A stretch of 64,000 nt of DNA from Pseudooceanicola antarcticus. GTDB taxonomy: Bacteria; Pseudomonadota; Alphaproteobacteria; Rhodobacterales; Rhodobacteraceae. Positions 1 through 64,000 of this stretch are shown piece by piece (the first letter of the stretch is position 1; each line of letters starts with the position of its first letter). The position numbers and the translations under genes are program-made. The stretch spans positions 1 to 64,000 of the forward strand of contig NZ_OBEA01000003.1 of NCBI RefSeq assembly GCF_900215355.1, read 5' to 3'. The notes beneath the pieces are model-generated. The model saw nothing but the letters and a program-made list of their open reading frames with translations, did no database searches and had not been told where the DNA came from.

Positions 1-72
1 CCCGGAAGTTAAGTGCCGTCGCGCTGATGGTACTGCGGCTTAAGTCGTGGGAGAGTAAGTCGCCGCCAGACC
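1..72 (+). rRNA. rrf: 5S ribosomal RNA, 3' part (cut by window edge)
   Basis: The first bases match the conserved second half of bacterial 5S rRNA: the loop-region CCGGAAGTTAAG, the GATGGTACTGC segment, the GTGGGAGAGTA segment and the closing GTCGCCGCCAGACC. The 5' half lies outside the window, so an rRNA operon ends here. The exact 3' end is uncertain by one or two bases. Confidence 0.93.
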
Positions 73-104
73 TAGTAAAGATCCAATAAAACGATACCAA
101 AAAC

Positions 105-142
105 AAAACAGCCCGCTGACATAAAACTCAGCGGGCTGTTTT
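105..142 (+). terminator. rRNA operon terminator
   Basis: A perfect inverted repeat built on CAGCCCGCTGA and TCAGCGGGCTG is flanked by A-rich sequence on the left and ends in TTTT. It lies about 35 bases past the 5S rRNA end and is a typical Rho-independent terminator for the rRNA operon. Confidence 0.9.
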
Positions 143-259
143 GTGTTCTGCCCCCCTGCTTCCAGACCGCCGTTAACGAGTTTGTCAGACATCTGTAGTC
201 CGGGCTTAACGCGGCATTTACACCTGACTCATTCGACGCAAATTGTCTGGAGTGAGGCC

Positions 260-511
260 ATGGAGCCCTTTTCCCTGCTTTCAGTGGGCATGATCATTGC
301 TGCCGATTTCGACAAGCAGCTGCACCTGATGGCCGGCATGGCGATCCATGTGGCGGCGCAGGAGTTGGAGCTGACCCCGCTCGAAGCCTGCCTGCTGAGC
401 TTTGGTGCCGGCCTGGCGAAAGAGGCCTGGGATAGCCGTGGCCATGGCAACGTGGAGTTCGAGGACCTGGCGGCGACGGCCTTCGGCTGCCAAGTGACGA
501 TCCGCTTCTGA
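260..511 (+). CDS. Small YfiM/DUF2279-like protein
   Basis: This 83-residue protein carries the DKQLHLMAG motif near residues 18-26 and a GLAKEAWD motif near residues 51-58, followed by an EFEDLAATAFG segment. That order (D-K-x-x-H, then G-x-x-K-E-x-x-D, then D-x-x-A-T-x-x-G) is typical of YfiM/DUF2279-type small envelope proteins of unknown function. I chose the ATG at 260 because GGAGTGAGG lies just upstream; an in-frame start at 143 would add unrelated residues that overlap the rRNA terminator. There is no classical signal peptide, although the first 16 residues are hydrophobic. No operon partner is evident. Family placement is by motif memory. Confidence 0.6.
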   Translation: MEPFSLLSVGMIIAADFDKQLHLMAGMAIHVAAQELELTPLEACLLSFGAGLAKEAWDSRGHGNVEFEDLAATAFGCQVTIRF

Positions 512-664
512 CAAGGGCATGAGGGGCGCCAGGCGGCGCGAGAAACGCCCTGGAATGCCTCCTGCGGCCGAGGTGCGCCAATGGATGCGGCTACGGGGTG
601 TCGCCCGGGTCCGAGCTGGCATAGGCTCTGGCGCGCGACCCCGTCGATCAGAATAGAGGACCAG

Positions 665-1387
665 ATGAAACTCACCGATTTCAAAGCGCTTACCTTCGAT
701 GTCTATGGCACATTGATCGACTGGGAGACCGGCATGGTGGAGGGCCTGGCCGAGCTCGTCGCCAAGGCGGAGCGGCCGCTCAGCCGCAACGAGATTCTCG
801 AGGCCCATGCCCGGCATGAATCCACGCAGCAGAAGTACACGCCGGCGATGAAGTACAGCGAGCTGCTCTCGGTGGTCTACAAGCGCTTGGCGGAGGAATG
901 GGGCGTCCCCTACAGCCGCGAGGATTGTGTGGCCTACGGCCAGTCGGTGAAGAATTGGCCGGCCTTCCCGGACTCCGCCGAAGCCCTGGCCTATCTGAAG
1001 ACGCACTACAAGCTGGTGGTGCTGACCAATGTCGACAACGAAAGCTTCCGCTTCTCGAACGACAAGCTGGGGGTGGAGTTCGACGCCCGCTACACGGCCG
1101 AGGATGTGGGAAGCTACAAGCCCGCGGATCGGAACTTCGACTACATGCTCGAGAAGATCGGCGATATCGGCATCGAGAAGAGCCAGATCCTTCATACGGC
1201 AGAAAGCATGTTCCACGATCACGGCCCGGCCAACCGCCATGGGCTGCGCAATTGCTGGATCTACCGTCGCTACGACCAGGAGGGCTTTGGCGCCACGATG
1301 AACCCCGGTGACATGCCGCAATACGACTTCCGCTTCAACTCGATGGCAGACCTGGTGAAGGCGCATCAGGCAGAGCTGAGCGGCTAG
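665..1387 (+). CDS. Haloacid dehalogenase type II (HAD superfamily hydrolase)
   Basis: This 240-residue protein has the layout of L-2-haloacid dehalogenases. The HAD motif I nucleophile is Asp12 in FDVYGTL, motif II is the VVLTNVDN segment with its Thr, and the motif III region is YKPADRNFDY with a conserved Lys. Known family members hydrolyse short 2-halocarboxylic acids through an aspartyl ester, but many close relatives act on other substrates, so the substrate is unknown here. The start at 665 is preceded by AGAGGACC, which can serve as the ribosome site. The gene is alone on its strand and is followed by a bidirectional terminator and a tRNA gene. The protein looks cytosolic and full length. 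Confidence 0.85.
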   Translation: MKLTDFKALTFDVYGTLIDWETGMVEGLAELVAKAERPLSRNEILEAHARHESTQQKYTPAMKYSELLSVVYKRLAEEWGVPYSREDCVAYGQSVKNWPAFPDSAEALAYLKTHYKLVVLTNVDNESFRFSNDKLGVEFDARYTAEDVGSYKPADRNFDYMLEKIGDIGIEKSQILHTAESMFHDHGPANRHGLRNCWIYRRYDQEGFGATMNPGDMPQYDFRFNSMADLVKAHQAELSG

Positions 1388-1459
1388 GACGCGGGTCAGG
1401 CGGGGCGGGCTCTGTGCCGCGCCCCGGCTGGCGGCGGTGACATGTCGCTGAAAACACAA

Positions 1460-1490
1460 ACGCCCCGAGCCTAAGCTACGGGGCGTTTTG
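1460..1490. terminator. Bidirectional terminator between HAD gene and tRNA-fMet
   Basis: The arms ACGCCCCG and CGGGGCGT form a hairpin with a 10-base loop. The plus strand continues into TTTTG and the minus strand into TTTGTGTTTT, so one structure can end both the dehalogenase transcript and the tRNA transcript. Confidence 0.75.
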
Positions 1491-1493
1491 TAT

Positions 1494-1570
<77 letters not shown>

Positions 1571-1910
1571 CCAATTTTCGTGAGGCGCGTCGTCCTCATC
1601 GAATGGAGCCCCGATGTAGCCCCAACTCGGAGGAGGCGCAAGGGCCTCGGGGCGCTTTTTTTGACAAAATCGTAAAACCTTTTCGGGTTCTTGGGGCGGC
1701 GCAATTTTCTACCCCGTAGAGGCTGGTTTTCGCAATGAAAACAATGCCGTTACCCCCGGGTCAACGGGTGGCAAGGGACAGAGGGGTCGGCACCGGTGGC
1801 GGGCGGTGTCCCGCCTGCCTTGGGGATTCGCGGAAGTGAATCGGCGGCCCGGCAGGCGGCGGGCAAACCCCTTGCTGCTGCGGGCCGCGCGGATGGCCTT
1901 GCGGCCTGGA
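1571..1910. other. Gene-free spacer upstream of tRNA-fMet
   Basis: This 340-base stretch holds the promoter region of the minus-strand tRNA gene, but I could not point to a convincing -35/-10 pair. It contains a seven-T run at 1656-1662 and a TTGACA-like word on the plus strand at about 1662 that has no partner. Reading frames here lack family signals and look like chance frames. I see nothing else. Confidence 0.5.
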
Positions 1911-2213
1911 TCAGTCGAAGTCGAAGATCTCGCTCAGCAGCGATTTGCGCTTCTTCTTCTTGTAGTACTTCTTGTCGTAGCCGCCCTTGTACTGCCCGTG
2001 ATGCTGGGCACGCGGGTCGTAGCGGCGGTCCTCGCCGTAGCTGTCGCGCGGCGGTGCGCTGCGGGCGGGGGCTGCGGGTTCGGCGCTGCGCTCGATGATC
2101 TTGTCCAGCTCGCCGCGATCCAGCCAGACACCACGGCACGTGGGGCAATAGTCGATCTCGACTCCCTGCCTGTCCGTCATCAAAAGCTCGGTCCCGTCCA
2201 CTGGGCATCGCAT
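1911..2213 (-). CDS. TFIIB-type zinc-ribbon protein
   Basis: This 100-residue protein has the zf-TFIIB (COG3809-like) signature: CPVDG at residues 3-7, then GVEIDYCPTCRGVWLDRGEL at about residues 17-36. Cys3, Cys23 and Cys26 are obvious metal ligands. The tail is low in complexity and ends in a KKYYKKKKRK stretch and the acidic end IFDFD, so it may contact nucleic acid or a partner protein. The start at 2213 has AAGGAG upstream; an in-frame start further up would extend into an unconserved leader. The function of the family is not known. It stands alone, divergent from the CtrA-like regulator across a 361-base gap. Confidence 0.8.
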   Translation of the reverse strand: MRCPVDGTELLMTDRQGVEIDYCPTCRGVWLDRGELDKIIERSAEPAAPARSAPPRDSYGEDRRYDPRAQHHGQYKGGYDKKYYKKKKRKSLLSEIFDFD

Positions 2214-2574
2214 CGGCAGCTCTCCTTCTTTTCGCTTCGTTTCCAGATGGGGCCGCGCGGGGCGGGGTGCAACCGGGCGCCTGCCGATGTTAACCAAGCT
2301 CTTGGAAAATTTGAGACTTATCCTTTTGTATAGATGACCGGGCGGGGGTTACCGGGGTATTACATCCCTGTCAGGCAGGCGTCGCCGCAAGGGCAACGGC
2401 CGCAGGACAATCGGGGCGCCGGCTGGCCGGCGCGTTCATCGCGCAGAGGGCATGGCGCCCGCGCATTACATCCGAGTTCGACGGTGTGGGCCGCAGGCAT
2501 GTCCCTCCCGTCGGCGGCCGCTCTCTCTCCACATCCCCGTCGGGCTCGGCCCAAGGGAAGAAATGGAGATCGGC
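2214..2574. other. Divergent intergenic region, zinc-ribbon gene / CtrA-like regulator
   Basis: This 361-base gap must hold the promoters of both flanking genes. It has an AT-rich patch at 2302-2335 and a TTAACCAAGC word at 2290-2299 that resembles a CtrA half-site; the same ten bases recur at 3386-3395. I found no clean sigma-70 promoter and no RNA gene. Confidence 0.4.
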
Positions 2575-3273
2575 ATGCGCCTTCTGGTTACGGACACCAC
2601 CTGGAATATCGCGGGCCTTGCCCATGCCATGGGCAAGGAAGGCTTCTATATCACCGAGGCCGCCTCGGGGGGCGAGGTGCTGGAATATGCCTCCTCTGCC
2701 GAGCAGAACGCGATCCTGCTCGATCCCGACCTGCCCGACATGAAGGCCTCTGACCTTGTGGCGCAGCTGCGGGCCAATCATCCGCGCATGGTGATCGTGG
2801 TGGCCTCGCGCCGGGTCGACGATGCGCTGCGCAAAAGCTTCATGGCCCGTGGCGCGGACGAGGTGATCGAATGGCCCTGCAAGCCCATCGAGATCGCCGC
2901 CCGGCTGCGCGCCTATATCCGCCGGGCCTGCGGCTTCGCGCATCCCGTGCTCGAGACCGGCGCGCTGAGTGTCGACGTGGATGCGCGTTCGGTCCATTGG
3001 GGCGACATGCCGATCCACCTGACCCGCCTGGAGTACGAGCTGGTCGAGATGCTGGTCCTGCGCGCCGGTGGCATGGTCTCGCGCGAGCAGATCATGCTGC
3101 AGCTATACGCCTGGCAGGATGAGCCCGACCCCAAGATCATCGACGTCTACATCTGCCGCATCCGGGCCAAGCTTGCCGCCATCGGAGCGCCCGAGGATGT
3201 CATGGTCACGGCCTTCGGCCAGGGGGTGCGTATCCCGGCGCTCACGCCCATGCGGAAGCACAAGGCGGCCTGA
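2575..3273 (+). CDS. CtrA-like OmpR-family response regulator with altered receiver
   Basis: This 232-residue protein has a receiver domain (about residues 1-115) and a C-terminal OmpR/PhoB winged helix (about 128-225, including LTRLEYELVEMLV and a VDVYICRIRAKL-like recognition helix, here IIDVYICRIRAKL). It is close to the size and layout of CtrA. The phospho-acceptor Asp50 in LLDPDLPDM and the later Lys in CKPIE are kept, but the acidic pair after the first strand, EDD in CtrA, reads TDT. This may weaken Mg2+ binding and phosphorylation. I chose ATG 2575 because GGAG sits five bases before it and MRLL matches CtrA starts; ATG 2563 is possible. It is more likely a paralogue than CtrA itself, and no kinase is adjacent. 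Confidence 0.82.
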   Translation: MRLLVTDTTWNIAGLAHAMGKEGFYITEAASGGEVLEYASSAEQNAILLDPDLPDMKASDLVAQLRANHPRMVIVVASRRVDDALRKSFMARGADEVIEWPCKPIEIAARLRAYIRRACGFAHPVLETGALSVDVDARSVHWGDMPIHLTRLEYELVEMLVLRAGGMVSREQIMLQLYAWQDEPDPKIIDVYICRIRAKLAAIGAPEDVMVTAFGQGVRIPALTPMRKHKAA

Positions 3274-3431
3274 CAGGGCCGGCCCGACCTCTAAGAGACG
3301 CGTCCAGCCGCGCAGGGGCGGGGGCGGGCCCTGGGCCTGTCCCCGCCTCGTTGGGGCGAAACCCTTCATCTTCGTTATTCGACTATTAACCAAGCCGTCC
3401 CAGTCTGGAGAAAACCCCAGGGAGGCGGATC

Positions 3432-4079
3432 TTGCGTTTCACCATTGCAGTCCTGCTCTGTCTGGCCCTCTGGCCAGCTACGCTTTCGGCGGGGGCCTGG
3501 CCACGCGGCAAGGGGGCGCATTTCCTCTCTGTCACGGGGCGGGTCGTGGGCGCAGAGGATGGCAGCTGGACGCAAAGCTACACGCTCTTCCATGAATATG
3601 GGCTGACGGACCGGCTGACCCTTTCGACGGATTTCGGCGGCGCGATCTCGGGGCTGGAGAAGCTGGTCAGCTATGTCTCGGTCCCGATGGGAGAGCGCCT
3701 TGGCTTTCGCCTGGCGCTGGACATGGGCGCGGGCAAGGTGGCCGGGGAGTGGGTGCTGCGGCCGGGGCTGTCCTTCGGGCGCGGGCTCGAGCGCCCCTCG
3801 GGCTGGATCGCCGGAGAGCTGGCGGCAGAGGTCTTTGCCGGCACCGGCGCGGTGGACTGGAAGTTCGACCTGACCCTCGGTCTCAGCCCCGGCAGGCGGG
3901 CGAAGTACTACATGCAGCTGCAGAGCGGCCAGCGCGCCGGAGACCCCGCCTTCGCGCGGCTGGCGGGGTCTCTGGCCTGGAAGATCCGCGACGGCACCTG
4001 GCTGGATATCGGCGGCTCTGTCGGGTTGGCCAACAGCGATCCCTATCGGCTGAAGCTGGGGATCTGGCGGGAATTCTGA
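3432..4079 (+). CDS. Secreted protein of unknown function, outer-membrane-like
   Basis: The 215-residue product begins with a clear signal peptide (basic MRF, a hydrophobic core, and a likely cut after TLSA near residue 20). The rest alternates short polar and hydrophobic strands with many Gly and aromatic residues and ends in an aromatic residue (IWREF), as outer-membrane beta-barrels do. The start codon is TTG at 3432, supported by GGGAGGCGGA immediately upstream and by the signal peptide beginning there. The stop codon overlaps a possible start of the next gene by one base. I do not recognise a specific family. A small beta-barrel or a periplasmic beta protein is the best guess. Confidence 0.65.
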   Translation: MRFTIAVLLCLALWPATLSAGAWPRGKGAHFLSVTGRVVGAEDGSWTQSYTLFHEYGLTDRLTLSTDFGGAISGLEKLVSYVSVPMGERLGFRLALDMGAGKVAGEWVLRPGLSFGRGLERPSGWIAGELAAEVFAGTGAVDWKFDLTLGLSPGRRAKYYMQLQSGQRAGDPAFARLAGSLAWKIRDGTWLDIGGSVGLANSDPYRLKLGIWREF

Positions 4080-4114
4080 TGACAGCCCGGCCGCGGCGGG
4101 GCAAGACGGGGCCC

Positions 4115-4609
4115 ATGGCCGAGAGAACCACAGATCCGATCCGCCCGACCGATGACGACGCCCGCGCCCTGGCGCAGGGCCTGATGCGTGACGCCGCCTT
4201 CGGTGCCCTGGGCACCCTGCGGGACGGGGCGCCCCTGGTCACCCGGATCGCGCTCTTCTGCCCCGAGGACGGCGTGCCGGTGACGCTGGTCTCGCGGCTA
4301 TCGGCCCACACGGGCGCGCTGCTGGAGGGGGCGAGGGTCTCTCTACTTCTGGGGGAGCCCGGCGCGAAGGGAGATCCGCTGACCCACCCGCGCCTCTCGA
4401 TGCAGGCGCTGGCCGACCCGGTGACCCGCAACGATGCCCGTTTCGAGGCACTGGCCGGGGCCTATGTGGCGGCGCGGCCGAAGTCCAAGCTCTACATCGG
4501 TTTCGCCGACTTCCTGCTGGTGCGTTTCCCGCCCGAAGGCGCGTTGCTGAACGGCGGCTTCGGCGCCGCCTTCCGCCTGACCGCCGAGGACCTGTTGCCT
4601 GAGGGCTGA
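4115..4609 (+). CDS. Pyridoxamine 5'-phosphate oxidase-like FMN-binding protein (HugZ type)
   Basis: The 164-residue protein fits the split-barrel, pyridoxamine-phosphate-oxidase-like family. An N-terminal helix (DDDARALAQGLMRDA) is followed by the GALGTLRDGAPLVTRIAL strand-turn-strand, a second barrel half with SRLSAHTGALLEGARVSLL, and a PLTHPRLSMQA segment typical of HugZ-like haem-utilisation or FMN proteins. The substrate cannot be told from sequence. The ATG at 4115 starts close to the domain; an upstream ATG at 4079 overlaps the preceding stop codon and would add 12 residues by translational coupling. Which start is used is open. The gene converges on the beta-helix gene at 4663. Confidence 0.78.
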   Translation: MAERTTDPIRPTDDDARALAQGLMRDAAFGALGTLRDGAPLVTRIALFCPEDGVPVTLVSRLSAHTGALLEGARVSLLLGEPGAKGDPLTHPRLSMQALADPVTRNDARFEALAGAYVAARPKSKLYIGFADFLLVRFPPEGALLNGGFGAAFRLTAEDLLPEG

Positions 4610-4662
4610 TAGGACAACGCCTCCCCGAGGGGAGACGTCCTTGGCGACAGCGCTGCGTCAGG

Positions 4663-6954
4663 TCAGAGGGGATCGTCCATCCGCACCGTCACGGTGACAG
4701 TGCCTTCGACGGCCTCGCCCCAGTTCAGGGTCACCTGGTCGCGGTTCGCCCCTTCCTTGGTCTTCACGTAGGGCATCCCGTGATGGGCCACGTTGGCGCC
4801 ATTGGCGATCTTGCCGTTGGCGACCACGGAGGAGACGGTCTGGGCCCAGCCTCCGAAGGGCAGCTTGGGCGCACAGTCGAGGGTCCAGACGGTGCTGGTC
4901 GAGGGCTCGGTATGCTTGATCACCAGCGGGTTCACCGCGCCGGTGTCCACCAGGTTGAACATGTTGCCCGAGAAGGTGACGTTGGTGATCTTGTCGTAGT
5001 CGAGGTCCGCGAAGCTGGTGTCGACGCTCTCTACCCGGTCGATGGAACCGTGGATGCAGCGGAAAATATTGCCGTTGATGTTGACCCCGTTCAGGTAGTG
5101 CCCCGCGCCATAGGGTTTGATCACCAGGAAGGTGAACCAGGGCGCCACGTCGCTGCACAGGCAGATGTTGTCCGAGACGTTGAGCCCCGAAAAGCTGAAC
5201 TCGCTGGAAAACCCCGGCGCGTCGTCGTGTTCGTTGCCCCATTCGATGAAGCAATTGTCGATGTAATTGCCGTTGATCGTCGCCCGCGCGTTGGTCCGGC
5301 TCAGCACGATGCCCGGCGTGCGGATGCCCGCATCGGCATTGTCGCCGCCGAAGAAGTGGTTGCCGGTGATGATCGAGCCCGTGCCCGCGATCACCGCGAA
5401 GGTGCGCAGCTGCTGCACCCGGTTGTTGCGCAGCTTTATGTCGTTGGCATTGGTATTCAGCGCGATCGACACCCGGTCCTGGCTGAGCGCGCCGCTTTCG
5501 TCCGAGATGAACTGGCAGCGGTCCACCAGCATGCCCTGGCAGCCGGTGCCATGGCTGGTGATGCCGCGATCCTTGGGCCGCGTGATGTAGCAGTCGCGCA
5601 GATGGAAGATCAGGCCGGCGGGCGCCAACAGGATGGCGCTGCAATCGCCGCCGCACTGGAACTCGATATCCGACATCGAGAACTTGTCGAGGTAATCGAA
5701 GCCCGAGAAGTCGAGCATGTACTTGAAGCGCTGGAAGGTGAAGGTCTGGGTGCCCGCCGCATCATGGAGCGGCAGCGAGAGCGTCAGCTTCTGCTGCGCC
5801 ACGTTGACCGAGGTGACATAGACCTCGCGCCCCACGCCATTGCCCTGCACCAGGGAGCCGGGCTGGATGTTGGCGATATTGGTGACGCCTGTCAGCTCGC
5901 GGGAATTGGCCGGGTCGTAGGTGCCCTGGCTGGTGGTGATGTCGGTGTCCCAGGCGCTGCCGCCCTGGCAATCGAACTGGCCGTTGCAGATGTGGCGGCG
6001 CTGCGCGTAGCAGGTCTTGTTGGCCAGGGCCGCCTGCATGTCGATGGGCTGGGTCACCTTGATGCGGCGGCCGCCCAGGTCCAGGCTTTCGTGGTCCGAG
6101 TTGTTCAGCAGCGACTGGAAGGCCTTCTTGAAGGCCAGCTCCTCGTCGTCGAAGGCGTCGATATAGGCGGGCAGGTGGAAGTCCTTGGTCAGCGACAGCA
6201 CGGCGTCCGCGGGCATGGAGAGCGTGCCGTCGAACTGGGTGCGGTTGTCGAAGGTCATGCTGTCCGAAAGGTAGAAGGTGCCTTCGGGGATCTTCACCAG
6301 CCGACCGTCGGCGGCGGCATCGGCGGCCTGGAAGGCGGCCAGGTCATCGGTCACGCCATCGCCCCTGGCGCCGAAGTCGCGCACGTCGACCCAGGCCAGC
6401 ATGTCGCGCAGGAAGACCTCGGTCACATCTTCGATGCGCAGATCGTCGATGCGGATGATCCCGCCATTGGCGCCGGTCAGGTCCAGCCCGAAATGGCCGT
6501 AGACCGGCGTGGTCCCCCAGGCCATGTCCACCCCGTCGCGGTCGCCGCTGCCGACGATGGCGCTGATCTCGACCACCTCGCCGTAGCTCGACAGGGCGGT
6601 GGCCGGGCCGGTCTCGGTCAGCCCGGCGACATGGCCGTCAGAGCTGTCGCCGGCCCAACCCGCGATGCGTACCGAGGGGAAGTTGCCGCTGACCGCCTTC
6701 ACCCTGGCGCTGATGCGCAGGTAGCAGCCGGGCAGGATCGGGGTCTCGCCCATGTAGCGCAGTTTCTGGGTGGTCGCGCCCTTGAGCAGTTCGAGGCAGC
6801 CGCCGAAGTCCTGGTCGGCGGCGATGATCGCTGCATTGGGGTCGCCCTGGTAGCTGTCCGAGCCTGGCGTGCCGTCACCGCTCGACCATTGGTCCAACCC
6901 GTTCTCGAATGCCGGGGGCATGAAGAGAATGCCGTCCGTGATCGCCTTGTTCAT
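4663..6954 (-). CDS. Pectate-lyase-superfamily right-handed beta-helix protein
   Basis: This 763-residue protein has an N-terminal beta-sandwich-like region (about 1-185, a carbohydrate-binding type of fold by composition), then the Pectate_lyase_3/GH28-related entry motif VRDFGARGDGVTDDLAAFQAA (about 190-212), then many short Asn/Gly-rich beta-helix coils such as NRVQQL, ITGNHFFGG, INGNYIDN and VSDNICL. Such proteins cut or bind acidic polysaccharides, or form the shaft of phage tail spikes. No Sec or Tat signal peptide and no C-terminal RTX repeats were seen, so its route out of the cell, if any, is unclear. No phage genes surround it. It is a single gene converging on the HugZ-like gene. 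Substrate and catalytic residues are unknown. Confidence 0.72.
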   Translation of the reverse strand: MNKAITDGILFMPPAFENGLDQWSSGDGTPGSDSYQGDPNAAIIAADQDFGGCLELLKGATTQKLRYMGETPILPGCYLRISARVKAVSGNFPSVRIAGWAGDSSDGHVAGLTETGPATALSSYGEVVEISAIVGSGDRDGVDMAWGTTPVYGHFGLDLTGANGGIIRIDDLRIEDVTEVFLRDMLAWVDVRDFGARGDGVTDDLAAFQAADAAADGRLVKIPEGTFYLSDSMTFDNRTQFDGTLSMPADAVLSLTKDFHLPAYIDAFDDEELAFKKAFQSLLNNSDHESLDLGGRRIKVTQPIDMQAALANKTCYAQRRHICNGQFDCQGGSAWDTDITTSQGTYDPANSRELTGVTNIANIQPGSLVQGNGVGREVYVTSVNVAQQKLTLSLPLHDAAGTQTFTFQRFKYMLDFSGFDYLDKFSMSDIEFQCGGDCSAILLAPAGLIFHLRDCYITRPKDRGITSHGTGCQGMLVDRCQFISDESGALSQDRVSIALNTNANDIKLRNNRVQQLRTFAVIAGTGSIITGNHFFGGDNADAGIRTPGIVLSRTNARATINGNYIDNCFIEWGNEHDDAPGFSSEFSFSGLNVSDNICLCSDVAPWFTFLVIKPYGAGHYLNGVNINGNIFRCIHGSIDRVESVDTSFADLDYDKITNVTFSGNMFNLVDTGAVNPLVIKHTEPSTSTVWTLDCAPKLPFGGWAQTVSSVVANGKIANGANVAHHGMPYVKTKEGANRDQVTLNWGEAVEGTVTVTVRMDDPL

Positions 6955-7050
6955 GCCGAAGCCCTTTCCTCTGCCGCGACGCCGCGCGGCGCCGAATGGG
7001 CGAAAGGGCTAACAACACTCTCTTAACGGAGGCTGGGAGGACCGTGCGGC

Positions 7051-7455
7051 TTAGACCGCGGGCTGAGAGGCCGGCAGGCGGCGCACGGAGTCGATCTTCC
7101 AGCCGTCCTCGGTTTCGATCAGCAGGTATTCCAGCATGTGGACGCGGCCCTTCTGGTCCTCGATCATCAGCACCTGGGCCTGTCCGTTGCCGCGAGGCTC
7201 CATGCCCATGAAGCGGAAGAGACGCGGGGCCAGCACCTCGGGGTAGCCGAGCCGCAGCATGCGCTCGAAATTGTCGACCGGGCCGAAGTAGCCCCGGATG
7301 CCGGGGGAGGCCATCTCGTAGGCGCCTGGGAAATCGCCCTGCCTGAGGGCCTCCATTTGGGTGCTGATGACGCTTCTCACCGCGTCGTCCTGTTGTGCCG
7401 TGGCGGGGCCTGTGAGCAGCAGGGCTGTCAGCAGGCCGATCATGAACCGCAACAT
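7051..7455 (-). CDS. Secreted DUF4864-family protein
   Basis: The 134-residue protein starts with a signal peptide (MLRFMIGLLTALLLTGPATA, cut near residue 20-21). The mature part, from DDAVRSVISTQMEALRQGDF onward, matches the small alpha+beta DUF4864 family, with the GIRGYFG and LRLGYPEVLAPR segments typical of the group and a terminal WKIDSVR strand. The function is unknown; the fold resembles NTF2-like proteins. It is probably periplasmic. The gene is monocistronic: 96 bases separate it from the beta-helix gene and 52 from the DUF4336 gene, all on the minus strand. Confidence 0.8.
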   Translation of the reverse strand: MLRFMIGLLTALLLTGPATAQQDDAVRSVISTQMEALRQGDFPGAYEMASPGIRGYFGPVDNFERMLRLGYPEVLAPRLFRFMGMEPRGNGQAQVLMIEDQKGRVHMLEYLLIETEDGWKIDSVRRLPASQPAV

Positions 7456-7507
7456 GTCTTACCTCCGGGAACTCGTACAAACACACTCCCCTAGAGTTAG
7501 ATCTTGT

Positions 7508-8239
7508 TTACGCTTGGTCAAGCAGGCGGGCAAAGGCCCGGCGCAGGCGGGCGGTGGCGCCGGACTGCCAGGGCTCTCCGTGGGACATGACCGCGCGCTC
7601 GGGCTGCCATGAGAGCATCGTCTCGACGTGGCCCCTGAGGGCCACCTTGTCGAAGGTGGCGCGCATGTCGGGCGGCATCCGCCCGTCGGGGCGCACGATA
7701 CCCGCCAGCGCGACCAGTTTTCCCATCAGCCAGGGCAGTTTCGCCGGATCGAAGTTCTCGATGAAGTCCGTCAGCACCAGGCAGCGCGAGGGGGCGTGGA
7801 AGAAGACCATCTCCTGCAGGACCTTGCTGCCGGTCACCAGGTGGCCCTGCAGCACGCCCTCCCAGCAGGCCTCGAGCCCCAGCTCTTCCGCCGGACCGAT
7901 CTCGACCCGGCGCGAGGCGGCGCGGGCGCGGACACCCGGAGCGACCCAGGCCTTCGCCTGCGGATAGCGGGCCTGCCAGTCGGGAAGGGCGGCGTAGTGG
8001 ATGGCATTGGGGGCGACGATATGGGTGATGGGCCCGAGCGCCTCGACAGCCGCGAACAGGGCCTCATCGGCGCGGATCGGCGAATGCACCCAGAGCCCGC
8101 CAGAGGGCAGGCGCACGATCGTCATCCGGGTGGAAAAGGGCAGGCCGTAGAAACGGATATGCGGCCCGTCCACGATCCAGAGATCCGTTCCGAATGGCTT
8201 CGGCACGTTCAGCGGTTCATATCCCGTGGTGCGGCGCAT
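7508..8239 (-). CDS. DUF4336 family protein (metallo-beta-lactamase-like)
   Basis: The 243-residue protein resembles DUF4336 proteins, which look like reduced metallo-beta-lactamase folds. Visible landmarks are DLWIVDGP, the STRMTIVRLPSGGLWVHSPI strands, THIVAPNAIHY in the position where the HxHxDH motif would lie, and VLTDFIENF and MSHGEPW in the later metal-site positions. The usual His cluster is not complete, so ordinary beta-lactamase hydrolase activity is doubtful. No signal peptide is seen. It follows lysK on the minus strand after a 102-base gap with a stem-loop. The role is unknown. Confidence 0.75.
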   Translation of the reverse strand: MRRTTGYEPLNVPKPFGTDLWIVDGPHIRFYGLPFSTRMTIVRLPSGGLWVHSPIRADEALFAAVEALGPITHIVAPNAIHYAALPDWQARYPQAKAWVAPGVRARAASRRVEIGPAEELGLEACWEGVLQGHLVTGSKVLQEMVFFHAPSRCLVLTDFIENFDPAKLPWLMGKLVALAGIVRPDGRMPPDMRATFDKVALRGHVETMLSWQPERAVMSHGEPWQSGATARLRRAFARLLDQA

Positions 8240-8290
8240 GGCGGGCCCTCCCTGCCGCGCAGCATCGGAGCCTGCCCGGGGAAGTGCAAC

Positions 8291-8314
8291 GGGCCGGCCC
8301 CGAAGGACCGGCCC
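8291..8314 (-). terminator. GC-rich stem-loop after lysK
   Basis: GGGCCGGCCC and GGACCGGCCC pair with one mismatch around a CGAA tetraloop (TTCG on the minus strand). No T-tract follows on the minus strand, so termination by this structure alone would be weak. Confidence 0.4.
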
Positions 8315-8341
8315 TGCCGTGGTAACAATCGCGTGCGGGGC

Positions 8342-9922
8342 TCAGCCCTCGACGAACTCGCCGGCCAGGGCGCGGTCGATCAGCGCCACGGTTTCCTGCA
8401 CGCCGTAGAGCGCGATGAAGCCGCCGAAACGCGGCCCCTGCTTGGCACCCAGAAGCACCTCGTAGAGGCACGAGAACCAGGCCTTCATCGGATCGAAGCG
8501 TTCGCGGCCGATGGTGTAGACTACGGATTGCAGCGCCTCGTCGCTCTCTTCGCCATCATAGGCCTTCAGCGCGTCGCGCAGCGCTTCCAGTGCCTCGATC
8601 TCGATGCCTTCGGCGGCGCGGAAGACTTTGCCCGGCTTCACGAAGTCATTGTAGTAGCGCACCGCGAAACCGGCGGCCTGATCGAGCTGCGGGTTGGTCT
8701 CGGGGCTGGCCTCCGGCGCGTAGCGGCGGATGAAGCCCCAGAGGGTTTCCTTGTCCTCTGCGCCCGAGACGGAGGCCAGGTTCAGCAGCATCGAGAAGGG
8801 CACCACCATGTCCGAGGCGGGCACGTTGTGGCCGTGGATGTGGAACACCGGGTTGGCCAGGCGGGCCTTGGCGTCCTGTTCCGCATAGGCGCGCAGCTGC
8901 TGGTGGTATTCGTCCATCGCCTTGGGGATGACATCGAAATACAGCCGCTTGGCGGTCTTCGGCTTCAGGAACATGAAGTAGCTGAGGCTCTCGGTCGAGG
9001 CATAGGTCAGCCATTCGTCGATCGAGATGCCGTTGCCCGAGGACTTCGAGATCTTCTGACCCTGGTCATCCAGGAAGAGCTCGTAGGTGAAATGCTCGGG
9101 CTTCTTGCCGCCGAGGATCTCGCAGATGCGGTCGTAGATCGGCGTGTTGGTGCTGTGGTCCTTGCCGTACATCTCGAAGTCGACGCCAAGCGCGGCCCAG
9201 CGGGCGCCGAAGTCGGGCTTCCACTGCAGCTTCACGTTGCCGCCGGTGACGGGCAGGGTCCACTCCTTGCCGTCCTCGTCGTCGAAGGTGATGGTGTAAT
9301 CATCCTTGTTGACCGACTTCATCGGCACATAGAGGACGCGGCCGGTCTCGGGGTGGATCGGCAGGAAGATCGAATAGGTCGCCGCGCGCTCTTCACGCAG
9401 GGACTTCAGCATCACCTTCATCACGTCATCGTACTTGTCGACAGCGCGCTTCAGCACCTCGTCGAATTGGCCCGACTTGTAGAATTCGGTGGCCGAGTAG
9501 AACTCGTACTCGAACCCGAAGGTATCGAGGAAACGGCGCAGCATGGCGTTGTTGTGGTCGCCGAAACTGTCGTGGGTCTCGAACGGGTCGTAGACCGAGG
9601 TCAGCGGCTTCTGGATGTCTTCCTTCAGGCGCTCCTGGTTGGGCACGTTGCCGGGGATCTTGCGCATGCCGTCCATGTCATCGCTGAAGCAGATGAGCCG
9701 GGTGGGAATATCGCTGATCACCTCGAAGGCGCGGCGGATCATCGTGGTGCGCAGCACCTCGCCGAAGGTTCCGATATGGGGCAGGCCGGAGGGGCCGTAG
9801 CCCGTCTCGAACAGCACGTAGCCCTTCTCCGGCGCCTTCTTCTCATACCGTTTGGCGAGGCGGCGGGCCTCTTCGAAAGGCCATGCTTTCGATTCCAATG
9901 CGGCTTGGCGCAGTTCGGACAT
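8342..9922 (-). CDS. lysK: Lysyl-tRNA synthetase, class I
   Basis: The 526-residue protein is a class I LysRS, which charges tRNA-Lys with lysine using ATP in the cytosol. The HIGH-like motif appears in [12 protein letters not shown] (about residues 45-56) and the KMSKS-like motif as KISKSSGNG. Between them are [14 protein letters not shown] and the catalytic-domain [13 protein letters not shown] segment. Most bacteria use an unrelated class II enzyme; class I is usual in archaea and in many alphaproteobacteria. Only this one is seen here. The start is preceded by AAGGAGAC. It is divergent from the TerB gene across 127 bases, which must hold both promoters. Confidence 0.96.
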
Positions 9923-10049
9923 GTCGGGTCTCCTTGAGGATTCGGCCTCATACGGGCACCGGGCTTCCTATTGTGCATGGGCCGAGGGGTCAATATTGTG
10001 ACGCCTGAAGGCCTGTAAGGCCCCTGGATACTCACGTGAAGGATAGCAG

Positions 10050-10475
10050 ATGCCCACCGATATCGAGCATTCCCTGTCGGCTCAGGACTGCCTTGTCCTG
10101 CTGATGATCGCCGTCTCGGTTTCGGACGAGAATGTCCGCACCGCCGAGCTGATCAAGATCGAGAGCCAGGTGAACACCCTGCCGGTCTTCGGCACCTATG
10201 ACGACAGCCGGATCAAGCAGATGTCCTCGATCGTCTTCGACCTCTTCTCGGAGGAGGACGGGCTGGATGCGCTCTTCGGTCTGATCCGCGAGAACCTGCC
10301 CGAACGTCTCTTCGAGACCGCCTATGCGCTGGCCTGCGACGTGGCTGCCGCCGATGGCACCCTGCGCGAAAGCGAGCTGCGCCTGCTGGAAGAGATCCGC
10401 TACGAGCTGGACATCGACCGCCTGCATGCCGCCGCCATCGAACGCGGCGCCCGTGCGCGGCACCTGACCGAATAG
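10050..10475 (+). CDS. TerB-family tellurite resistance-like protein
   Basis: The 141-residue all-alpha protein fits the TerB (DUF533/TerB-like) family. It has two helical repeats, each with an acidic D/E-rich motif: VSVSDENVRTAEL near the start and AAADGTLRESELRLLEEI near residues 101-118. The acidic clusters are the proposed metal-binding sites in TerB. Its role in tellurite resistance is by family name only; no other ter genes are nearby. It is cytosolic, with no signal peptide. The gene is alone on the plus strand, divergent from lysK, and followed by a perfect 9-bp hairpin at 10510-10530. Confidence 0.85.
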   Translation: MPTDIEHSLSAQDCLVLLMIAVSVSDENVRTAELIKIESQVNTLPVFGTYDDSRIKQMSSIVFDLFSEEDGLDALFGLIRENLPERLFETAYALACDVAAADGTLRESELRLLEEIRYELDIDRLHAAAIERGARARHLTE

Positions 10476-10509
10476 GCGGGGGCTTCGCCGCCCCGGCGGG
10501 CGGAAGGTG

Positions 10510-10530
10510 TCAGGGCTGAAACAGCCCTGA
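10510..10530 (+). terminator. Possible terminator after terB-like gene
   Basis: TCAGGGCTG and CAGCCCTGA form a perfect nine-pair stem around AAA, 35 bases past the stop codon. A T-tract is missing, so this is a weak call. Confidence 0.4.
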
Positions 10531-10655
10531 GCGGGAGCTTGCCATCGGTCTGCGTATTGTCGCCGGGGGAACGGGGTCTGGAATACCCGTATTGATCGCG
10601 GCGGCATTTGCCCCACATGTTACTTATGACATTGTTTCAGCATAAGTTTCCCGCC

Positions 10656-10811
10656 ATGCGACGCCTTTTCCTGGTCCTCGGACTGGCCCTTCTCTGCATC
10701 GCGCCGATCGTCGGTGCGATGACCAAGTCCTCTGACCTTTCCGCCGAACCCATGTCGGCTGACACCTCGGAGCTTGTCAGCCCGCTGGAAAGCGATCAGG
10801 CAGAGCCGTAA
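10656..10811 (+). CDS. Possible small exported or membrane peptide
   Basis: This open frame encodes 51 residues: MRRLFLVLGLALLCIAPIVGA, a convincing signal or membrane segment, then a short acidic Ser-rich tail. The hydrophobic start is what makes a real gene plausible. Against it, no clear ribosome site precedes ATG 10656, and the last 16 bases overlap the 3' end of dacB on the other strand. In-frame ATGs at 10608 and 10617 are alternatives. Function unknown. Confidence 0.35.
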   Translation: MRRLFLVLGLALLCIAPIVGAMTKSSDLSAEPMSADTSELVSPLESDQAEP

Positions 10812-12334
10812 ACTTGGCTCCACCGCAGTAGAAGCGCCTGCTGCAGGCGGCGGGCGCGGGCGGTCCAGGTCCGGCCCCCGCGCGGTCTTTCGCGCTCTGC
10901 CCGGCTGAGGGCATCGCGGCGCGGCACATCCCCTGACAGGATGGCGAAGGCATAGCTGCCCCCCGCGCGGCTGTCGGCATAGCCCGCTAGCCCGCTGACG
11001 AAGTTCAGCGTGCCGGTCTTGCCCACCACGGTCAGACCGGGACGAGAAACCTTGCGCCCCTGTTCATCCATCAGCACCACGTCCTTCAGGATCGGTTGCA
11101 GCCGCTGGCTGACACCGGGGGCAGAGAGCATCCGCACCAGCGCTTCGGTGGGGAAGCGCGAGGCATCGCCCAGGCCCGAGTGATCGACCATGGCCACACC
11201 GCTCAGCCCGTATCTTTCCGCCGCCCATTGGCTCATCGCCCGCGCCGAGGCGGGGATCGAGCTCGGGCGTCCGCTGGCACGGGTCGTGGCAGACAGGCCC
11301 AAAAGTTCGGCAGTCAGATTGTTGGAATAGCGCAGCATCAGCCGGGCGATCTCTCCCAGCTGTGGGCTTTCGTGACGGGCGATCTCGGTCATGCCCTGCG
11401 GCAGTTGGCGCAGGGGCTCTGGCGTCTTCAGCACCAGCCCGCCGGAACGGGCGAGGGTGGCGAAGACTTCGGCGGCATAGGCGGCGGGCCGGCGGACGGG
11501 CAGCCAGCGCGCCCCGCCCTTGCCAAGCGCTTCGCGCGAGACGGTCCATTCATCGCGGCCGCCGCGGTCTGCATAGGTATAGACCGGGCTCGACCTGTCG
11601 GCGATCTGCATCGAGGCGATCTGCACGGCGGGGCGGTACTTCTTGGTGCGGGCCTCCATGGTGACCCGCCACTTGCCGCCCTCGGGCTTCCACTCGAAAT
11701 GCACCCGGTTGTAGTTCAGGTTCAGCGCCGAGACGCCGGGGTTGTAGCCCAGGTGGTCGGGCTGGCTGGCGTCGATCAGCCGGGCTTCGGGCAGGGCGCT
11801 GCCGTGGTAGTAGAACTTGCCCGCCACCTCGCGCAGGCCGGCGGACTTCATCCGCGCGGCGATACCCGCCAGGTCGGTGGTGTCGAGCCCCGGATCGCCG
11901 CCGCCGACCAGGATCAGGTCTCCGTCCAGGCGACCGTTGCGCAGCGGGCCCGTGGCCATGAGGCGGGTGGCGAAGCGGTGCTTCGGCCCCAGGACCTCGA
12001 GCGCATAGAGCGCGGTCAGGCACTTGCCGACACTTGCCGGCGGCAGCGAGGCCTCGGGGGCGTGGCTTTCCAGCAGCGGCGCGTTCGGCGCATCGCCGAC
12101 CCGCGCCAGGGCAAAGCTTGAGATGCCGGTCACTCCGGCCTCTGCCAGCAGGGTCTCGGCCGGGGTCGCCTCTTCGGCGCCCAGCCCCTCGGGGCGCAGC
12201 CTGGGACGGAGAGACGAGGCCGGCGCCGCCGCAAGGAGCGGCCGGGCAAATCCGGCTAGCAGGGTTCCCAGGAAAAGGCGTCGGGGCAATTTCATCATCA
12301 TCAATGCGGGTTTGTCGTGACTTCCCAAGGACAT
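10796..12334 (-). CDS. dacB: D-alanyl-D-alanine carboxypeptidase/endopeptidase (PBP4, peptidase S13)
   Basis: The 512-residue enzyme removes the terminal D-Ala from, or cuts cross-links in, peptidoglycan in the periplasm. Family motifs are in the expected order: SxxK as Ser101-Val-Gly-Lys104, SxN as Ser-Asn-Asn in YSNNLTAELLG, and KTG in VVGKTGTLNF. The N-terminus has LPRRLFLGTLLAGFA followed by Ala-rich sequence, a Tat-like twin-arginine signal. The start may be ATG 12334 or one of three ATGs at 12301-12295, which lie closer to the signal. It follows nadD by 21 bases and probably shares its transcript. Confidence 0.92.
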   Translation of the reverse strand: MSLGSHDKPALMMMKLPRRLFLGTLLAGFARPLLAAAPASSLRPRLRPEGLGAEEATPAETLLAEAGVTGISSFALARVGDAPNAPLLESHAPEASLPPASVGKCLTALYALEVLGPKHRFATRLMATGPLRNGRLDGDLILVGGGDPGLDTTDLAGIAARMKSAGLREVAGKFYYHGSALPEARLIDASQPDHLGYNPGVSALNLNYNRVHFEWKPEGGKWRVTMEARTKKYRPAVQIASMQIADRSSPVYTYADRGGRDEWTVSREALGKGGARWLPVRRPAAYAAEVFATLARSGGLVLKTPEPLRQLPQGMTEIARHESPQLGEIARLMLRYSNNLTAELLGLSATTRASGRPSSIPASARAMSQWAAERYGLSGVAMVDHSGLGDASRFPTEALVRMLSAPGVSQRLQPILKDVVLMDEQGRKVSRPGLTVVGKTGTLNFVSGLAGYADSRAGGSYAFAILSGDVPRRDALSRAERERPRGGRTWTARARRLQQALLLRWSQVYGSA

Positions 12335-12355
12335 CTCTAAACGCCGCGCCCCCTT

Positions 12356-12991
12356 TCAGGCAAGCTTGGTGGTGGGGCGATCTTCGCTGCCGCGCCATTC
12401 GCCTCGGGCGCGGATCTCGGACGAGGAGATGTCGCGCATCGGCATGTCGACGAAACACCAGGCCGGGGCCGCCAGGCCGCCCAGGCCGTGGCTTTCCGCA
12501 TCGCGCACCCTGGCCTCGCGGGCGATGCGCGCGGTGCGGGAGTTGCGCGCGGGCAGGCGCTCTCCGGGGCGGGCAAGGACGCCGATGGGCACATTGGCGA
12601 GAATCCAGCGCCATTCCTGCCAGCGGTCGAACTGCACCAGGTTGTCGGCCCCCATGAGCCAGGTGAAGGCGACACCGGGATAGAGCCTTTTCAGGGCGCG
12701 CAGGCTGTGGGCGGTGTAGCGGCTGCCGAGGCGGGCCTCGATATCGGTGACGTCGACCCTGGGGTGGCGCATCAGCGCGCGGGCGGCCTGCATCCGCTCT
12801 TCCAGCGGCGCGGGGCCGTCCTTCTTCAGCGGGTTGCCTGGGCTGACCAGCCACCAGACCCGATCCAGGCGGAACCGCTTCAGGGCTTCGCGGGTGATAT
12901 GCACATGGCCCTCGTGGGCCGGGTCGAAGGACCCGCCCAGAAGCCCGATCCTCTGGCCGGGACGCGCAATGGGACAGCGGTGAAGGGGCAC
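12356..12991 (-). CDS. nadD: Nicotinate-nucleotide adenylyltransferase
   Basis: The 211-residue protein joins nicotinate mononucleotide to ATP to give deamido-NAD, a late step of NAD synthesis in the cytosol. The nucleotidyltransferase motif [14 protein letters not shown] (about residues 19-32) includes the (H/T)xGH element, and the C-terminal [10 protein letters not shown] is the usual ISSTxIR motif. The length is normal. It lies between the AI-2E exporter gene (105-base gap) and dacB (21-base gap) on the minus strand; here the neighbour is a cell-wall gene and not the more usual rsfS/rlmH partners. Confidence 0.95.
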
Positions 12992-13096
12992 CGGCTTCTC
13001 CTGCCTGATACCCGGCGCGCATGGGCTGGCGGCCCAGGATCGTCGGCGGGATCGTTGTCGGTTACCTGCGGATTTGCGCCGGAAGCGGGTGCAAAG

Positions 13097-14239
13097 TCAA
13101 ACCCCGCGCCGTTGCCGGGCCCGGCTGCCCCTCCGCCGGGGCGAGCGGCCCTCGAGGAAGAGGCCGATGTTGCTCAGCGCCGGGATGTTGTCGCAAAGCA
13201 CCTTGGCCATGACGAGCAGAGGCACTGCCAGCACCGCCCCCGCGGCGCCCCAGAGCCAGGCCCAGAAGACCACGGCCAGGAAGACCGAGGCGGCGTTCAG
13301 CTGCAGGTGCCGACCGACCAGCCAGGGCGTGATCATCTGCCCCTCGATAGACGTCAGCACCATGTAGACCAGCGGCACCAGCAGGGCCGCGCCAGTGCTG
13401 TCATAGGTCACGAGCGCCACGGCACCCGCCACGAACATGCCGATCATCGCGCCGAGATAGGGCAGGTAGTTCAGCAGGAAGGCGGCCACGCCCCAGAGCA
13501 GCGCATAGGGCATCCCCATCAGGTGCATGGCCAGCCCGATGCAGATCCCCAGCACCGCGTTGATCGTCGTGATCGCGGCCAGGTAGCGCGACACCTGCCG
13601 CTCCACGTCACGAGAGATCCGCGCCGCCCGACGCTTGCGCGAGAAATCGGGGAAGGCCTTCACCAGCCGGCTGCGGAAGGCATCGCCCATCGAAAGCAGG
13701 AACATGGCAAAGAGCAGCGCCACCGCCAGCACCGTCCCCGAGGTCGCCAGCGACCCGAGCGCGGTCTGCAGAAGCCCCGTCGCCGGAGAGACCACGATGG
13801 TATCTTCGTTGCTGCCATCGGCATTGCCCGATGCCATCTGGCTCATCTCCTCGGACGCCTGTTTCAGGCGCTCGAAGTTATGCAGCACGTGCCAGAGCTT
13901 GCGCCGCACCTCCTCCTGGATCTCGGGGGCGTCGCGCATCAGGGTCTCGGCCGGCATGCGCAGGGCATAGAGGCCCAGGATCGACACCAGCCCGATGGTC
14001 ACGATCAGCCCGACCGCAGACACGCCATCGGGCACGCCCTTGCGGCCCAGCCAGCGCACCACCGGCGTCAGGGTCAGCGCGATGAGGAAGCCCAGCACCA
14101 CGGGCAGCACCATGGTGCGAGCCATGTAGAGCGACCAGAGAAGGAAGAGCGCCAGAAGGGCCCAGAGCAGGATCTCGATTCTGCGCAGGCCGGGGGAGAC
14201 GCCCGGTTCGGGCGCTGCGACGGTTTCGACTTCTGACAT
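13097..14239 (-). CDS. AI-2E/PerM family membrane transporter
   Basis: The 380-residue protein has about eight membrane segments: two near residues 23-60, one near 75-95, a long soluble stretch (about 100-160), then five more. It carries the family marks NYLPYLGAMIGM and EGQMITPWLVGRHLQLNAASVFLAVVFW. The family exports autoinducer-2-like molecules, Na+/H+ or other solutes in different bacteria, so the substrate here is open. The C-terminus is basic (RSPRRRGSRARQRRGV). The start at 14239 has AGGGGGATCCC in front. It lies 69 bases after the VOC gene and may share its transcript. Confidence 0.88.
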   Translation of the reverse strand: MSEVETVAAPEPGVSPGLRRIEILLWALLALFLLWSLYMARTMVLPVVLGFLIALTLTPVVRWLGRKGVPDGVSAVGLIVTIGLVSILGLYALRMPAETLMRDAPEIQEEVRRKLWHVLHNFERLKQASEEMSQMASGNADGSNEDTIVVSPATGLLQTALGSLATSGTVLAVALLFAMFLLSMGDAFRSRLVKAFPDFSRKRRAARISRDVERQVSRYLAAITTINAVLGICIGLAMHLMGMPYALLWGVAAFLLNYLPYLGAMIGMFVAGAVALVTYDSTGAALLVPLVYMVLTSIEGQMITPWLVGRHLQLNAASVFLAVVFWAWLWGAAGAVLAVPLLVMAKVLCDNIPALSNIGLFLEGRSPRRRGSRARQRRGV

Positions 14240-14308
14240 GGGATCCCCCTGCTGACACGAGGGGTCAACGCGCGGCCGGTGGGCGCGGTTCCTCTGCGCC
14301 GGGGGCGC

Positions 14309-14704
14309 TCAGTCGCAGTTGATCATCCAGGGCACGCCGAACTTGTCACGACAGGTGCCGAAGCCCCGCGCCCAGAAGGTGGGGCCGAAGCCCGAAGTGT
14401 CCTCTCCCTCGCCGGAGAGGGTGAGATGGATCAGCCGGGCCTGGTCCAGGTCCTCGAACTCCAATTCGATGGCGAAACCCGAGATGTCGGGCAGCACGCC
14501 CGGCTCCCAGCTGTCGGCCACCATGATGTCCTGCCCCATCACGCAGATCCGGCCATGCATGATCCTCCGGTGCAGCGAGACCTGCTCGGGCGGCTCGGGC
14601 ATCTCGCCCAGTGTCAGCAATTGTTCAATCGGGGTCCGGAAGATCCGGGCATAATAGTCGAGCGCGGCACGCGCCTCGCCGTCGAAATAGAGATAAATGG
14701 CCAT
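14309..14704 (-). CDS. VOC/PhnB-like glyoxalase-fold protein
   Basis: The 131-residue protein fits the PhnB-like branch of the vicinal-oxygen-chelate superfamily: LYFDGEARAALDYYARIF at the start, a central HGRICVMGQDIMVAD strand, and the C-terminal WARGFGTCRDKFGVPWMINC signature. Proteins of this branch often lack proven enzyme activity. I chose ATG 14704, with CAGGAG upstream, since it begins exactly at the conserved AIYLYFDG strand. It is divergent from ychF with 122 bases between the starts. Cytosolic; substrate unknown. Confidence 0.85.
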   Translation of the reverse strand: MAIYLYFDGEARAALDYYARIFRTPIEQLLTLGEMPEPPEQVSLHRRIMHGRICVMGQDIMVADSWEPGVLPDISGFAIELEFEDLDQARLIHLTLSGEGEDTSGFGPTFWARGFGTCRDKFGVPWMINCD

Positions 14705-14826
14705 CCTGCACCTGCCGGTTCTCCTGAAGGAGACCGCTCCACACAACCTACACGATAGCACGGATCGACTTGCGGCAAAGCCCCTTGGATTCTATGAGGC
14801 GCAGGACACAAAGGAGTATGAGCGTC

Positions 14827-15924
14827 ATGGGCTTCAGGATGGGCATCGTGGGTCTGCCGAATGTCGGCAAGTCGACCCTCTTCAACGCGCTGACCAAAAC
14901 CGCCGCGGCCCAGGCCGCAAACTTCCCCTTCTGCACGATCGAACCGAACGTGGGCGAGGTGAACGTGCCGGACAAGCGTCTGGACACGCTGGCCGAAATC
15001 GCCGGCTCGAAACAGATCATCCCGGCGCGGATGACCTTCGTCGATATCGCGGGCCTGGTGAAGGGCGCCAGCCAGGGTGAAGGTCTGGGCAACCAGTTCC
15101 TCGCCAACATCCGCGAGACCGATGCCATCGCCCATGTGCTGCGCTGCTTCGAGGATGGCGACATCACCCATGTCGACGGTCGCGTCGATCCGGTGGCCGA
15201 TGCCGAGGTGATCGAGACCGAGCTGATGCTCTCGGACCTCGAATCCATCGAGAAGCGCCGCGCCAACCTGGTGCGCAAGCTGAAGGGCAACGACAAGGAA
15301 GCACAGCAGCAGGACCGCCTGCTGGCCGCCGCCCAGGCCGCGCTGGAAGACGGCAAGCCGGCCCGCACGGTCGAGGTCGACGGCGAGGACCTGAAGGCTT
15401 GGAAGGGCCTGCAGCTGCTGACCACCAAGCCCGTGCTCTATGTCTGCAACGTGAACGAGGAAGACGCCGCCAAGGGCAACGACTTCTCTGCCGCGGTCCA
15501 GAAGATGGCCGCCGAGCAGGGTGCCGGCACCGTGCTGATCTCGGCCCGGATCGAGGAAGAGATCAGCCAACTCGACGCCGAAGAGGCCGAGATGTTCCTG
15601 GGCGAGATGGGCCTGGAAGAGGCGGGCCTGGATCGTCTGATCCGCGCCGGCTACGAGCTGCTCCACCTCGAAACCTATTTCACCGTCGGCCCGAAAGAGG
15701 CTCGCGCCTGGACCATCAAGCAGGGCACCATGGCGCCCCAGGCTGCCGGCGTGATCCACGGAGATTTCGAGAAGGGCTTCATCCGCGCCGAGACCATCGC
15801 CTATGACGATTACGTCGCCTGCAACGGCGAAGGCGGGGCCAAGGAGGCGGGCAAGATGCGCGCCGAGGGCAAGGCCTATCAGGTCAAGGACGGCGACGTG
15901 CTGCACTTCCTGTTCAACACCTGA
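14827..15924 (+). CDS. ychF: Redox-regulated ATPase YchF (Obg family)
   Basis: The 365-residue protein is a universal P-loop ATPase of the Obg group that binds ribosomes and is linked to translation and oxidative-stress control. The P-loop GLPNVGKST lies at about residues 8-16, the G3 motif DIAGLVKGAS follows, and the NVNEE segment replaces the usual NKxD, which explains the preference for ATP over GTP. The C-terminal TGS domain ends in DGDVLHFLFNT. ATG 14827 gives the normal MGF start and has AAGGAG ten bases upstream. A strong terminator follows at 15947-15980. Confidence 0.96.
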   Translation: MGFRMGIVGLPNVGKSTLFNALTKTAAAQAANFPFCTIEPNVGEVNVPDKRLDTLAEIAGSKQIIPARMTFVDIAGLVKGASQGEGLGNQFLANIRETDAIAHVLRCFEDGDITHVDGRVDPVADAEVIETELMLSDLESIEKRRANLVRKLKGNDKEAQQQDRLLAAAQAALEDGKPARTVEVDGEDLKAWKGLQLLTTKPVLYVCNVNEEDAAKGNDFSAAVQKMAAEQGAGTVLISARIEEEISQLDAEEAEMFLGEMGLEEAGLDRLIRAGYELLHLETYFTVGPKEARAWTIKQGTMAPQAAGVIHGDFEKGFIRAETIAYDDYVACNGEGGAKEAGKMRAEGKAYQVKDGDVLHFLFNT

Positions 15925-15946
15925 TCCCATCCGGACCGGACATGAA

Positions 15947-15980
15947 AACGCCCGCCCCCGCAAAGGGGCGGGCGTTCCGC
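15947..15980 (+). terminator. Terminator after ychF
   Basis: AACGCCCGCCCC and GGGGCGGGCGTT form a perfect 12-pair stem, preceded by GAAA and followed shortly by CTTTTC. On the minus strand it may also stop transcripts arriving from the SH3/DUF1236 gene. Confidence 0.85.
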
Positions 15981-16006
15981 TTTTCAAGGGGCCTTCCGGC
16001 CAAGGA

Positions 16007-16657
16007 TCAGCGCAGCACCTGCACGATGGTGCGATCCGTATCGACCAGCACCGGCTGACCGTTGACGTTGATGTAGCGGTAGTCGCTCTCGGGGATGGTC
16101 ACCAGCTGTGCACCCTCGGGGATGCCGGCGCCGACCACGACTTCACCGTTCATGTAGACCGGCTCGACCGGGTTGGACTTGACGTAGGTCACGGTCTCTT
16201 CCGGCACGGCAGAGGCACCGGCGGCGGTGCCCAGCAGGACGCCCGCGGCCACGGCAGCCGGGCCGCCGACCAGCGACATGGCCAGCGCGCCGCCGGTCAG
16301 GCCGCCGGCGGTGGCGGCATCGGCGCGGTTCTCTTCATTGACGTCAACGGTCTCCAGTTCGAGGCGCTGGATGTTGCCCTGGATGATCACCGGCTCGGAA
16401 TCCAGCGAGGCGGTCAGATAGGGGCTGTAGGCCCAACCCTGGTTGCCTTCAAAGGTCACCTTGCACCAGTCGATGGCGGTGGCGCATTGCTCGACCTCGA
16501 CGGCGGCTTCACCGGGGATCACGTCGATGATCTCGCCGCGCGGGCCGGGGTCGGCGCGCAGGTTCAGATCGGTGGTCGCCGTGGCGCTGGTCGAGGCCAT
16601 GGCGCTGGTTGCGGTCAGGATGGCGGCGGCGCTGAGGCCGAGGGTCTTGGCATACAT
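16007..16657 (-). CDS. Secreted SH3 / DUF1236 protein
   Basis: The 216-residue protein has a signal peptide (MYAKTLGLSAAAILTATSAMA), an SH3b-like domain at about residues 25-85 (LNLRADPGPRGEIIDVIP and WCKVTFEGNQGWAYSPYL), an Ala/Gly-rich linker with a hydrophobic stretch (about 120-150), and a C-terminal DUF1236 domain ending in YRYINVNGQPVLVDTDRTIV. SH3b domains often bind peptidoglycan, so a periplasmic cell-wall role is likely but unproven. ATG 16657 is preceded by GGAAGGAC and starts exactly at the signal peptide. The gene converges with ychF across the shared terminator. Confidence 0.85.
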   Translation of the reverse strand: MYAKTLGLSAAAILTATSAMASTSATATTDLNLRADPGPRGEIIDVIPGEAAVEVEQCATAIDWCKVTFEGNQGWAYSPYLTASLDSEPVIIQGNIQRLELETVDVNEENRADAATAGGLTGGALAMSLVGGPAAVAAGVLLGTAAGASAVPEETVTYVKSNPVEPVYMNGEVVVGAGIPEGAQLVTIPESDYRYINVNGQPVLVDTDRTIVQVLR

Positions 16658-16921
16658 GGGATATGTCCTTCCGTTGCTGTGGCCCTGCTGGGGGCTGTTC
16701 CGAGGCGGATCGCTCCGCCCTTGCACAGCCACACAACGGTGCCCCGCGCTCGCCGGTTCCTGCGGCCCCTGCCGCACCCGGCGGAACCCTGCCGGGGGAG
16801 GGGGCGCAAGCGGCCCGCGAAAGAACGATATAATCGAGCTGAGCCAAGGGTTTGCACCCTGATCCGCACTTGTAACAGTTTTCACTTGTTTTCCGCCGCC
16901 CTGCCGCATAGACACACCGGC

Positions 16922-17011
16922 GGAGACGTGGCCGAGTGGTCGAAGGCGCTCCCCTGCTAAGGGAGTAGGCGGGAAACCGTCTCGAGGGTTCGAATCCCTT
17001 CGTCTCCGCCA
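16922..17011 (+). tRNA. tRNA-Ser (GCT)
   Basis: The sequence folds as a 90-base class II tRNA: acceptor GGAGACG pairs with CGTCTCC, the anticodon loop CTGCTAA carries GCT, a long variable arm follows, the T-loop is GTTCGAATC, the discriminator base is G, and CCA is encoded. Confidence 0.97.
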
Positions 17012-17037
17012 TCAAACATGTAGAATAGCTTTGATTG

Positions 17038-17060
17038 GGTCGCCTTGGGCGGCCTTTTTC
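17038..17060 (+). terminator. Terminator after tRNA-Ser
   Basis: GGTCGCC and GGCGGCC pair (one G-T) around TTG and run into TTTTTCTTT, about 27 bases past the tRNA end. Confidence 0.7.
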
Positions 17061-17264
17061 TTTGCTCATCAGGTACTTGCCGGATGGAAGACCGTCGGGC
17101 GCTGATCATGTCGGGTGTCCGCACGGCTCTAGGCCCATCGTCGTCCGAACATGATCCAGGTCGCCACCCGGCCGTGCGTTGCCAAGCGGTGGCACGAAAC
17201 GCCAAGTCTGGATGCTCCATCACTCCGCTCTCAGATTTCCAGGCTTGCCACAGGCGATCTCGTT

Positions 17265-17282
17265 TGATAATGCGCTTAATCA
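17265..17282 (+). promoter_or_regulatory. Putative LacI-family operator 1
   Basis: TGATAATGCGCTTAATCA is an 18-bp inverted repeat with seven of nine positions matching between half-sites and the central GC step typical of LacI-family operators. It lies 15 bases before the GTG start of the regulator gene, so it probably gives autoregulation. A 16/18 match lies at 18410. Confidence 0.6.
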
Positions 17283-17296
17283 GGGAGAGAGAAACC

Positions 17297-18364
17297 GTGT
17301 CCACCAATGCAAGCAACAAGAAGCGCAGGGTAACGCAGGCAGATGTCGCGCGTCGCGCCGGTGTTTCGACGGCGGTTGTGTCGGCGACGCTGAATCCCAA
17401 CAGCGCCACGGGCGTTCGGGTCAGCCAGGATACGGCAAAGCGGGTGCGGGCGGTGATGCGGGAGCTGGGGTATACCCCGAACCCGATTGCCCAGTCGCTG
17501 GCGCGCGGGAAGCGCAACATCCTGGGTGTCTTCACCTATGAATCGGTATTCCCCTCAGAGCGGGGGAACTTCTTCTACCCGATGCTGCGGGGGATCGAGA
17601 TGCAGGTGTCCGGCGCAGGCTATGACCTGCTGCTGTTCACCTCGGCCCAGACCGCTGAGGCACCGCGCCAGATCTTCGCCGGCGGGTCCAACCGCCTGGG
17701 CGTTGCAGACGGTGCGATCCTGCTGGGGCAGGAGCCGGATTCGAGTGAACTCGAACGGCTCGCCGACGAGGGGTTCCCCTTCGTGACGGTGGGGCGGCGG
17801 CACTCCGGGCGGGTCGAATTGAACTGGGCCGCTGCGGGATATGCCGAAGCGACCTCGGAGATCGTGTCCCATGGGCATGAGCTCGGGCATCGCCGGATCG
17901 CCTATGTTGGCGGTGCAACCATCCGTGAGCAGCAGCAGGACCGGGAAGCAGGCTTTCGCTCTGCGATGCACCGGCTCGGGCTGGACCAGGGGCCCGATTG
18001 CTGTTGGCACATCGACCCCGAGACATTGGACGCAGCATGCCTGGAGAGCATCCTGTCGCGCCGTGTCACGCTCATTCTCGCGGAGACCCTCAAGCACGCG
18101 GAGCGCCTGGAGGACCTGCTTCGGGACAAGGGGATGTATGTCCCGCAGGATATGTCCATCGCCGTTCTGGGAACGCCGCTGGAAGACACCAAGAGCATCT
18201 TGCGCTGGACCCGCTTCGAGGCCCCGCGCGAGGAGATGGGTCGGGAGGCCGTGCGCCTTCTGCTGGCCCAGCTCGATGGCCGGCTGAACGGGCCAGCGCA
18301 GACAACTCTGCCCTGCAAGTTCATACCGGGCGATACGCTTCGTCCGGTCACCGACGGCCACTAA
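17297..18364 (+). CDS. LacI-family transcriptional regulator
   Basis: The 355-residue protein has an N-terminal LacI helix-turn-helix (VTQADVARRAGVSTAVVSATLNP, in the order helix-turn-helix-hinge, about residues 10-60) and a periplasmic-binding-like sensor domain (about 70-350) with NILGVF at its start and GHRRIAYVGG in the usual place. The start is GTG 17297 with AGGGAGAG upstream; the ATG at 17270 has no ribosome site. It is 26 bases before a sugar-binding-protein gene and surely controls that ABC operon. The effector is unknown. Two matching operators, one before this gene and one inside the next, support local control. Confidence 0.88.
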   Translation: MSTNASNKKRRVTQADVARRAGVSTAVVSATLNPNSATGVRVSQDTAKRVRAVMRELGYTPNPIAQSLARGKRNILGVFTYESVFPSERGNFFYPMLRGIEMQVSGAGYDLLLFTSAQTAEAPRQIFAGGSNRLGVADGAILLGQEPDSSELERLADEGFPFVTVGRRHSGRVELNWAAAGYAEATSEIVSHGHELGHRRIAYVGGATIREQQQDREAGFRSAMHRLGLDQGPDCCWHIDPETLDAACLESILSRRVTLILAETLKHAERLEDLLRDKGMYVPQDMSIAVLGTPLEDTKSILRWTRFEAPREEMGREAVRLLLAQLDGRLNGPAQTTLPCKFIPGDTLRPVTDGH

Positions 18365-18390
18365 GTCCAGAATACAGAGGAGGAGAAACC

Positions 18391-19650
18391 ATGAAACGTC
18401 ACGACAAAATGATAAAGCGCTTAATCGGCGCGAGTGCCCTGGCCGCAGGCCTGTGCGGAACCCCCGCCCTGGCAGAGGAGCTGCGGTTCACGGTGTGGAC
18501 GGGGAGCGAGGCTCACCTGTCGATGCTGAACGGCATTGCGGCCAGCTACACGGAAAAGAACCCCGACGTGACCGTCCGGTTCGAGACCATTCCCTTTGCC
18601 GATTACGTGCAGAAGATCACCCTGCAACTGGCCGGCGGCAATCCCCCGGACCTGGGCTGGCTGCTGGAGAGCTCGGCGCCCACCTTCGTGGATGCGGCGG
18701 TGCTGGCGGATGTCTCGGAGACGCTGAAAAGCACCGAGGGCTATGACTTCGACGATCTTTCGCAGGGGGCCATGGGCCTGTGGCAGGACGGGGATGCCGT
18801 CTACGGTGTGCCGTTCTCGACCTCGCCCTTCATCGTCTACTACAACGCCTCGCTCTATGATGCGGCGGGGCTGGAGCATCCCGACGCGCTGGCCGCGAAG
18901 GGGGAGTGGACCTGGGAGCGTCTGAAGCAGGATGCAGCGGCTCTTGCCGATGCCGAGGCCGGTGTCTGGGGCTTCCAGAGCGTCGATGGCCAGGGCTATG
19001 GCGGCCGGGCCGTCCATACGCTGATCCCGATGGTGCGGTCCCATGGCGGCGACGCCTGGGCGGATGGCACCTGCGGTTGGGCCAGCGATGAAGCCGTCGA
19101 GGCGGTCTCGCTCTACCACGACATGATCTTCAAGGATCACTCCGCAGTACCGCCGGGCGAACAGGGCGACTTCTTCACCGGCAATGCCGCGCTGACCGTG
19201 ACCCAGCTCAGCCGTGTGTCGAAGCTCAAGGACGCCGCGTTCGACTGGGGCATCGCGCCGCTGCCCTCCGGCCCCGCAGGCGAGGCCTCGGTCATCGGAC
19301 AGGCCGCCATCGTGGCCTTTGCCCAGGGCAAGCAGACGGACCTGGCCGCCGACTTCATGGCCCATATGACCAGCGCCGAGAACGTGGCCATCATGGCCGA
19401 GTTCTTCCCGCCGGCGCGCAACTCGGTCCTTGAGGGCGAAGCCTTCCTGACCAGCAACGCCGCCGTCTCTCCGGAGCAGATGAAGATCGTGGCCAATGGC
19501 ATCGCCAATGGTGCGGTCGCGCCGGGTCATGTCGCCTATCCGCAGATCGAATCCGCCATGCGCCCGAAGTTCGACGCGCTGTGGAAGCCGGATGCCGATG
19601 TCAAAGCGGTGCTCGAAGACGTTTGCGCAGCCATCGAACCGCTGCTCTGA
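18391..19650 (+). CDS. ABC sugar transporter, substrate-binding protein
   Basis: The 419-residue protein is a cluster B/family 1 solute-binding protein of the sugar ABC (CUT1) type. A signal peptide covers about residues 1-28 (basic start, hydrophobic core, cut near ALAEE). The mature part begins LRFTVWTGSEAH and has the GNPPDLGWL and VYGVPFSTSPFIVYYN segments common to this family. AGGAGGAG precedes ATG 18391, an excellent ribosome site. An operator-like palindrome overlaps codons 7-13, where a TTA leucine codon, rare in this GC-rich DNA, is used. The ligand is not evident. It is the first structural gene of a five-gene operon. Confidence 0.9.
   Translation: MKRHDKMIKRLIGASALAAGLCGTPALAEELRFTVWTGSEAHLSMLNGIAASYTEKNPDVTVRFETIPFADYVQKITLQLAGGNPPDLGWLLESSAPTFVDAAVLADVSETLKSTEGYDFDDLSQGAMGLWQDGDAVYGVPFSTSPFIVYYNASLYDAAGLEHPDALAAKGEWTWERLKQDAAALADAEAGVWGFQSVDGQGYGGRAVHTLIPMVRSHGGDAWADGTCGWASDEAVEAVSLYHDMIFKDHSAVPPGEQGDFFTGNAALTVTQLSRVSKLKDAAFDWGIAPLPSGPAGEASVIGQAAIVAFAQGKQTDLAADFMAHMTSAENVAIMAEFFPPARNSVLEGEAFLTSNAAVSPEQMKIVANGIANGAVAPGHVAYPQIESAMRPKFDALWKPDADVKAVLEDVCAAIEPLL
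18410..18427 (+). promoter_or_regulatory. Putative LacI-family operator 2, inside the binding-protein gene
   Basis: TGATAAAGCGCTTAATCG matches the operator at 17265 at 16 of 18 positions. It lies 19 bases after the first base of the binding-protein start codon. A repressor bound here could block elongation or loop to the first site 1,145 bp away. Confidence 0.5.
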
Positions 19651-19660
19651 GGCCTGACCC

Positions 19661-20566
19661 ATGAAAGACACAGCCATCCGGCCACCACTCACCCTGCGCA
19701 CCCGAGACGCGCTTGTCGGGTGGCTGTTCGTTAGCCCCATTACCATCGGCTTCCTGATCTTCTTCGTCGGGCCGCTGGTGGCGGTCCTGGGCTACTCGCT
19801 AACCGAGTGGAACCTGCTCACGCAGCAATCCACCTTCGCCGGCATGGACAATTATGCCGACGCGCTCGGCCGCAATCCGGAATTCTGGACCGTGCTGCGC
19901 AACTCGCTGGTCTTCGCCGCCGGCCTGGTGCCGCTCAACATGGCGCTGGCGCTGACCCTTGCCGTGGCCCTGTCGCGCCCCTTCAAGGGGGTGGTGATCT
20001 TCCGCACGATCTTCTTTGCCCCGGTGGTGACCGCAGCGGTGGCCTGGGCCATCGTCTGGACCTTCCTGCTGCAGGGCGAGAGCGGTGCGGTGAACCAGAT
20101 GCTGGCGCTGATCGGCATTGATGGCCCGAACTGGCTGCGCCATCCCGACTGGGCGATGTTCGCGGTGATCGTCACTCGCGTGTTCAAGACCGTCGGCCTG
20201 AACATGATCCTCTACATCGCCGCCCTGCAATCCATCCCGCGCGACTACGAGGAAGCAGCGCGACTGGAGGGGGCCTCGGGCTGGCAGGTGTTCCGCCTGA
20301 TCACCTGGCCGCTGCTGGCGCCCACCACCCTGGTGATCATGGTGATCACCGTCGTCGGCTCGTTGAAGGTCTTCGACCACATCTACCTGATGACCGAGGG
20401 CGGGCCGGAGAACGGCACCCTGGTGCTGGCCTTCTACATCTACGAGCAAGCCTTCGAGTTCTTCAACGTCGGCTATGCGGCGGCCCTGGCGGTGATCCTC
20501 TTCCTGCTGATCGTGCTGCTCACGATCACCCAGGTCATTCTCAAGCAGCGCGGGGGAGAGAGATGA
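19661..20566 (+). CDS. ABC sugar transporter, permease (MalF type)
   Basis: The 301-residue inner-membrane protein has about six membrane segments. It carries the permease EAA loop as DYEEAARLEGASGWQVFRLITWPLL (about residues 200-224; the E-A-A...G core is intact), which docks to the ATPase. It is of the CUT1 family MalF/UgpA type. It starts 10 bases after the binding-protein stop codon and overlaps the next permease by 4 bases, so the two permeases are translationally coupled. Confidence 0.92.
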   Translation: MKDTAIRPPLTLRTRDALVGWLFVSPITIGFLIFFVGPLVAVLGYSLTEWNLLTQQSTFAGMDNYADALGRNPEFWTVLRNSLVFAAGLVPLNMALALTLAVALSRPFKGVVIFRTIFFAPVVTAAVAWAIVWTFLLQGESGAVNQMLALIGIDGPNWLRHPDWAMFAVIVTRVFKTVGLNMILYIAALQSIPRDYEEAARLEGASGWQVFRLITWPLLAPTTLVIMVITVVGSLKVFDHIYLMTEGGPENGTLVLAFYIYEQAFEFFNVGYAAALAVILFLLIVLLTITQVILKQRGGER

Positions 20567-21405
20567 CCCGTTTCCAATCACCCTTCGTGCGCATCTGCTG
20601 GTACCTGTCGCTGGCGATCCTGGCCGTGCCCTTCGTCTTCCCCTTCCTGTGGATGCTCTCGGGCGCGGTGAAATCCCAGACCGAGATCTTCTCGCCCAGC
20701 CTCTCGCTTCTGCCGCAGACCTGGCACTGGGAGAACTACGCCGAGGTGTTCCGCTACCAGCCCTTCGCCCGGCAGTACTTCAACTCGCTCTACATCGCGG
20801 TGGTGGTGACGGCGGGCTCGCTCTTCATCTCGTCGCTGGCAGGCTATGCCCTGGCCCGTATCCGCTTTGCCGGCAGTGGCCTGCTGCTGCTGATGCTGAT
20901 CTCGGCGCTGATGATGCCGGAAGAGGTGACGATCATCCCCAACTTCTTCCTGATGAAGTGGCTGGGCCTGATGAACACCCACATGCCGCTGATCCTGCTG
21001 CCGATGTTCGGCTCTCAGGGGGTCATGGCGACCTTCCTCATGCGGCAGTACTTCACCGCGCTTCCGCCCGAGCTTGAAGAGGCCGCGCGGATGGACGGGC
21101 TCTCTCGCTTCGGCATCTTCTGGAAGGTGGCGCTGCCGCTGTCGCGCCCGGCGCTGGCCGCCGTGGGCATCATCACCTTCCTGTTCTCCTGGAACCTGTT
21201 CCTCGAGCCCCTCGTCTTCCTGAGCGACATCGAGCTCTTCACCCTGCCGCTCGCGCTCTCAAACTTCACCGACGCCTATGGACTGCCGCTCTGGCACCTG
21301 CAGATGGCGGCGACCAGCCTGGCCGTCGTGCCGATCCTGATCGTCTACATCGCCGCTCAGCGTCAGATCGTAGAAAGCTTCGCCCTCTCGGGTGTCAAAG
21401 GATAA
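20563..21405 (+). CDS. ABC sugar transporter, permease (MalG type)
   Basis: The 280-residue inner-membrane protein is the MalG/UgpE-type partner. Six membrane segments are visible, and the EAA loop reads ELEEAARMDGLSRFGIFWKVALPL (about 163-186). The ATG overlaps the preceding TGA (ATGA), and the FAD-oxidoreductase gene begins only 5 bases after its stop codon, which ties that enzyme to this transporter. Confidence 0.92.
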   Translation: MTRFQSPFVRICWYLSLAILAVPFVFPFLWMLSGAVKSQTEIFSPSLSLLPQTWHWENYAEVFRYQPFARQYFNSLYIAVVVTAGSLFISSLAGYALARIRFAGSGLLLLMLISALMMPEEVTIIPNFFLMKWLGLMNTHMPLILLPMFGSQGVMATFLMRQYFTALPPELEEAARMDGLSRFGIFWKVALPLSRPALAAVGIITFLFSWNLFLEPLVFLSDIELFTLPLALSNFTDAYGLPLWHLQMAATSLAVVPILIVYIAAQRQIVESFALSGVKG

Positions 21406-21410
21406 GAACC

Positions 21411-23027
21411 ATGAAAGACCTCCACGCAGATATCATCATCATCGGCGGTGGCCTCGGCGGCGTGTCGGCAGCCCTGGCCGCGCTGAAGATGGGCCGCAGT
21501 GTCATCCTGACCGAGGAATACAAGTGGCTGGGCGGGCAGCTGACGACCCAGGCCGTGCCGCCGGATGAGAACCCCTGGATCGAGAAGGAGGGCTCCACCG
21601 CCAGCTACCGACAGCTGCGGGAGGGCATCCGCAACTACTACCGGCGCCACTACCCACTCACGGAAACGGCGCGCGGGCTGGCGCTCCTCAATCCCGGCAG
21701 CGGGAACGTCAGCCCGCTCACGGCAGAGCCGCGCGCCGGCGTCGCGGTGATCGACGAGATGCTTGCGCCCTGGCACGGGACCGAGCGGCTGACCATCCTG
21801 CTCAACACCCGCCCGGTGGGCGTCGAGCAGACCGGCGACCGTTTCGACGCGGTCGAGGTCGAGAGCCAGGAATATGGCGCGCTGATGCTGCACGGCCGCT
21901 ATGTGATCGACGCGACCGAGCTGGGGGACCTGCTGGAGCTGGGCGCGGTCGAGCATGTGATCGGTGCCGAAAGCCAGGCCGAGACGGGCGAGCCTTCGGC
22001 CCCGGCCGAGGCGAACCCGATGGACCAGCAGGCGGTGAGCTGGTGCTTCGCCATGTCCTATCATCCCGACGAGGATCACACGATCGAACGCCCCGCCGAA
22101 TACGACAAGTGGCGCGACTACAAGCTGGATTTCTGGCCCGACCGCCAGGTCTCGTTCACCGCCCCGGACCCGGTGACGCTCGAGCCCGACACCCGCCCGC
22201 TCTTTGCCGGCGACATCGACGCCGAGGGGATCGAGGACAACTGGCACTACCGTCGCATCCTGCGCCGCCAGAACCACGCAGAGGGCCATTTCCCCTCTGA
22301 TGTCTGCCTCGTGAACTGGCCGCAGATCGACTATTGCGAAGGTCCCATCGTCGGTGTCCCCGCGGAGGAGGCCAAGCGCCATCTGGAAGGTGCGCGCCAG
22401 CTCTCGCTCTCGATGCTCTACTGGATGCAGACCGAAGCGCCGCGCCACGATGGCGGCACCGGTTACCGCGGGCTGCGCCCGGCAGGAGAGGTGATGGGCA
22501 CGCTCGACGGTCTTACCGTCGCGCCCTACATCCGCGAAAGCCGCCGCATCAAGGCGCTCTTCACGGTGACCGAGAACCACGTCGGCGTCGATGCCCGCGA
22601 AGGGCTGGTGGGGGCCGAGGTCTTCGAGGACAGCGTCGGGGTCGGCAGCTACCGGATCGACCTGCACCCCTCCACCGCGCCGCGCAACTATGTCGACATC
22701 GCCAACTGGCCGTTCCAGATCCCGCTGGGAGCGCTGATCCCCGAGCGTGTCGAGAACCTCCTGCCGGCCTGCAAGAACATCGGGTCGACCCATATCACCA
22801 ACGGCTGCTACCGCCTGCACCCGGTGGAATGGAACATCGGCGAGGCCGTGGGCGCGCTGGCCGCCTATTGCCTCGACACCGGCGAGACCCCGCGCGGCGT
22901 GCGCGAGACGCCCCGGCACCTCGCGGCCTACCAGGACCTGCTGTGCCAGAAGTTCGCCATCCCGCTGGAATGGCCGCGGCACATCTACCGGACCGCGCGG
23001 CTGGAACTCTTCGGCCGTGCCGAGTGA
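21411..23027 (+). CDS. FAD-dependent oxidoreductase (FAD_oxidored family)
   Basis: The 538-residue flavoprotein begins with a Rossmann nucleotide-binding motif (IIIIGGGLGGVSAALAAL, about residues 10-27, GxGxxG) and EYKWLGGQLT. It matches the FAD_oxidored group (PF12831-like), often mislabelled as xanthan lyase. Other marks are VIDATELGDLLEL in the middle and the C-terminal THITNGCYRLHPVEWNIGEAVGALA, a second FAD-contact region. The reaction is not known. Its place between permease and ATPase genes suggests that it oxidises the imported compound, perhaps a sugar, sugar acid or cyclitol. It looks cytosolic, with no signal peptide. Confidence 0.85.
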   Translation: MKDLHADIIIIGGGLGGVSAALAALKMGRSVILTEEYKWLGGQLTTQAVPPDENPWIEKEGSTASYRQLREGIRNYYRRHYPLTETARGLALLNPGSGNVSPLTAEPRAGVAVIDEMLAPWHGTERLTILLNTRPVGVEQTGDRFDAVEVESQEYGALMLHGRYVIDATELGDLLELGAVEHVIGAESQAETGEPSAPAEANPMDQQAVSWCFAMSYHPDEDHTIERPAEYDKWRDYKLDFWPDRQVSFTAPDPVTLEPDTRPLFAGDIDAEGIEDNWHYRRILRRQNHAEGHFPSDVCLVNWPQIDYCEGPIVGVPAEEAKRHLEGARQLSLSMLYWMQTEAPRHDGGTGYRGLRPAGEVMGTLDGLTVAPYIRESRRIKALFTVTENHVGVDAREGLVGAEVFEDSVGVGSYRIDLHPSTAPRNYVDIANWPFQIPLGALIPERVENLLPACKNIGSTHITNGCYRLHPVEWNIGEAVGALAAYCLDTGETPRGVRETPRHLAAYQDLLCQKFAIPLEWPRHIYRTARLELFGRAE

Positions 23028-23051
23028 CAGGCTTCTCAAGGGAGAAAACAC

Positions 23052-24089
23052 ATGGCTGAACTGACCCTGAGCGGCGTCTGCAAGACCTTCGGCTCGTTGC
23101 AGGTGATCCGAGATGTCGATCTGCAAATCGAGGACGGCGAATTCGTCGTCTTCGTCGGCCCCTCGGGCTGCGGCAAGTCCACCCTGCTGCGGTGCATCTC
23201 GGGGCTGGTCGACATCACCGGTGGCACCCTCGAGATCGGCGGCCAGCGGATGAACGATGTGCCCGCCGCCAAGCGCGGCGTGGCCATGGTGTTCCAGTCC
23301 TACGCGCTCTACCCGCACCTCAGGGTGCGGGAGAACATGGGTTTCGGGCTGAAGGTCCGCAAGCTCTCGAAGCCCGAGATCGACCGCCGGGTGGAAGAGG
23401 CCGCCCGGACGCTGAAGCTGGAAAGCCTGCTGGACCGCTTCCCGCGTGAATTGTCCGGCGGCCAGCGTCAGCGGGTCGCCATCGGGCGCGCGATCGTCGG
23501 CAACCCCGAGGTCTTCCTGTTCGACGAGCCGCTGTCGAATCTCGACGCGGAGCTGCGCGTGCACATGCGCGCCGAGATCGCGGCGCTGCACAAGCGCCTC
23601 GGCAATACGATGATCTACGTCACCCACGACCAGATCGAGGCGATGACCCTAGCCGACAAGATCGTCGTGCTGCGCGATGGCCAGGTCGAGCAGGTCGGAT
23701 CGCCGCGCGATCTCTACTATCGTCCGGCGAATGCCTTCGTGGCCCAGTTCATCGGCAGCCCGAAGATGAACCTCTTCGAGGCCTCCGGTCTGCCGGCGGA
23801 CATCCTGCAGACCGCCCGCCCGAGCGCTGCGGCGATCCGCGCCGGGCTGCGTCCCGAGGACATGCAGGTGCTTGGTGCAGGCGAGGGGCCGGTCAGCGGG
23901 CGCGTGGTGAACAACGAGTACACCGGCGCGGGTTCGCTGCTGCATCTGGACCTGGATGGGCTGGGGCGCTGCCTGGCGCTCTACAACGGTGGTGACAGCC
24001 CCGAGGAGGGGGCAGAGATCTCTGTCGGTTTCGACACCGGCAGGCTCTACTGGTTCGACGCGCAGGAGCAGAACACCGAAGTCGCCTGA
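23052..24089 (+). CDS. ABC sugar transporter, ATP-binding protein (UgpC/MsmK type)
   Basis: The 345-residue ATPase drives the sugar importer encoded upstream. Walker A is GPSGCGKST (about residues 37-45), the signature is [14 protein letters not shown], Walker B is [12 protein letters not shown], and the switch His is in [16 protein letters not shown]-terminal TOBE-like regulatory domain (about 240-345) is typical of CUT1 ATPases. AAGGGAG precedes the start, and the gene closes the operon 24 bases after the oxidoreductase gene. It converges with the peroxidase gene. Confidence 0.93.
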
Positions 24090-24137
24090 TCGGCTGGGAA
24101 ACCCTGTCGCCAATAATCCCTGGCGGCCCAAAATTCC

Positions 24138-25508
24138 CTAGCGGCCTGTCACCGGCAGGCCGCTGGGTACCGAGGCCGGGATGCCAAGGCGCAGGGCCGG
24201 GTCTTCCAGGCTTTCCAGGAAGGCGATGAGCGCCGCCACCTCGTCATCCCCAAGCGTTCGCGGGGCCAGGCTGTTGGCGCTTGCGATCGCCTCGACCTCC
24301 GCTGCCGACCCCTGGATACGCAGATCCTTTGCCGAGGGCAGGCTGGGCAGCACCGCCTGCGAGATATCGTAGCTCTGCAGCGAGGCCACGGGATCAAGGT
24401 GATGGCGGATCACGCCCTCAAGCGTGGCGAAGGCCCCGTCGTGGCCATAGGGCGCCGTCAGGGTCACGTTGCGCAACGAGGGTGTGCGGAAGGCATAGGC
24501 GTCCGAGAGGTCGCCCGTGACACGGAAACGTCCCTCGTCGCGGGCGTGGTTCTCGAAACGCGCCGCCTTGCCCGGTCCGATCTGCGGCATGGCGATGGCG
24601 TGGAAGTCGTGGTCGGTCTGCAACCAGCCCGCGTGGCAGGAGGCGCAATCGGCCTCGCCGTAGAACAGCTCCATCCCGCGCTGCGCCTCGGGGGGGAGGC
24701 TGGCCTCACCCGCCATGGCGCGATCGAAGAGGGCCGCGTCCGCGCGCCACTCGAAGGTGATGAAATCGGCGATGACATTGGCGATGGCGGCGAAGGTGAT
24801 CCGGGCACCGGGTTCGATCCGCTCGAAGCTCTCGGCATATTCAGGGACGGCCGCGACCCGCGCCGCGATCTTGTCCCAGGCGCCGCCGGGCTGCGCCAGC
24901 AGGCCCTGGCGGACCGATTGGCTGACCTCGTTCTCGGCGTAATGCCCGGCCATCTCGTCGCCCGAGAGCACCGGGAACATGGCCTGTGCGGCGAGCGGAG
25001 AGGCAAAGCCCAGGCTCATCTCGGCGCCAAGCGGGGTTCGGATGCCATTGGGCTGGCTCTCGTCCAGCTCGAGGCGGCCGTCGTGGAAGAAGCGGGTGAA
25101 TTCCTCGGCTCCGAGGTTCCAGAGCCCCGGCGCATTGCGCGGGATGCGCTGCTCGGGCAGATTCTCGGCGTTGATCTCGCGCTTGGTGCCAAGGCCCAGA
25201 CCGCCATCGCCCAGACCAAGCGAGACCCCGTCCGAGGTGCCGAGATCGGGGTGGTGGCAGGTGGCGCAGCTGACCTCGCGGTTGCCCGAGAGGATCGGAT
25301 CGTAGAACAGCAATTGCCCCAGCTGGACCCGCGCCATGTCGGGCTCGGGGAAGACCGGGCGGGGGCCCAGGTCGGGCAGGCCGCCGCCCTGCGCATCCTG
25401 TGCCCAGACCGCGCCGGAGAGGACACAGGTCAGCGCGAGCGCCGTGGCCGCGCAGTATCCCCTCGGGGAGAGGTGGCTTTCGCCGGTCCTGCGCGTTCCA
25501 CGGTGCAT
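24138..25508 (-). CDS. Di-haem cytochrome-c peroxidase / MauG-like protein
   Basis: The 456-residue protein has two CxxCH haem-c motifs, CATCH at residues 81-85 and CASCH at 288-292, in the spacing of bacterial di-haem peroxidases and MauG. The signal region lies at about residues 16-37 (cut near AVWAQ), so it acts in the periplasm. LGQLLFYDPILSGNREVSCATCH and RTPSLRNVTLTAPYGHDGAF are typical of the family. It starts only 3 bases past the xylB stop codon, so it belongs to the xylose transcript, an unexpected partner. It could detoxify H2O2 or oxidise a periplasmic protein or sugar-derived product; the sequence does not decide. Confidence 0.85.
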   Translation of the reverse strand: MHRGTRRTGESHLSPRGYCAATALALTCVLSGAVWAQDAQGGGLPDLGPRPVFPEPDMARVQLGQLLFYDPILSGNREVSCATCHHPDLGTSDGVSLGLGDGGLGLGTKREINAENLPEQRIPRNAPGLWNLGAEEFTRFFHDGRLELDESQPNGIRTPLGAEMSLGFASPLAAQAMFPVLSGDEMAGHYAENEVSQSVRQGLLAQPGGAWDKIAARVAAVPEYAESFERIEPGARITFAAIANVIADFITFEWRADAALFDRAMAGEASLPPEAQRGMELFYGEADCASCHAGWLQTDHDFHAIAMPQIGPGKAARFENHARDEGRFRVTGDLSDAYAFRTPSLRNVTLTAPYGHDGAFATLEGVIRHHLDPVASLQSYDISQAVLPSLPSAKDLRIQGSAAEVEAIASANSLAPRTLGDDEVAALIAFLESLEDPALRLGIPASVPSGLPVTGR

Positions 25509-25511
25509 GGT

Positions 25512-26963
25512 TCAGCCCTTCCTGGTAAGCGCGGGATAAAGCGCGCGGTAGCGGCCATAGGCGTCGTCATAGGCGGCGGTCAGCGCCTTGTCGGGCATGA
25601 TCACGTCGCCGGTTTCGGGCTGGGTCATCACCGCATCCGGAGAGGCCCCGGTGACCGCGCAGACGGCAAGCCGTGCGGCCCCCATGGCGGCGCCGAGCTC
25701 GCTGCCCGCGGGCAGCGACAGGGGCAGGTTCAGGGTGCTGGCCAGCGTGGTCAGCCAGAAGCGCGACCTTGCGCCGCCGCCGACCGCGAAGAGCGTCTCG
25801 AACTTGGCCCCGGTGCCCTTCAGCGCCTCAAGGCTGTCGCGCAGGGCGAAGCTGACGCCCTCCATGACGGCGCGGGTCAGGTCGGTGCGATCCATGGCCA
25901 CGTCGAGACCGATGAAGGCGCCGCGCACGCGGGAATCGTTGTGCGGGGTGCGCTCGCCCGACAGGTACGGCAGGAAGGTCAGGCTGGAGGGCCCGCTGGC
26001 CGTGTCGGGCAGTGCCGAGGACAGATCCGCCGGGCTTTGCCCGAGGTTGCGCGACAGCCAGTTGAGGCTGTCTGTCGCCGCCAGGATCACGCCCATCTGG
26101 TACCAGCGATCCGGCACCGCGTGGCAGAAGCTGTGCACGGCCGAGGCCGCGTCCGGCGCATAGCTGTCGCGCCCGACCATCAGCACGCCCGAGGTGCCCA
26201 GCGAGACAAAGCCGCTGCCTTCGCCCAGGGCGCCGATGCCACAGGCGGCCGCCGCGTTGTCACCGGCGCCGCCGGCTACGATGACGGGACCCGACAGACC
26301 CCATTCCGCGCAGAGCGTCTCGCGCAGGTTGCCGCCGGGAGCGGCCCCTTCCACGAGCTCGGGCATCTGGTCGCGGCGCATGCCGCCCGCCGCCAGTGCG
26401 GCGTCGGACCAGTTGCGCGCGCCTACGTCCAGCCAGGCGGTGCCCGCGCTGTCGGACATGTCCGAGATATGCTCTCCGGTCAGCCAGAGGCGCAGGTAGT
26501 CCTTGGGCAGCAGCACCTTGGCGACCCTGGCGAAGGTCTCGGGCTCGTGCTTTGCGACCCAGGCCAGTTTCGGTGCGGTGAAGCCGGGGAAGACGATATT
26601 GCCGGTGATCTCGCGGATGCCGTCCATGGTGTCCAGCGCCGCGGCCTCGTCGGTGGAGCGGGTGTCGTTCCACAGGATGCAGGGCCGCAGCACCTTGTCG
26701 GCCGCGTCGATCAGCGTCGCGCCATGCATGTGGCCGCTGATCCCGATGCCTTTCAGCTGTGCGAAGGCCTCGGGCGCCTTGGCCTTCACCGCGGCGACGG
26801 TGGTCTTGCAGGCTTCGACCCAATCGGCGGGGTCCTGTTCCGACCACCCGGCGTGCGGGTGGTCGACATCAAATGCGGCTTCGGCGTCTGCCAGAACCGC
26901 GCCGGCCTCGTCGATGAGGATGGCGCGGAGGCCAGAGGTTCCGAGGTCGAGACCAAGATACAT
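25512..26963 (-). CDS. xylB: Xylulokinase
   Basis: The 483-residue FGGY kinase phosphorylates D-xylulose to xylulose 5-phosphate. The start MYLGLDLGTSGLRAIL is the phosphate-1 motif; the Asp in HMHGATLIDAADKVLRPCILWNDTRS-type context and the late GGGARSRFW adenosine motif follow in order. The length matches XylB. ATG 26963 is preceded by AAGGAC and gives the usual start. It follows xylA by 21 bases and precedes the peroxidase gene by 3. Confidence 0.95.
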   Translation of the reverse strand: MYLGLDLGTSGLRAILIDEAGAVLADAEAAFDVDHPHAGWSEQDPADWVEACKTTVAAVKAKAPEAFAQLKGIGISGHMHGATLIDAADKVLRPCILWNDTRSTDEAAALDTMDGIREITGNIVFPGFTAPKLAWVAKHEPETFARVAKVLLPKDYLRLWLTGEHISDMSDSAGTAWLDVGARNWSDAALAAGGMRRDQMPELVEGAAPGGNLRETLCAEWGLSGPVIVAGGAGDNAAAACGIGALGEGSGFVSLGTSGVLMVGRDSYAPDAASAVHSFCHAVPDRWYQMGVILAATDSLNWLSRNLGQSPADLSSALPDTASGPSSLTFLPYLSGERTPHNDSRVRGAFIGLDVAMDRTDLTRAVMEGVSFALRDSLEALKGTGAKFETLFAVGGGARSRFWLTTLASTLNLPLSLPAGSELGAAMGAARLAVCAVTGASPDAVMTQPETGDVIMPDKALTAAYDDAYGRYRALYPALTRKG

Positions 26964-26984
26964 GGCTTGTCCTTCTTTCAGCAA

Positions 26985-28292
26985 TCAGACGAAGCGATTG
27001 ACGTAGTTTTCAAGGATCTCCTGGCGGCCCGAACGGGGCTCGGGGTTGATCCCTTCCGAGAGCACACGCTCGGTGATCGAGGCGAGGTCGCTGTTCAGCA
27101 TCGCGCTGGCCTCGGGCGTCTGCCAGCCGGCATAGCGGGTGTTCAGGGCCTCATCGAGACCACCGTCCTCGATCATCGCCGCCGCGGCCTTCAGGCCACG
27201 GGCGCAGATGTCCATGCCACCGACATGGGCGGCGATCAGGTCCTCGGCCTCCAGCGACTGCCGGCGCAGCTTGGCGTCGAAGTTGGTGCCGCCCGAGGTG
27301 AAGCCTCCGGACTTGAGCACGTAGTAATAGGCCAGCGCGACTTCCGGCGTGTTGTTGGGGAACTGGTCGGTATCCCAGCCGGACTGGTAGTCGTTGCGGT
27401 TCATGTCGATCGAGCCGAGCATGTTCTCGGAGGTGGCCAGTGCCAGCTCGTGCTCGAAGGAATGGCCGGCAAGGATCGCGTGGCCCTGTTCGATGTTCAG
27501 CTTCACCTCGTTTTCCAGCCCGTACTTGCGCAGGAAGCCGATGCATGTGGCCACGTCGAAGTCGTACTGGTGCTTGGAGGGTTCCTGGGGCTTGGGCTCG
27601 ACAAGGATCTGACCTTTAAAGCCGATCTTGTGCTTGTAGTCGACGACCATGTGCAGGAAGCGGGCCATGTGGTCCAGCTCCTGGGTGAGGTCCGTGTTCA
27701 GCAGGGTCTCGTAGCCTTCGCGGCCGCCCCAGAGCACGTAGTTCGCACCGCCCAGCTTGTGGGTCGCATCCATGCAGGATTTCACCGTGGCGGCGGCGAC
27801 GGCGAAGACGTCGGGGTCGGGGTTGGTCGAGGCGCCCGACATCCAGCGGCGGTGGCTGAACATGTTGGCGGTGCCCCAGAGAAGCTTGGTGCGGCTGCCT
27901 TCCATCTTCTCGCCGATGTAATCGGTGATCTCTTCAAGCGTGGCGAGGTTGCCGGCGAAGTCGCCCTGGTCGGGGCGGATGTCGGCGTCGTGCCAGCAGA
28001 AGAACGGAGCGTCCAGGATATCGAACATCTCGAAGGCGGCATCGGCCTTCAGCTTGGCGCGGCCCATGTCGTCCTGGGGGTGCCAGGGACGCACGAAGGT
28101 CGGTCCGCCGAAGGGGTCACCGCCTTCCCAGGCGAAGCTGTGCCAGTAGGCGACGGCGAAGCGCAGGTGGTCTTCCATGCGCTTGCCCATGACGACTTCG
28201 TCCGGGTTGTAGTGGCGGAAGGCCAGCGGATTGGTGCTGTCCGTGCCTTCATAGGCGACCTTGGAGATACCGTCGAAGAATCCTGTGCTCAC
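26985..28292 (-). CDS. xylA: Xylose isomerase
   Basis: The 435-residue TIM-barrel enzyme converts D-xylose to D-xylulose using divalent metal. Typical segments are [10 protein letters not shown] with the catalytic His, [46 protein letters not shown], and the metal-binding [17 protein letters not shown] and [20 protein letters not shown]. The length is that of the long class II isomerases. It is the fourth gene of the xylose operon, after the transporter genes, with a 77-base gap from xylG. Confidence 0.97.
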
Positions 28293-28369
28293 TGTCTTGG
28301 TCCTTGGCAGAGTGGGAGATGCGCCCCGGACGGACCGAGGCGCAGGGGAGGAGTTGATTTTTGACCCGG

Positions 28370-29133
<764 letters not shown>

Positions 29134-29134
<1 letters not shown>

Positions 29135-30426
29135 TACACGTCTCCGGTTCGTTTGCGGTAGATGATGTCGATCAGCACGGCCAGCACGAGGACACCGCCG
29201 ACGACGATGTTCTGGAAGGGCGCGTCGACGCCGACCATGGCCATGCCGGATTGCAGCGACTGCATGATCAGCGCGCCGAGGATGGCGCCGTAGATCGTGC
29301 CGATGCCACCCGCCAGCGCGGTGCCGCCGATGACGGCCGCCGCGATCACGCGCAGCTCGTCCAGGGTGCCGATGTCATTGGAGTGGAACGACAGGCGCGC
29401 GGAGGCGACCATGCCGGCCAGCGCGCAGAGCACGCCCATCATGGCGAAGACCTTGACCGTCAGCAGCCGGGTGTTGATGCCGGAAAGCTCTGCCGCGTCG
29501 GGGTTGCCGCCGGTGGCGAAGATGTAGCGCCCCAGGCGGGTGCGGCGCGCCACCACGGTCATCACCACGGCGATGGCGATCAGGATCAGCACCGAGAAGG
29601 GGATGCCGTAGCCCTGGGTGAAGCCTTCGGGCATGACCTCGCCACGGGCCTCGAATTCGCGGGCCAGCACGCGGGTCGGCACGGAATAGGCGTTGAGCGT
29701 GGCCACGAAGCCGAGGATCAGCGCCGCGGCGAGGGCCATCAGCGTGGCTTCCGCCCAGACGGGCTTGACCGGGAACTCGTGGGCGATGCGGGCCCGGCGG
29801 GCCTGCAGGATGCCGTAGCAGGCTGCGGCCACGGCGAGGGCGCCGATGATCCAGCTCGCGGTGGTGCCGAGGGTGCCGCCGATGCCGCCGAGCTTCTGGA
29901 AGGTGTCGTCGAGCGGGCCGATGGTCTGACCGCTGGTCAGGTACCAGGCCACGTTGCGCCAGACGAGGAAGCCTCCGAGCGTCACGATGAAGGCGGGAAT
30001 GGTGAGATAGCCGACCAGCCAGCCATGGAACGCCCCGATCAGACCCCCTGCAAGCAGGCCGATGACGATCGCCACGGGTGCCATCAGCGGGCTGCCGTAG
30101 TCGATCCCGAGGCTGGGCAGGAACTGGGTCTGCGTCATGGCCATGATGGCCGAGCAGGTCGCCAGCAGCGCGCCGACGCTGAGGTCGATGTGGCGGGTCA
30201 CGATGATGAAGACCATGCCGGTGGCCATGATGGCCACGCTGACGGTCTGGATCGTCAGGTTGAAGATGTTACGCGGAGTGAGAAACCGACCTTCGGTCAG
30301 GACGTTGAACACGATGCAGACCAGAACGAATGCGCCCACCATGCCCAGCAGGCGGGTATCGAATTCGAGTGTCTTGAAGATGTTCTTTCGTCCGATCGAC
30401 GTGCCGGAGGCGCTGGCGTCTGCCAT
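29134..30426 (-). CDS. xylH: Xylose ABC transporter, permease
   Basis: The 430-residue inner-membrane protein is a CUT2-family permease of the XylH type, longer than RbsC because of an extra central region. About ten membrane segments are visible, and [19 protein letters not shown] and [24 protein letters not shown] are typical of the family. ATG 30426 has CGAGGTC in front. It lies after xylF across a 75-base gap that contains a hairpin, and overlaps xylG by one base. Confidence 0.93.
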
Positions 30427-30458
30427 TGTGACCTCGGTTCTGAATGTAGGGGCTGTGA

Positions 30459-30480
30459 CCCCCGCCGGTGATGGCGGAGG
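30459..30480 (-). other. Stem-loop between xylF and xylH
   Basis: On the minus strand CCTCCGCC pairs with GGCGGGGG (one G-T pair) around a six-base loop. It may protect the xylF message or partly terminate transcription, giving more binding protein than permease. Confidence 0.5.
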
Positions 30481-30501
30481 CCACATGCGTTAAGGACAGT
30501 A

Positions 30502-31515
30502 TCAGTTACAGGGAGCGGGGCCGTCAGTGACGCCCTGGCACAGAGCGTCCTGCTCGATCCAGCCGGCTTCGACGACAACGGTCAGGTTGTCGGCGGTCAC
30601 CGGAACCGGCTCCAGGAACTTGGCGGTCAGCGTGGTGCCTGCGGGCGAAGTCCACTCGGCCGCGCCTTCGATGTCCGAGGCGTCGGTGCCGCTGGCCAGC
30701 GCAACGGCGATCTCGCCGGCGGCCTTGCCGAGCGCGCGGGCGTCTTTCCAGACCGAGACGGTCTGGGTGCCACGTGCCACGCGGTTCAGGGCGGCATGGT
30801 CACCATCCTGACCCGAGACCGGCAGACCTTCGAGGCCCTGTGCGGTCAGCGCGGCCACGACGCCACCGGCGGTGCCATCGTTGGAGGCCACGACCGCGTC
30901 GACGTTGTTGTCGTTGGCGGTCAGGATCTGCTCCATGTTGCGCTGTGCGTTCGCCGGCAGCCAGCCGTCGGTGTAGGCTTCGTCGACGATGGTGATGTCA
31001 CCGGCGTCGATGGCGGCCTGCAGCACTTCTTGCTGACCACCGCGCAGGAAGTCCGCGTTGGGATCGGTGGGCGAGCCCTTGATCATCACGTAGTTGCCGG
31101 TCGGCTGCGCCTCGAAGACGGCACGGGCCTGCATGCGGCCGACTTCGACGTTGTCGAAGGTCAGGTAGAAGGCGCGCGGGTCCTCGATCAGGCGGTCATA
31201 TGCGATGACCGGGATGCCTTCGTTGGCGGCGGCGGTCACGGCGGGAATGATGGCCTGGGTGTCCTGCGCCAGGATCACCAGCACGTCGGCGCCCTGGGCG
31301 ACGAGGCTTTCCACGTCCGACAGCTGCTTGGACGACGACGATTGCGCGTCGGCCGAGATGTAGTCTCCGCCCGCGGCTTCGATGGCGGCGACGATGGCCG
31401 CCTCGTCGGTCTTCCAGCGCTCTTCCTGGAAATTGGACCAGCTCACGCCGACGGTCTGCGCGAATGCACCGGTGCCAAGCACCATGGCAATCGCAGTTGT
31501 TGCGATCAGTTTCAT
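30502..31515 (-). CDS. xylF: D-xylose ABC transporter, substrate-binding protein
   Basis: The 337-residue periplasmic protein binds D-xylose for the XylGH importer. A short signal peptide (about residues 1-19, cut near AFAQ) is followed by [20 protein letters not shown], a hallmark of Xyl[17 protein letters not shown] and [16 protein letters not shown] are further ligand-lobe segments, and [12 protein letters not shown] is the usual late motif. GGGAGGA precedes ATG 31515. It is the first gene of xylFHGAB plus the peroxidase gene, divergent from xylR, with candidate operators in the 184-base gap. Confidence 0.95.
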
Positions 31516-31566
31516 TGGTTTCCTCCCAAATATCCGACCGGTTGTTTCGATCGGTAAGCTCGTTGT

Positions 31567-31578
31567 CCAAGCATGATT
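31567..31578. promoter_or_regulatory. Candidate XylR-binding half-site near xylF
   Basis: CCAAGCATGATT repeats 11 of 12 bases of the sequence at 31671-31682. The two lie 104 bp apart, close to ten helical turns, one nearer xylF and one nearer xylR. Confidence 0.4.
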
Positions 31579-31667
31579 CGTACCTCCCCGAATCGCCTTG
31601 GCATCGCCATCTTGCACATTTCCTCCGGGGACAAAATTTATTTTTTTGCCCGCTGAAAAAAAGCTGG

Positions 31668-31683
31668 AAACCAAGCATGGTTT
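31668..31683. promoter_or_regulatory. Candidate XylR operator
   Basis: AAACCAAGCATGGTTT is a perfect inverted repeat, AAACCA-AGCA-TGGTTT, and runs into a second palindrome TTTGATCAAA at 31681-31690. It lies 16 bases before the xylR start, where a repressor could control xylR and, through the second copy at 31567, xylF. Confidence 0.5.
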
Positions 31684-31699
31684 GATCAAAGGTTGCCGG

Positions 31700-32917
31700 A
31701 TGATGAAGGAACGCACTTTGCACCACGATCTCGATGCCCGCGAAATGACCCGGCTGCGGGCCTTCCAGTGCATCCGGGAGGCGGGGCAGATTTCACGCAC
31801 CGATATCGCCAAGGCGCTCAACAGCAGCCCGGCGACGGTGACCTCGGCCTGTGGCGCCCTGCTGGAGGCCGGGCTGATCCGCGACGTGGAGGCCGAACGA
31901 ACAGATGCCACCCAGCGGGGCCGCCCGCGGGTGATGCTGGAAGTGAACGGAGAGGCGCTTGCCGTGGCCGGGATCAAGGTCGCGCGCCATGCGATCCATG
32001 TCACGGTGGTGGATTTCAAGGGTGTAGAAATCGGCTCTCATCTATCGCCTCTGGCCGCATCCTGCATGCCGGCAGAGGCACTGGTCATGGCGGTGCGCCA
32101 GGCACTGGATGACGCCTGCGAGAAACTGGGGCTGTCGCTGGACGCGGTGGCCGGGGTGGCGCTTGGCCTGCCGGGGTTCATCAACGGAGAGACCGGCTTC
32201 ATGCATTGGTCCTCGTCGGTGCGGGAACGCAATGTCGATTTCATGCCGCTCTTTGCCCGGCACCTGCCATGCCCGGCCTTCCTGGAGAACGACGCAAACC
32301 TCGTGGCCAAGGCCGAGCAGTTCTTCGGCGCCGGGCGCGGGCTGCGCAACTTCCTGGTGGTGACCATCGAGCATGGTGTCGGCATGGGCATCGTGCAGGA
32401 TGGCCAGCTTTACCGCGGCGAGCGCGGCTGCGGTGCCGAATTCGGCCATATGAAGGTGCAGTTTGAAGGCGCGGTCTGCCAATGCGGCCAGCGCGGCTGC
32501 CTCGAGGCCTACGTCGGGGATTACGCGCTGATCCGTGATGCCTCGGTCGGGCGCCAGGGCGATGCCTACAAGAGCCTCACCGACATCCTGGACGCGGCCC
32601 GCGCCGGCGACCGGCTGTCCGGCGAGGTGCTGGAGCGCGCCTCAAAGGTGCTGGGCGTGGCGCTGGCCAGCCTGGTGAACCTCTTCGATCCCGAGCATAT
32701 CGTCATCGCCCGCCTGCGTCCCCGCTTTGACGAGGCCCACACCCAGGCCATGCTTGATGCGCTCAAGCGCAATACGGTGCAGGTGGATGCGCCGCTGCCG
32801 GGGATCACGGTGCGCAACCTGGACCAGAAGATGTGGGCGCGCGGGGCCGCGGCCCATGGCATCGAAAGGGTCTCGATCCTGAAAATTCGCGCGCGAGGAG
32901 ATCAAGATGCTGCGTAA
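31700..32917 (+). CDS. xylR: ROK-family xylose repressor
   Basis: The 405-residue protein has an N-terminal winged helix (about residues 20-75, [30 protein letters not shown]) and a C-terminal ROK sugar-kinase-like domain with the Zn-binding motif [12 protein letters not shown] (about 257-268) and the EHGVGMGIV and GAEFGHM segments. ROK repressors of this kind release DNA when xylose is bound. AGG and two tandem ATGs (31700 and 31703) mark the start. It is divergent from xylF and overlaps the next plus-strand gene by 11 bases. Confidence 0.92.
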
Positions 32918-34424
32918 CCTGTTGCTCGCCCTGGTGGTGCCGGGCCTGGCCTCGGCAGAGCCGCTGGCCCCGCATTTCGCCCCGGTCGAGATCGCGCCGC
33001 ATGTCTATGACGGCGGCTGGGAGCATTTCGTCGGCGGCGGTGTCGCGGCCTTCGACTGCGACGGCGACCACCTGCCGGAGCTCTATGCCGCCGGTGGCAG
33101 CAATCCGGCGACCCTGTTCCGCAACCGCTCGGGCGAAGGTCTGGCCTTCGAGGCGCAAACTCCCGAGATCCTGGCGATGACCGGCGTGACGGGGGCCTAT
33201 CCGCTGGACATCGACGGTGACGGACTTCTCGACCTGGCGGTGTTGCGCGTCGGCCAGGACCAGCTTCTGCGCGGGCTGGGCGATTGCCGGTTCCAGGACA
33301 TGGGCCAGGCACTTGGTTTTGTCTCGGACGATCACTGGACGACCGCCTTCTCGGCCACCTGGGAGGAAGGGCAGAGCCTGCCGACCCTGGCTTTCGGCAC
33401 CTATGTCGACCGCAGCGATCCTGAGGGCCCCTTCGAGGCCTGCGACGACACGCTGCTCTACCGGCCCGAGGGGCGGACCTATGCTGCCGCCACCCGGCTC
33501 GAGCCGGGATTTTGTGCCCTGTCGATGCTGTTTTCCGACTGGAACCGCTCTGGCCGGGCCGATCTGCGGGTCTCCAACGACCGGCATTACTATGTCCGGG
33601 GCGGCCAGGAGCAGCTCTGGGCCATGGAGGAGACACCGCGTCTCTATGACCAGCAGGAGGGATGGCAGCCCTATTCCATCTGGGGCATGGGCATTGCCTC
33701 GCGCGATGTGACGGGGGATGGCCTGCCGGATGTCTACCTGACCTCGATGGGCGATCAGAAGTTCCAGGAGTTCGACCCCGACGCCGGTGGTGGCCCCACC
33801 TGGCGTGATGCGACCTATGCGCGGGGCACCACGGCGCACAGGCCCCATGTGGGCAGCGACGGGCGCCCCTCGACCGGCTGGCATGCGGCCTTCGGCGATG
33901 TGAACAACGACGGGCGCGACGATATCTTCGTGGCCAAGGGCAATGTGGAGCAGATGCCAGTCGCGGCGATGGAAGATCCCAATTCCCTGCTCATGCAGGA
34001 CAGCGAGGGCCAGTTCGCCGAGCGCTCGGTCGAGGCCGGGATCGCCTCCGTGGCGCGGTCCCGAGGCGCGGCGCTGGTGGACCTTGACAACAACGGCTGG
34101 CTCGACCTGGCGGTGGTGAACCGGCGCGCGGCGCTGGAGGTCTTCGAGAACACCTCTCGGGACGGGCATTGGCTGTTGGTCGACATCGCCGGGCAGGCTC
34201 CGAATACCGGAGCCATCGGCAGTTTCATCGAGCTGCGCACCGAGAGCGGCACCCAGACCCGCGAGATCATGATCGGCGGCGGCCATGCCAGCGGCCACGC
34301 CGGCATGCAGCACTTCGGGCTTGGCACTGCGCTCGATGCCGAACTGCGGATCATCTGGTCGGATGGAGAGGTTTGGGACTGGCAGCGCGTCGCCGCCGGA
34401 GAGATCGTGACCCTGACCCGCTAG
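32907..34424 (+). CDS. Secreted CRTAC1-type FG-GAP/VCBS repeat protein
   Basis: The 505-residue protein has a signal peptide (about residues 1-17, cut near ASAEP) and several calcium-binding FG-GAP/VCBS repeats: VAAFDCDGDHLPELY, LDIDGDGLLDLAV, SRDVTGDGLPDVYL, FGDVNNDGRDDIFV and LVDLDNNGWLDLAV. The end (about 410-505) looks like an ASPIC/UnbV domain, with GAIGSFIELRTESG and LRIIWSDGE. The family is a seven-blade propeller of unknown job, often at the cell surface. The start, preceded by GAGGAG, lies inside xylR, so the two are cotranscribed. A link with xylose or xylan sensing or binding is an inference from position. Confidence 0.82.
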   Translation: MLRNLLLALVVPGLASAEPLAPHFAPVEIAPHVYDGGWEHFVGGGVAAFDCDGDHLPELYAAGGSNPATLFRNRSGEGLAFEAQTPEILAMTGVTGAYPLDIDGDGLLDLAVLRVGQDQLLRGLGDCRFQDMGQALGFVSDDHWTTAFSATWEEGQSLPTLAFGTYVDRSDPEGPFEACDDTLLYRPEGRTYAAATRLEPGFCALSMLFSDWNRSGRADLRVSNDRHYYVRGGQEQLWAMEETPRLYDQQEGWQPYSIWGMGIASRDVTGDGLPDVYLTSMGDQKFQEFDPDAGGGPTWRDATYARGTTAHRPHVGSDGRPSTGWHAAFGDVNNDGRDDIFVAKGNVEQMPVAAMEDPNSLLMQDSEGQFAERSVEAGIASVARSRGAALVDLDNNGWLDLAVVNRRAALEVFENTSRDGHWLLVDIAGQAPNTGAIGSFIELRTESGTQTREIMIGGGHASGHAGMQHFGLGTALDAELRIIWSDGEVWDWQRVAAGEIVTLTR

Positions 34425-34569
34425 CGGGTCATCCGGTCACGGCGCGCAGACGGTGCCCGCCGGGCGCGGTGAATTTCCCATGGCAGCAGGATCCCGGCTG
34501 GCCGGTGATGCATCCCCGTAGCGCCGGGCCGCCTGGTCTCTTGCCGGTGCTTGTTCTCTCTTCGTGATG

Positions 34570-34587
34570 GTAATAGTATAACATAAC
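34570..34587 (+). promoter_or_regulatory. Putative Zur box
   Basis: GTAATAGTATAACATAAC matches 15 of 18 positions of the alphaproteobacterial Zur-type palindrome as I recall it (GTTATGTTATAACATAAC). It stands 18 bases before the start of the zinc metallochaperone gene, where bound Zur would block transcription when zinc is plentiful. Confidence 0.6.
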
Positions 34588-34605
34588 GATTCACGGAGAG
34601 ACCAG

Positions 34606-35823
34606 ATGACCGCATCCAGACGCCTGCCTGTCACCATCCTTTCGGGCTTCCTCGGGGCCGGGAAGACGACGCTGCTGAACCATGTGCTGAACAACCGAGA
34701 GGGTCGCCGCGTGGCGGTGATCGTCAACGACATGTCCGAGGTGAACATCGACGCCGACCTCGTGCGCAACGGCGGGGCCGAGCTGTCCCGCCAGGACGAG
34801 AAGCTGGTCGAGATGACCAACGGTTGCATTTGCTGCACTCTGCGAGAGGACCTTCTGACCGAGGTGCGCCGCCTCGCCGACGAGGGGCGCTTCGACTACC
34901 TGCTGATCGAATCCACCGGAATCTCGGAACCGCTGCCGGTTGCGGCCACCTTCGAGTTCCGCGATGCCGAGGGCCGCTCGCTCGACGATGTCGCGCGGCT
35001 CGATACCATGGTGACCGTGGTCGATGCCGCCAACCTGCTGAAGGATTACGCCAGCCATGATTTCCTGGCCGACCGGGGCGAAAGCCTGGGCGAGGCGGAC
35101 GAGCGGCGGCTGGTCGACCTGCTGGTCGAGCAGATCGAGTTCGCCGACGTAGTGGTGCTGAACAAGGCCACCGAAGCCGGGCCCGAGCGCCTCGAGGCGG
35201 CCCGCAAGATCGTCACCGCTCTGAACCCCGACGCCCGTCAGATCGAGACCGACTTCGGCAAGGTCGCGGGCGATCGGATCTTCGACACCGGCCTCTTCGA
35301 CTTCGAGACCGCCCACGAGCATCCGCTCTGGGCCAAGGAGCTCTATGGTTTCGAGGACCACGTGCCCGAGACCGAGGAATACGGGATCTCTTCTTTCGTC
35401 TACCGGGCCCGGCGGCCGTTCCATCCGCAGGCGATCCACGACGTGCTGAACGGCGCGCTGCCGGGAGTGATCCGCGCCAAGGGGCACTTCTGGGTGGCCA
35501 CGCGCCCCGACTGGCTGGCCGAGTTCTCTCTCGCCGGGGCGCTCAGCTCGGTGCGGCCGCTCGGCAAGTGGTGGGCAACGGTGCCCGAGGCGCGGCGGCC
35601 GGATCATCCGCAGGCCCGTGCCTACCTGGCGCAGCACTGGCAGGAGCCCTGGGGCGACCGGCGGCAGGAGATCGTCTTCATCGGCGCGGACATGGACCGT
35701 GCCGCGATCACCGCGCGACTGGATGCAGCGCTGCTGGAGGGGCAGGCGCAGCTCTGCCTGACTGAGCGGCTCGACCTCTCAGATCCTTTCCCGCGCTGGC
35801 GAGAGGCGTCGGAGGCGGCATGA
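34606..35823 (+). CDS. zigA: COG0523 GTP-dependent zinc metallochaperone (ZigA/YciC type)
   Basis: The 405-residue GTPase belongs to the CobW/COG0523 family. The P-loop is GFLGAGKTT (residues 14-22), the metal-binding CxCC motif is Cys74-Ile-Cys76-Cys77, and the ESTG switch and NKAT (NKxD-like) base motif follow. The C-terminal CobW_C domain contains [10 protein letters not shown] and [11 protein letters not shown], typical of the ZigA/YciC branch used in zinc shortage. A Zur-like box directly upstream supports this. The DUF6525 gene overlaps its stop codon. It acts in the cytosol to move zinc to client proteins. Confidence 0.85.
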
Positions 35824-36071
35824 GGAGGGGGACGAACCTGGGGCAGACCGGGCTGCGGCGACGCCGCTGCCGGGGCAATCCGATGGCGGATTACGACCGC
35901 CTGCCGCCGGAGCTGCGTGCCTGGCTGCGGCAAGCGGCGCTGCCCTGGTCCGTGCGCTCGGCCCGGCGGGCCTGGGTGCGGGCCCTGGGCAAATGCGGCG
36001 GAGATCCGGTGGCGGCAGGGGCGCAACTCAGCCGGATCGAGGCCCGCCAGCTCGAAAGCCGGCAGACCTGA
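35820..36071 (+). CDS. DUF6525 family protein
   Basis: The 83-residue basic protein matches the DUF6525 family of Rhodobacterales: [17 protein letters not shown], then [20 protein letters not shown] and the [10 protein letters not shown] helix. The ATG overlaps the stop codon of the metallochaperone gene (ATGA), so the two are translationally coupled and probably both Zur-regulated. The function is unknown; the net positive charge and helical pattern leave nucleic-acid binding open. Confidence 0.75.
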
Positions 36072-36080
36072 CAGCTGGTG

Positions 36081-37256
36081 TCAGCCCTCGGAGCTGACCG
36101 TGCGGCGCAGGGCGCCGAGGATCTCGTCCCCGTGCTCGCCCAGTTTCGGTGCAGGGGTGCTGACGCCCGGACCGTCGCGGCGGAAGCGGAAGCCGGCGTT
36201 GGGAATGCGGGTAGGCTGGCCGGTGGCGGGGTCCTCGACCTCCAGGAAGATGTCGCGCGCGGTGACCTGCGGCAGCTCCAGCGCCTCGGACAGCGGGCGC
36301 ACCTTGCCGGCGGGCACCCCGGCCTCGGCCAGCAGGGTTTCCCACTCCTGGGCCGACTTCTGGGCAAAGCGCGCCGTCAGCAGGGCCGTCAGCTCGTCAT
36401 CGTGCTCAAGGCGTGCGGGGCCGGTGGCGAACCGGGGGTCTTCCAGCAGGGTTTCCAGCTCCATGGCCCGGAATAGGCGCTCGACCTGCACCTGCTGCAC
36501 GGCGCCCAGGGTGATCTCTCCGTCGCCCGTGGGAAAGGTGTCGGCCGTCGGCATCCCCGAGAAGCCCCGGTTGCCGGCCCGCACCGGCTCCTTGCCGGCG
36601 ATCAGCAACGGCGCCACGACCGAGCTCATCAGCACCATCGTCGCGTCCATCATCGAGACGTCCACGACCTGGCCGCGCCCCTCGGGGTCGGCCTGGCGCT
36701 GCACGTAGGCCGCAAGCACGGCGAAGGCCGAGAGCAGGGCAGTGTAGGTGTCGACGATGGGGAAGCCGATGCGCTGCGCAGGCTCGCCCTCGTGGCCGGA
36801 CAGGTACATCAGGCCGGACATGCTCTGGATCACCTGGTCGATGGCCGGATAGTCGCGCATGGGCCCTTCCTGGCCGAAGCCCGAAACAGAGCAATAGATC
36901 AGGCCGGGATGGGCCTTGGTCATCGCATCGGCCCCCAGACCAAGCCGGTCGGCGACACCGGGCCGGAAGTTTTCCAGCATGATGTCACAGGTGCCGACGA
37001 TATCCCGCGCGGCCTGCAGCCCCTCGGGGTCCTTGAGATCCAGCACCACCGATTTCTTGCCCGCGTTGGAGGACAGGAACGGCTCGGCCATGCCCTGACG
37101 TCCCGGCTCGCGGGTGTAGTGGCGCATGGCATCGCCAGCGGGTGGTTCTATCTTGATGACCTCTGCGCCCAGGAGGCACAGGAACTGGGTGGCCAGGGGC
37201 CCGGCGATCACATGGCTGAAATCCGCGATCCTCACGCCCGCGAGCGGCTGCGCCAT
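36081..37256 (-). CDS. CaiB/BaiF family CoA-transferase
   Basis: The 391-residue protein is a family III CoA-transferase, which moves CoA between acyl groups through an aspartyl-CoA intermediate. The catalytic Asp169 is in GFPIVDTYTALL, at the same number as in formyl-CoA transferase. LLGAEVIKIEPPAGD, KKSVVLDLKDPEG and ENFRPGVADRLGLG are family marks. GGAGGAG lies before the start. A 19-bp inverted repeat lies 28 bases upstream, and the MarR gene follows on the same strand further up. The acyl substrate is unknown; the divergent dehydratase-like operon suggests one pathway. Confidence 0.88.
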   Translation of the reverse strand: MAQPLAGVRIADFSHVIAGPLATQFLCLLGAEVIKIEPPAGDAMRHYTREPGRQGMAEPFLSSNAGKKSVVLDLKDPEGLQAARDIVGTCDIMLENFRPGVADRLGLGADAMTKAHPGLIYCSVSGFGQEGPMRDYPAIDQVIQSMSGLMYLSGHEGEPAQRIGFPIVDTYTALLSAFAVLAAYVQRQADPEGRGQVVDVSMMDATMVLMSSVVAPLLIAGKEPVRAGNRGFSGMPTADTFPTGDGEITLGAVQQVQVERLFRAMELETLLEDPRFATGPARLEHDDELTALLTARFAQKSAQEWETLLAEAGVPAGKVRPLSEALELPQVTARDIFLEVEDPATGQPTRIPNAGFRFRRDGPGVSTPAPKLGEHGDEILGALRRTVSSEG

Positions 37257-37283
37257 AGGTCTCCTCCCCCTTGGCTCTTCAAT

Positions 37284-37302
37284 TAGTTTCTATTGGAAAC
37301 TA
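37284..37302. promoter_or_regulatory. Putative MarR operator upstream of the CoA-transferase gene
   Basis: TAGTTTC-TATTG-GAAACTA is a perfect 7-5-7 inverted repeat between the MarR gene and the CoA-transferase gene. The same 7-5-7 pattern recurs at 37897-37915, before the divergent operon. Confidence 0.6.
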
Positions 37303-37347
37303 GTTGGGCGGGGAAAGTCAAGCGCTCAGGTCGGCACGGATGCGCGT

Positions 37348-37818
37348 TCAGGACTGGTAGGAGTCGATCAGCCGCCAGAGGAAAGAGAAGAAGAGCTCTC
37401 GTTCCTCGGGTGTCAGCGCGGCCATGAGACGCTCTTGCGAGGCCTCCATGTCCTTGCGCATGGCGGTGAAGCGCGCCGTGCCGGTCTCGCTGAGATAGAG
37501 CGCGTTGAACCGCTGGTCGCCCTCTTCCTTGCGCCGCTCGATGAGCGAGGCGGCCACCATCTCGTTGATGGCCTTGGTCAGGGCGGATTTCTTCAGCACC
37601 ACCGCATCTGCCAGCTGCTTCTGAGAAATGCCGGGGTTCAGCGCGATGAGGTTCAGCAGGGCGACCTGGCCGGCCGCCAGGTCGTGCGCCTTCAGGAAAG
37701 CGGCGGTGTCTTCCAGGAGCCAGGCGCGCAGAACGCGGGTCACAAAAGAGATGTCGCGCCCCAGATACCCCAGCGTCACGCCATTTCTTTCAATCTTGTC
37801 AGTGGGATCGTTGCTCAT
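37348..37818 (-). CDS. MarR-family transcriptional regulator
   Basis: The 156-residue protein has the MarR winged-helix plan: an N-terminal dimer helix, then the recognition region ISQKQLADAVVLKKSALTKAINEMVAASLIERRKEEGDQR in the usual order of helix-turn-helix and wing (about residues 64-103), and C-terminal dimer helices ending FFSFLWRLIDSYQ. MarR proteins of CoA-linked pathways often bind an acid or its CoA thioester. It is 91 bases from the CoA-transferase gene (same strand) and 120 from the divergent dehydratase operon, with matching inverted repeats at both targets. Confidence 0.88.
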   Translation of the reverse strand: MSNDPTDKIERNGVTLGYLGRDISFVTRVLRAWLLEDTAAFLKAHDLAAGQVALLNLIALNPGISQKQLADAVVLKKSALTKAINEMVAASLIERRKEEGDQRFNALYLSETGTARFTAMRKDMEASQERLMAALTPEERELFFSFLWRLIDSYQS

Positions 37819-37864
37819 GCCCGCCCTTTCGCAATGCCAAATGGCTAAAGGTCGGAAGGGGGTA

Positions 37865-37885
37865 TGTCAATTTCCGGCATTGACA
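37865..37885. promoter_or_regulatory. Back-to-back -35 elements of divergent promoters
   Basis: GTCAAT-TTCCGGC-ATTGAC is a perfect inverted repeat (37866-37884). Its arms give TTGACA on the plus strand (37880-37885) and TTGACA on the minus strand (37870-37865), facing away from each other. The -10 regions are poor on both sides, as is common for regulated promoters. Confidence 0.5.
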
Positions 37886-37896
37886 AAAGGGTGAAA

Positions 37897-37915
37897 CAGT
37901 TTCCAAAGTGAACTA
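37897..37915. promoter_or_regulatory. Putative MarR operator before the dehydratase-like operon
   Basis: CAGTTTC-CAAAG-TGAACTA repeats the 7-5-7 layout of the site at 37284 with 12 of 14 arm bases identical. It lies 11 bases past the plus-strand -35 element and 23 bases before the GTG start, where it would block the promoter. Confidence 0.55.
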
Positions 37916-37938
37916 ATAAGACGCGAGGGAGGAGACTC

Positions 37939-39021
37939 GTGAGAGCACTGGAAGAACTTCTGCAGGCCTTCGAGAGGCGTGCAGACGGGAGGAACGATGC
38001 GAGCGGCGCGCCGCTGGTCGGGATCTTTGGCGACGGCTTGCCCGAAGCGCTGATCCATGCGGCCGGCGCCACCCCGGTCGAGGTCAAGGCACCGCCGCTG
38101 GCCGATGCGACCACCGGGCCGCAGCGGCCCGAGGTGACCGAGATCGCAGAGCCTTTCCTTGATGATTTTGCCGCCCGGTTCCTGCATCGGCTGGCCGATG
38201 GCGCCTTCGATCACATGGCGATGGTGGTCTTTGCCCGCGATGACGTGGCCGCGCTGACCGCCTACCAATATGCCACCGAGATGCGCCGCCTCGGGATGTT
38301 GCCCGCCACCGGGCCGCGCCTGCACCTGTGGTCGCTCCTGCACAGCGAGGGCGCCGCCGCGGAGCGCTTCAACCGGACCGAGCTGGACCGGCTGGAGAGC
38401 GCCTTGCAGCAGGTGACGGGGCAGGGGATCGACACCGACGCCCTGGCCCGCGCACAGCAGCAGGAGGCCCGCCGCCTGGCCGCGCTTGCGCGTCTCGCCT
38501 CCCATCCGCAGGCCTTCGCCCTGCGCAACGCGGGCCGCTGGCTGGAGGCCGGACACCACGCCAACCTGCTGGACAGCCTGCCCGCGCCGGAGCCCGCAAC
38601 CGGCCGCCGTATCGGTCTCGTCGGCACGGCCTGTGATCTGCCGGTGCTGCACCAGCTGGCCCAGGAGCTGGGTCACGTCGCTGCCGACCTGACCCCCTAT
38701 GGCGACATCTGGCCCGGCAATCACGCCGGTCCCGAGGGGGTCGGGGCGCTGATCGACAGCGTCGCCACCCACCCGCTTCACCTGCGCGCCAACCCGGCCT
38801 CGAAGTTCGACACCGCCCTGGCCGACGGGCTGGAGGGCTGCGACCTGGTGCTGGCCGCTGTGGATCGCAATGATGATGGTTTCGGCTGGGATCTGCCGGC
38901 GCTCTCTGCGCTCTGCAAGGCGCGCGGCACGCCGCTGGTGATGCTTGGCTTCCGTCCCTTCCGCCCCGATGCCGCCTGGCTCGAAGCCGCCCGCAACAAG
39001 ATCGCCGAGGTGCTCTCATGA
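37939..39021 (+). CDS. 2-hydroxyacyl-CoA dehydratase-like protein, C-type subunit, apparently without cluster cysteines
   Basis: The 360-residue protein follows the HgdB/FldB/HadC-type fold: VGIFGDGLPEALIHAAGATPVEV at the start, a central FDHMAMVVFARDDVAAL strand, and a C-terminal half beginning GRRIGLVGTACDLPVL. In the known enzymes a CD pair after the central strand and a further Cys near the C-terminus bind a [4Fe-4S] cluster. Here the first place reads RDD, and the late one DRNDDG; only three Cys exist, at other places (GTACD, GCDLV, ALCKA). The start is GTG 37939 with GGGAGGAG upstream. It overlaps the next gene by 4 bases. The reaction is unknown. Confidence 0.75.
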   Translation: MRALEELLQAFERRADGRNDASGAPLVGIFGDGLPEALIHAAGATPVEVKAPPLADATTGPQRPEVTEIAEPFLDDFAARFLHRLADGAFDHMAMVVFARDDVAALTAYQYATEMRRLGMLPATGPRLHLWSLLHSEGAAAERFNRTELDRLESALQQVTGQGIDTDALARAQQQEARRLAALARLASHPQAFALRNAGRWLEAGHHANLLDSLPAPEPATGRRIGLVGTACDLPVLHQLAQELGHVAADLTPYGDIWPGNHAGPEGVGALIDSVATHPLHLRANPASKFDTALADGLEGCDLVLAAVDRNDDGFGWDLPALSALCKARGTPLVMLGFRPFRPDAAWLEAARNKIAEVLS

Positions 39022-40268
39022 CCCGCGCCGCCGAAGCCGCCGCCTATCAGAAGGACTGGCTGAAGGGGCTGCGTCAGCAGATCACCTCCGGTGCCTCCTT
39101 CGCCTTCGTCAACGCCGATACCCCCCATGAGATCTTCCATTTCATGGATATGCCCATGGTGACCAACCAATGGTGGTCCGCGGTCATCGCCGCCAAGCAG
39201 CAGGCCCCCTATTTCTTCGACTGGATGGAGGACGAGGGCTTCCACGGCCACCTGCCGAAGTACAGCTCGCTGCCGCTGGTGGCGCAGCTCGAGGGCGATC
39301 CCTCGCGCCAGCCCTGGGGCGGTCTGCCCGCCCCCGCGCTGCTCTGCGCCCGGCAGAGCTCGGATGAACACGGGCGGATCTTCCGCCGCTGGTCCGAGCT
39401 GACCGGCGCACCGCTGCATCTGCTTTCGGCCCCCGGCGTCGCCGATCCGGCGCCCAACTGGTGGGAGATGGCCCGCGAGAACTGGGAAGAGCTTTATGGC
39501 ACCGACCGGCTCGACCTGTTGCAGGCCGAGATCGAAGAGCTGATCACCGCGGTCGAGGACCTCACCGGGCGCAGCTTCGACCGCGAGGGTTTTGCCGTCT
39601 ACATGGACAAGATCGACCGGATGGAGAAGATGCTGGGCGAGGTCTCGGACCTGATCGCCTCGGCACCTAAGGTCCCCATGGGTATCGCCGAACAGATGCC
39701 CAACGTGATGATCCCGCAGTGGCATCGCGGCTCGGACTGGGCGCTTTCGCACGTGAAGGGTTTCCGCGATGAGGTGGCCGAGCGCATCGAGGCCGGTCAT
39801 GCCGAATGCCCGAACGAGAAGATCCGCATGATGTGGATCGGGGCGGGGCTGTGGTTCGATACGTCCTTCTATCGCGCCTTCGAGGAAACCCATGGCGCGA
39901 CCTTCGCCTGGTCGATGTATCTGCCCTTCGCCTCCGACGGCTACATCCGCGCCGATCACGGCGACCCGGTGCGGGCGCTGGCGGCACGGGTCTCGGCGAT
40001 GAACGAACAGCTGCACCAGCCGCCCTGGGTCAATGAATGGCTGGTGGCCCAGGCAAGGAAGTACCGCATCGACGTGGCGCTGATGCTGATCCCCGAGCAC
40101 GACCGCTTCTCGGGCTATGGCTCTCTCTTTGCCAAGCGGGCGCTCGAACAGGCGGGCGTGAAGGTGATCGAGATCTGGTCGGACATGGTCGACCCGCGCG
40201 CCTGGGACCGCGAGGCCGCGGTGGCGCAGGTCACGGCAGCACTGGACGAAATGGAGGTAACGGCATGA
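39018..40268 (+). CDS. 2-hydroxyacyl-CoA dehydratase-like protein, B-type subunit, apparently without cluster cysteines
   Basis: The 416-residue partner carries the family start FAFVNADTPHEIFHFMDMPMVTNQWWSA and the C-terminal MLIPEHDRFSGYGSLFAKRALEQAGVKVIEIWSDMVDPR. Known B subunits have three cluster cysteines, in a C-x-Y segment, a TCD segment and a late C-R segment. The matching places here read PKYSSLP, RQSSDEHG and EHDRFSG. Only two Cys are present (LLCARQ and AECPNE). It is coupled to both neighbours by ATGA overlaps. With its partner it probably forms a heterodimer that handles CoA thioesters, but radical dehydration seems excluded if the alignment holds. Confidence 0.75.
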   Translation: MTRAAEAAAYQKDWLKGLRQQITSGASFAFVNADTPHEIFHFMDMPMVTNQWWSAVIAAKQQAPYFFDWMEDEGFHGHLPKYSSLPLVAQLEGDPSRQPWGGLPAPALLCARQSSDEHGRIFRRWSELTGAPLHLLSAPGVADPAPNWWEMARENWEELYGTDRLDLLQAEIEELITAVEDLTGRSFDREGFAVYMDKIDRMEKMLGEVSDLIASAPKVPMGIAEQMPNVMIPQWHRGSDWALSHVKGFRDEVAERIEAGHAECPNEKIRMMWIGAGLWFDTSFYRAFEETHGATFAWSMYLPFASDGYIRADHGDPVRALAARVSAMNEQLHQPPWVNEWLVAQARKYRIDVALMLIPEHDRFSGYGSLFAKRALEQAGVKVIEIWSDMVDPRAWDREAAVAQVTAALDEMEVTA

Positions 40269-41407
40269 GCGGAGCTCTGGACGGTCTGAAGATCGCCGAT
40301 TTCAGCTGGGTGGGCGCAGGCCCCCGCGCCACCAAGGATCTCGCCGACAATGGCGCGCTGGTGGTGAAGATCGAAAGCGCCAAGCGGCTGGACCTCGGCC
40401 GCATGTCGCCCCCCTTCGCGCGGGGCGAACGCAAGAACCACGATGCCTCGGCCTTCTTTGCCCAGACCAATACCTCGAAGAAGAGCGTCACCATCAACCT
40501 CTCGGACCCGCGCGGGATCGAGGTGGCCAAGAAGCTGGTGGCCTGGGCGGATGTCGTGGTCGAGAATTTCGGCCCCGGTTTCATGGATCGCATCGGTCTC
40601 TCCTGGGAGGTGCTGCAGGAGGTGAAGCCGGATATCATCCTGGCCTCCGTCTCGGTGGCCGGCAAGACCGGCCCGATGGCGGGCTTCCGCGGCTACGGCA
40701 ATGCCGCCGCCGCCATGTCGGGCCACGCGGACATGACCGGCTGGCCGGGCAGCGAGCCGCATATGCCGCCGCTCGCCTATGGCGACGTGGTCGCGCCGAT
40801 GATGCTGACCGTGGCGATCCTCTCGGCGCTGGAGCACCGCGACCGTACCGGGAAGGGCTGTCACGTCGATGTCAGCCAGATCGAGGCGATGGTGCATGTG
40901 GCAGGCGACCTCTTTGCCGAGATGCCCGCCGACAAACCCGCCAATCACGACCCGCTGATCGCCCCGCATGGGGTCTTCCCGGTGGCCGGAGAGGACGCCT
41001 GGATCGCCATCGCCTGCGAGGCCCGCGGCTCTGCCGAGGCACTGGCCAGCGAACTGGGTCTGGACGAGATCAGCGATGAGGCCATCGCCGCGGCCACCCG
41101 TCTGCGCGACGGCGAGGACCTGGCGCAGGCGCTTTGTGACGCCGGTGTCGCGGCGGCCATGGTGCTGGATGGCAAGGGCGTGTCGGAAAGCGCCGACCTG
41201 GAGGCGGCCTCGCATTTCGTCATCGTGGATCACCCGGTGCTTGGCCGCGCGCATATGCCCGCGCCGCCCTACCAGCTGCCCCTGACCCCCTGGCACGTGG
41301 GCCCCGCGCCCTGCCTTGGTGAACACAACCGCGAGATCTTCGTCGACACGCTTGGCATGGCGGCCGAGGACCTGGCGGCACTGCAGGAAGAGGGGGTGCT
41401 GGCATGA
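40265..41407 (+). CDS. CaiB/BaiF family CoA-transferase
   Basis: The 380-residue protein is a family III CoA-transferase. The catalytic residue is Asp174 in LAYGDVVAPMM, set 21 residues before the conserved TGKG turn as in formyl-CoA transferase. LADNGALVVKIES, KKSVTINLSDPRG and VVENFGPGFMDRIGL are typical. It overlaps both neighbours by 4 bases (ATGA) within the dehydratase-like operon, so it most likely charges or recycles the CoA on that pathway's acid. Substrate unknown. Confidence 0.87.
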   Translation: MSGALDGLKIADFSWVGAGPRATKDLADNGALVVKIESAKRLDLGRMSPPFARGERKNHDASAFFAQTNTSKKSVTINLSDPRGIEVAKKLVAWADVVVENFGPGFMDRIGLSWEVLQEVKPDIILASVSVAGKTGPMAGFRGYGNAAAAMSGHADMTGWPGSEPHMPPLAYGDVVAPMMLTVAILSALEHRDRTGKGCHVDVSQIEAMVHVAGDLFAEMPADKPANHDPLIAPHGVFPVAGEDAWIAIACEARGSAEALASELGLDEISDEAIAAATRLRDGEDLAQALCDAGVAAAMVLDGKGVSESADLEAASHFVIVDHPVLGRAHMPAPPYQLPLTPWHVGPAPCLGEHNREIFVDTLGMAAEDLAALQEEGVLA

Positions 41408-42405
41408 AGCTTCTCGAAGGATTGAAAGTCGTCGTTCTGGCCGACCGGCTGGTGGATTTCGGCGGCGTGATGCTGGCCCGCATGGGGGCCGAGGTCGTAC
41501 TGGCCGGGGCCTGCGAGATGACCGCGCCGCGCAAGGCGGCCTGGCACCATGGCATGACGCCCTCGAAGGCGCCCCTGGCCGAGCTCCTGGCCGATGCCGA
41601 TGTGCTGCTCGAGGATCGCCGCAGCGAGGACTGGCCGGATCTGAAGGGCGTGACCCTGCCCGAGACCCTGGTCCACGTGGTGGCGACGGGCTACCCCGAG
41701 GAGACGCCGCAGCGTCCCGCCACGGATCTGACGCTGATGGCGCAATCGGGGCTGATGCATGTGATCGGCACCGCGGAGGCTCCGCCCCTGCGTCTGCCGG
41801 GCGAACAGGCCTATGCGCTGACCGGCATCCAGGTGGCCACCGCCGCCCTGATGGGGCTGCGCGCGCGGCGCCTGACCGGCAAGGGCCAGCGCACCCCGCT
41901 TTCGGCGCTGCAATCGGCAACGCTGTCGAACTACCGCGAGGCGGTGATGTACGAATGGACCGGCCGCATCGGGCGACGGGTCGGCAACCGGCTGGTGCGC
42001 GGCAGCTCCGGCGTGCGGCAGGTCTGGCCCTGCAGCGACGGTTTCGTCACCTGGTCGATGATCGACAACCCCGGCATGATGCGTGCCCTGGTGCGGGTGA
42101 TGGTCGAGCAGGGCGCCGCCGGAGAGCTGGCCGAGGTCGACTGGGGCGCGATCCTGGTGGCCGATACCGACCAGGAGGTGATCGACCGCTGGCAGGGCAT
42201 CGTGGCCAAGTTCTTTGCCCGCCATGACCGCGCCACCCTGGCGGGCTGGTCGCTGGAACATGGCTGGGGCCTCTCGGCGATCACCAAGCTTTCGGAGGTG
42301 CCCGAAAGCCCGCAGATGAAGGCGCGCGGCATCTTCCCCGATGGCGGCACCCTGCCGACGGGTCCGCTCTTTGCCGTGCATCCGGCGAAAGGAGGGGCGG
42401 CATGA
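41404..42405 (+). CDS. CaiB/BaiF-like protein with catalytic Asp replaced
   Basis: The 333-residue protein is shorter than its two relatives on either side (380 and 398). It lacks most of the loop between the first Rossmann strands and the ENFRPG region, which here reads DVLLEDRRSEDWPDL. At the place of the catalytic Asp, 21 residues before TGKGQ, there is Tyr137 in GEQAYALTG. It may be an inactive partner subunit that forms heterodimers with a neighbouring CoA-transferase; family III enzymes form interlocked dimers. It is coupled on both sides by ATGA overlaps, and no frameshift is seen, so it is a maintained gene. Confidence 0.78.
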   Translation: MKLLEGLKVVVLADRLVDFGGVMLARMGAEVVLAGACEMTAPRKAAWHHGMTPSKAPLAELLADADVLLEDRRSEDWPDLKGVTLPETLVHVVATGYPEETPQRPATDLTLMAQSGLMHVIGTAEAPPLRLPGEQAYALTGIQVATAALMGLRARRLTGKGQRTPLSALQSATLSNYREAVMYEWTGRIGRRVGNRLVRGSSGVRQVWPCSDGFVTWSMIDNPGMMRALVRVMVEQGAAGELAEVDWGAILVADTDQEVIDRWQGIVAKFFARHDRATLAGWSLEHGWGLSAITKLSEVPESPQMKARGIFPDGGTLPTGPLFAVHPAKGGAA

Positions 42406-43598
42406 CCCCCGTCCTCGAAGGTCTGCGCGTGCTGGATTTCTCGCGGCTGCTGCCGGGGCCCTATTGCTCGTGGCTGCTGGCCGACCAGGGGGCCGAGGTC
42501 ATCCGGGTCGAGAACCCGCGTGAGCTGGCCAAGCAGGCCAAGGTCTTCGGATGGGACAAGCTGGACGAGACGGGCCGCGCGCGGCAGCGGGCACGGGACA
42601 TGCTGGCGCGGGGCAAACGCTCGGTGCAGCTGGACATCGGCTCGGAAGCCGGACGTGCCGCGCTGCTGAAGCTGGCGGCCAGCTGCGACGTGGTGATCGA
42701 GGATTACCGCCCCGGCGTGCTGGCGGGGCTGGGGCTGGGCTACGAGGACATGGCGCAGGTGAACCCGGCTTTGGTCTACACCAGTCTGACGCTTTGCGGC
42801 CAGACCGGCCCCTTGCGCGACAAGCCGGGCCATGACCCGGTGGCGCTGGCGCTCTCGGGCGTGCTGTCGCGCACCGGAGAGGACCCCGAGGCACCGGGCC
42901 TGCCCGGTGTGCCCTCCGCCGATGTCACCACCGGCGCCCATGCCGCCTTCGCCACGCTGGCCGCCGTGATGGCGGCGCGCACGACGGGGCAGGGGCGGCA
43001 CGTGGACGTGGCGATGACCGATTGCGCCATGACGCTGGTGGCCAATATCGTCTCGCGCTACGAAACCCCGGCAGAGGCACCGCCGCGCGGCACCCGCCGG
43101 GCCGACCTGGGCCTCTGGCGCTGCGCCGATGGCGCCTGGCTCTGCACCACGGACATGGAGCCGCGCTACTGGGTGAAGTTCTGCGAGGTCATGGGCCATC
43201 CGGAGTTCATTCCGGCCCAGCTCGACCCCGCGCGCCGGCCTGAGATTCGCGCCACCCTGGCCGAGGCCTTTGCCCAGGAGCCCCGCGCCCACTGGCTTGC
43301 CCTCTTCGAGGAGGCGGGCACCCAGTTCGCGCCGGTGAACGACGTCACCGAAGCCCTGGCCGAGCCGCATCTGCGCGCGCGCGGCATGGTGGTCGAGGTC
43401 GACGCTCCGGGCGGCGGGCTGACCCAGCTGGGCCCGCCGGTGCGCCTTGGCGGCGAACCCGCCCCCAGCCCGGCCGTGCTGCCGGGCACCGATACACAGG
43501 CCATCCTGGCCGACCTGGGGCTTGCCCCCGCAGAGATTGCCGCGCTCACCGGAGGAGGTGAGAACGGCGAAGACCGGACGCAAAGGTCCGGCACCTGA
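42402..43598 (+). CDS. CaiB/BaiF family CoA-transferase
   Basis: The 398-residue protein is a full family III CoA-transferase. Catalytic Asp174 is in PSADVTTGAH, the usual (A/G)DxxTG context. LLADQGAEVIRVENP, RSVQLDIGSEAG and VIEDYRPGVLAGLGLGY are family marks, close to alpha-methylacyl-CoA racemase relatives, so racemase activity is a possible alternative. It is the last of the five coupled genes. The TRAP binding-protein gene starts 39 bases later behind GGGAGG, so the transporter probably belongs to the same transcript. Confidence 0.87.
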   Translation: MTPVLEGLRVLDFSRLLPGPYCSWLLADQGAEVIRVENPRELAKQAKVFGWDKLDETGRARQRARDMLARGKRSVQLDIGSEAGRAALLKLAASCDVVIEDYRPGVLAGLGLGYEDMAQVNPALVYTSLTLCGQTGPLRDKPGHDPVALALSGVLSRTGEDPEAPGLPGVPSADVTTGAHAAFATLAAVMAARTTGQGRHVDVAMTDCAMTLVANIVSRYETPAEAPPRGTRRADLGLWRCADGAWLCTTDMEPRYWVKFCEVMGHPEFIPAQLDPARRPEIRATLAEAFAQEPRAHWLALFEEAGTQFAPVNDVTEALAEPHLRARGMVVEVDAPGGGLTQLGPPVRLGGEPAPSPAVLPGTDTQAILADLGLAPAEIAALTGGGENGEDRTQRSGT

Positions 43599-43637
43599 GC
43601 CCGAAGACCAAGGGCTCGTGTTTCAAGGGAGGATACG

Positions 43638-44639
43638 ATGAAACACATGACCAAGACCCTGGCCGCCCTGGTGGCCCTCGTTCCGGCCGGCTCGCTGATG
43701 GCCGCGGACTTCAACATGACCTATGCCTCGCCCTACACGACCAGCCATCCCTACGGGAAGGCGGACGCCGAGTGGATCGAGCGGATCGAAGAGCAGACCG
43801 ATGGTCGGGTCTCGATCACCCCCTATTGGGGCCGTGCCCTGATCACCAGCCGTGAAGGCGTCGATGAACTGGCCGCCGGGATCGCCGATATCTCTTACAT
43901 CGCGCCGATCTACGCCCGTTCGGGCTACGACATGAACCGTCTCGTGCCGGGCATGTTCTATGGCTACACCGACCCCGAGAAGGTGCTGTCGGTCTACATG
44001 GACCTGGTCGATGACTACCCCGTCTTCGGTGAAGAGCTGGGTGTCCACGTGGTCGGCTACAACGTCGGCACGCCGATGCACATGCTGCTGCGCAACGGCC
44101 CGGTCGAGACCCTCGACGATCTGAAGGGCCTGCGCATCCGCTCGGCCGTGGACTTCATCGGCCCCCTCGCCACCTACGGCGCCGAGGGCGTGACCATGCC
44201 GATGACCGAGACCTACCCCTCGCTCGAGAAGGGTGTCCTGGACGGTGTGATCGCCCCCTACGAGGCGCTGAAGTCGCTCTCCTTCGCCGAGGTGGTCAGC
44301 TACTACTCGGAGCTGCCGCACAGCCGCGGTGCCTATCCCTCGCGCGCCGTGAACATGGCCAAGTGGGAAAGCCTGCCGGATGACATCAAGGCCGTCTTCG
44401 ATGCCAATACCGAATGGCTGAGCGCCCGGACCCTCGAGCTCTCCATCGAGGCCGAGGCCGCGGGCCGCGCCTATGGTGAAGAGGAAGGCGTGGTCTTCAA
44501 CTCCGTCGCCCCCGAGGTCGTGGCCGAATATGCCACGGCCTTCGCCCCGGCGATGGAGGAGGTCGCGGCAGAACTCGATGCCATGGGCAAGCCCGGCTCC
44601 GAGGTGCTGGGCAAGATCCGCGCGGCCTACGAAGAGTGA
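43638..44639 (+). CDS. TRAP transporter, substrate-binding protein (DctP family)
   Basis: The 333-residue periplasmic protein has a signal peptide (cut near LMAAD, about residue 22) and the TRAP-P pattern: FNMTYASPYTTSHPYGKADAEW, the central LKGLRIRSAVDFIG with the conserved Arg that binds a carboxylate, and MPMTETYPSLEKGVLDGVIAP. It therefore binds an organic acid, and its place after CoA-transferase genes suggests this is the pathway's substrate. A strong hairpin follows before the membrane subunit genes. Confidence 0.92.
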   Translation: MKHMTKTLAALVALVPAGSLMAADFNMTYASPYTTSHPYGKADAEWIERIEEQTDGRVSITPYWGRALITSREGVDELAAGIADISYIAPIYARSGYDMNRLVPGMFYGYTDPEKVLSVYMDLVDDYPVFGEELGVHVVGYNVGTPMHMLLRNGPVETLDDLKGLRIRSAVDFIGPLATYGAEGVTMPMTETYPSLEKGVLDGVIAPYEALKSLSFAEVVSYYSELPHSRGAYPSRAVNMAKWESLPDDIKAVFDANTEWLSARTLELSIEAEAAGRAYGEEEGVVFNSVAPEVVAEYATAFAPAMEEVAAELDAMGKPGSEVLGKIRAAYEE

Positions 44640-44648
44640 TGTGCTCTT

Positions 44649-44677
44649 CCCGGAGGGGCTTTGGCTCCTCCGGGTTT
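44649..44677 (+). terminator. Intra-operon stem-loop after the TRAP binding-protein gene
   Basis: CCCGGAGGGGC and GCTCCTCCGGG pair over 11 positions (one G-T) around TTTG and end in TTT. It can partly terminate, giving more binding protein than membrane subunits. Confidence 0.65.
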
Positions 44678-44691
44678 GTGGAAGGACGAAC

Positions 44692-45195
44692 ATGCTGAAA
44701 TTACTGGATACGGGCCTTGGATGGGTGGTGCGGGGCACCACGCTCTTCGGCATCTTCGCGCTGATGGCGCTCATGGGGCTGATCGTGGTGACGGTGGTCT
44801 TCCGCGCCATCGGGATCGCCTTCCCCGGCACCTATGTGCTGTCCGAGCTGCTGCTGATCCCCACCATCACGCTTTCGCTGGCCTATGCGGCCTGGAGCGG
44901 CGCCCATACGCGGGTCGAGCTGGTCACCCAGCTGCTGCCCAAGCGTGGCGCGGGGGTGATCGACGGGCTGATGCTGCTGGCGGGCAGCGTCTTCTGGGTC
45001 TTCGTGATCTGGGCCGGTATCCGCAACGCCCTGCACCACGCCGCGCAGGGAGAGAAGACCCCCATGCTGGACATCCCGGTGGCCCCCTTCCGCTGGCTGC
45101 TGGTGTTCGCCGTGGGCCTGCTGATTGCCGTCCTGGTACTGCGTGCAGCCCAGGCCATCACCGGCAAGACGCCGGTTGAGGAGACCCAAGAATGA
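44692..45195 (+). CDS. TRAP transporter, small membrane subunit (DctQ family)
   Basis: The 167-residue inner-membrane protein has four membrane segments at about residues 15-38, 50-68, 88-108 and 130-150, and the GTYVLSELLLIPTITLSLAYAAWSGAHTRVELV segment common to DctQ proteins. GAAGGAC precedes ATG 44692. It overlaps the large subunit by 4 bases. With DctM it makes the Na+- or H+-driven membrane part of the importer. Confidence 0.9.
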   Translation: MLKLLDTGLGWVVRGTTLFGIFALMALMGLIVVTVVFRAIGIAFPGTYVLSELLLIPTITLSLAYAAWSGAHTRVELVTQLLPKRGAGVIDGLMLLAGSVFWVFVIWAGIRNALHHAAQGEKTPMLDIPVAPFRWLLVFAVGLLIAVLVLRAAQAITGKTPVEETQE

Positions 45196-46487
45196 CCCCG
45201 ATCGTAGCGGGCCTCGTCGGCCTCGCATTCCTCTTCGTCTTCCTCGTTGCGGGGATGCCCATCGGTTTCGCCATGGGCGTGACCGGCGCGGTCGGCTTTG
45301 CCTTCCTGCTGAGCTTCCACGCGGCGGTGATCAAGGTCGGCGTGATCAGCTTCGACATCGCCACCAATTACGCCATCGGGACGGTGCCGCTGTTCCTCTT
45401 CATGGCGCATGTGCTCTTTGCCTCGGGGATCGGCAAGGATCTCTACGATTTCGCCGCCCGCGCCATCGGGCACAAGCGCGGCGGGCTGGCCATGGCCACC
45501 GTCGGCGCCTCGGCGGGCTTTGCCGCCGTCAACGCCAGCTCGCTGGCCACCACGGCGACCATGGGTCTCGTTGCGCTGCCCGAGATGCGCAAGCACGGCT
45601 ACTCGCTGCCGCTGGCCACCGGCGCCGTGGCCGCGGGCGGCACCATCGGCAGCCTGATCCCGCCCTCGGGGATGTTCATCATCTACGGCATCCTGACCGA
45701 GACCTCGATCGGCGACATGTTCGCCGCCGGTATCATCCCCGGCGTCATGCTGGCGCTGTTCTACATGGCGGTGATCTGGATTCGCTGCCGCATCAACCCC
45801 GAGGCCGGGCCCGCCGGTCCGCGCTACAGCCTGGCGGAACGCTGGGAGGGGCTGAAGAAGACCGCCGACGTGATCGTACTCTTCGGCTTCGTCATGGGGG
45901 GCATCATCTGGGGCCTCTTCACCCCGACCGAGGCCGGCGCCATGGGCGCCTTCGGAGCACTGCTCATCGCCGGGGCCCGTGGCCGCCTCAGCTATGCCAC
46001 GCTGGTCGATGCGATCTACGAGACCTTCAAGACCACCGGCATGATCTTCGGCATCCTCTTCGGGGCCCTGGTCTTCAATTCCTTCATCACCGTCACCACG
46101 ATTCCGCTGCAGATCGCGGGCTGGGTGACCAGCAGCCAGCTGGCGCCGATCGCGGTGTTGCTGGTGGTGCTGCTGATCTACTTCTTCCTGGGCATGATCC
46201 TGGATGCCTCGGCGATGATGACGCTGACCGTGCCGCTGTTCTTCCCGCTGATCACCGGGCTGGGCTACGACGCCGTGCTCTTCGGGGTGCTGGTGGTGCG
46301 GATGACCGAGATCGCGCTGATCACGCCACCCGTGGGGATGAATGTCTATGTGCTCTCGGGGGTGGCGCGGGACGTGCCGCTGTCGAAGATCTTCCTGGGC
46401 ACCGCGCCCTTCGTGGTGGCCGACGTCATCCACGTGGCCCTGCTGATCAGCATCCCCGCATTGGTGCTCTGGCTACCCTCTCTCTAG
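45192..46487 (+). CDS. TRAP transporter, large membrane subunit (DctM family)
   Basis: The 431-residue inner-membrane protein has about 11-12 membrane segments and typical DctM sequence: GMPIGFAMGVTGAVGFAFL, PLFLFMAHVLFASGIGKDLYDFA, the hairpin GTIGSLIPPSGMFIIYGILTETSIGDMFAAGIIPG, and the late ALITPPVGMNVYVLSGVA. It is the transport channel. It is coupled to DctQ (ATGA) and followed by a good terminator, closing the operon that starts at 37939. Confidence 0.94.
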   Translation: MTPIVAGLVGLAFLFVFLVAGMPIGFAMGVTGAVGFAFLLSFHAAVIKVGVISFDIATNYAIGTVPLFLFMAHVLFASGIGKDLYDFAARAIGHKRGGLAMATVGASAGFAAVNASSLATTATMGLVALPEMRKHGYSLPLATGAVAAGGTIGSLIPPSGMFIIYGILTETSIGDMFAAGIIPGVMLALFYMAVIWIRCRINPEAGPAGPRYSLAERWEGLKKTADVIVLFGFVMGGIIWGLFTPTEAGAMGAFGALLIAGARGRLSYATLVDAIYETFKTTGMIFGILFGALVFNSFITVTTIPLQIAGWVTSSQLAPIAVLLVVLLIYFFLGMILDASAMMTLTVPLFFPLITGLGYDAVLFGVLVVRMTEIALITPPVGMNVYVLSGVARDVPLSKIFLGTAPFVVADVIHVALLISIPALVLWLPSL

Positions 46488-46516
46488 ACCGGGTACCTCC
46501 CCCGGTCCTGAGAAAT

Positions 46517-46551
46517 AGCGCCGCCGAGGTCCTCGCCCCGGCGGCGCTTTC
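46517..46551 (+). terminator. Terminator after the TRAP operon
   Basis: AGCGCCGCCG and CGGCGGCGCT form a perfect ten-pair stem with a 12-base loop, preceded by GAAAT and followed by TT. It lies 29 bases past the DctM stop codon. Confidence 0.75.
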
Positions 46552-46681
46552 GTGTCCGCACCCGCCCCGCTGTGCGGCGAGGCAAGGAGGGGGCAAGCTT
46601 CGCAGGACTTTTGGCAAACCGTAGTGAAACCGTGATCTTCGTCTGCTCAGAAGAGCAAAATCCCATGACGACGTGAGCAAG

Positions 46682-47443
46682 ATGGACCGCCGGGAACAGA
46701 TACTGCAGCAGGCGCGGCGCGATGGCCGGGTGATGGTAGAGGAACTGGCCCTGGCCTTCGGGGTCTCGGCCCATACGATCCGCCGCGATATCAACACGCT
46801 CTGCGAAGAGGCCAAGCTGCGCCGCCTGCACGGCGGGGCCGAGTATATCGAGGGCCATGCGAACCTGCCCTACCAGGCCCGCGCGGTGCTGAACTTCGAC
46901 GCCAAGAGCGCCATCGCCCGTGCCGTCGCAGCCGAGATCCCCGACGAGGCGACGATCTTCATCTCGATCGGCACGACGCCCGCCATCGTCGCCGGCGCGC
47001 TGGCGGGCAAGCAGGCGCTGACGGTGATCACCAACAACCTCAACGCCGCCTTCGCCCTGTCCGAAAACCCGTCGAACCGCATCATCCTGCCGGGCGGAGA
47101 GCTGCGTCTGCCCGACCGGGACCTGCTGGGCCCCGAGGCGGTCGAGCTCTTCTCGACCTATCGCGCCGACTACGGGATCTACGGGGTGGGGGGTATCGAC
47201 AGCGATGGCTCCCTGCTGGATTTCCACGCCTCCGAGGTGCAGATGCGAGAGCAGATGCGGATCAACTCCCGCCGCTCGATCCTCGTCGCGGACCGCAGCA
47301 AGTTCGGGCGCCGCGCGGCGGCGGTCGGCGGGCATATGCGTGAGGCCGACATGCTGGTGCTGGACCGTGCCCCCGAGGCCCCCCATGCGCAGCTGCTGGA
47401 GGATTGTCGCGGCAAGCTGGTGCTGGCGATGGAGGGGGGCTGA
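46682..47443 (+). CDS. DeoR/GlpR-family transcriptional regulator
   Basis: The 253-residue protein has a DeoR helix-turn-helix (about residues 20-45, VMVEELALAFGVSAHTIRRDINTL), the LRRLHGGA wing, and a sugar-phosphate isomerase-like sensor domain with IFISIGTTPAIVAGAL, LPGGELRLPDRDLLGPEAVE and ILVADRSKFGRRA. Such regulators respond to phosphorylated sugars or glycerol phosphate. The start may be ATG 46682 or GTG 46673. A short inverted repeat TGCTC-AGAA-GAGCA at 46644-46657 lies just upstream and could be its operator. Its target could be the TRAP operon or a distant locus. Confidence 0.87.
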   Translation: MDRREQILQQARRDGRVMVEELALAFGVSAHTIRRDINTLCEEAKLRRLHGGAEYIEGHANLPYQARAVLNFDAKSAIARAVAAEIPDEATIFISIGTTPAIVAGALAGKQALTVITNNLNAAFALSENPSNRIILPGGELRLPDRDLLGPEAVELFSTYRADYGIYGVGGIDSDGSLLDFHASEVQMREQMRINSRRSILVADRSKFGRRAAAVGGHMREADMLVLDRAPEAPHAQLLEDCRGKLVLAMEGG

Positions 47444-47471
47444 CCCGCGCGGTCAGAGCCCGGATGCCGAT

Positions 47472-48527
47472 TCAGATGCCGGGGATCTCGACGGTGAAGC
47501 AGGTCTCTTCCTCGTCGGAGGTCACCTTGATCTCGCCGCCATGGGCCGAGACGATCTGCTGGCAGATATAGAGCCCCAGCCCCAGGCCCTGGGGACTTGT
47601 GCGCCCCTCGATCGCGGGCTTGCGGAAGAACGGCTGGAAGAGGGTCTCCCAGGATTCCTGCGGAATGGGGTGCCCGCTGTTGCAGACCGCAATGGTCAGC
47701 AGAGTCTCGGTCTGATCGACAATCAGCTGGATCGGCGTGCCCGCAGAGCCATGGGTCACGGCATTGCCAAGCAGGTTCGAGACCACCTGCATCATGCGCG
47801 GACCGTCGATGTTGACCGGGGCCGACAGCTGGCAGTTCAGCTCCACGGTGACGTTGTCGCGGGCGGCTTCGATCTCGTGGATGACATGTTCGAGTGACTG
47901 CTTCAGGTCGCTCACCTCGCCACGGGTGACGACGATGCCCTGACCCAGCTGGATGCGGGTCAGGTCCATCAGGTTCTCGATCAGCTCGGCCATCCGCATG
48001 GAGCTGGCCGCCATGTTGCGCAGAAGATGGGCGCCGGCAGTGGTCTGCTCCTGCCGGGACAGCATCCGCACCCCCGCGGTCACCGAGGCCAGGGGATTGC
48101 GCAGGTCATGTCCGAGGATCGCCAGGATCTGCTTGTGCAGCAGGGCTTCCTTGCGCTGCTCTTCGAGCAGTCTTTCGCGGATCTTCTCTTCGGTCACGTC
48201 GCGGACGGTGCAGACGAAGCTGTCGTTCTCGGGCACGGCCACCCAGGACAGCCAGCGATAGTCACCCTCCGTGGTCCGATAGCGGTTCTCGAAGCGCAGC
48301 ACGGGGCGTCCCTGCAGCACCTCGGCGAAGGCCTCCTCGGATCGGACCAGGTCGTCGGGGTGCAGGAATTCCTGGAAGGCATGGCCGACCATCTGGTCGC
48401 GCGTCCAGCCCAGGACCTTTTGCCAGGCGGGGTTCAGCGAGGCGAAACGGCCATCCCGGTCGAGGATGCACATCGGATCAGGAGTGATCCGCCATGTCGC
48501 CGATGCGACTTGGTCTTCATTCAACAT
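47472..48527 (-). CDS. PAS-domain sensor histidine kinase, orphan
   Basis: The 351-residue protein has a PAS domain (about 10-112, ITPDPMCILDRDGRFASLNPAW to VCTVRDVTEEK), a HisKA domain with phospho-acceptor His140 in ILGHDLRNPLAS, and a HATPase domain with the N box NLLGNAVTHG and G box GLGLGLYI. No membrane segment is seen, so it senses inside the cell. No response regulator gene is adjacent; it converges with the DeoR gene. The PAS ligand is unknown. Confidence 0.9.
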   Translation of the reverse strand: MLNEDQVASATWRITPDPMCILDRDGRFASLNPAWQKVLGWTRDQMVGHAFQEFLHPDDLVRSEEAFAEVLQGRPVLRFENRYRTTEGDYRWLSWVAVPENDSFVCTVRDVTEEKIRERLLEEQRKEALLHKQILAILGHDLRNPLASVTAGVRMLSRQEQTTAGAHLLRNMAASSMRMAELIENLMDLTRIQLGQGIVVTRGEVSDLKQSLEHVIHEIEAARDNVTVELNCQLSAPVNIDGPRMMQVVSNLLGNAVTHGSAGTPIQLIVDQTETLLTIAVCNSGHPIPQESWETLFQPFFRKPAIEGRTSPQGLGLGLYICQQIVSAHGGEIKVTSDEEETCFTVEIPGI

Positions 48528-48757
48528 TCAACTGCCTCGCGTCACCGCATGGGTGGGGACTGACTTACGGAAGCAAACGTCAGCATCATGCGGGGCATGG
48601 GCGAACGGGATCTGATGTGATGCTATCCGGATTTGACTGCGGTGACGTGGCAAGTAGGGCCAGCTTACCCTCCCGTCAAGCTCCGGTCTGCGGCCTGGCC
48701 GGGTCACGCTGCGTGGCGCCGGTGCCGAAGCGAGGCTGCGCGGGGCCGGTCTTGGCG

Positions 48758-48785
48758 GCTGGCCGCCCTCGGGCGGGCGGCCAGC
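48758..48785. other. Strong stem-loop past the beta-glucosidase gene
   Basis: GCTGGCCGCCC and GGGCGGCCAGC form a perfect 11-pair stem around TCGGGC, 10 bases past the end of the minus-strand beta-glucosidase gene. The T-rich tail (TTTCTT) is on the plus-strand side, so for the minus-strand transcript it is a 3'-end stabiliser or weak terminator. Confidence 0.5.
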
Positions 48786-48794
48786 TTTCTTGCG

Positions 48795-50117
48795 TCAGGC
48801 CAGGGCCTTCTGCAGCTCGTAGTAAGAGCTCTTGGGCGTCCGCTCCATGGTGTCGAAGTCGACATGGACGAGGCCGAAGCGCTTCTCGTAGCCCAGGGCC
48901 CATTCGTAGTTGTCCAGCAGAGACCACAGGAAATAGCCCTTCAGCGGCACGCCTTCGGCGATGGCCTTGCGCACCATGGCCAGGTGCTTTTGCACGTAAT
49001 CCAGGCGCTCGGGGTCGCTGACGGTGCCGTCGGGCTGCTTCACGTCGGCGTTGGCCATGCCGTTCTCGGTGACGTAGAGCGGCAGGTCGCCGGTGTATTC
49101 CTCGGCGGTGCGCTTGAGGAACTTGTAGAGGCCCTCGGGGTAGATCTCCCAGTCCATGAAGGTCTTGGGCAGGGGGCCTTCGACCTCTTCATGATGCGGC
49201 CAGGGGCCGTTGTTGGGGCCGATCAGCTTGCGGGTGTAGTAGTTGACGCCCACCCAGTCGAGCTTCGAGCCGATGACGTCGAAGTCGTCCTGCCAGCCCT
49301 CGGGCATATGGGGGGCGAAGCCCTCCATCACGTTGGCGGGGTATTCCTTCTTGAACATGCCGGACAGGAAGAAGCGGTTGTAGTAGCCGTCGTAGAGATC
49401 GGCGGCGGCGCGCGCCTCCTCGGTATCGGTGGCCGGATCTGCCCATTCCATGTTCACCACGGCCCCGAGGTTGCTCATGCCGAGCCCGCGCATCGCCTGG
49501 ATGGCAGAGCCATGGGCCAGGTTGACGTGGTGCATGGCGCGCACGGCGGCGCGGATGTCCTTCATGCCGGGGGCGTGGTGGCCCAGGAAGTGGCTCAGCC
49601 AGCCGACGCACCAGGGCTCGTTGATCGGCGCGACCGAATACATGCGGTCACCGATCTTGCCCATGATCACCTCGGCGAAATCGGCAAACCACTTGGCGAT
49701 GTCACGGTTGCGCCAGCCGCCGAGGTCGGCCAGCGGGCTGGGCAGCTCCCAGTGATAGAGCGTCGCGCAGGGCTTGATCCCGCGTTCCAGCATGGCGTCG
49801 GTGAGCCGGTCGTAGAAGTCGAGGCCCTCCTGGTTCACCTGGCCGCGGCCCTCGGGCAGCACGCGCGCCCAGGAGGTCGAAAAGCGGTAGCAGTCGAAAC
49901 CGGCGGCCTTCACAAGGTCCAGGTCTTCCTCGTAGCGGTGGTAGTGGTCGCAGCCCCGGTCACCGTTCTCGGCGCGCACCACATTGCCGGGCGTGGCGGC
50001 AAAGGTGTCCCAGTGGGTCGAGCCGGCGCCGCCAAATGCATGGCCTTCGATCTGGTAGGAGGAAGTGGCGGTTCCGAACTGGAAGCCCTCGGGAAAATCC
50101 TTGCGGGAGAAGGTCAT
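48795..50117 (-). CDS. bglB: Beta-glucosidase, glycoside hydrolase family 1
   Basis: The 440-residue enzyme splits beta-linked glucosides by a retaining mechanism. The acid/base residue is Glu167 in APINEPW and the nucleophile is Glu351 in LYVTENG. FPEGFQFGTATSSYQIEG at the start and GYFLWSLLDNYEWALGYEKRFGLVHVDF at the end are family signatures. It has no signal peptide, so it works on imported disaccharides. It follows aglR on the minus strand across 65 bases, so beta- and alpha-glucoside use are linked at this locus. Confidence 0.94.
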   Translation of the reverse strand: MTFSRKDFPEGFQFGTATSSYQIEGHAFGGAGSTHWDTFAATPGNVVRAENGDRGCDHYHRYEEDLDLVKAAGFDCYRFSTSWARVLPEGRGQVNQEGLDFYDRLTDAMLERGIKPCATLYHWELPSPLADLGGWRNRDIAKWFADFAEVIMGKIGDRMYSVAPINEPWCVGWLSHFLGHHAPGMKDIRAAVRAMHHVNLAHGSAIQAMRGLGMSNLGAVVNMEWADPATDTEEARAAADLYDGYYNRFFLSGMFKKEYPANVMEGFAPHMPEGWQDDFDVIGSKLDWVGVNYYTRKLIGPNNGPWPHHEEVEGPLPKTFMDWEIYPEGLYKFLKRTAEEYTGDLPLYVTENGMANADVKQPDGTVSDPERLDYVQKHLAMVRKAIAEGVPLKGYFLWSLLDNYEWALGYEKRFGLVHVDFDTMERTPKSSYYELQKALA

Positions 50118-50182
50118 ATCATCTCTCTTCTTGCTCTGGGCCTGCCGGCCCGTGGTCTGAGTTGCAGCGTCTGCAGAGTGTT

Positions 50183-51229
50183 TCAGGAGGGCAGGCGGGC
50201 TGCCTTGAGGGGCGCCGGGCCGGTGGAGGAACCGACCACGAGCTGCGCTTCCAGAAGCTGGTTGATCGGCGGGTGGTCGGGGTCCGAGATGAGCTGCATC
50301 AGCGCATCGGCCAGAACTTCTCCGGCGTGGCGGACGGAAGAGCGCGTGGCGGTGAAGATCGGGATCTCCTCGCCGTTGCGCAGGTAGGACAGGTCGTCGT
50401 CGTGGATGATCACCGAGACATCGCGGCCCATGACCAGCTGCGCCTCCTGCAGAGCGCGGCGGATGCCCACGGCCGAGATCATCGAGGCGCAGAGGAAGGC
50501 CGTAGGCGGGTCCTCGAAGGCCAGCATCCGGCGGGTTTTCATGTAACCGAACTGCTCTGTCATCTCATCGGTGCACATGAGCTGCGGATCAGCGGAAAGT
50601 CCCGCGTTTTCAAGCGCCTGGATATAGCCCTTGCGACGGCGGAAGGCGAAGTCCATGCGCTCCAGACCGTTGATCAGGGCGATGCGGCGATGGCCCAGTT
50701 GCAGCAGGAATTCGGTGGCACGGCGGAAGGCCTGGGTGTTGTTCACATCGACCCAGGAATAGGGCTCGGTCACCCCGGTCGAGCGGCCGTGGACGATGAA
50801 GGGCAGGCCGATCCGGTTCAGCAGGGCGATGCGGTCGTCCTTCACGTCGGGGGCCTGGATGATCACCCCGTCGACGGCGCCACGGGCGCGGAACTCTCGG
50901 TAGACCTTGCCCTCGTCGTCGCCGGGCACGCGGGTCAGCAGCATGTCGTAGCCGTGCTGGGCCAGGTTCTGGCTGGCGCCGGCGACGAAATCCCCGAAGA
51001 CCGGGTTGACCATCTCGTGCTGGGTGGAGGTGGGGATCACCTGGCCGATCAGCATGGCCCGGCCGGTGGCCAGGCCCTTGGCACGACTGTTGGGGCGGTA
51101 GCCGAAACGCACCGCCGCCTCTTCCACGCGCTTGCGCGTGGCCTCGCTGACTTCCGGGTAGCCGTTCAGGGCACGGCTGACCGTTGTCTGCGACAGCCCG
51201 AGGGCCTCTGCCAGGGACTTCAGGTTCAT
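50183..51229 (-). CDS. aglR: LacI-family regulator of alpha-glucoside genes
   Basis: The 348-residue protein has a LacI DNA-binding region (about residues 1-50, LKSLAEALGLSQTTVSRALNGYPEVS) and a sugar-sensing domain with IGQVIPTSTQHEMVNPVF and LGHRRIALINGL. ATG 51229 has GGGAGG upstream. It is divergent from aglE, as in the agl locus of rhizobia. Two palindromes with the same AAAGCGCTTT core, at 51239 and 51402, flank the gap and give a ready model for repression of aglE and itself. The inducer is probably an alpha-glucoside such as sucrose, trehalose or maltose. Confidence 0.88.
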   Translation of the reverse strand: MNLKSLAEALGLSQTTVSRALNGYPEVSEATRKRVEEAAVRFGYRPNSRAKGLATGRAMLIGQVIPTSTQHEMVNPVFGDFVAGASQNLAQHGYDMLLTRVPGDDEGKVYREFRARGAVDGVIIQAPDVKDDRIALLNRIGLPFIVHGRSTGVTEPYSWVDVNNTQAFRRATEFLLQLGHRRIALINGLERMDFAFRRRKGYIQALENAGLSADPQLMCTDEMTEQFGYMKTRRMLAFEDPPTAFLCASMISAVGIRRALQEAQLVMGRDVSVIIHDDDLSYLRNGEEIPIFTATRSSVRHAGEVLADALMQLISDPDHPPINQLLEAQLVVGSSTGPAPLKAARLPS

Positions 51230-51238
51230 GGGCCTCCC

Positions 51239-51248
51239 AAAGCGCTTT
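51239..51248. promoter_or_regulatory. Putative AglR operator next to aglR
   Basis: AAAGCGCTTT is a ten-base palindrome beginning 9 bases before the aglR start codon, with the LacI-type central CG. It matches the core of the site at 51402. Confidence 0.6.
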
Positions 51249-51362
51249 AAATTTTCTCCCGGTATTCTGTGTGCAATCAAAGACCCGTCAGGTCAATGCC
51301 CAAGAATATTGGGCGCAAGTGCTGACCTTTTCCCAATATTTTAAGCTTTTTGTCACCGCTTG

Positions 51363-51392
51363 TTGACATCGGTCCTGTGGATGGCTTTTAAA
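51363..51392 (+). promoter_or_regulatory. Putative aglE promoter
   Basis: TTGACA at 51363-51368 is a perfect -35 element. TTTAAA at 51387-51392, after an 18-base spacer, is the best -10 candidate. The AglR operator begins ten bases later, over the likely transcription start. Confidence 0.55.
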
Positions 51393-51401
51393 AGGCATGC
51401 C

Positions 51402-51415
51402 TCAAAGCGCTTTGA
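51402..51415 (+). promoter_or_regulatory. Putative AglR operator at the aglE promoter
   Basis: TCAAAGCGCTTTGA is a perfect 14-bp palindrome with a central CG, typical of LacI-family sites, just downstream of the aglE promoter. Confidence 0.7.
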
Positions 51416-51469
51416 AACGGATTCGGCGCGAGGAGTACGGCGCATGGCGCATTCGGGAGGGAATTAGCT

Positions 51470-52738
51470 ATGAAAATTTCACTTTATACTGGTGTGGCGG
51501 CTCTGGCCCTGACGGCTGGTGCAGCCCACGCAGAAAAGGTTACCGTCTTCGGTCCGTGGCTTGGCCCGGACCAGGAACAGGTCGAGGTCGTGCTTGACGG
51601 CTTCGCGAAGGCCACCGGACACGAAGTGTCCTACGTGGGCTCCGACAGCTTCGAGCAGCAGATCGTGATCGACGCCGAGGCGGGCTCTGCCCCCAACGTG
51701 GCGATCTTCCCGCAGCCGGGCCTGGCCCAGGACATGGCCAAGAACGGCTTCCTGTCCCCGCTGGCTGAGGGCACCGAGGAATGGGTGGCCGAGAATTACG
51801 CGGCCGGTCAGAGCTGGGTCGACCTGGGCACCTTCGCGGGTCCGGACGGCGAAAGCGACCTCTACGGCTTCTTCTACAAGGTCGATGTGAAGTCGCTGGT
51901 CTGGTACCTGCCCGAGAACTTCGAGGACGCGGGCTATGAAGTGCCCGAGACCATGGAAGAGCTGAAGGCCCTGACCGAGCAGATCGCCGCGGACGGCGAG
52001 ACCCCCTGGTGCATCGGCCTGGGTTCCGGCGGCGCCACCGGCTGGCCGGCAACCGACTGGGTCGAGGACCTGATGCTGCGCACCGTGTCCCCCGAGGACT
52101 ACGATGCCTGGACCACCAACGAACTCGCTTTCGACGATCCCAAGGTGATCAACGCGATCAACGAATTCGGCTGGTTCGCCAAGAACGACGCCTATGTCGC
52201 CGGTGGTGCCTCCGCCGTGGCAGCGACCGATTTCCGCGACAGCCCGAAGGGTCTCTTCGATGCGCCGCCGCAGTGCTACATGCACCGCCAGGCCTCCTTC
52301 ATCCCGACCTTCTTCCCTGAAGATGCGGTCGTCGGTGAAGACGTCGACTTCTTCTACTTCCCGGCCTATGCCGAGAAGGACCTGGGCGCACCGGTTCTGG
52401 GTGCAGGCACCCTCTGGGCCATCACCAACGAGAGCCAGGGCGCACATGACCTGATCGAGTACCTCGAATCCGCCGAGGCACACGAGACCTGGATGGCCAT
52501 GTCCGGCTTCCTCACCCCGCACAAGGGCGTGGATACCTCGGTCTTCGGTGATCCGACCCTGAAGAAGATGAACGACATCCTTCTGAACGCCACCACCTTC
52601 CGCTTCGACGGCTCCGACGTGATGCCCGGCGGCGTGGGCGCGGGTTCGTTCTGGACCGGCATGGTCGATTTCACCGGCGGTGCGTCGGCTGAAGAGGTCG
52701 CTTCCGAAATTCAGGACTCCTGGGACGCTCTGAAGTAA
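51470..52738 (+). CDS. aglE: Alpha-glucoside ABC transporter, substrate-binding protein
   Basis: The 422-residue periplasmic protein has a signal peptide (about residues 1-21, cut near AHAEK) and the AglE pattern: VTVFGPWLGPDQEQVEVVL, DSFEQQIVIDAEAGSAPNVAIFPQPG, the ligand-lobe TGWPATDWVEDLMLR and DAPPQCYMHRQASFIPTFF. It binds alpha-glucosides for AglFGK. A very stable hairpin follows before aglF, likely to favour binding-protein output. Confidence 0.92.
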   Translation: MKISLYTGVAALALTAGAAHAEKVTVFGPWLGPDQEQVEVVLDGFAKATGHEVSYVGSDSFEQQIVIDAEAGSAPNVAIFPQPGLAQDMAKNGFLSPLAEGTEEWVAENYAAGQSWVDLGTFAGPDGESDLYGFFYKVDVKSLVWYLPENFEDAGYEVPETMEELKALTEQIAADGETPWCIGLGSGGATGWPATDWVEDLMLRTVSPEDYDAWTTNELAFDDPKVINAINEFGWFAKNDAYVAGGASAVAATDFRDSPKGLFDAPPQCYMHRQASFIPTFFPEDAVVGEDVDFFYFPAYAEKDLGAPVLGAGTLWAITNESQGAHDLIEYLESAEAHETWMAMSGFLTPHKGVDTSVFGDPTLKKMNDILLNATTFRFDGSDVMPGGVGAGSFWTGMVDFTGGASAEEVASEIQDSWDALK

Positions 52739-52767
52739 GCTCCTCGGCACACTGCCTGTAAGGAAGT

Positions 52768-52797
52768 GCGCGGCCCGGCTTTTCCGGGCCGCGCTTT
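52768..52797 (+). terminator. Intra-operon terminator-like hairpin after aglE
   Basis: GCGCGGCCCGG and CCGGGCCGCGC form a perfect 11-pair stem around CTTTT and run into TTTG. It should stop part of the transcripts before aglF. Confidence 0.75.
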
Positions 52798-52826
52798 GAA
52801 ATTGAATTTCAAGGACGGGGGGCCAC

Positions 52827-53828
52827 ATGGCACCGGCATTGCAGGGCTTGCTGACCATCGTGATCGGCATCAGCGTATGTGTTGGCTACTTTTTCGGATC
52901 GAACCTGCTGCTGGACATGTTGTTTCCGCCGCGTGGACCGAAGGCGGGGCGTAATACCAATATCGCCAACCTGATCCGCCCGTGGCTCTTCCTCTTCCCC
53001 GCGCTCTTCGCACTTGGTCTCTACCTGATGTACCCGGTGGTCGAGACCCTGCGCCTGTCGCTGACCGACCGTATTCCCGGTGGCGGCTACCAGTGGACCG
53101 GCCTCAGCAACTACACCCAGATGTTCCAGGAGCCGAAGTTCTGGGAGGCCATGGGCAACAACCTGCTCTGGCTGCTCGTCGTGCCCGGCATGGCCACGAT
53201 CTTCGGCCTGCTGGCGGCACAGCTGACCGACCGCATCGCCTGGGGCAGCATCGCCAAGTCGATCATCTTCATGCCCATGGCGATCTCCTTCGTCGGCGCG
53301 GCGGTGATCTGGAAGCTGGTCTATGACGCCCGCCCCGAGGGGCAGGACCAGATCGGCATCCTGAACGCGCTGGTGGTCTGGTTCGGCGGCACGCCCGAGA
53401 CCTGGCTGACCCTGCCTTTCTGGAACAACTTCTTCCTGATGGTCGTGCTGATCTGGATCCAGAGCGGTTTCGCCATGGTGATCCTCTCGGCCGCGCTGCG
53501 CGGCATCCCGGAAGAGACCGTCGAGGCCGCCATCATCGACGGCGCCAACCCGATGCAGATCTTCTTCAAGATCAAGGTGCCGCAGATCCGTTCGACCATC
53601 ATGGTGGTCTGGACGACGATCACGGTGATCGTGCTGAAGATCTTCGACATCGTCTTTGCCATGACGAATGGCCAATGGGGCACGCAGGTGCTGGCAAACT
53701 ACATGTACGACAAGCTCTTCATCGCCCGTGACTGGGGTGTGGGCTCGGCCTCGGCCATCGTGATCATGGTGCTGGTGCTGCCGATCCTTGTCTGGAACGT
53801 GCGCAATGCGCGCCGGGAAATGAGCTGA
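52827..53828 (+). CDS. aglF: Alpha-glucoside ABC transporter, permease
   Basis: The 333-residue inner-membrane protein has about eight membrane segments, two of them in an N-terminal extension (about residues 5-35) before the usual six. The EAA loop is ETVEAAIIDGANPMQIFFKIKVPQI (about 231-255). It belongs to the MalF-type branch seen in agl operons. It starts after the aglE hairpin and is 11 bases before aglG. Confidence 0.93.
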   Translation: MAPALQGLLTIVIGISVCVGYFFGSNLLLDMLFPPRGPKAGRNTNIANLIRPWLFLFPALFALGLYLMYPVVETLRLSLTDRIPGGGYQWTGLSNYTQMFQEPKFWEAMGNNLLWLLVVPGMATIFGLLAAQLTDRIAWGSIAKSIIFMPMAISFVGAAVIWKLVYDARPEGQDQIGILNALVVWFGGTPETWLTLPFWNNFFLMVVLIWIQSGFAMVILSAALRGIPEETVEAAIIDGANPMQIFFKIKVPQIRSTIMVVWTTITVIVLKIFDIVFAMTNGQWGTQVLANYMYDKLFIARDWGVGSASAIVIMVLVLPILVWNVRNARREMS

Positions 53829-53839
53829 GGAACGCGGGC

Positions 53840-54997
53840 ATGAACAATATCGCCGGTAACAAACCCGCCCTGGTCTGGGCCACCCATATCTCGGTCGCCT
53901 TCCTGGTGCTGCTGTGGCTGCTGCCGACCCTGGGCCTTTTCGTCTCGTCCTTCCGGACCGCCGACCAGATCGCCTCGAGCGGCTGGTGGCGCGCGCTCTT
54001 CGCCACGGAACAGACCCTGACCCTGCGCACCGCCGCGCCCGAGACCCAGGCGCTGGAGGGTGACCTCTACGTGATCGAGGGCAATATCTTCGCCGACACC
54101 GGCGAAGAGGCCCCGACCGAGCTTACCGCCTGGGGCACCTCTTCGCGCGATGTCTCGGCCTACGAGCCCGGCGAGACCGCCGAGCTGCGCGACGGCGAAC
54201 GCCTGACCATCGAGGCCGATGGCAGCTACCGCGTGGAAAGCCCCGTCGAGATGGAGGGCTCGCGCGGTCAGCGTGTCTTCATCACCGGCCTGGTGCCGCC
54301 CCGGCTGACCTTCGAGAACTACCAGCGGGTGCTCTTCTCGGGCTCCACCACCGATGGCATGCAGAAGGCCTTCTTCAACACGCTGACCGTGACCATCCCG
54401 GCCACGGTGATCCCGATCCTGGTGGCCGCCTTCGCCGCCTATGCGCTGGCCTGGATGGACTTCAAGGGCCGCGCCCTGCTGATCGCCATGATCGTGGCGC
54501 TGCTGGTGGTGCCCCTGCAGCTGGCGCTGATCCCGCTGCTGAAGCTCCACCTCAACATCGGTATCGGCAAGGGCTACATGGGGGTCTGGCTGGCCCACAC
54601 GGGCTTTGGCCTGCCAATGGCCGTCTATCTCTTGCGCAACTACATCGCCGGGCTGCCGCGCGACATCATCGAGAACGCCCGCGTCGATGGCGCCACAGAG
54701 TTCCAGATCTTCACCCGGATCATCCTGCCGCTGTCCTTCCCGGCGCTGGCCTCCTTCGCGATCTTCCAGTTCCTCTGGACCTGGAACGACCTGCTCGTGG
54801 CCAAGGTCTTCCTGATCGACGCCTCGGGGCAGACCACCGTGATGACCGCCCAGATCGTCGAGCTCATGGGCACCCGAGGTGGCGACTGGGAGATCCTGGC
54901 AACAGCGGCCTTCGTGTCGATCGCGGTGCCGCTCTTCGTCTTCTTCTTCATGCAGAAATACCTGGTCCGCGGTCTGCTGGCCGGGTCCGTCAAATAG
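53840..54997 (+). CDS. aglG: Alpha-glucoside ABC transporter, permease with periplasmic insert
   Basis: The 385-residue inner-membrane protein is a MalG-type permease with the EAA-like loop DIIENARVDGATEFQIFTRIILPL (about 275-298). Between the first membrane segment and the rest lies an insert of roughly 100 residues (about 50-155), rich in Glu, Thr and Gly, which is characteristic of AglG and probably faces the periplasm. It is 9 bases before aglA. Confidence 0.92.
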   Translation: MNNIAGNKPALVWATHISVAFLVLLWLLPTLGLFVSSFRTADQIASSGWWRALFATEQTLTLRTAAPETQALEGDLYVIEGNIFADTGEEAPTELTAWGTSSRDVSAYEPGETAELRDGERLTIEADGSYRVESPVEMEGSRGQRVFITGLVPPRLTFENYQRVLFSGSTTDGMQKAFFNTLTVTIPATVIPILVAAFAAYALAWMDFKGRALLIAMIVALLVVPLQLALIPLLKLHLNIGIGKGYMGVWLAHTGFGLPMAVYLLRNYIAGLPRDIIENARVDGATEFQIFTRIILPLSFPALASFAIFQFLWTWNDLLVAKVFLIDASGQTTVMTAQIVELMGTRGGDWEILATAAFVSIAVPLFVFFFMQKYLVRGLLAGSVK

Positions 54998-55006
54998 GAC
55001 TTCCCC

Positions 55007-56674
55007 ATGAGTGCAATGACTTCCCCGGTCGCAGCCGCCTCGATGGAACCACAGGCAGACTGGTGGCGCGGCGGGATCATCTACCAGATCTACCCGCGCT
55101 CCTTCCAGGACAGCAACGGCGACGGTATCGGTGACCTCGCGGGCATCACCGCCCGGCTCGGCCATATCGCCTCGCTGGGGGCGGATGCGATCTGGATCTC
55201 TCCCTTCTTCACCTCGCCGATGAAGGACTTCGGCTACGACGTCAGCGACTACTGCGACGTCGATGCGATGTTCGGCACCCTGGCCGATTTCGACGCCCTG
55301 ACCGCACGGGCGCGCGAGTTGGGGCTGAAGGTGATGATCGACCTGGTGCTCAGCCATACCTCGGACCAGCACCCCTGGTTCGCCGAAAGCCGCGCCTCGC
55401 GCGACAACCCCAAGTCCGACTGGTACGTCTGGGCCGATGCCAAGCCCGATGGCACCCCGCCCAACAACTGGCTGTCGATCTTCGGCGGTTCGGGCTGGCA
55501 GTGGGACTCGCGCCGCCAGCAGTACTACCTGCACAACTTCCTGAAAGAGCAGCCGGATCTGAACTTCCACTGCGAAGAGGTGCAGGAGGCGCTGCTCAAC
55601 GTCGCCCGCTTCTGGCTGGACCGCGGCGTCAACGGCTTCCGCCTCGATACGATCAACTTCTACACCCACGACCAGGAGCTGCGCGACAATCCCGCGCTGC
55701 CCGCCGACCAGCGCACCTCGAAGACCGCGCCCTCGGTGAACCCCTACAACTGGCAGGACCATCTCTACGACAAGTCCCGGCCCGAGAACCTCGAGTTCCT
55801 GCGCAAGCTGCGTGCCGTGATGAAGCCCTATGACGCCGCCGCCGTCGGCGAGGTGGGCGACGAACAGCGCGGGCTGGAGATCCTCGGCGAATACACCGCC
55901 GGCGATGACCTGATGAACATGTGCTACGCCTTCGAGCTGCTCTCGGGGGACACGCCAACCGCCGCCTACGTCAAGGAGACCATGGACCACGTCGACCGCG
56001 TGGCCAGCGACGGCTGGGCCTGCTGGGCCTATTCCAACCACGACGTGGTGCGCCACGGCTCGCGCTGGAAGCTCGACGAGGCCGGCAAGCGGATGTTCAA
56101 CATGCTGATGGTCTGCCTGCGCGGCTCCATGTGCATCTACCAGGGCGAAGAGCTGGGCCTGGAAGAGGCCGACGTGGCCTACGAGGACCTGCAGGACCCC
56201 TACGGCATCGAGTTCTGGCCCGAGTTCAAGGGCCGCGACGGCTGCCGCACGCCGATGGTCTGGGAGGCCCACAACCCCCATGCGGGCTTCGGCACCGACA
56301 CCCATGCGCGCCCCTGGCTGCCGGTCTCCGGGGCCCAGGCCTCGATGGCTGTGGACCTGCAGGAGAACGTGCCGTCCTCGATGCTGAACCACTACCGCCG
56401 GGCGCTGGCCCTGCGGACCAGCTACCCGATGCTGCGCACGGCCGAGCAGAGCCCGCTGGAGGCCGAGGGCCCGTTGCTGTCCTTCACGCGGCAGGGCGCG
56501 GGCGAGGAGTTGCTCTGCATCTTCAATCTCGGCGCGGCCGAGGCCAGCAAGACATTGCCTGCGGGCAACTGGATCAATATCGCGGAAGGTCTGCAGGGCG
56601 CCGTCGCCCCGGCAGAGGGCCGCGTCGACCTGCCCGGCTGGGGCTATGCCGTGCTGCGCAAGGGAGCGGAATGA
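55007..56674 (+). CDS. aglA: Alpha-glucosidase, glycoside hydrolase family 13
   Basis: The 555-residue cytosolic enzyme cuts alpha-glucosides brought in by AglEFGK. The GH13 catalytic set is visible: Asp214 in GFRLDTINFY (nucleophile), Glu282 in AVGEVGDE (acid/base) and Asp346 in YSNHDVVRH (stabiliser). IIYQIYPRSFQDSNGDGIGDL at the start is typical of the oligo-1,6-glucosidase/alpha-glucosidase group. The ATG lies 9 bases past aglG and aglK starts one base after its stop codon, so the operon is very tight. Confidence 0.94.
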   Translation: MSAMTSPVAAASMEPQADWWRGGIIYQIYPRSFQDSNGDGIGDLAGITARLGHIASLGADAIWISPFFTSPMKDFGYDVSDYCDVDAMFGTLADFDALTARARELGLKVMIDLVLSHTSDQHPWFAESRASRDNPKSDWYVWADAKPDGTPPNNWLSIFGGSGWQWDSRRQQYYLHNFLKEQPDLNFHCEEVQEALLNVARFWLDRGVNGFRLDTINFYTHDQELRDNPALPADQRTSKTAPSVNPYNWQDHLYDKSRPENLEFLRKLRAVMKPYDAAAVGEVGDEQRGLEILGEYTAGDDLMNMCYAFELLSGDTPTAAYVKETMDHVDRVASDGWACWAYSNHDVVRHGSRWKLDEAGKRMFNMLMVCLRGSMCIYQGEELGLEEADVAYEDLQDPYGIEFWPEFKGRDGCRTPMVWEAHNPHAGFGTDTHARPWLPVSGAQASMAVDLQENVPSSMLNHYRRALALRTSYPMLRTAEQSPLEAEGPLLSFTRQGAGEELLCIFNLGAAEASKTLPAGNWINIAEGLQGAVAPAEGRVDLPGWGYAVLRKGAE

Positions 56675-56675
56675 T

Positions 56676-57764
56676 ATGGGAAATGTAGTACTCAAGGACG
56701 TCAGCAAGACCTATGGCGGGACGGTCAATGTCCTCAATGACATTGACCTCCAGATCACCGCGGGCGAGCTCATCGTCTTCGTCGGCCCCTCGGGCTGCGG
56801 CAAGTCCACGCTGCTCAGGATGATCGCCGGCTTGGAGAAGATCACGGGCGGCACGCTCGAGATCGACGGCCAGCGGATGAACGACGTGCCGCCGGCACAG
56901 CGCGGCATCGCCATGGTCTTCCAGAGCTACGCGCTCTATCCGCATATGACCGTGCGCGACAACATGGCCTTCGCGCTGAAGCTGGCGAAGAAGTCCAAGG
57001 AAGAGATCAACGAGGCCGTCGAGGAAGCCGCGCGCAAGCTGCAGCTCACCGATTACCTCGACCGCCTGCCCAAGGCGCTCTCGGGCGGTCAGCGCCAGCG
57101 TGTGGCCATCGGCCGCTCGATCGTGCGCGACCCGAAGATCTACCTCTTCGACGAGCCGCTCTCGAACCTCGACGCCGCGCTGCGCGTCGCCACCCGGATC
57201 GAGATCGCGCGCCTGAAAGAGGAAATGCCCGACCGCACAATGATTTACGTCACCCATGACCAGGTCGAGGCGATGACGCTGGCGGATCGCATCGTGGTGC
57301 TGGCCAACAAGGGCATCGCCCAGGTCGGCAGCCCGCTGGAGCTCTACGAGCGGCCCCAGAACGAGATGGTGGCGACCTTCATCGGCTCTCCGGCGATGAA
57401 CCTGCTGCCGGGCAAGATCACCGGCACCGGCGCCCAGACCGAGATCTCCCTGGATGATGGCGGCAAGGCCGTGTCCCATGTGCAGACCGAGGCCTCGGAC
57501 ATGGGCAAGACGGTCAATATCGGGGTGCGTCCCGAGCACCTGGAAGCCACCGATGGTGAAGGGCTCTTCACCGGCCGCGTCGACATCACCGAGGCCCTGG
57601 GCGAGGTCACGTTGCTCTACTTCGAGACCGTCGGCACCGACCCTGCGCTGATCGCCAAGCTGCCGGGGGTCCACAAGGACCGTCGCGGCCAGAAGGTCAC
57701 CATGACCGCCGCGCCCGAGCATGTGCATGTCTTCCACGAAGGCCAGTCGCTGCTCTACCGCTGA
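56676..57764 (+). CDS. aglK: Alpha-glucoside ABC transporter, ATP-binding protein
   Basis: The 362-residue ATPase powers AglEFG. Walker A is GPSGCGKST (about residues 36-44), the signature [14 protein letters not shown], Walker [13 protein letters not shown] and the switch His is in YVTHDQVEAMTLAD. The C-terminal part (about 240-362) is a TOBE/MalK-like regulatory domain. ATG 56676 follows GGAG and lies one base past the aglA stop codon. A strong terminator follows. Confidence 0.94.
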   Translation: MGNVVLKDVSKTYGGTVNVLNDIDLQITAGELIVFVGPSGCGKSTLLRMIAGLEKITGGTLEIDGQRMNDVPPAQRGIAMVFQSYALYPHMTVRDNMAFALKLAKKSKEEINEAVEEAARKLQLTDYLDRLPKALSGGQRQRVAIGRSIVRDPKIYLFDEPLSNLDAALRVATRIEIARLKEEMPDRTMIYVTHDQVEAMTLADRIVVLANKGIAQVGSPLELYERPQNEMVATFIGSPAMNLLPGKITGTGAQTEISLDDGGKAVSHVQTEASDMGKTVNIGVRPEHLEATDGEGLFTGRVDITEALGEVTLLYFETVGTDPALIAKLPGVHKDRRGQKVTMTAAPEHVHVFHEGQSLLYR

Positions 57765-57786
57765 GCGCGCGCCCTTCGGACAAAAT

Positions 57787-57817
57787 GAAAGCCCCGCCCC
57801 TTCGGCGGGGCTTTTTC
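57787..57817 (+). terminator. Terminator after aglK
   Basis: AAAGCCCCGCC and GGCGGGGCTTT pair around CCTTC and end in a T-run. This is a textbook Rho-independent terminator for the agl operon. Confidence 0.9.
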
Positions 57818-57934
57818 ATGTCTTGCCAAAACCTGTCACGACCGCTCGCCGCGCACCGACGTCCACCCCAGCACCGGGTCCGGCCAGGGCAGCCGAATCT
57901 ACATGTTAACAGGGCTTTGGACCCCGAAATCCAA

Positions 57935-57977
57935 CGTCGGTACGATGTCGGTATCACGTCGGTATTGCGTCGGTGTC
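57935..57977. repeat. Four phased 11-bp direct repeats
   Basis: GTCGGTA begins at 57936, 57947 and 57958, and GTCGGTG at 57969, exactly 11 bases apart each time. Each is preceded by C or T. The spacing equals about one helical turn, so a protein could bind all four on one face. No gene starts here; the repeats lie between the aglK terminator and the nested inverted-repeat element. Confidence 0.75.
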
Positions 57978-58038
57978 TCGCCCCGTGCCGCACCGTGGTT
58001 AACGCGGCGCACGTTGATTTCGCCCCTGCGGGGCCGAA

Positions 58039-58236
58039 GCCTCCGGCGGGAGTATTTTCAGCCTGGTGATGCAACGGGACAGTGCCCGGAAAGGCGCCGG
58101 ACTTTTGCCATGGAGAGCGTGCACGCCCTCGGCGGCAAAACGAGGGTGCCTTTCCGGCTCAGCCTGGCTCATCACCAGGCTGAAAATACTCCGGGGGAAT
58201 CCGCGCAGCGGATGGGGGCGGAGCCCCCCGCCCCCC
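58039..58236. repeat. Nested inverted-repeat element, copy A
   Basis: The outer arms GAGTATTTTCAGCCTGGTGAT (58050-58070; 21 bp, shown here by its ends GAGTATTTTC and CCTGGTGAT) and their exact reverse complement at 58171-58191 enclose two further inverted pairs, CCGGAAAGGC with GCCTTTCCGG and TTTTGCC with GGCAAAA, and a central palindrome GCGTGCACGC at 58117-58126. The element lies between the convergent genes aglK and icd. A second copy is at about 63621-63815, with the core turned round. Confidence 0.85.
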
Positions 58237-58280
58237 TCTACGTGTCGCCGTCAGGTGACGGAGGGAGGCTTTCGGCAAGG

Positions 58281-58316
58281 AAAAACCCCCGCCGGAGGGG
58301 CGCTCCGGCGGGGGCA
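58281..58316 (-). terminator. Terminator after icd
   Basis: On the minus strand CCCCCGCCGGAGC and its partner pair almost perfectly and end in TTTTT. It lies about 22 bases past the icd stop codon. Confidence 0.9.
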
Positions 58317-58338
58317 TGATCTGCAAGCGTCAGGCGCT

Positions 58339-60543
58339 TCAGCCGATGATGGCGTTCAGCGTGGCCGAGGGGCGCATCACCGCGGCGGTCTTGCCCGCAT
58401 CGCCGTGGTAATAGCCACCGAGGTCGGCAGGCGCGCCCTGTGCGGCGGCCAGCTCTCCGGTGATCTCGGCTTCCTTCTCGGCCAGCTGGGCCGCGATGGG
58501 CGCGAAGTGACCGGCCAGCTCGGCGTCCTCGGACTGCGCGGCCAGGGCCTCGGCCCAGTAGCGCGCGAACCAGTAGTGGCTGTCGCGGTTGTCGGGCTCA
58601 CCCACCTTGCGCGAGGGGCTGCGGTTGTCGTCCAGGATGCCCTGGGTTGCCGCCTCGACCGCGTCGCCCAGCACCTTGGCCTTGGCATTGCCCTTGGCGG
58701 AGGCCAGGAACTTGAAGCTCTCGCCCAGTGCGCAGAACTCGCCCAGGCTGTCCCAGCGCAGGTGGTTCTCTTCCTGCAGCTGCTGGACGTGCTTGGGGGC
58801 CGAGCCGCCGGCGCCGGTCTCGAAGAGGCCGCCGCCCTGCATCAGCTTCACGATCGACAGCATCTTGGCCGAGGTGGCCAGCTCGAGGATCGGGAAGAGG
58901 TCGGTCAGGTAGTCGCGCAGCACGTTGCCGGTGATGGCGATGGTGTTCTCGCCCTTGGTGATCGTCTCGAGCGAGGCCGTGGTGGCCTCGGCGGGGGACA
59001 TGATCTCGAACTTGTCGGCGACGCCCTGGGCTTCCAGGATCGGCTTCACATAGGCGATCAGCTCTGCGTCATGGGCGCGCTCGGCGTCCAGCCAGAAGAT
59101 CGAGCGGTAGCCGGTGATCTTCTGACGTTCGATGGCCAGCGCCACCCAGTCCTCGATCGGCGCCTTGCGCACGGAGGCCGAGCGCCAGATGTCGTTCTTC
59201 TCGACCTTGTGCTCGTGGATGACGGTGCCGTCTTCCAGGATCATCTTCACCACGCCATCCTCGGGGATCTCGAAGGTGGTGGGGTGAGAGCCGTATTCCT
59301 CGGCCTTCTGCGCCATCAGGCCCAGGTTCTGCACGGTGCCGGCGGTGGCCGGGTTCAGCTTGCCGTTGGCCTTGAAGAACTTGATCGCCTCGTCATAGAC
59401 CGGCGCGTAGGAGTTGTCGGGGATCACGCAGTTGGTGTCGTGTTCCTTGTTGTCCGGACCCCAGCCCTTGCCGCCGGCGCGGATCAGCGCGGGCATCGAG
59501 GCGTCGATGATGACGTCCGAGGGGACATGCAGGTTGGTGATGCCCTTGTCGGAGTTCACCATGTACATGTCGGGACGGGTGGCGCGCACCTCTTCGATGG
59601 CGGCGAGGATCTCGGGCTCGTCCTTGACGCGCTCCAGCAGGGCGCCGAGGCCACCGTTGGGGTTCACGCCCAGATCGGCCATCTTGTCACCGTACTTGTC
59701 GAAGACCGGCGCCAGCCAGGCCTTCACGGCATGGCCGAAGATGATCGGGTCCGAGACCTTCATCATGGTGGCTTTCATGTGCAGCGAGAAGAGCGTGCCG
59801 GCCTTCTTGGTCTCTTCGATCTGCTCGGCCAGGAAGGCGTCCAGCGCCTTGGCCGACATGAAGGTCGCGTCGACCACGGTGCCGGCGGGGTAGGAGACGG
59901 CCTCTTTCAGCACGGTCTCGCCCGAGGCGCCTTCCAGCACGATCTTCGCGGTGGCGGCCTCTTTCAGCGTCACGGACTTCTCGTTCGAGAAGAAGTCGCC
60001 GCCGGACATCGCGGAGACGGTGGTCTTGCTGTCGGCCACCCAGTCCCCCATGCGGTGCGGGTTCTTCTGGGCGTAGTTCTTCACGGCGGCGGCGGCGCGG
60101 CGGTCCGAGTTGCCTTCGCGCAGCACCGGGTTCACGGCCGAGCCCTTGATGCTGTCGTACTTGGCGCGCACGGCCTTCTCTTCATCGGTCGAGGGCGCAT
60201 AGGGGTAGTCGGGCAGGGCGTAGCCCTGGGACTGCAGCTCCTTGACGGCGGCGACCAGCTGCGGCTCGGAGGCCGAGATGTTCGGCAGCTTGATGACATT
60301 GGCCTCGGGCGTCTTCACCAGCTCGCCCAGGGCGGCCAGGTCGTCTTCCTGGCGCTGCTCTTCAGAGAGATACTCGGGGAAGGTGGCGATGATGCGGCCC
60401 GCCAGCGAGATGTCGCGGGTGCCAAACGTCACGCCGGCCGGAGCGGCAAAGGCCTGGATGATCGGCAGCAGCGAAGCCGAGGCCAGCTCGGGCGCTTCGT
60501 CTACCTTGGTATACACAATATCGGGCGTCTGTTTGTCTGCCAA
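58339..60543 (-). CDS. icd: Isocitrate dehydrogenase, NADP-dependent, monomeric type
   Basis: The 734-residue enzyme converts isocitrate to 2-oxoglutarate and CO2 with NADP in the citric-acid cycle. Its size and sequence are those of the monomeric IDH-II class, not the usual 45-kDa dimeric form: [13 protein letters not shown] near residue 84-96, [39 protein letters not shown] and [23 protein letters not shown] precedes the start. It stands alone on the minus strand, with a terminator behind and an AraC gene upstream. Confidence 0.97.
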
Positions 60544-60832
60544 TTTTCTTCTCCCTTTCGCGATCTTCGGAAGGTCCGGGCCAATGGGCGCGGCGTCGGT
60601 TGGGCGGCGGTCGCTCCGGCGGGGCCGGGGACAGGCGGAGCCCCGTCAGGGGGCGTCGGGGAAATCCCTAAGCGGACAGGGCCGCGATGGCAAGTTTGCT
60701 GAATGTCGCGGGGGGAATTGGCGGGCCGCTGATCCCGCGCCTCCCGGAAATCGCGCGGATGCGCCGCCGTGGTAGCCAGGGGCCGGCCCGGCAGCGGGAA
60801 AGCCCGCCCTGGGGCAGACCCAGAGGGTCCTG

Positions 60833-61744
60833 TCAGGGCCAGGCGGCGAAGCTCGTGGTGTCCTCGCGCTGGCGGGCGCGGGCGGCGCGGCGGAAGCGGC
60901 CGGGGCTCAGCTTCTCGTGGCGGGCGAAGAAACGGTTGAAATAGGCCGGGTCCTGGAAGCCCAGGCGAAAGGCGATCTCGGCCACCTGCAGCGGCGTATT
61001 GACCAGCAGGTCGCGGGCATCGGCCAGGATCTCCCGGTGCAGGTAGCCCTGGGGCGAAAGCCCGGTGGCCTGGCGCACCACCGCCCCCAGCCGGTCGCGC
61101 GATATGCCCAGGGCGCCTGCGTAATCGCCCACCGACCAATGCTCGCGCCCGTGCCGGGCCACCAGCAGCACGAAACGGTCGAGCTGCGAGCGCGGCGCCA
61201 GCGCGCCGCTGTGCCCGCCCACCTCGGCGGCGCGCCAGAGCCGCACCAGCAGCACCGAGACCAGGTTCTCGACGATCACCTCGGTGCCGCCGCGGGCGGC
61301 GCGGCTCTCTTCGTCGATGACCTCGAGGTGACGCAACATGTCGTCCCGCACCTCCGGGTCGAGGGGCAGCAGCCGCAGCTGGCTCAGCAATCCGCGCAGC
61401 CGGGTGTTCATCGCCCCCGTCGGCAGCGCCCGCGCCAGCGCCACGGGACCCAGCCGCAGCAGCGCCCCCCGTGCCCCGGCCGAAAGCCGGATGCGCCGCA
61501 CCGCCCCCGGTGGCAGCCAGGCCAGCCGGGGCGCATCGGCCGAGAGCGCCTCGTCCTCCGGCCCGTCCCTGCGCTGGCCCGCCGCCGCGGGGCTCTCGAG
61601 CGCGACCCGGCCCGCGGCGAGCACCAGCAGGCAGGCGGCCTCGGGCTCCAGCTGCAACTCGGTCGGATGCAGCGAAGAGCGCAGCAGGCGCGCTTCAAAG
61701 AGCCTGTTGGCGCGAGAGGGGAGAGGCGGCTGGGGGCGGGGCAT
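60833..61744 (-). CDS. AraC-family transcriptional regulator
   Basis: The 303-residue protein has an N-terminal cupin-like sensing part (about 1-150) and a C-terminal AraC DNA-binding domain (about 205-300) with two helix-turn-helix units: WSVGDYAGALGISRDRLGAVVRQATGLSPQGYLH and VAEIAFRLGFQDPAYFNRFFARHEKLSPGRFRR. ATG 61744 is preceded by GAGACC; an in-frame TTG at 61783 is unlikely. It is divergent from the aldehyde dehydrogenase gene, which it probably activates. A perfect inverted repeat lies 39 bases upstream of its start. Confidence 0.85.
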   Translation of the reverse strand: MPRPQPPLPSRANRLFEARLLRSSLHPTELQLEPEAACLLVLAAGRVALESPAAAGQRRDGPEDEALSADAPRLAWLPPGAVRRIRLSAGARGALLRLGPVALARALPTGAMNTRLRGLLSQLRLLPLDPEVRDDMLRHLEVIDEESRAARGGTEVIVENLVSVLLVRLWRAAEVGGHSGALAPRSQLDRFVLLVARHGREHWSVGDYAGALGISRDRLGAVVRQATGLSPQGYLHREILADARDLLVNTPLQVAEIAFRLGFQDPAYFNRFFARHEKLSPGRFRRAARARQREDTTSFAAWP

Positions 61745-61783
61745 CTGGTCTCTGTTCGGCAGGCGTGAGCGGCAAAAGTGCAA

Positions 61784-61798
61784 TAATGACCCTCATTA
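61784..61798. promoter_or_regulatory. Inverted repeat in the AraC / aldehyde dehydrogenase gap
   Basis: TAATGA-CCC-TCATTA is a perfect inverted repeat in an otherwise GC-rich gap, 39 bases before the regulator start. It could be the regulator's binding site or part of its promoter. Confidence 0.45.
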
Positions 61799-61896
61799 CT
61801 GCATTTCAAGCGGGCCGCCCACTGCTAGGTTCTACCCTCAGCCCCGGCCGGCAGGGAGGAACTCGTCGGTCGTGGGAGGAACCTGGGAGGATCTTC

Positions 61897-61977
61897 ATGC
61901 GACATGCCCCGCGCAGGGCCCCGTCCTGCTGCGCCAGAGACATGGCCCGAGACACGGCCCAAGACATGGCCGGTTGA
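61897..61977 (+). CDS. Possible leader peptide with in-frame repeats
   Basis: An ATG with GGGAGGATCTTC in front opens a 26-codon frame that ends at TGA 61975-61977, 184 bases before the aldehyde dehydrogenase start. The 12-bp repeats below fall in frame and give ARDM-ARDT-AQDM-AG. The peptide contains two adjacent Cys. It may be a regulatory leader or a chance frame. Confidence 0.3.
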   Translation: MRHAPRRAPSCCARDMARDTAQDMAG

Positions 61978-61995
61978 TAGGGCCGGTTGATAGGG
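61937..61995. repeat. Two adjoining tandem repeats in the aldehyde dehydrogenase leader
   Basis: Three 12-bp units (GAGACATGGCCC, GAGACACGGCCC, AAGACATGGCCG) at 61937-61972 run into two identical 13-bp units (CCGGTTGATAGGG) at 61970-61995. They lie in the 5' leader region of the aldehyde dehydrogenase gene. Number changes by slippage would be easy here. Confidence 0.8.
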
Positions 61996-62161
61996 CCCGT
62001 TGCCCGCATGCGGGCCGCAGGGCCCCGGCGGCTGGTCGTTGACCGGCAGGCGGCGCAGGCCTCGACCGCGCGCCGCCGTGGCAAGGGCAGAGACCCCTCC
62101 CGACAAGATGCCTTCCCGGCGGCGCGATCGCCGGGATGAACAGGAAAGGAGACCCTGAAAC

Positions 62162-63613
62162 ATGGATCAGATCGACCTCTATATCGGCGGAACCCACAAG
62201 CCCGCCTCCGACGGCGCCCGCTTCGAGCGCGCCAACCCGGTGACCGGCGATGCCGTGACCTCGGCGGCGGCGGCAACCACGGAAGACGCCGTGGCGGCCG
62301 TGGACGCGGCGGCGGCGGCCTTCCCGGCCTGGTCGCAGACCTCGCCCGCCGAACGGCGCGGCTACCTGCTGAAGGCCGCGGAACGGCTGCGCGAAGCCGG
62401 CCCCGAGATCATCCGTGCCATGCAGGAAGAGATCGGCGCCACCGAGGCCTGGGCCGGGTTCAACGTGCACCTCGCCTCGGAAATGCTGGTCGAGGCCGCG
62501 GGCCTGACCACCCAGATCAAGGGCGAGATCATCCCCTCGAACCGCCCCGGCTCCACCGCCATGGCGGTGCGCCAGCCCGTGGGCGTCGTGCTCTCCATCG
62601 CGCCCTGGAACGCGCCGGTGATCCTGGGCACCCGCGCCATCGCCACGCCGCTGGCCTGCGGCAACACGGTGGTGATGAAGACCTCGGAACTTTGCCCCCG
62701 CGTCCATGCGCTGATGCTGGAAGCCATCGCCGGGGCGGGCATGCCGGAAGGCGTGCTGAACGCGGTCTCCAACGCGCCCGAGGATGCGCCGAAGATCGTC
62801 GAGACGCTGATCGCCCAGCCCGCCGTGCGCCGGATCAACTTCACCGGCTCGACCCGTGTCGGCCGGATCATCGCCGAAACCGCCGCCCGTCACCTCAAGC
62901 CCGCGCTGCTCGAGCTCGGCGGCAAGGCGCCGCTGATCGTGCTGGATGACGCGGATATCGAGGCCACCGTCTCGGCTGCCGCCTTCGGTGCCTACATGAA
63001 CCAGGGCCAGATCTGCATGTCGACCGAGCGGATCATCGTCATGGACGAGATCGCCGACCGCTTTGCCGAGGCCTTCGCGGCCAAGGTGGCGACCCTCACC
63101 GCGGGCGATCCGCGCGAGGCCAAGCAGCCGCTCGGCTCGCTGGTCAATGCCGAGGCCGCCAACCGGGTGAAATCCCTGATCGAGGATGCGCTCTCGAAGG
63201 GCGCCCGCCTGATCGCCGGCGGCGGCGGCTCGGGCACCATGCTCGACGCCACGGCGGTGGACGGCGTGACCTCCTCGATGCGGCTCTACACCGAAGAGAG
63301 CTTCGGTCCGGTGGTCTCGATCATCCGGGTGGGGTCCATCGACGAGGCGGTGAGCGTGGCCAACGAAAGCGACCTGGGCCTCTCGGCTGCCGTCTTCGGC
63401 AAGGACCAGGCCCGCGCGCTCTCGGTCGCCAAGCGGATCGAAAGCGGCATCTGCCACGTCAACGGCCCGACCGTGCACGACGAGGCGCAGATGCCCTTCG
63501 GCGGCGTCAAGGACTCGGGCTATGGCCGTTTCGGCGGCACGCAGGGCATCAACGAGTTCACCGAGCTGCGCTGGATCACCATGCAGGACGGCCCGCTGCA
63601 CTATCCGCTCTGA
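62162..63613 (+). CDS. Aldehyde dehydrogenase, vanillin/salicylaldehyde type
   Basis: The 483-residue NAD(P)-dependent enzyme oxidises an aldehyde to its acid. The catalytic Cys285 is in GQICMSTER and the general base Glu251 in LELGGKAP; SIAPWNAPVILGTRAIA and INFTGSTRVG form the cofactor site. The PWNAPVILG wording and the short C-terminus fit vanillin and salicylaldehyde dehydrogenases better than betaine-aldehyde types. AAGGAG precedes the start. It is divergent from an AraC regulator and is followed by copy B of the inverted-repeat element. Confidence 0.88.
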   Translation: MDQIDLYIGGTHKPASDGARFERANPVTGDAVTSAAAATTEDAVAAVDAAAAAFPAWSQTSPAERRGYLLKAAERLREAGPEIIRAMQEEIGATEAWAGFNVHLASEMLVEAAGLTTQIKGEIIPSNRPGSTAMAVRQPVGVVLSIAPWNAPVILGTRAIATPLACGNTVVMKTSELCPRVHALMLEAIAGAGMPEGVLNAVSNAPEDAPKIVETLIAQPAVRRINFTGSTRVGRIIAETAARHLKPALLELGGKAPLIVLDDADIEATVSAAAFGAYMNQGQICMSTERIIVMDEIADRFAEAFAAKVATLTAGDPREAKQPLGSLVNAEAANRVKSLIEDALSKGARLIAGGGGSGTMLDATAVDGVTSSMRLYTEESFGPVVSIIRVGSIDEAVSVANESDLGLSAAVFGKDQARALSVAKRIESGICHVNGPTVHDEAQMPFGGVKDSGYGRFGGTQGINEFTELRWITMQDGPLHYPL

Positions 63614-63620
63614 GGCATCC

Positions 63621-63815
63621 GCCTCCGGCGGGAGTATTTCAGGCCTTGTGATGAGCATGGGGGGAGCCGATCTGGCTCCCTCCTTCTGCTTCCGGGAGCG
63701 TGCACGCTCTCCATGGCAAAAGGAGGCCGCCTCAACGACCGGACCTGTTGCATCACCAAGCTGGAAATACTCCGGGGGACTCCGCGCAGCGGAGGGGGGC
63801 AGAGCCCCCTACGCC
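63621..63815. repeat. Nested inverted-repeat element, copy B
   Basis: The left flank GCCTCCGGCGGGAGTATTT (63621-63639) is identical over 19 bases to 58039-58057. The right flank, from ATACTCCGGGGGA through TCCGCGCAGCGGA to GAGCCCC, also matches copy A in the same direction. The core is reversed: 63698-63722 is the exact 25-base reverse complement of 58102-58126. The right end overlaps the last codons of the epimerase gene. Confidence 0.85.
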
Positions 63816-64000
63816 CCCTGCGTGAAGCGATAGATGGTGTGATTGCGATAGACCTCTCCGGGACGGATCACCGGGTCGGGGAAGTCTTCATGGTTGGGCG
63901 CATCGGGCCATTCCTGGGTTTCCATCGCCAGCCCGGCGCGGGGGCCATAGGCGAGGCCATCGAGACCGGGCAGCCCCTCGGCCGGCAAATGCGCGGCATT
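63809..64000 (-). CDS. galM: Aldose 1-epimerase (galactose mutarotase), C-terminal part
   Basis: The last 63 codons of a minus-strand gene run to a TAG at 63809-63811; the rest lies outside the window. The end matches aldose 1-epimerases, which interconvert alpha and beta anomers of sugars: GLAMETQEWPDAPNHEDFP carries the conserved Glu and Asp region, followed by IRPGEVYRNHTIYRF. It fits the sugar-use theme of the window. It converges with the aldehyde dehydrogenase gene across repeat copy B. Confidence 0.88.
   Translation of the reverse strand, partial: NAAHLPAEGLPGLDGLAYGPRAGLAMETQEWPDAPNHEDFPDPVIRPGEVYRNHTIYRFTQGA

Follow-up and report, generated by a model that had tools for sequence, protein, structure and literature searches.

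The two adjacent genes P0001 and P0002 of Pseudooceanicola antarcticus (assembly GCF_900215355.1, contig NZ_OBEA01000003.1, positions 1-64,000, a 64,000-nucleotide stretch hereafter called the window; the genome is 97.4% complete) encode a subunit pair of the benzoyl-CoA reductase/2-hydroxyacyl-CoA dehydratase (BCR/HAD) fold, in which the cluster-ligand positions are occupied by other residues. The known BCR/HAD enzymes are anaerobic radical enzymes defined by their cluster and their activator, and we present the pair as a new variant within this known fold family. The loss of the ligands, which had been noted in a preliminary description of this DNA, is confirmed here, and the interpretation given at that time is partly supported.

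Table 1. Genes and sites around the P0001-P0002 pair, in coordinates of the window
Feature	Coordinates	Strand	Basis
P0006, class III CoA-transferase	36081..37256	-	PF02515, 390 bits
P0007, divergent MarR-family regulator	37348..37818	-	PF12802/PF01047
Inverted repeat TGTCAA-N9-TTGACA, candidate MarR operator	37865..37885	.	Intergenic, separating P0007 from the divergently transcribed P0001
P0001, C-type (beta/HadC/BzdN-like) subunit, 360 aa, GTG start	37939..39021	+	PF06050, alignments, model
P0002, B-type (alpha/HadB/BzdO-like) subunit, 416 aa	39018..40268	+	PF06050, alignments, model
P0003, class III CoA-transferase, Asp-bearing half of BbsEF-like heteromer	40265..41407	+	PF02515, 274 bits
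P0004, short class III CoA-transferase-like protein	41404..42405	+	PF02515, 103 bits
P0005, class III CoA-transferase	42402..43598	+	PF02515, 317 bits
P0008, TRAP importer binding protein DctP	43638..44639	+	PF03480, 109 bits
TRAP small permease subunit, start set by eye	44692..45195	+	ORF and place between DctP and large permease
TRAP large permease subunit	45192..46487	+	ORF

Both open reading frames are present at the coordinates of Table 1 and score above the PF06050 gathering cut-off of 28.4 bits (119.5 bits for P0002 and 35.2 bits for P0001). The predicted structure of P0002 (pLDDT 92.8) has MbdO as its best PDB match (TM 0.83) and MbdO, BzdO, and HadB as its nearest solved folds, and that of P0001 (pLDDT 93.5) matches HadC and BzdN best. 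As modelled with confidence, both proteins have the BCR/HAD fold. Furthermore, as in component D of the dehydratases, the PF06050 domain and the fold occur in two homologous subunits.

The cluster of BzdO is held by Cys95, Cys128, and Cys380, with Glu65 adjacent to the cluster water (PMC11971306), whereas P0002 carries, in the same columns of its HMM alignments to solved chains, P80 (PKYSSLP), S115 (QSSDEHG), and D362 (EHDRFSG). Cysteines fill all three of these columns in MbdO and HadB. In component D, according to a review (PMC11574389), the [4Fe-4S] clusters of the alpha- and of the beta-subunit each have three cysteine ligands. The alignment of P0001 with HadC, BzdN, and a canonical Rhizobium C-subunit places D75, F81, D102 (RDD), and D312 (RNDD) at the four canonical cysteine columns, none of which holds a cysteine in any of 88 subfamily C-subunits; position 312 is Asp or Glu in all 88. 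The motifs picked out in the preliminary description are, by alignment, the right places. The remaining cysteines (C110 and C264 in P0002; C232, C301, and C326 in P0001) all lie outside the ligand columns, and the possibility that they might fill cluster positions is not borne out; P0001 has three cysteines in total, compared to the six needed for the [8Fe-9S] double cubane (BzdN/DCCP). Moreover, Q51 of P0002 falls in a column that holds Glu in MbdO and HadB and in all six rows from outside the subfamily; of the 86 subfamily rows, 83 have Gln there. This column probably corresponds to Glu65 of BzdO, although the equation is indirect, because the BzdO alignment begins two residues further on and this stretch is one residue longer in BzdO. 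A selenocysteine at a ligand position was considered for the G222 match, reported with one internal TGA, and was rejected, as this TGA is the stop at the gene end.

Several known systems share part of this arrangement. HadBC (PDB 3o3m-3o3o) resembles the pair in its two homologous subunits, in a CaiB gene in the operon (HadA, which we take to be a class III CoA-transferase), and in structure (TM 0.81-0.86 between P0002 and the HadB chains, 0.68-0.75 between P0001 and the HadC chains), but the window pair has no cluster cysteines in either subunit, its genome has no activator, and the cluster-side Glu is replaced by Gln. The class I benzoyl-CoA reductases BzdNO (8s02) and MbdON (9g87) are the closest matches, in sequence as well as in structure, to P0002, whose H118 stands at the place of BzdO His131, the class I residue beside the cluster. 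Different from them, P0002 features P/S/D in place of Cys95/128/380 and Gln51 in place of Glu, the tested C-type columns contain no Cys, and the window genome is without a TIGR00241-type activator. The double-cubane-cluster protein DCCP (6eno, 7yyl) has the same fold and is matched by the C-type profile; however, P0001 has no cysteines at the tested C-type columns. The phenyllactate dehydratase FldABC-I, presumably a class III CoA-transferase with a PF06050 pair acting on an acid, differs in the activator and the cluster cysteines, both missing in the window system.

The absence of an activator gene, first reported for the window, extends to the whole genome, where TIGR00241 gave 0 matches with positive controls matching. 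The single PF01869 match of this genome was discarded as an activator in view of its amino-sugar kinase context, its neighbours being, as we assume, murQ-like and nanE-like genes. Nor did tblastn find an activator in the flanks of 92 family loci, the canonical control L015 giving a match. An activator does not always accompany the pair: of 48 genomes with the pair, picked by hand, 39 lack it and nine have matches, eight of them above the cut-off. In a phylum sample, an activator was found beside other PF06050 genes in four of four genomes (two with pairs, two with single genes) and in none of four genomes with this subfamily. The activator of Mesobacterium pallidum (the genome of locus L053) was rejected as a partner of the pair, since its locus, L110, holds a different PF06050 gene, in which the three cysteines are all in place.

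The searches reported 341 loci with relatives, and 80 of these were fetched; by record title, the hosts belong to Proteobacteria, Acidobacteria, and Bacteroidota, with metagenome-assembled genomes representing the latter two. In 86 B-subunits, Cys80, Cys83, and Cys115 are all-or-none, with all three in 43, none in 43, and no mixed rows; Cys117 completes a CxxC...CxC arrangement at the same pocket in 40 of the 43 Cys-bearing proteins. The idea that cysteines are always absent from such pairs beside CaiB genes therefore fails, and the wider subfamily is not cysteine-free, many relatives outside the window clade having B-pocket cysteines. The window belongs to a clade of 39 rows, all with S83, D/E117, and D362, and with H (34) or Q (5) at position 118. 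R112, W235, and E289 are nearly fixed in the 86 B-subunits and absent or mostly absent from six other rows, and R237 and Y301 are likewise nearly fixed and lacking or mostly lacking in the six (all but one). In a tree without the six long-branch rows, the 41 Cys-free rows form one side of a branch with support of 84.6, below the 95 mark; L118 and L023 are not placeable. Several independent cysteine losses are thus unsupported, as one change suffices for the 41 rows. B-subunit identity within the window's clade is 58-80%, and nine hand-picked pairs gave dN/dS of 0.05-0.23 for B and 0.12-0.47 for C, the two highest C values being the window's own pairs; as neither gene reaches 1 in any of the nine comparisons, purifying selection acts on the pair. 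P0002 had no matches in phages or viral contigs, so that phage or viral carriage is not supported, and among open-access titles and abstract openings we recognised no cluster-less or aerobic PF06050 pair.

The order of the pair with CaiB genes and an acid importer, as first described, is right for the window. The start codon of P0003 overlaps the stop of P0002, and a literal C-B gene fusion occurs in one other genome (L118). CaiB-cluster genes occur at at least 82 of 93 loci; the automatic neighbour calls are rough (one of the four window CaiB genes was called), and neighbour-gene counts are best read as lower bounds. Homologues of P0006 are found in 11 of 12 compared loci, the canonical control L015 being the one without. 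The TRAP large permease is 79-80% identical to its counterparts in the sister operons L017-L020, and the small permease has a weak match at the same place in L018, the query start being slightly misplaced. Concerning the CoA-transferases, the best PDB chain for P0003 is 9fn0_B (182 bits), a benzylsuccinate CoA-transferase subunit, and a joint-best chain for P0004 is 9fn0_A (43 bits), the other subunit. The Asp that we take to be the catalytic residue, present in the three remaining CaiB proteins, is a Tyr in P0004, and an Asp-less QAY stretch is common to P0004 and 9fn0_A. As in the BbsEF type (9fn0), Asp-bearing and Asp-less subunits are encoded side by side, each matching a different subunit best or joint-best; however, P0004 is short (333 aa), and no benzylsuccinate beta-oxidation genes were seen in the window operon.

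The neighbours of the family loci hint at aerobic chemistry. P450 proteins account for eight of 120 sampled neighbour proteins, a FAD hydroxylase is also found, and near the L118 fusion lie a ring-cleavage dioxygenase and further genes of what we take to be a beta-ketoadipate-like pathway. From these neighbours, which vary between genomes and lie mostly outside the window, an aromatic substrate class may be proposed; naming rosmarinate or an aryl-lactate would be speculation.

On these grounds, we favour, at about even chances, an oxygen-tolerant BCR/HAD-fold heterodimer, free of cluster and activator, that acts non-radically on a CoA thioester made by the operon in the catabolism of an imported acid. 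The TRAP importer would bring in a carboxylic acid that is probably aromatic or aryl-alkyl and freed from an ester, and P0003:P0004, as a BbsEF-like heteromer, with P0005 and P0006, would attach CoA to it. P0001 and P0002 would associate, and the B-subunit would bind the thioester, the presumed substrate, in the old cluster pocket and use D/E117, H118, and D362, near Gln51, for a non-radical step of acid-base catalysis (elimination, hydration, isomerisation, or cleavage), the P0002 pocket distances being those suggested by homology to solved relatives. A CaiB protein would then pass the CoA to the next acid. In this scheme, the C-subunit would be a structural or regulatory partner; evolving faster than B, it could be dispensable.

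A different reaction and a binding or scaffold role, the two readings offered in the preliminary description, both fit the data, and it is the constraint on the B-subunit, together with the fixed new residues in its pocket, that leans to catalysis; the role is probably catalytic, even if fixed residues alone would not prove it. A non-catalytic role within a CoA-transferase complex, as a scaffold, a chaperone, or a channelling subunit that binds the thioester or the CaiB proteins, would agree with the adjoining CaiB genes and the start-stop overlap with the next one, with the several CaiB genes at some loci, with an operon without a redox partner, and with the loose constraint on the C-subunit; however, the nearly fixed R112, W235, E289, R237, and Y301 and the coordinated swap of pocket residues seem to exceed what a scaffold needs, and we deem this role unlikely. 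Since Asp, Glu, and His are able to ligate metals, the pocket may hold a metal, even in the form of an Fe-S centre, with Lewis-acid chemistry at CxxC...CxC (mononuclear Fe/Zn or a four-Cys Fe-S centre) in the sister forms and at D/E117, H118, and D362 in the window clade. The all-or-none Cys80/83/115 pattern over 86 rows, as expected for ligands of one centre, the metal-capable replacements D362, D/E117, and H/Q118 of the 39-row clade, and the invariably acidic C-subunit position 312 speak for such a centre, but the four cysteines could instead be disulfides or structural, the counts are raised by the kinship of the rows, and most Cys-free rows may go back to a single loss; on balance, we hold such a centre improbable.

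Retention of the radical chemistry, with the pair acting as a 2-hydroxyacyl-CoA dehydratase or reductase whose cluster has unusual (Asp/Ser) ligands and whose electron donor has escaped recognition, appears very unlikely. The combination of CaiB genes and a PF06050 pair does resemble the Had/Fld gene set minus the activator, and at the deltaproteobacterial loci L063 and L066, whose genomes have 9 and 10 activator matches, the three B cysteines are all retained; yet in the window neither the three B ligands nor those of the C-subunit survive, Glu has become Gln51, the activator is missing from most pair-bearing genomes, and O2-using neighbours occur. Still less credible, and disfavoured, is a decaying remnant of a canonical pair: catalytic features are lost and the C-subunit evolves fast, but the frames are open, B-subunit identity remains at the level given above, both genes show purifying selection in every pair compared, and operon and palindrome are conserved.

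Returning to the oxygen-tolerant, non-radical heterodimer, it is possible to hypothesize, at somewhat less than even chances, that a radical, oxygen-sensitive iron-sulfur fold was converted to this form, its cluster first gaining new ligands from a CxxC...CxC set and later, in one clade (mostly Rhodobacterales/Rhizobiales), giving way in a block swap to an Asp/Glu-His-Asp catalytic or metal site, and that it now serves an undescribed acyl-CoA step in aerobic catabolism. If so, a radical scaffold would have been reused under air, in a subfamily usually without an activator and with one clade without B-subunit ligands, and the database label "2-hydroxyacyl-CoA dehydratase family protein" would suggest the wrong metabolism. 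The all-or-none cysteines offer a natural series (three canonical, CxxC...CxC, none) for probing the role of the cluster.

As for regulation, the MarR gene P0007 is kept beside the pair in sister operons, and the palindrome TGTCAA-N9-TTGACA, of which the whole 4.23-Mb genome, the window included, has a single copy, recurs at the same place in other loci. The regulator is predicted to bind there and would control the operon through this site. The inverted repeat also holds a TTGACA hexamer resembling a -35 element.

The two open reading frames named in the preliminary description were recovered at the same place and overlap by 4 bases; they encode P0001, the C-type (HadC/BzdN-like) subunit, and P0002, the B-type (HadB/BzdO-like) subunit. 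In profile search both proteins exceed the curated cut-off of PF06050 (HGD-D), of which they are the only matches in the whole genome at E <= 0.001, and neither reaches an NCBIfam equivalog cut-off. AlphaFold predicts both structures with confidence (pLDDT 92.8 for P0002 and 93.5 for P0001), and all PDB matches of the models at E <= 0.001, 20 per model, belong to the benzoyl-CoA reductase/2-hydroxyacyl-CoA dehydratase/double-cubane family; the highest-ranking are MbdO, BzdO and HadB for P0002, and HadC and BzdN for P0001. The pair belongs to the PF06050 fold family.

Features of the locus, with positions in the window
Feature	Position	Strand	Basis or place
Inverted repeat TGTCAA-N9-TTGACA	37865-37885		between the MarR gene and the pair
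P0001, C-type subunit	37939-39021	+	ORF; PF06050 match
P0002, B-type subunit	39018-40268	+	ORF; PF06050 match

According to PMC11971306, Cys95, Cys128 and Cys380 are the active-site [4Fe-4S] ligands of BzdO, and Glu65 and His131 flank the cluster water. Aligning a profile of 46 hand-picked B-subunits to BzdO, MbdO and HadB placed P80, S115 and D362 of P0002 at the three ligand positions and H118 at that of His131. Q51 shares its column with a Glu of MbdO and HadB; this column would correspond to BzdO Glu65, an indirect assignment, with the BzdO alignment beginning two residues later and BzdO being one residue longer there. The corresponding C-subunit profile, of 43 sequences, was aligned to BzdN and HadC, and the four columns tested, which are Cys in the canonical Rhizobium subunit P0010 and match HadC cysteines, read D75, F81, D102 and D312 in P0001. 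None of the 88 subfamily C-subunits has Cys at any of the four; at position 312, 73 of them carry D and 15 carry E. Since the alignments put these residues at the ligand columns, the motifs picked out in the preliminary description were the correct places.

Across the subfamily, the pocket cysteines of the B-subunit are exchanged as a block. A 92-row tree (86 subfamily rows and 6 others) was built with the trait columns omitted. In it, Cys80, Cys83 and Cys115 occur all together in 43 subfamily rows and are all absent from 43, with no mixed row, counts that do not represent independent events because the rows are related by descent. Cys117 joins them in 40 of the 43 Cys-bearing rows. The third canonical ligand, at 362, is Cys in only two of these and N, T, S, H or M in the other 41. 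The two, both Deltaproteobacterial (L063:10004-11233 and L066:8551-9780), keep all three canonical cysteines, yet Gln already replaces the cluster-side Glu, as it does in 83 of 86 subfamily rows, these two included; column 51 is Glu in all 6 non-subfamily rows. P0002 sits in a 39-row clade (SH-aLRT 100) that has A/P at 80, S at 83, S/A at 115, D/E at 117, H (34 rows) or Q (5) at 118, and D at 362 throughout. Four Cys-free rows lie outside it (L014, L074, L118 and L023); when six long-branch rows are omitted, one loss accounts for all 41 remaining Cys-free rows. Among nine hand-picked pairs, dN/dS ranged from 0.05 to 0.23 for B and from 0.12 to 0.47 for C, hence purifying selection is clear on B and weaker on C.

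The absence of an activator, noted earlier for the window, holds for its whole genome, where a profile search found no TIGR00241 match; the lone PF01869 match was rejected as a candidate, as it adjoins sugar-amine genes. Our wider TIGR00241 search covered 49 genomes or records from the hand-picked set, one being the plasmid of the canonical control and 48 bearing the pair. Of the latter, 39 gave nothing at E <= 0.001 and nine had at least one match, eight of them above the cut-off. These nine include the two Deltaproteobacterial three-cysteine genomes (9 and 10 matches) and one from the window clade, that of L053, whose activator adjoins a different PF06050 gene (locus L110) that carries the three cysteines. 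As a control, PF06050 exceeds the cut-off in 8 of 398 genomes of the phylum: TIGR00241 is immediately adjacent in all four with other PF06050 genes (two pairs, two single genes) and present in none of the four with the subfamily. A fifth subfamily candidate (G516, locus L119) was rejected, since its protein is only distantly related and keeps the three cysteines. Around the 92 family loci, tblastn with two activator queries detected no activator in the flanking DNA.

The subfamily is rare, with 4 of 398 genomes in the phylum and 7 of 292 in the order. Relatives occupy 341 loci of the genome collection; the best 80 of these, taken for study, belong by record title to Rhodobacterales, Rhizobiales, Sphingomonadales, Caulobacterales, Gamma- and Deltaproteobacteria, Acidobacteria and Bacteroidota, and include numerous metagenome-assembled records. 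Some of the orders are presumed from genus names. A C-subunit match accompanies 90 of 92 family loci, some of which are cut by contig ends, and is missing from L063 and the contig-edge locus L103. In one genome (L118/L124, G661:C1, ~119-122 kb) the C and B subunits are fused in an 853-aa open frame, 795 aa from the first ATG, with a Cys-free pocket and an adjoining CaiB gene; this natural single polypeptide argues for a physical complex of the two subunits. A divergent second copy (L023, G152:C1:2476000-2495900; 40% identity), whose genome carries a window-type operon as well, has a Cys-free pocket and adjoins PF01144 CoA-transferase and TRAP genes.

The pair is followed by P0003, P0004 and P0005, all PF02515 (CaiB-type), after which come DctP and two genes for TRAP permease subunits; divergently, on the 5' side, lie a gene for a MarR protein and one more PF02515 gene, the fourth. 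Four further genomes of the family (L017-L020) retain this operon, and other versions occur elsewhere. P0003 and P0004 match different chains of the benzylsuccinate CoA-transferase 9fn0, and P0004 has Tyr at a column where the other three CaiB proteins have Asp, so that the two together resemble a heteromeric class III CoA-transferase; their counterparts are a single gene in Sphingomonadales plasmids. At L012, L013 and L016, two pair-adjacent CaiB genes are fused, giving a ~700-aa protein. The inverted repeat has a single copy both in the 64-kb window (100 shuffles gave 0) and in the whole 4.23-Mb genome, and is conserved in sister operons. Its exact form is found in 20 of 124 loci, from 12 genomes (the window's included; two pairs of the same species), and many family loci lack it. 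Across seven hand-picked aligned loci the palindrome is invariant and is followed by a second invariant stretch, GTTTCCA-N3-T-N-AA. The simplest reading would be a divergent MarR with a one-site regulon, putatively binding at the palindrome.

A ketyl-radical mechanism is described for the family (PMC11574389), and with neither clusters nor activator it should be unavailable to the pair. The pair differs from 2-hydroxyacyl-CoA dehydratases in lacking cluster ligands and activator, and from class I benzoyl-CoA reductases in lacking cluster ligands and the Glu; by these tested defining features it should be named neither. The former cluster pocket presents fixed acid, amide and imidazole groups, and we hold with about even confidence that the pair is a two-subunit CoA-thioester enzyme of acid-base chemistry whose substrate is supplied by the operon's CoA-transferases. 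The main rivals, both of which seem unlikely, are that the pair is a scaffold for the CoA-transferases and that it is a metal enzyme. Among BLAST clusters, named after an example member, in 93 loci including one canonical control, those that recur are CaiB (82 loci), TRAP large permease (60), MarR (38) and MFS (21). Genes for esterases (PETase-like, BD-FAE, CocE/PepX, tannase), MmgE/PrpD, cytochromes P450 and FAD hydroxylases recur in the neighbourhood too, and near the C-B fusion lie genes that we take to be protocatechuate/beta-ketoadipate-like. Such neighbours, which vary by genome, point to O2-using catabolism of ester-derived, often aromatic, acids.

A PGA_cap (CapA-like) gene also recurs, in 30 of the 93 loci. 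Upstream of the operon, at 26985-32917, the window carries a D-xylose-like utilisation region, whose genes we presume from their translations to be a xylose isomerase-like gene, an ABC sugar transporter and a ROK-type regulator.
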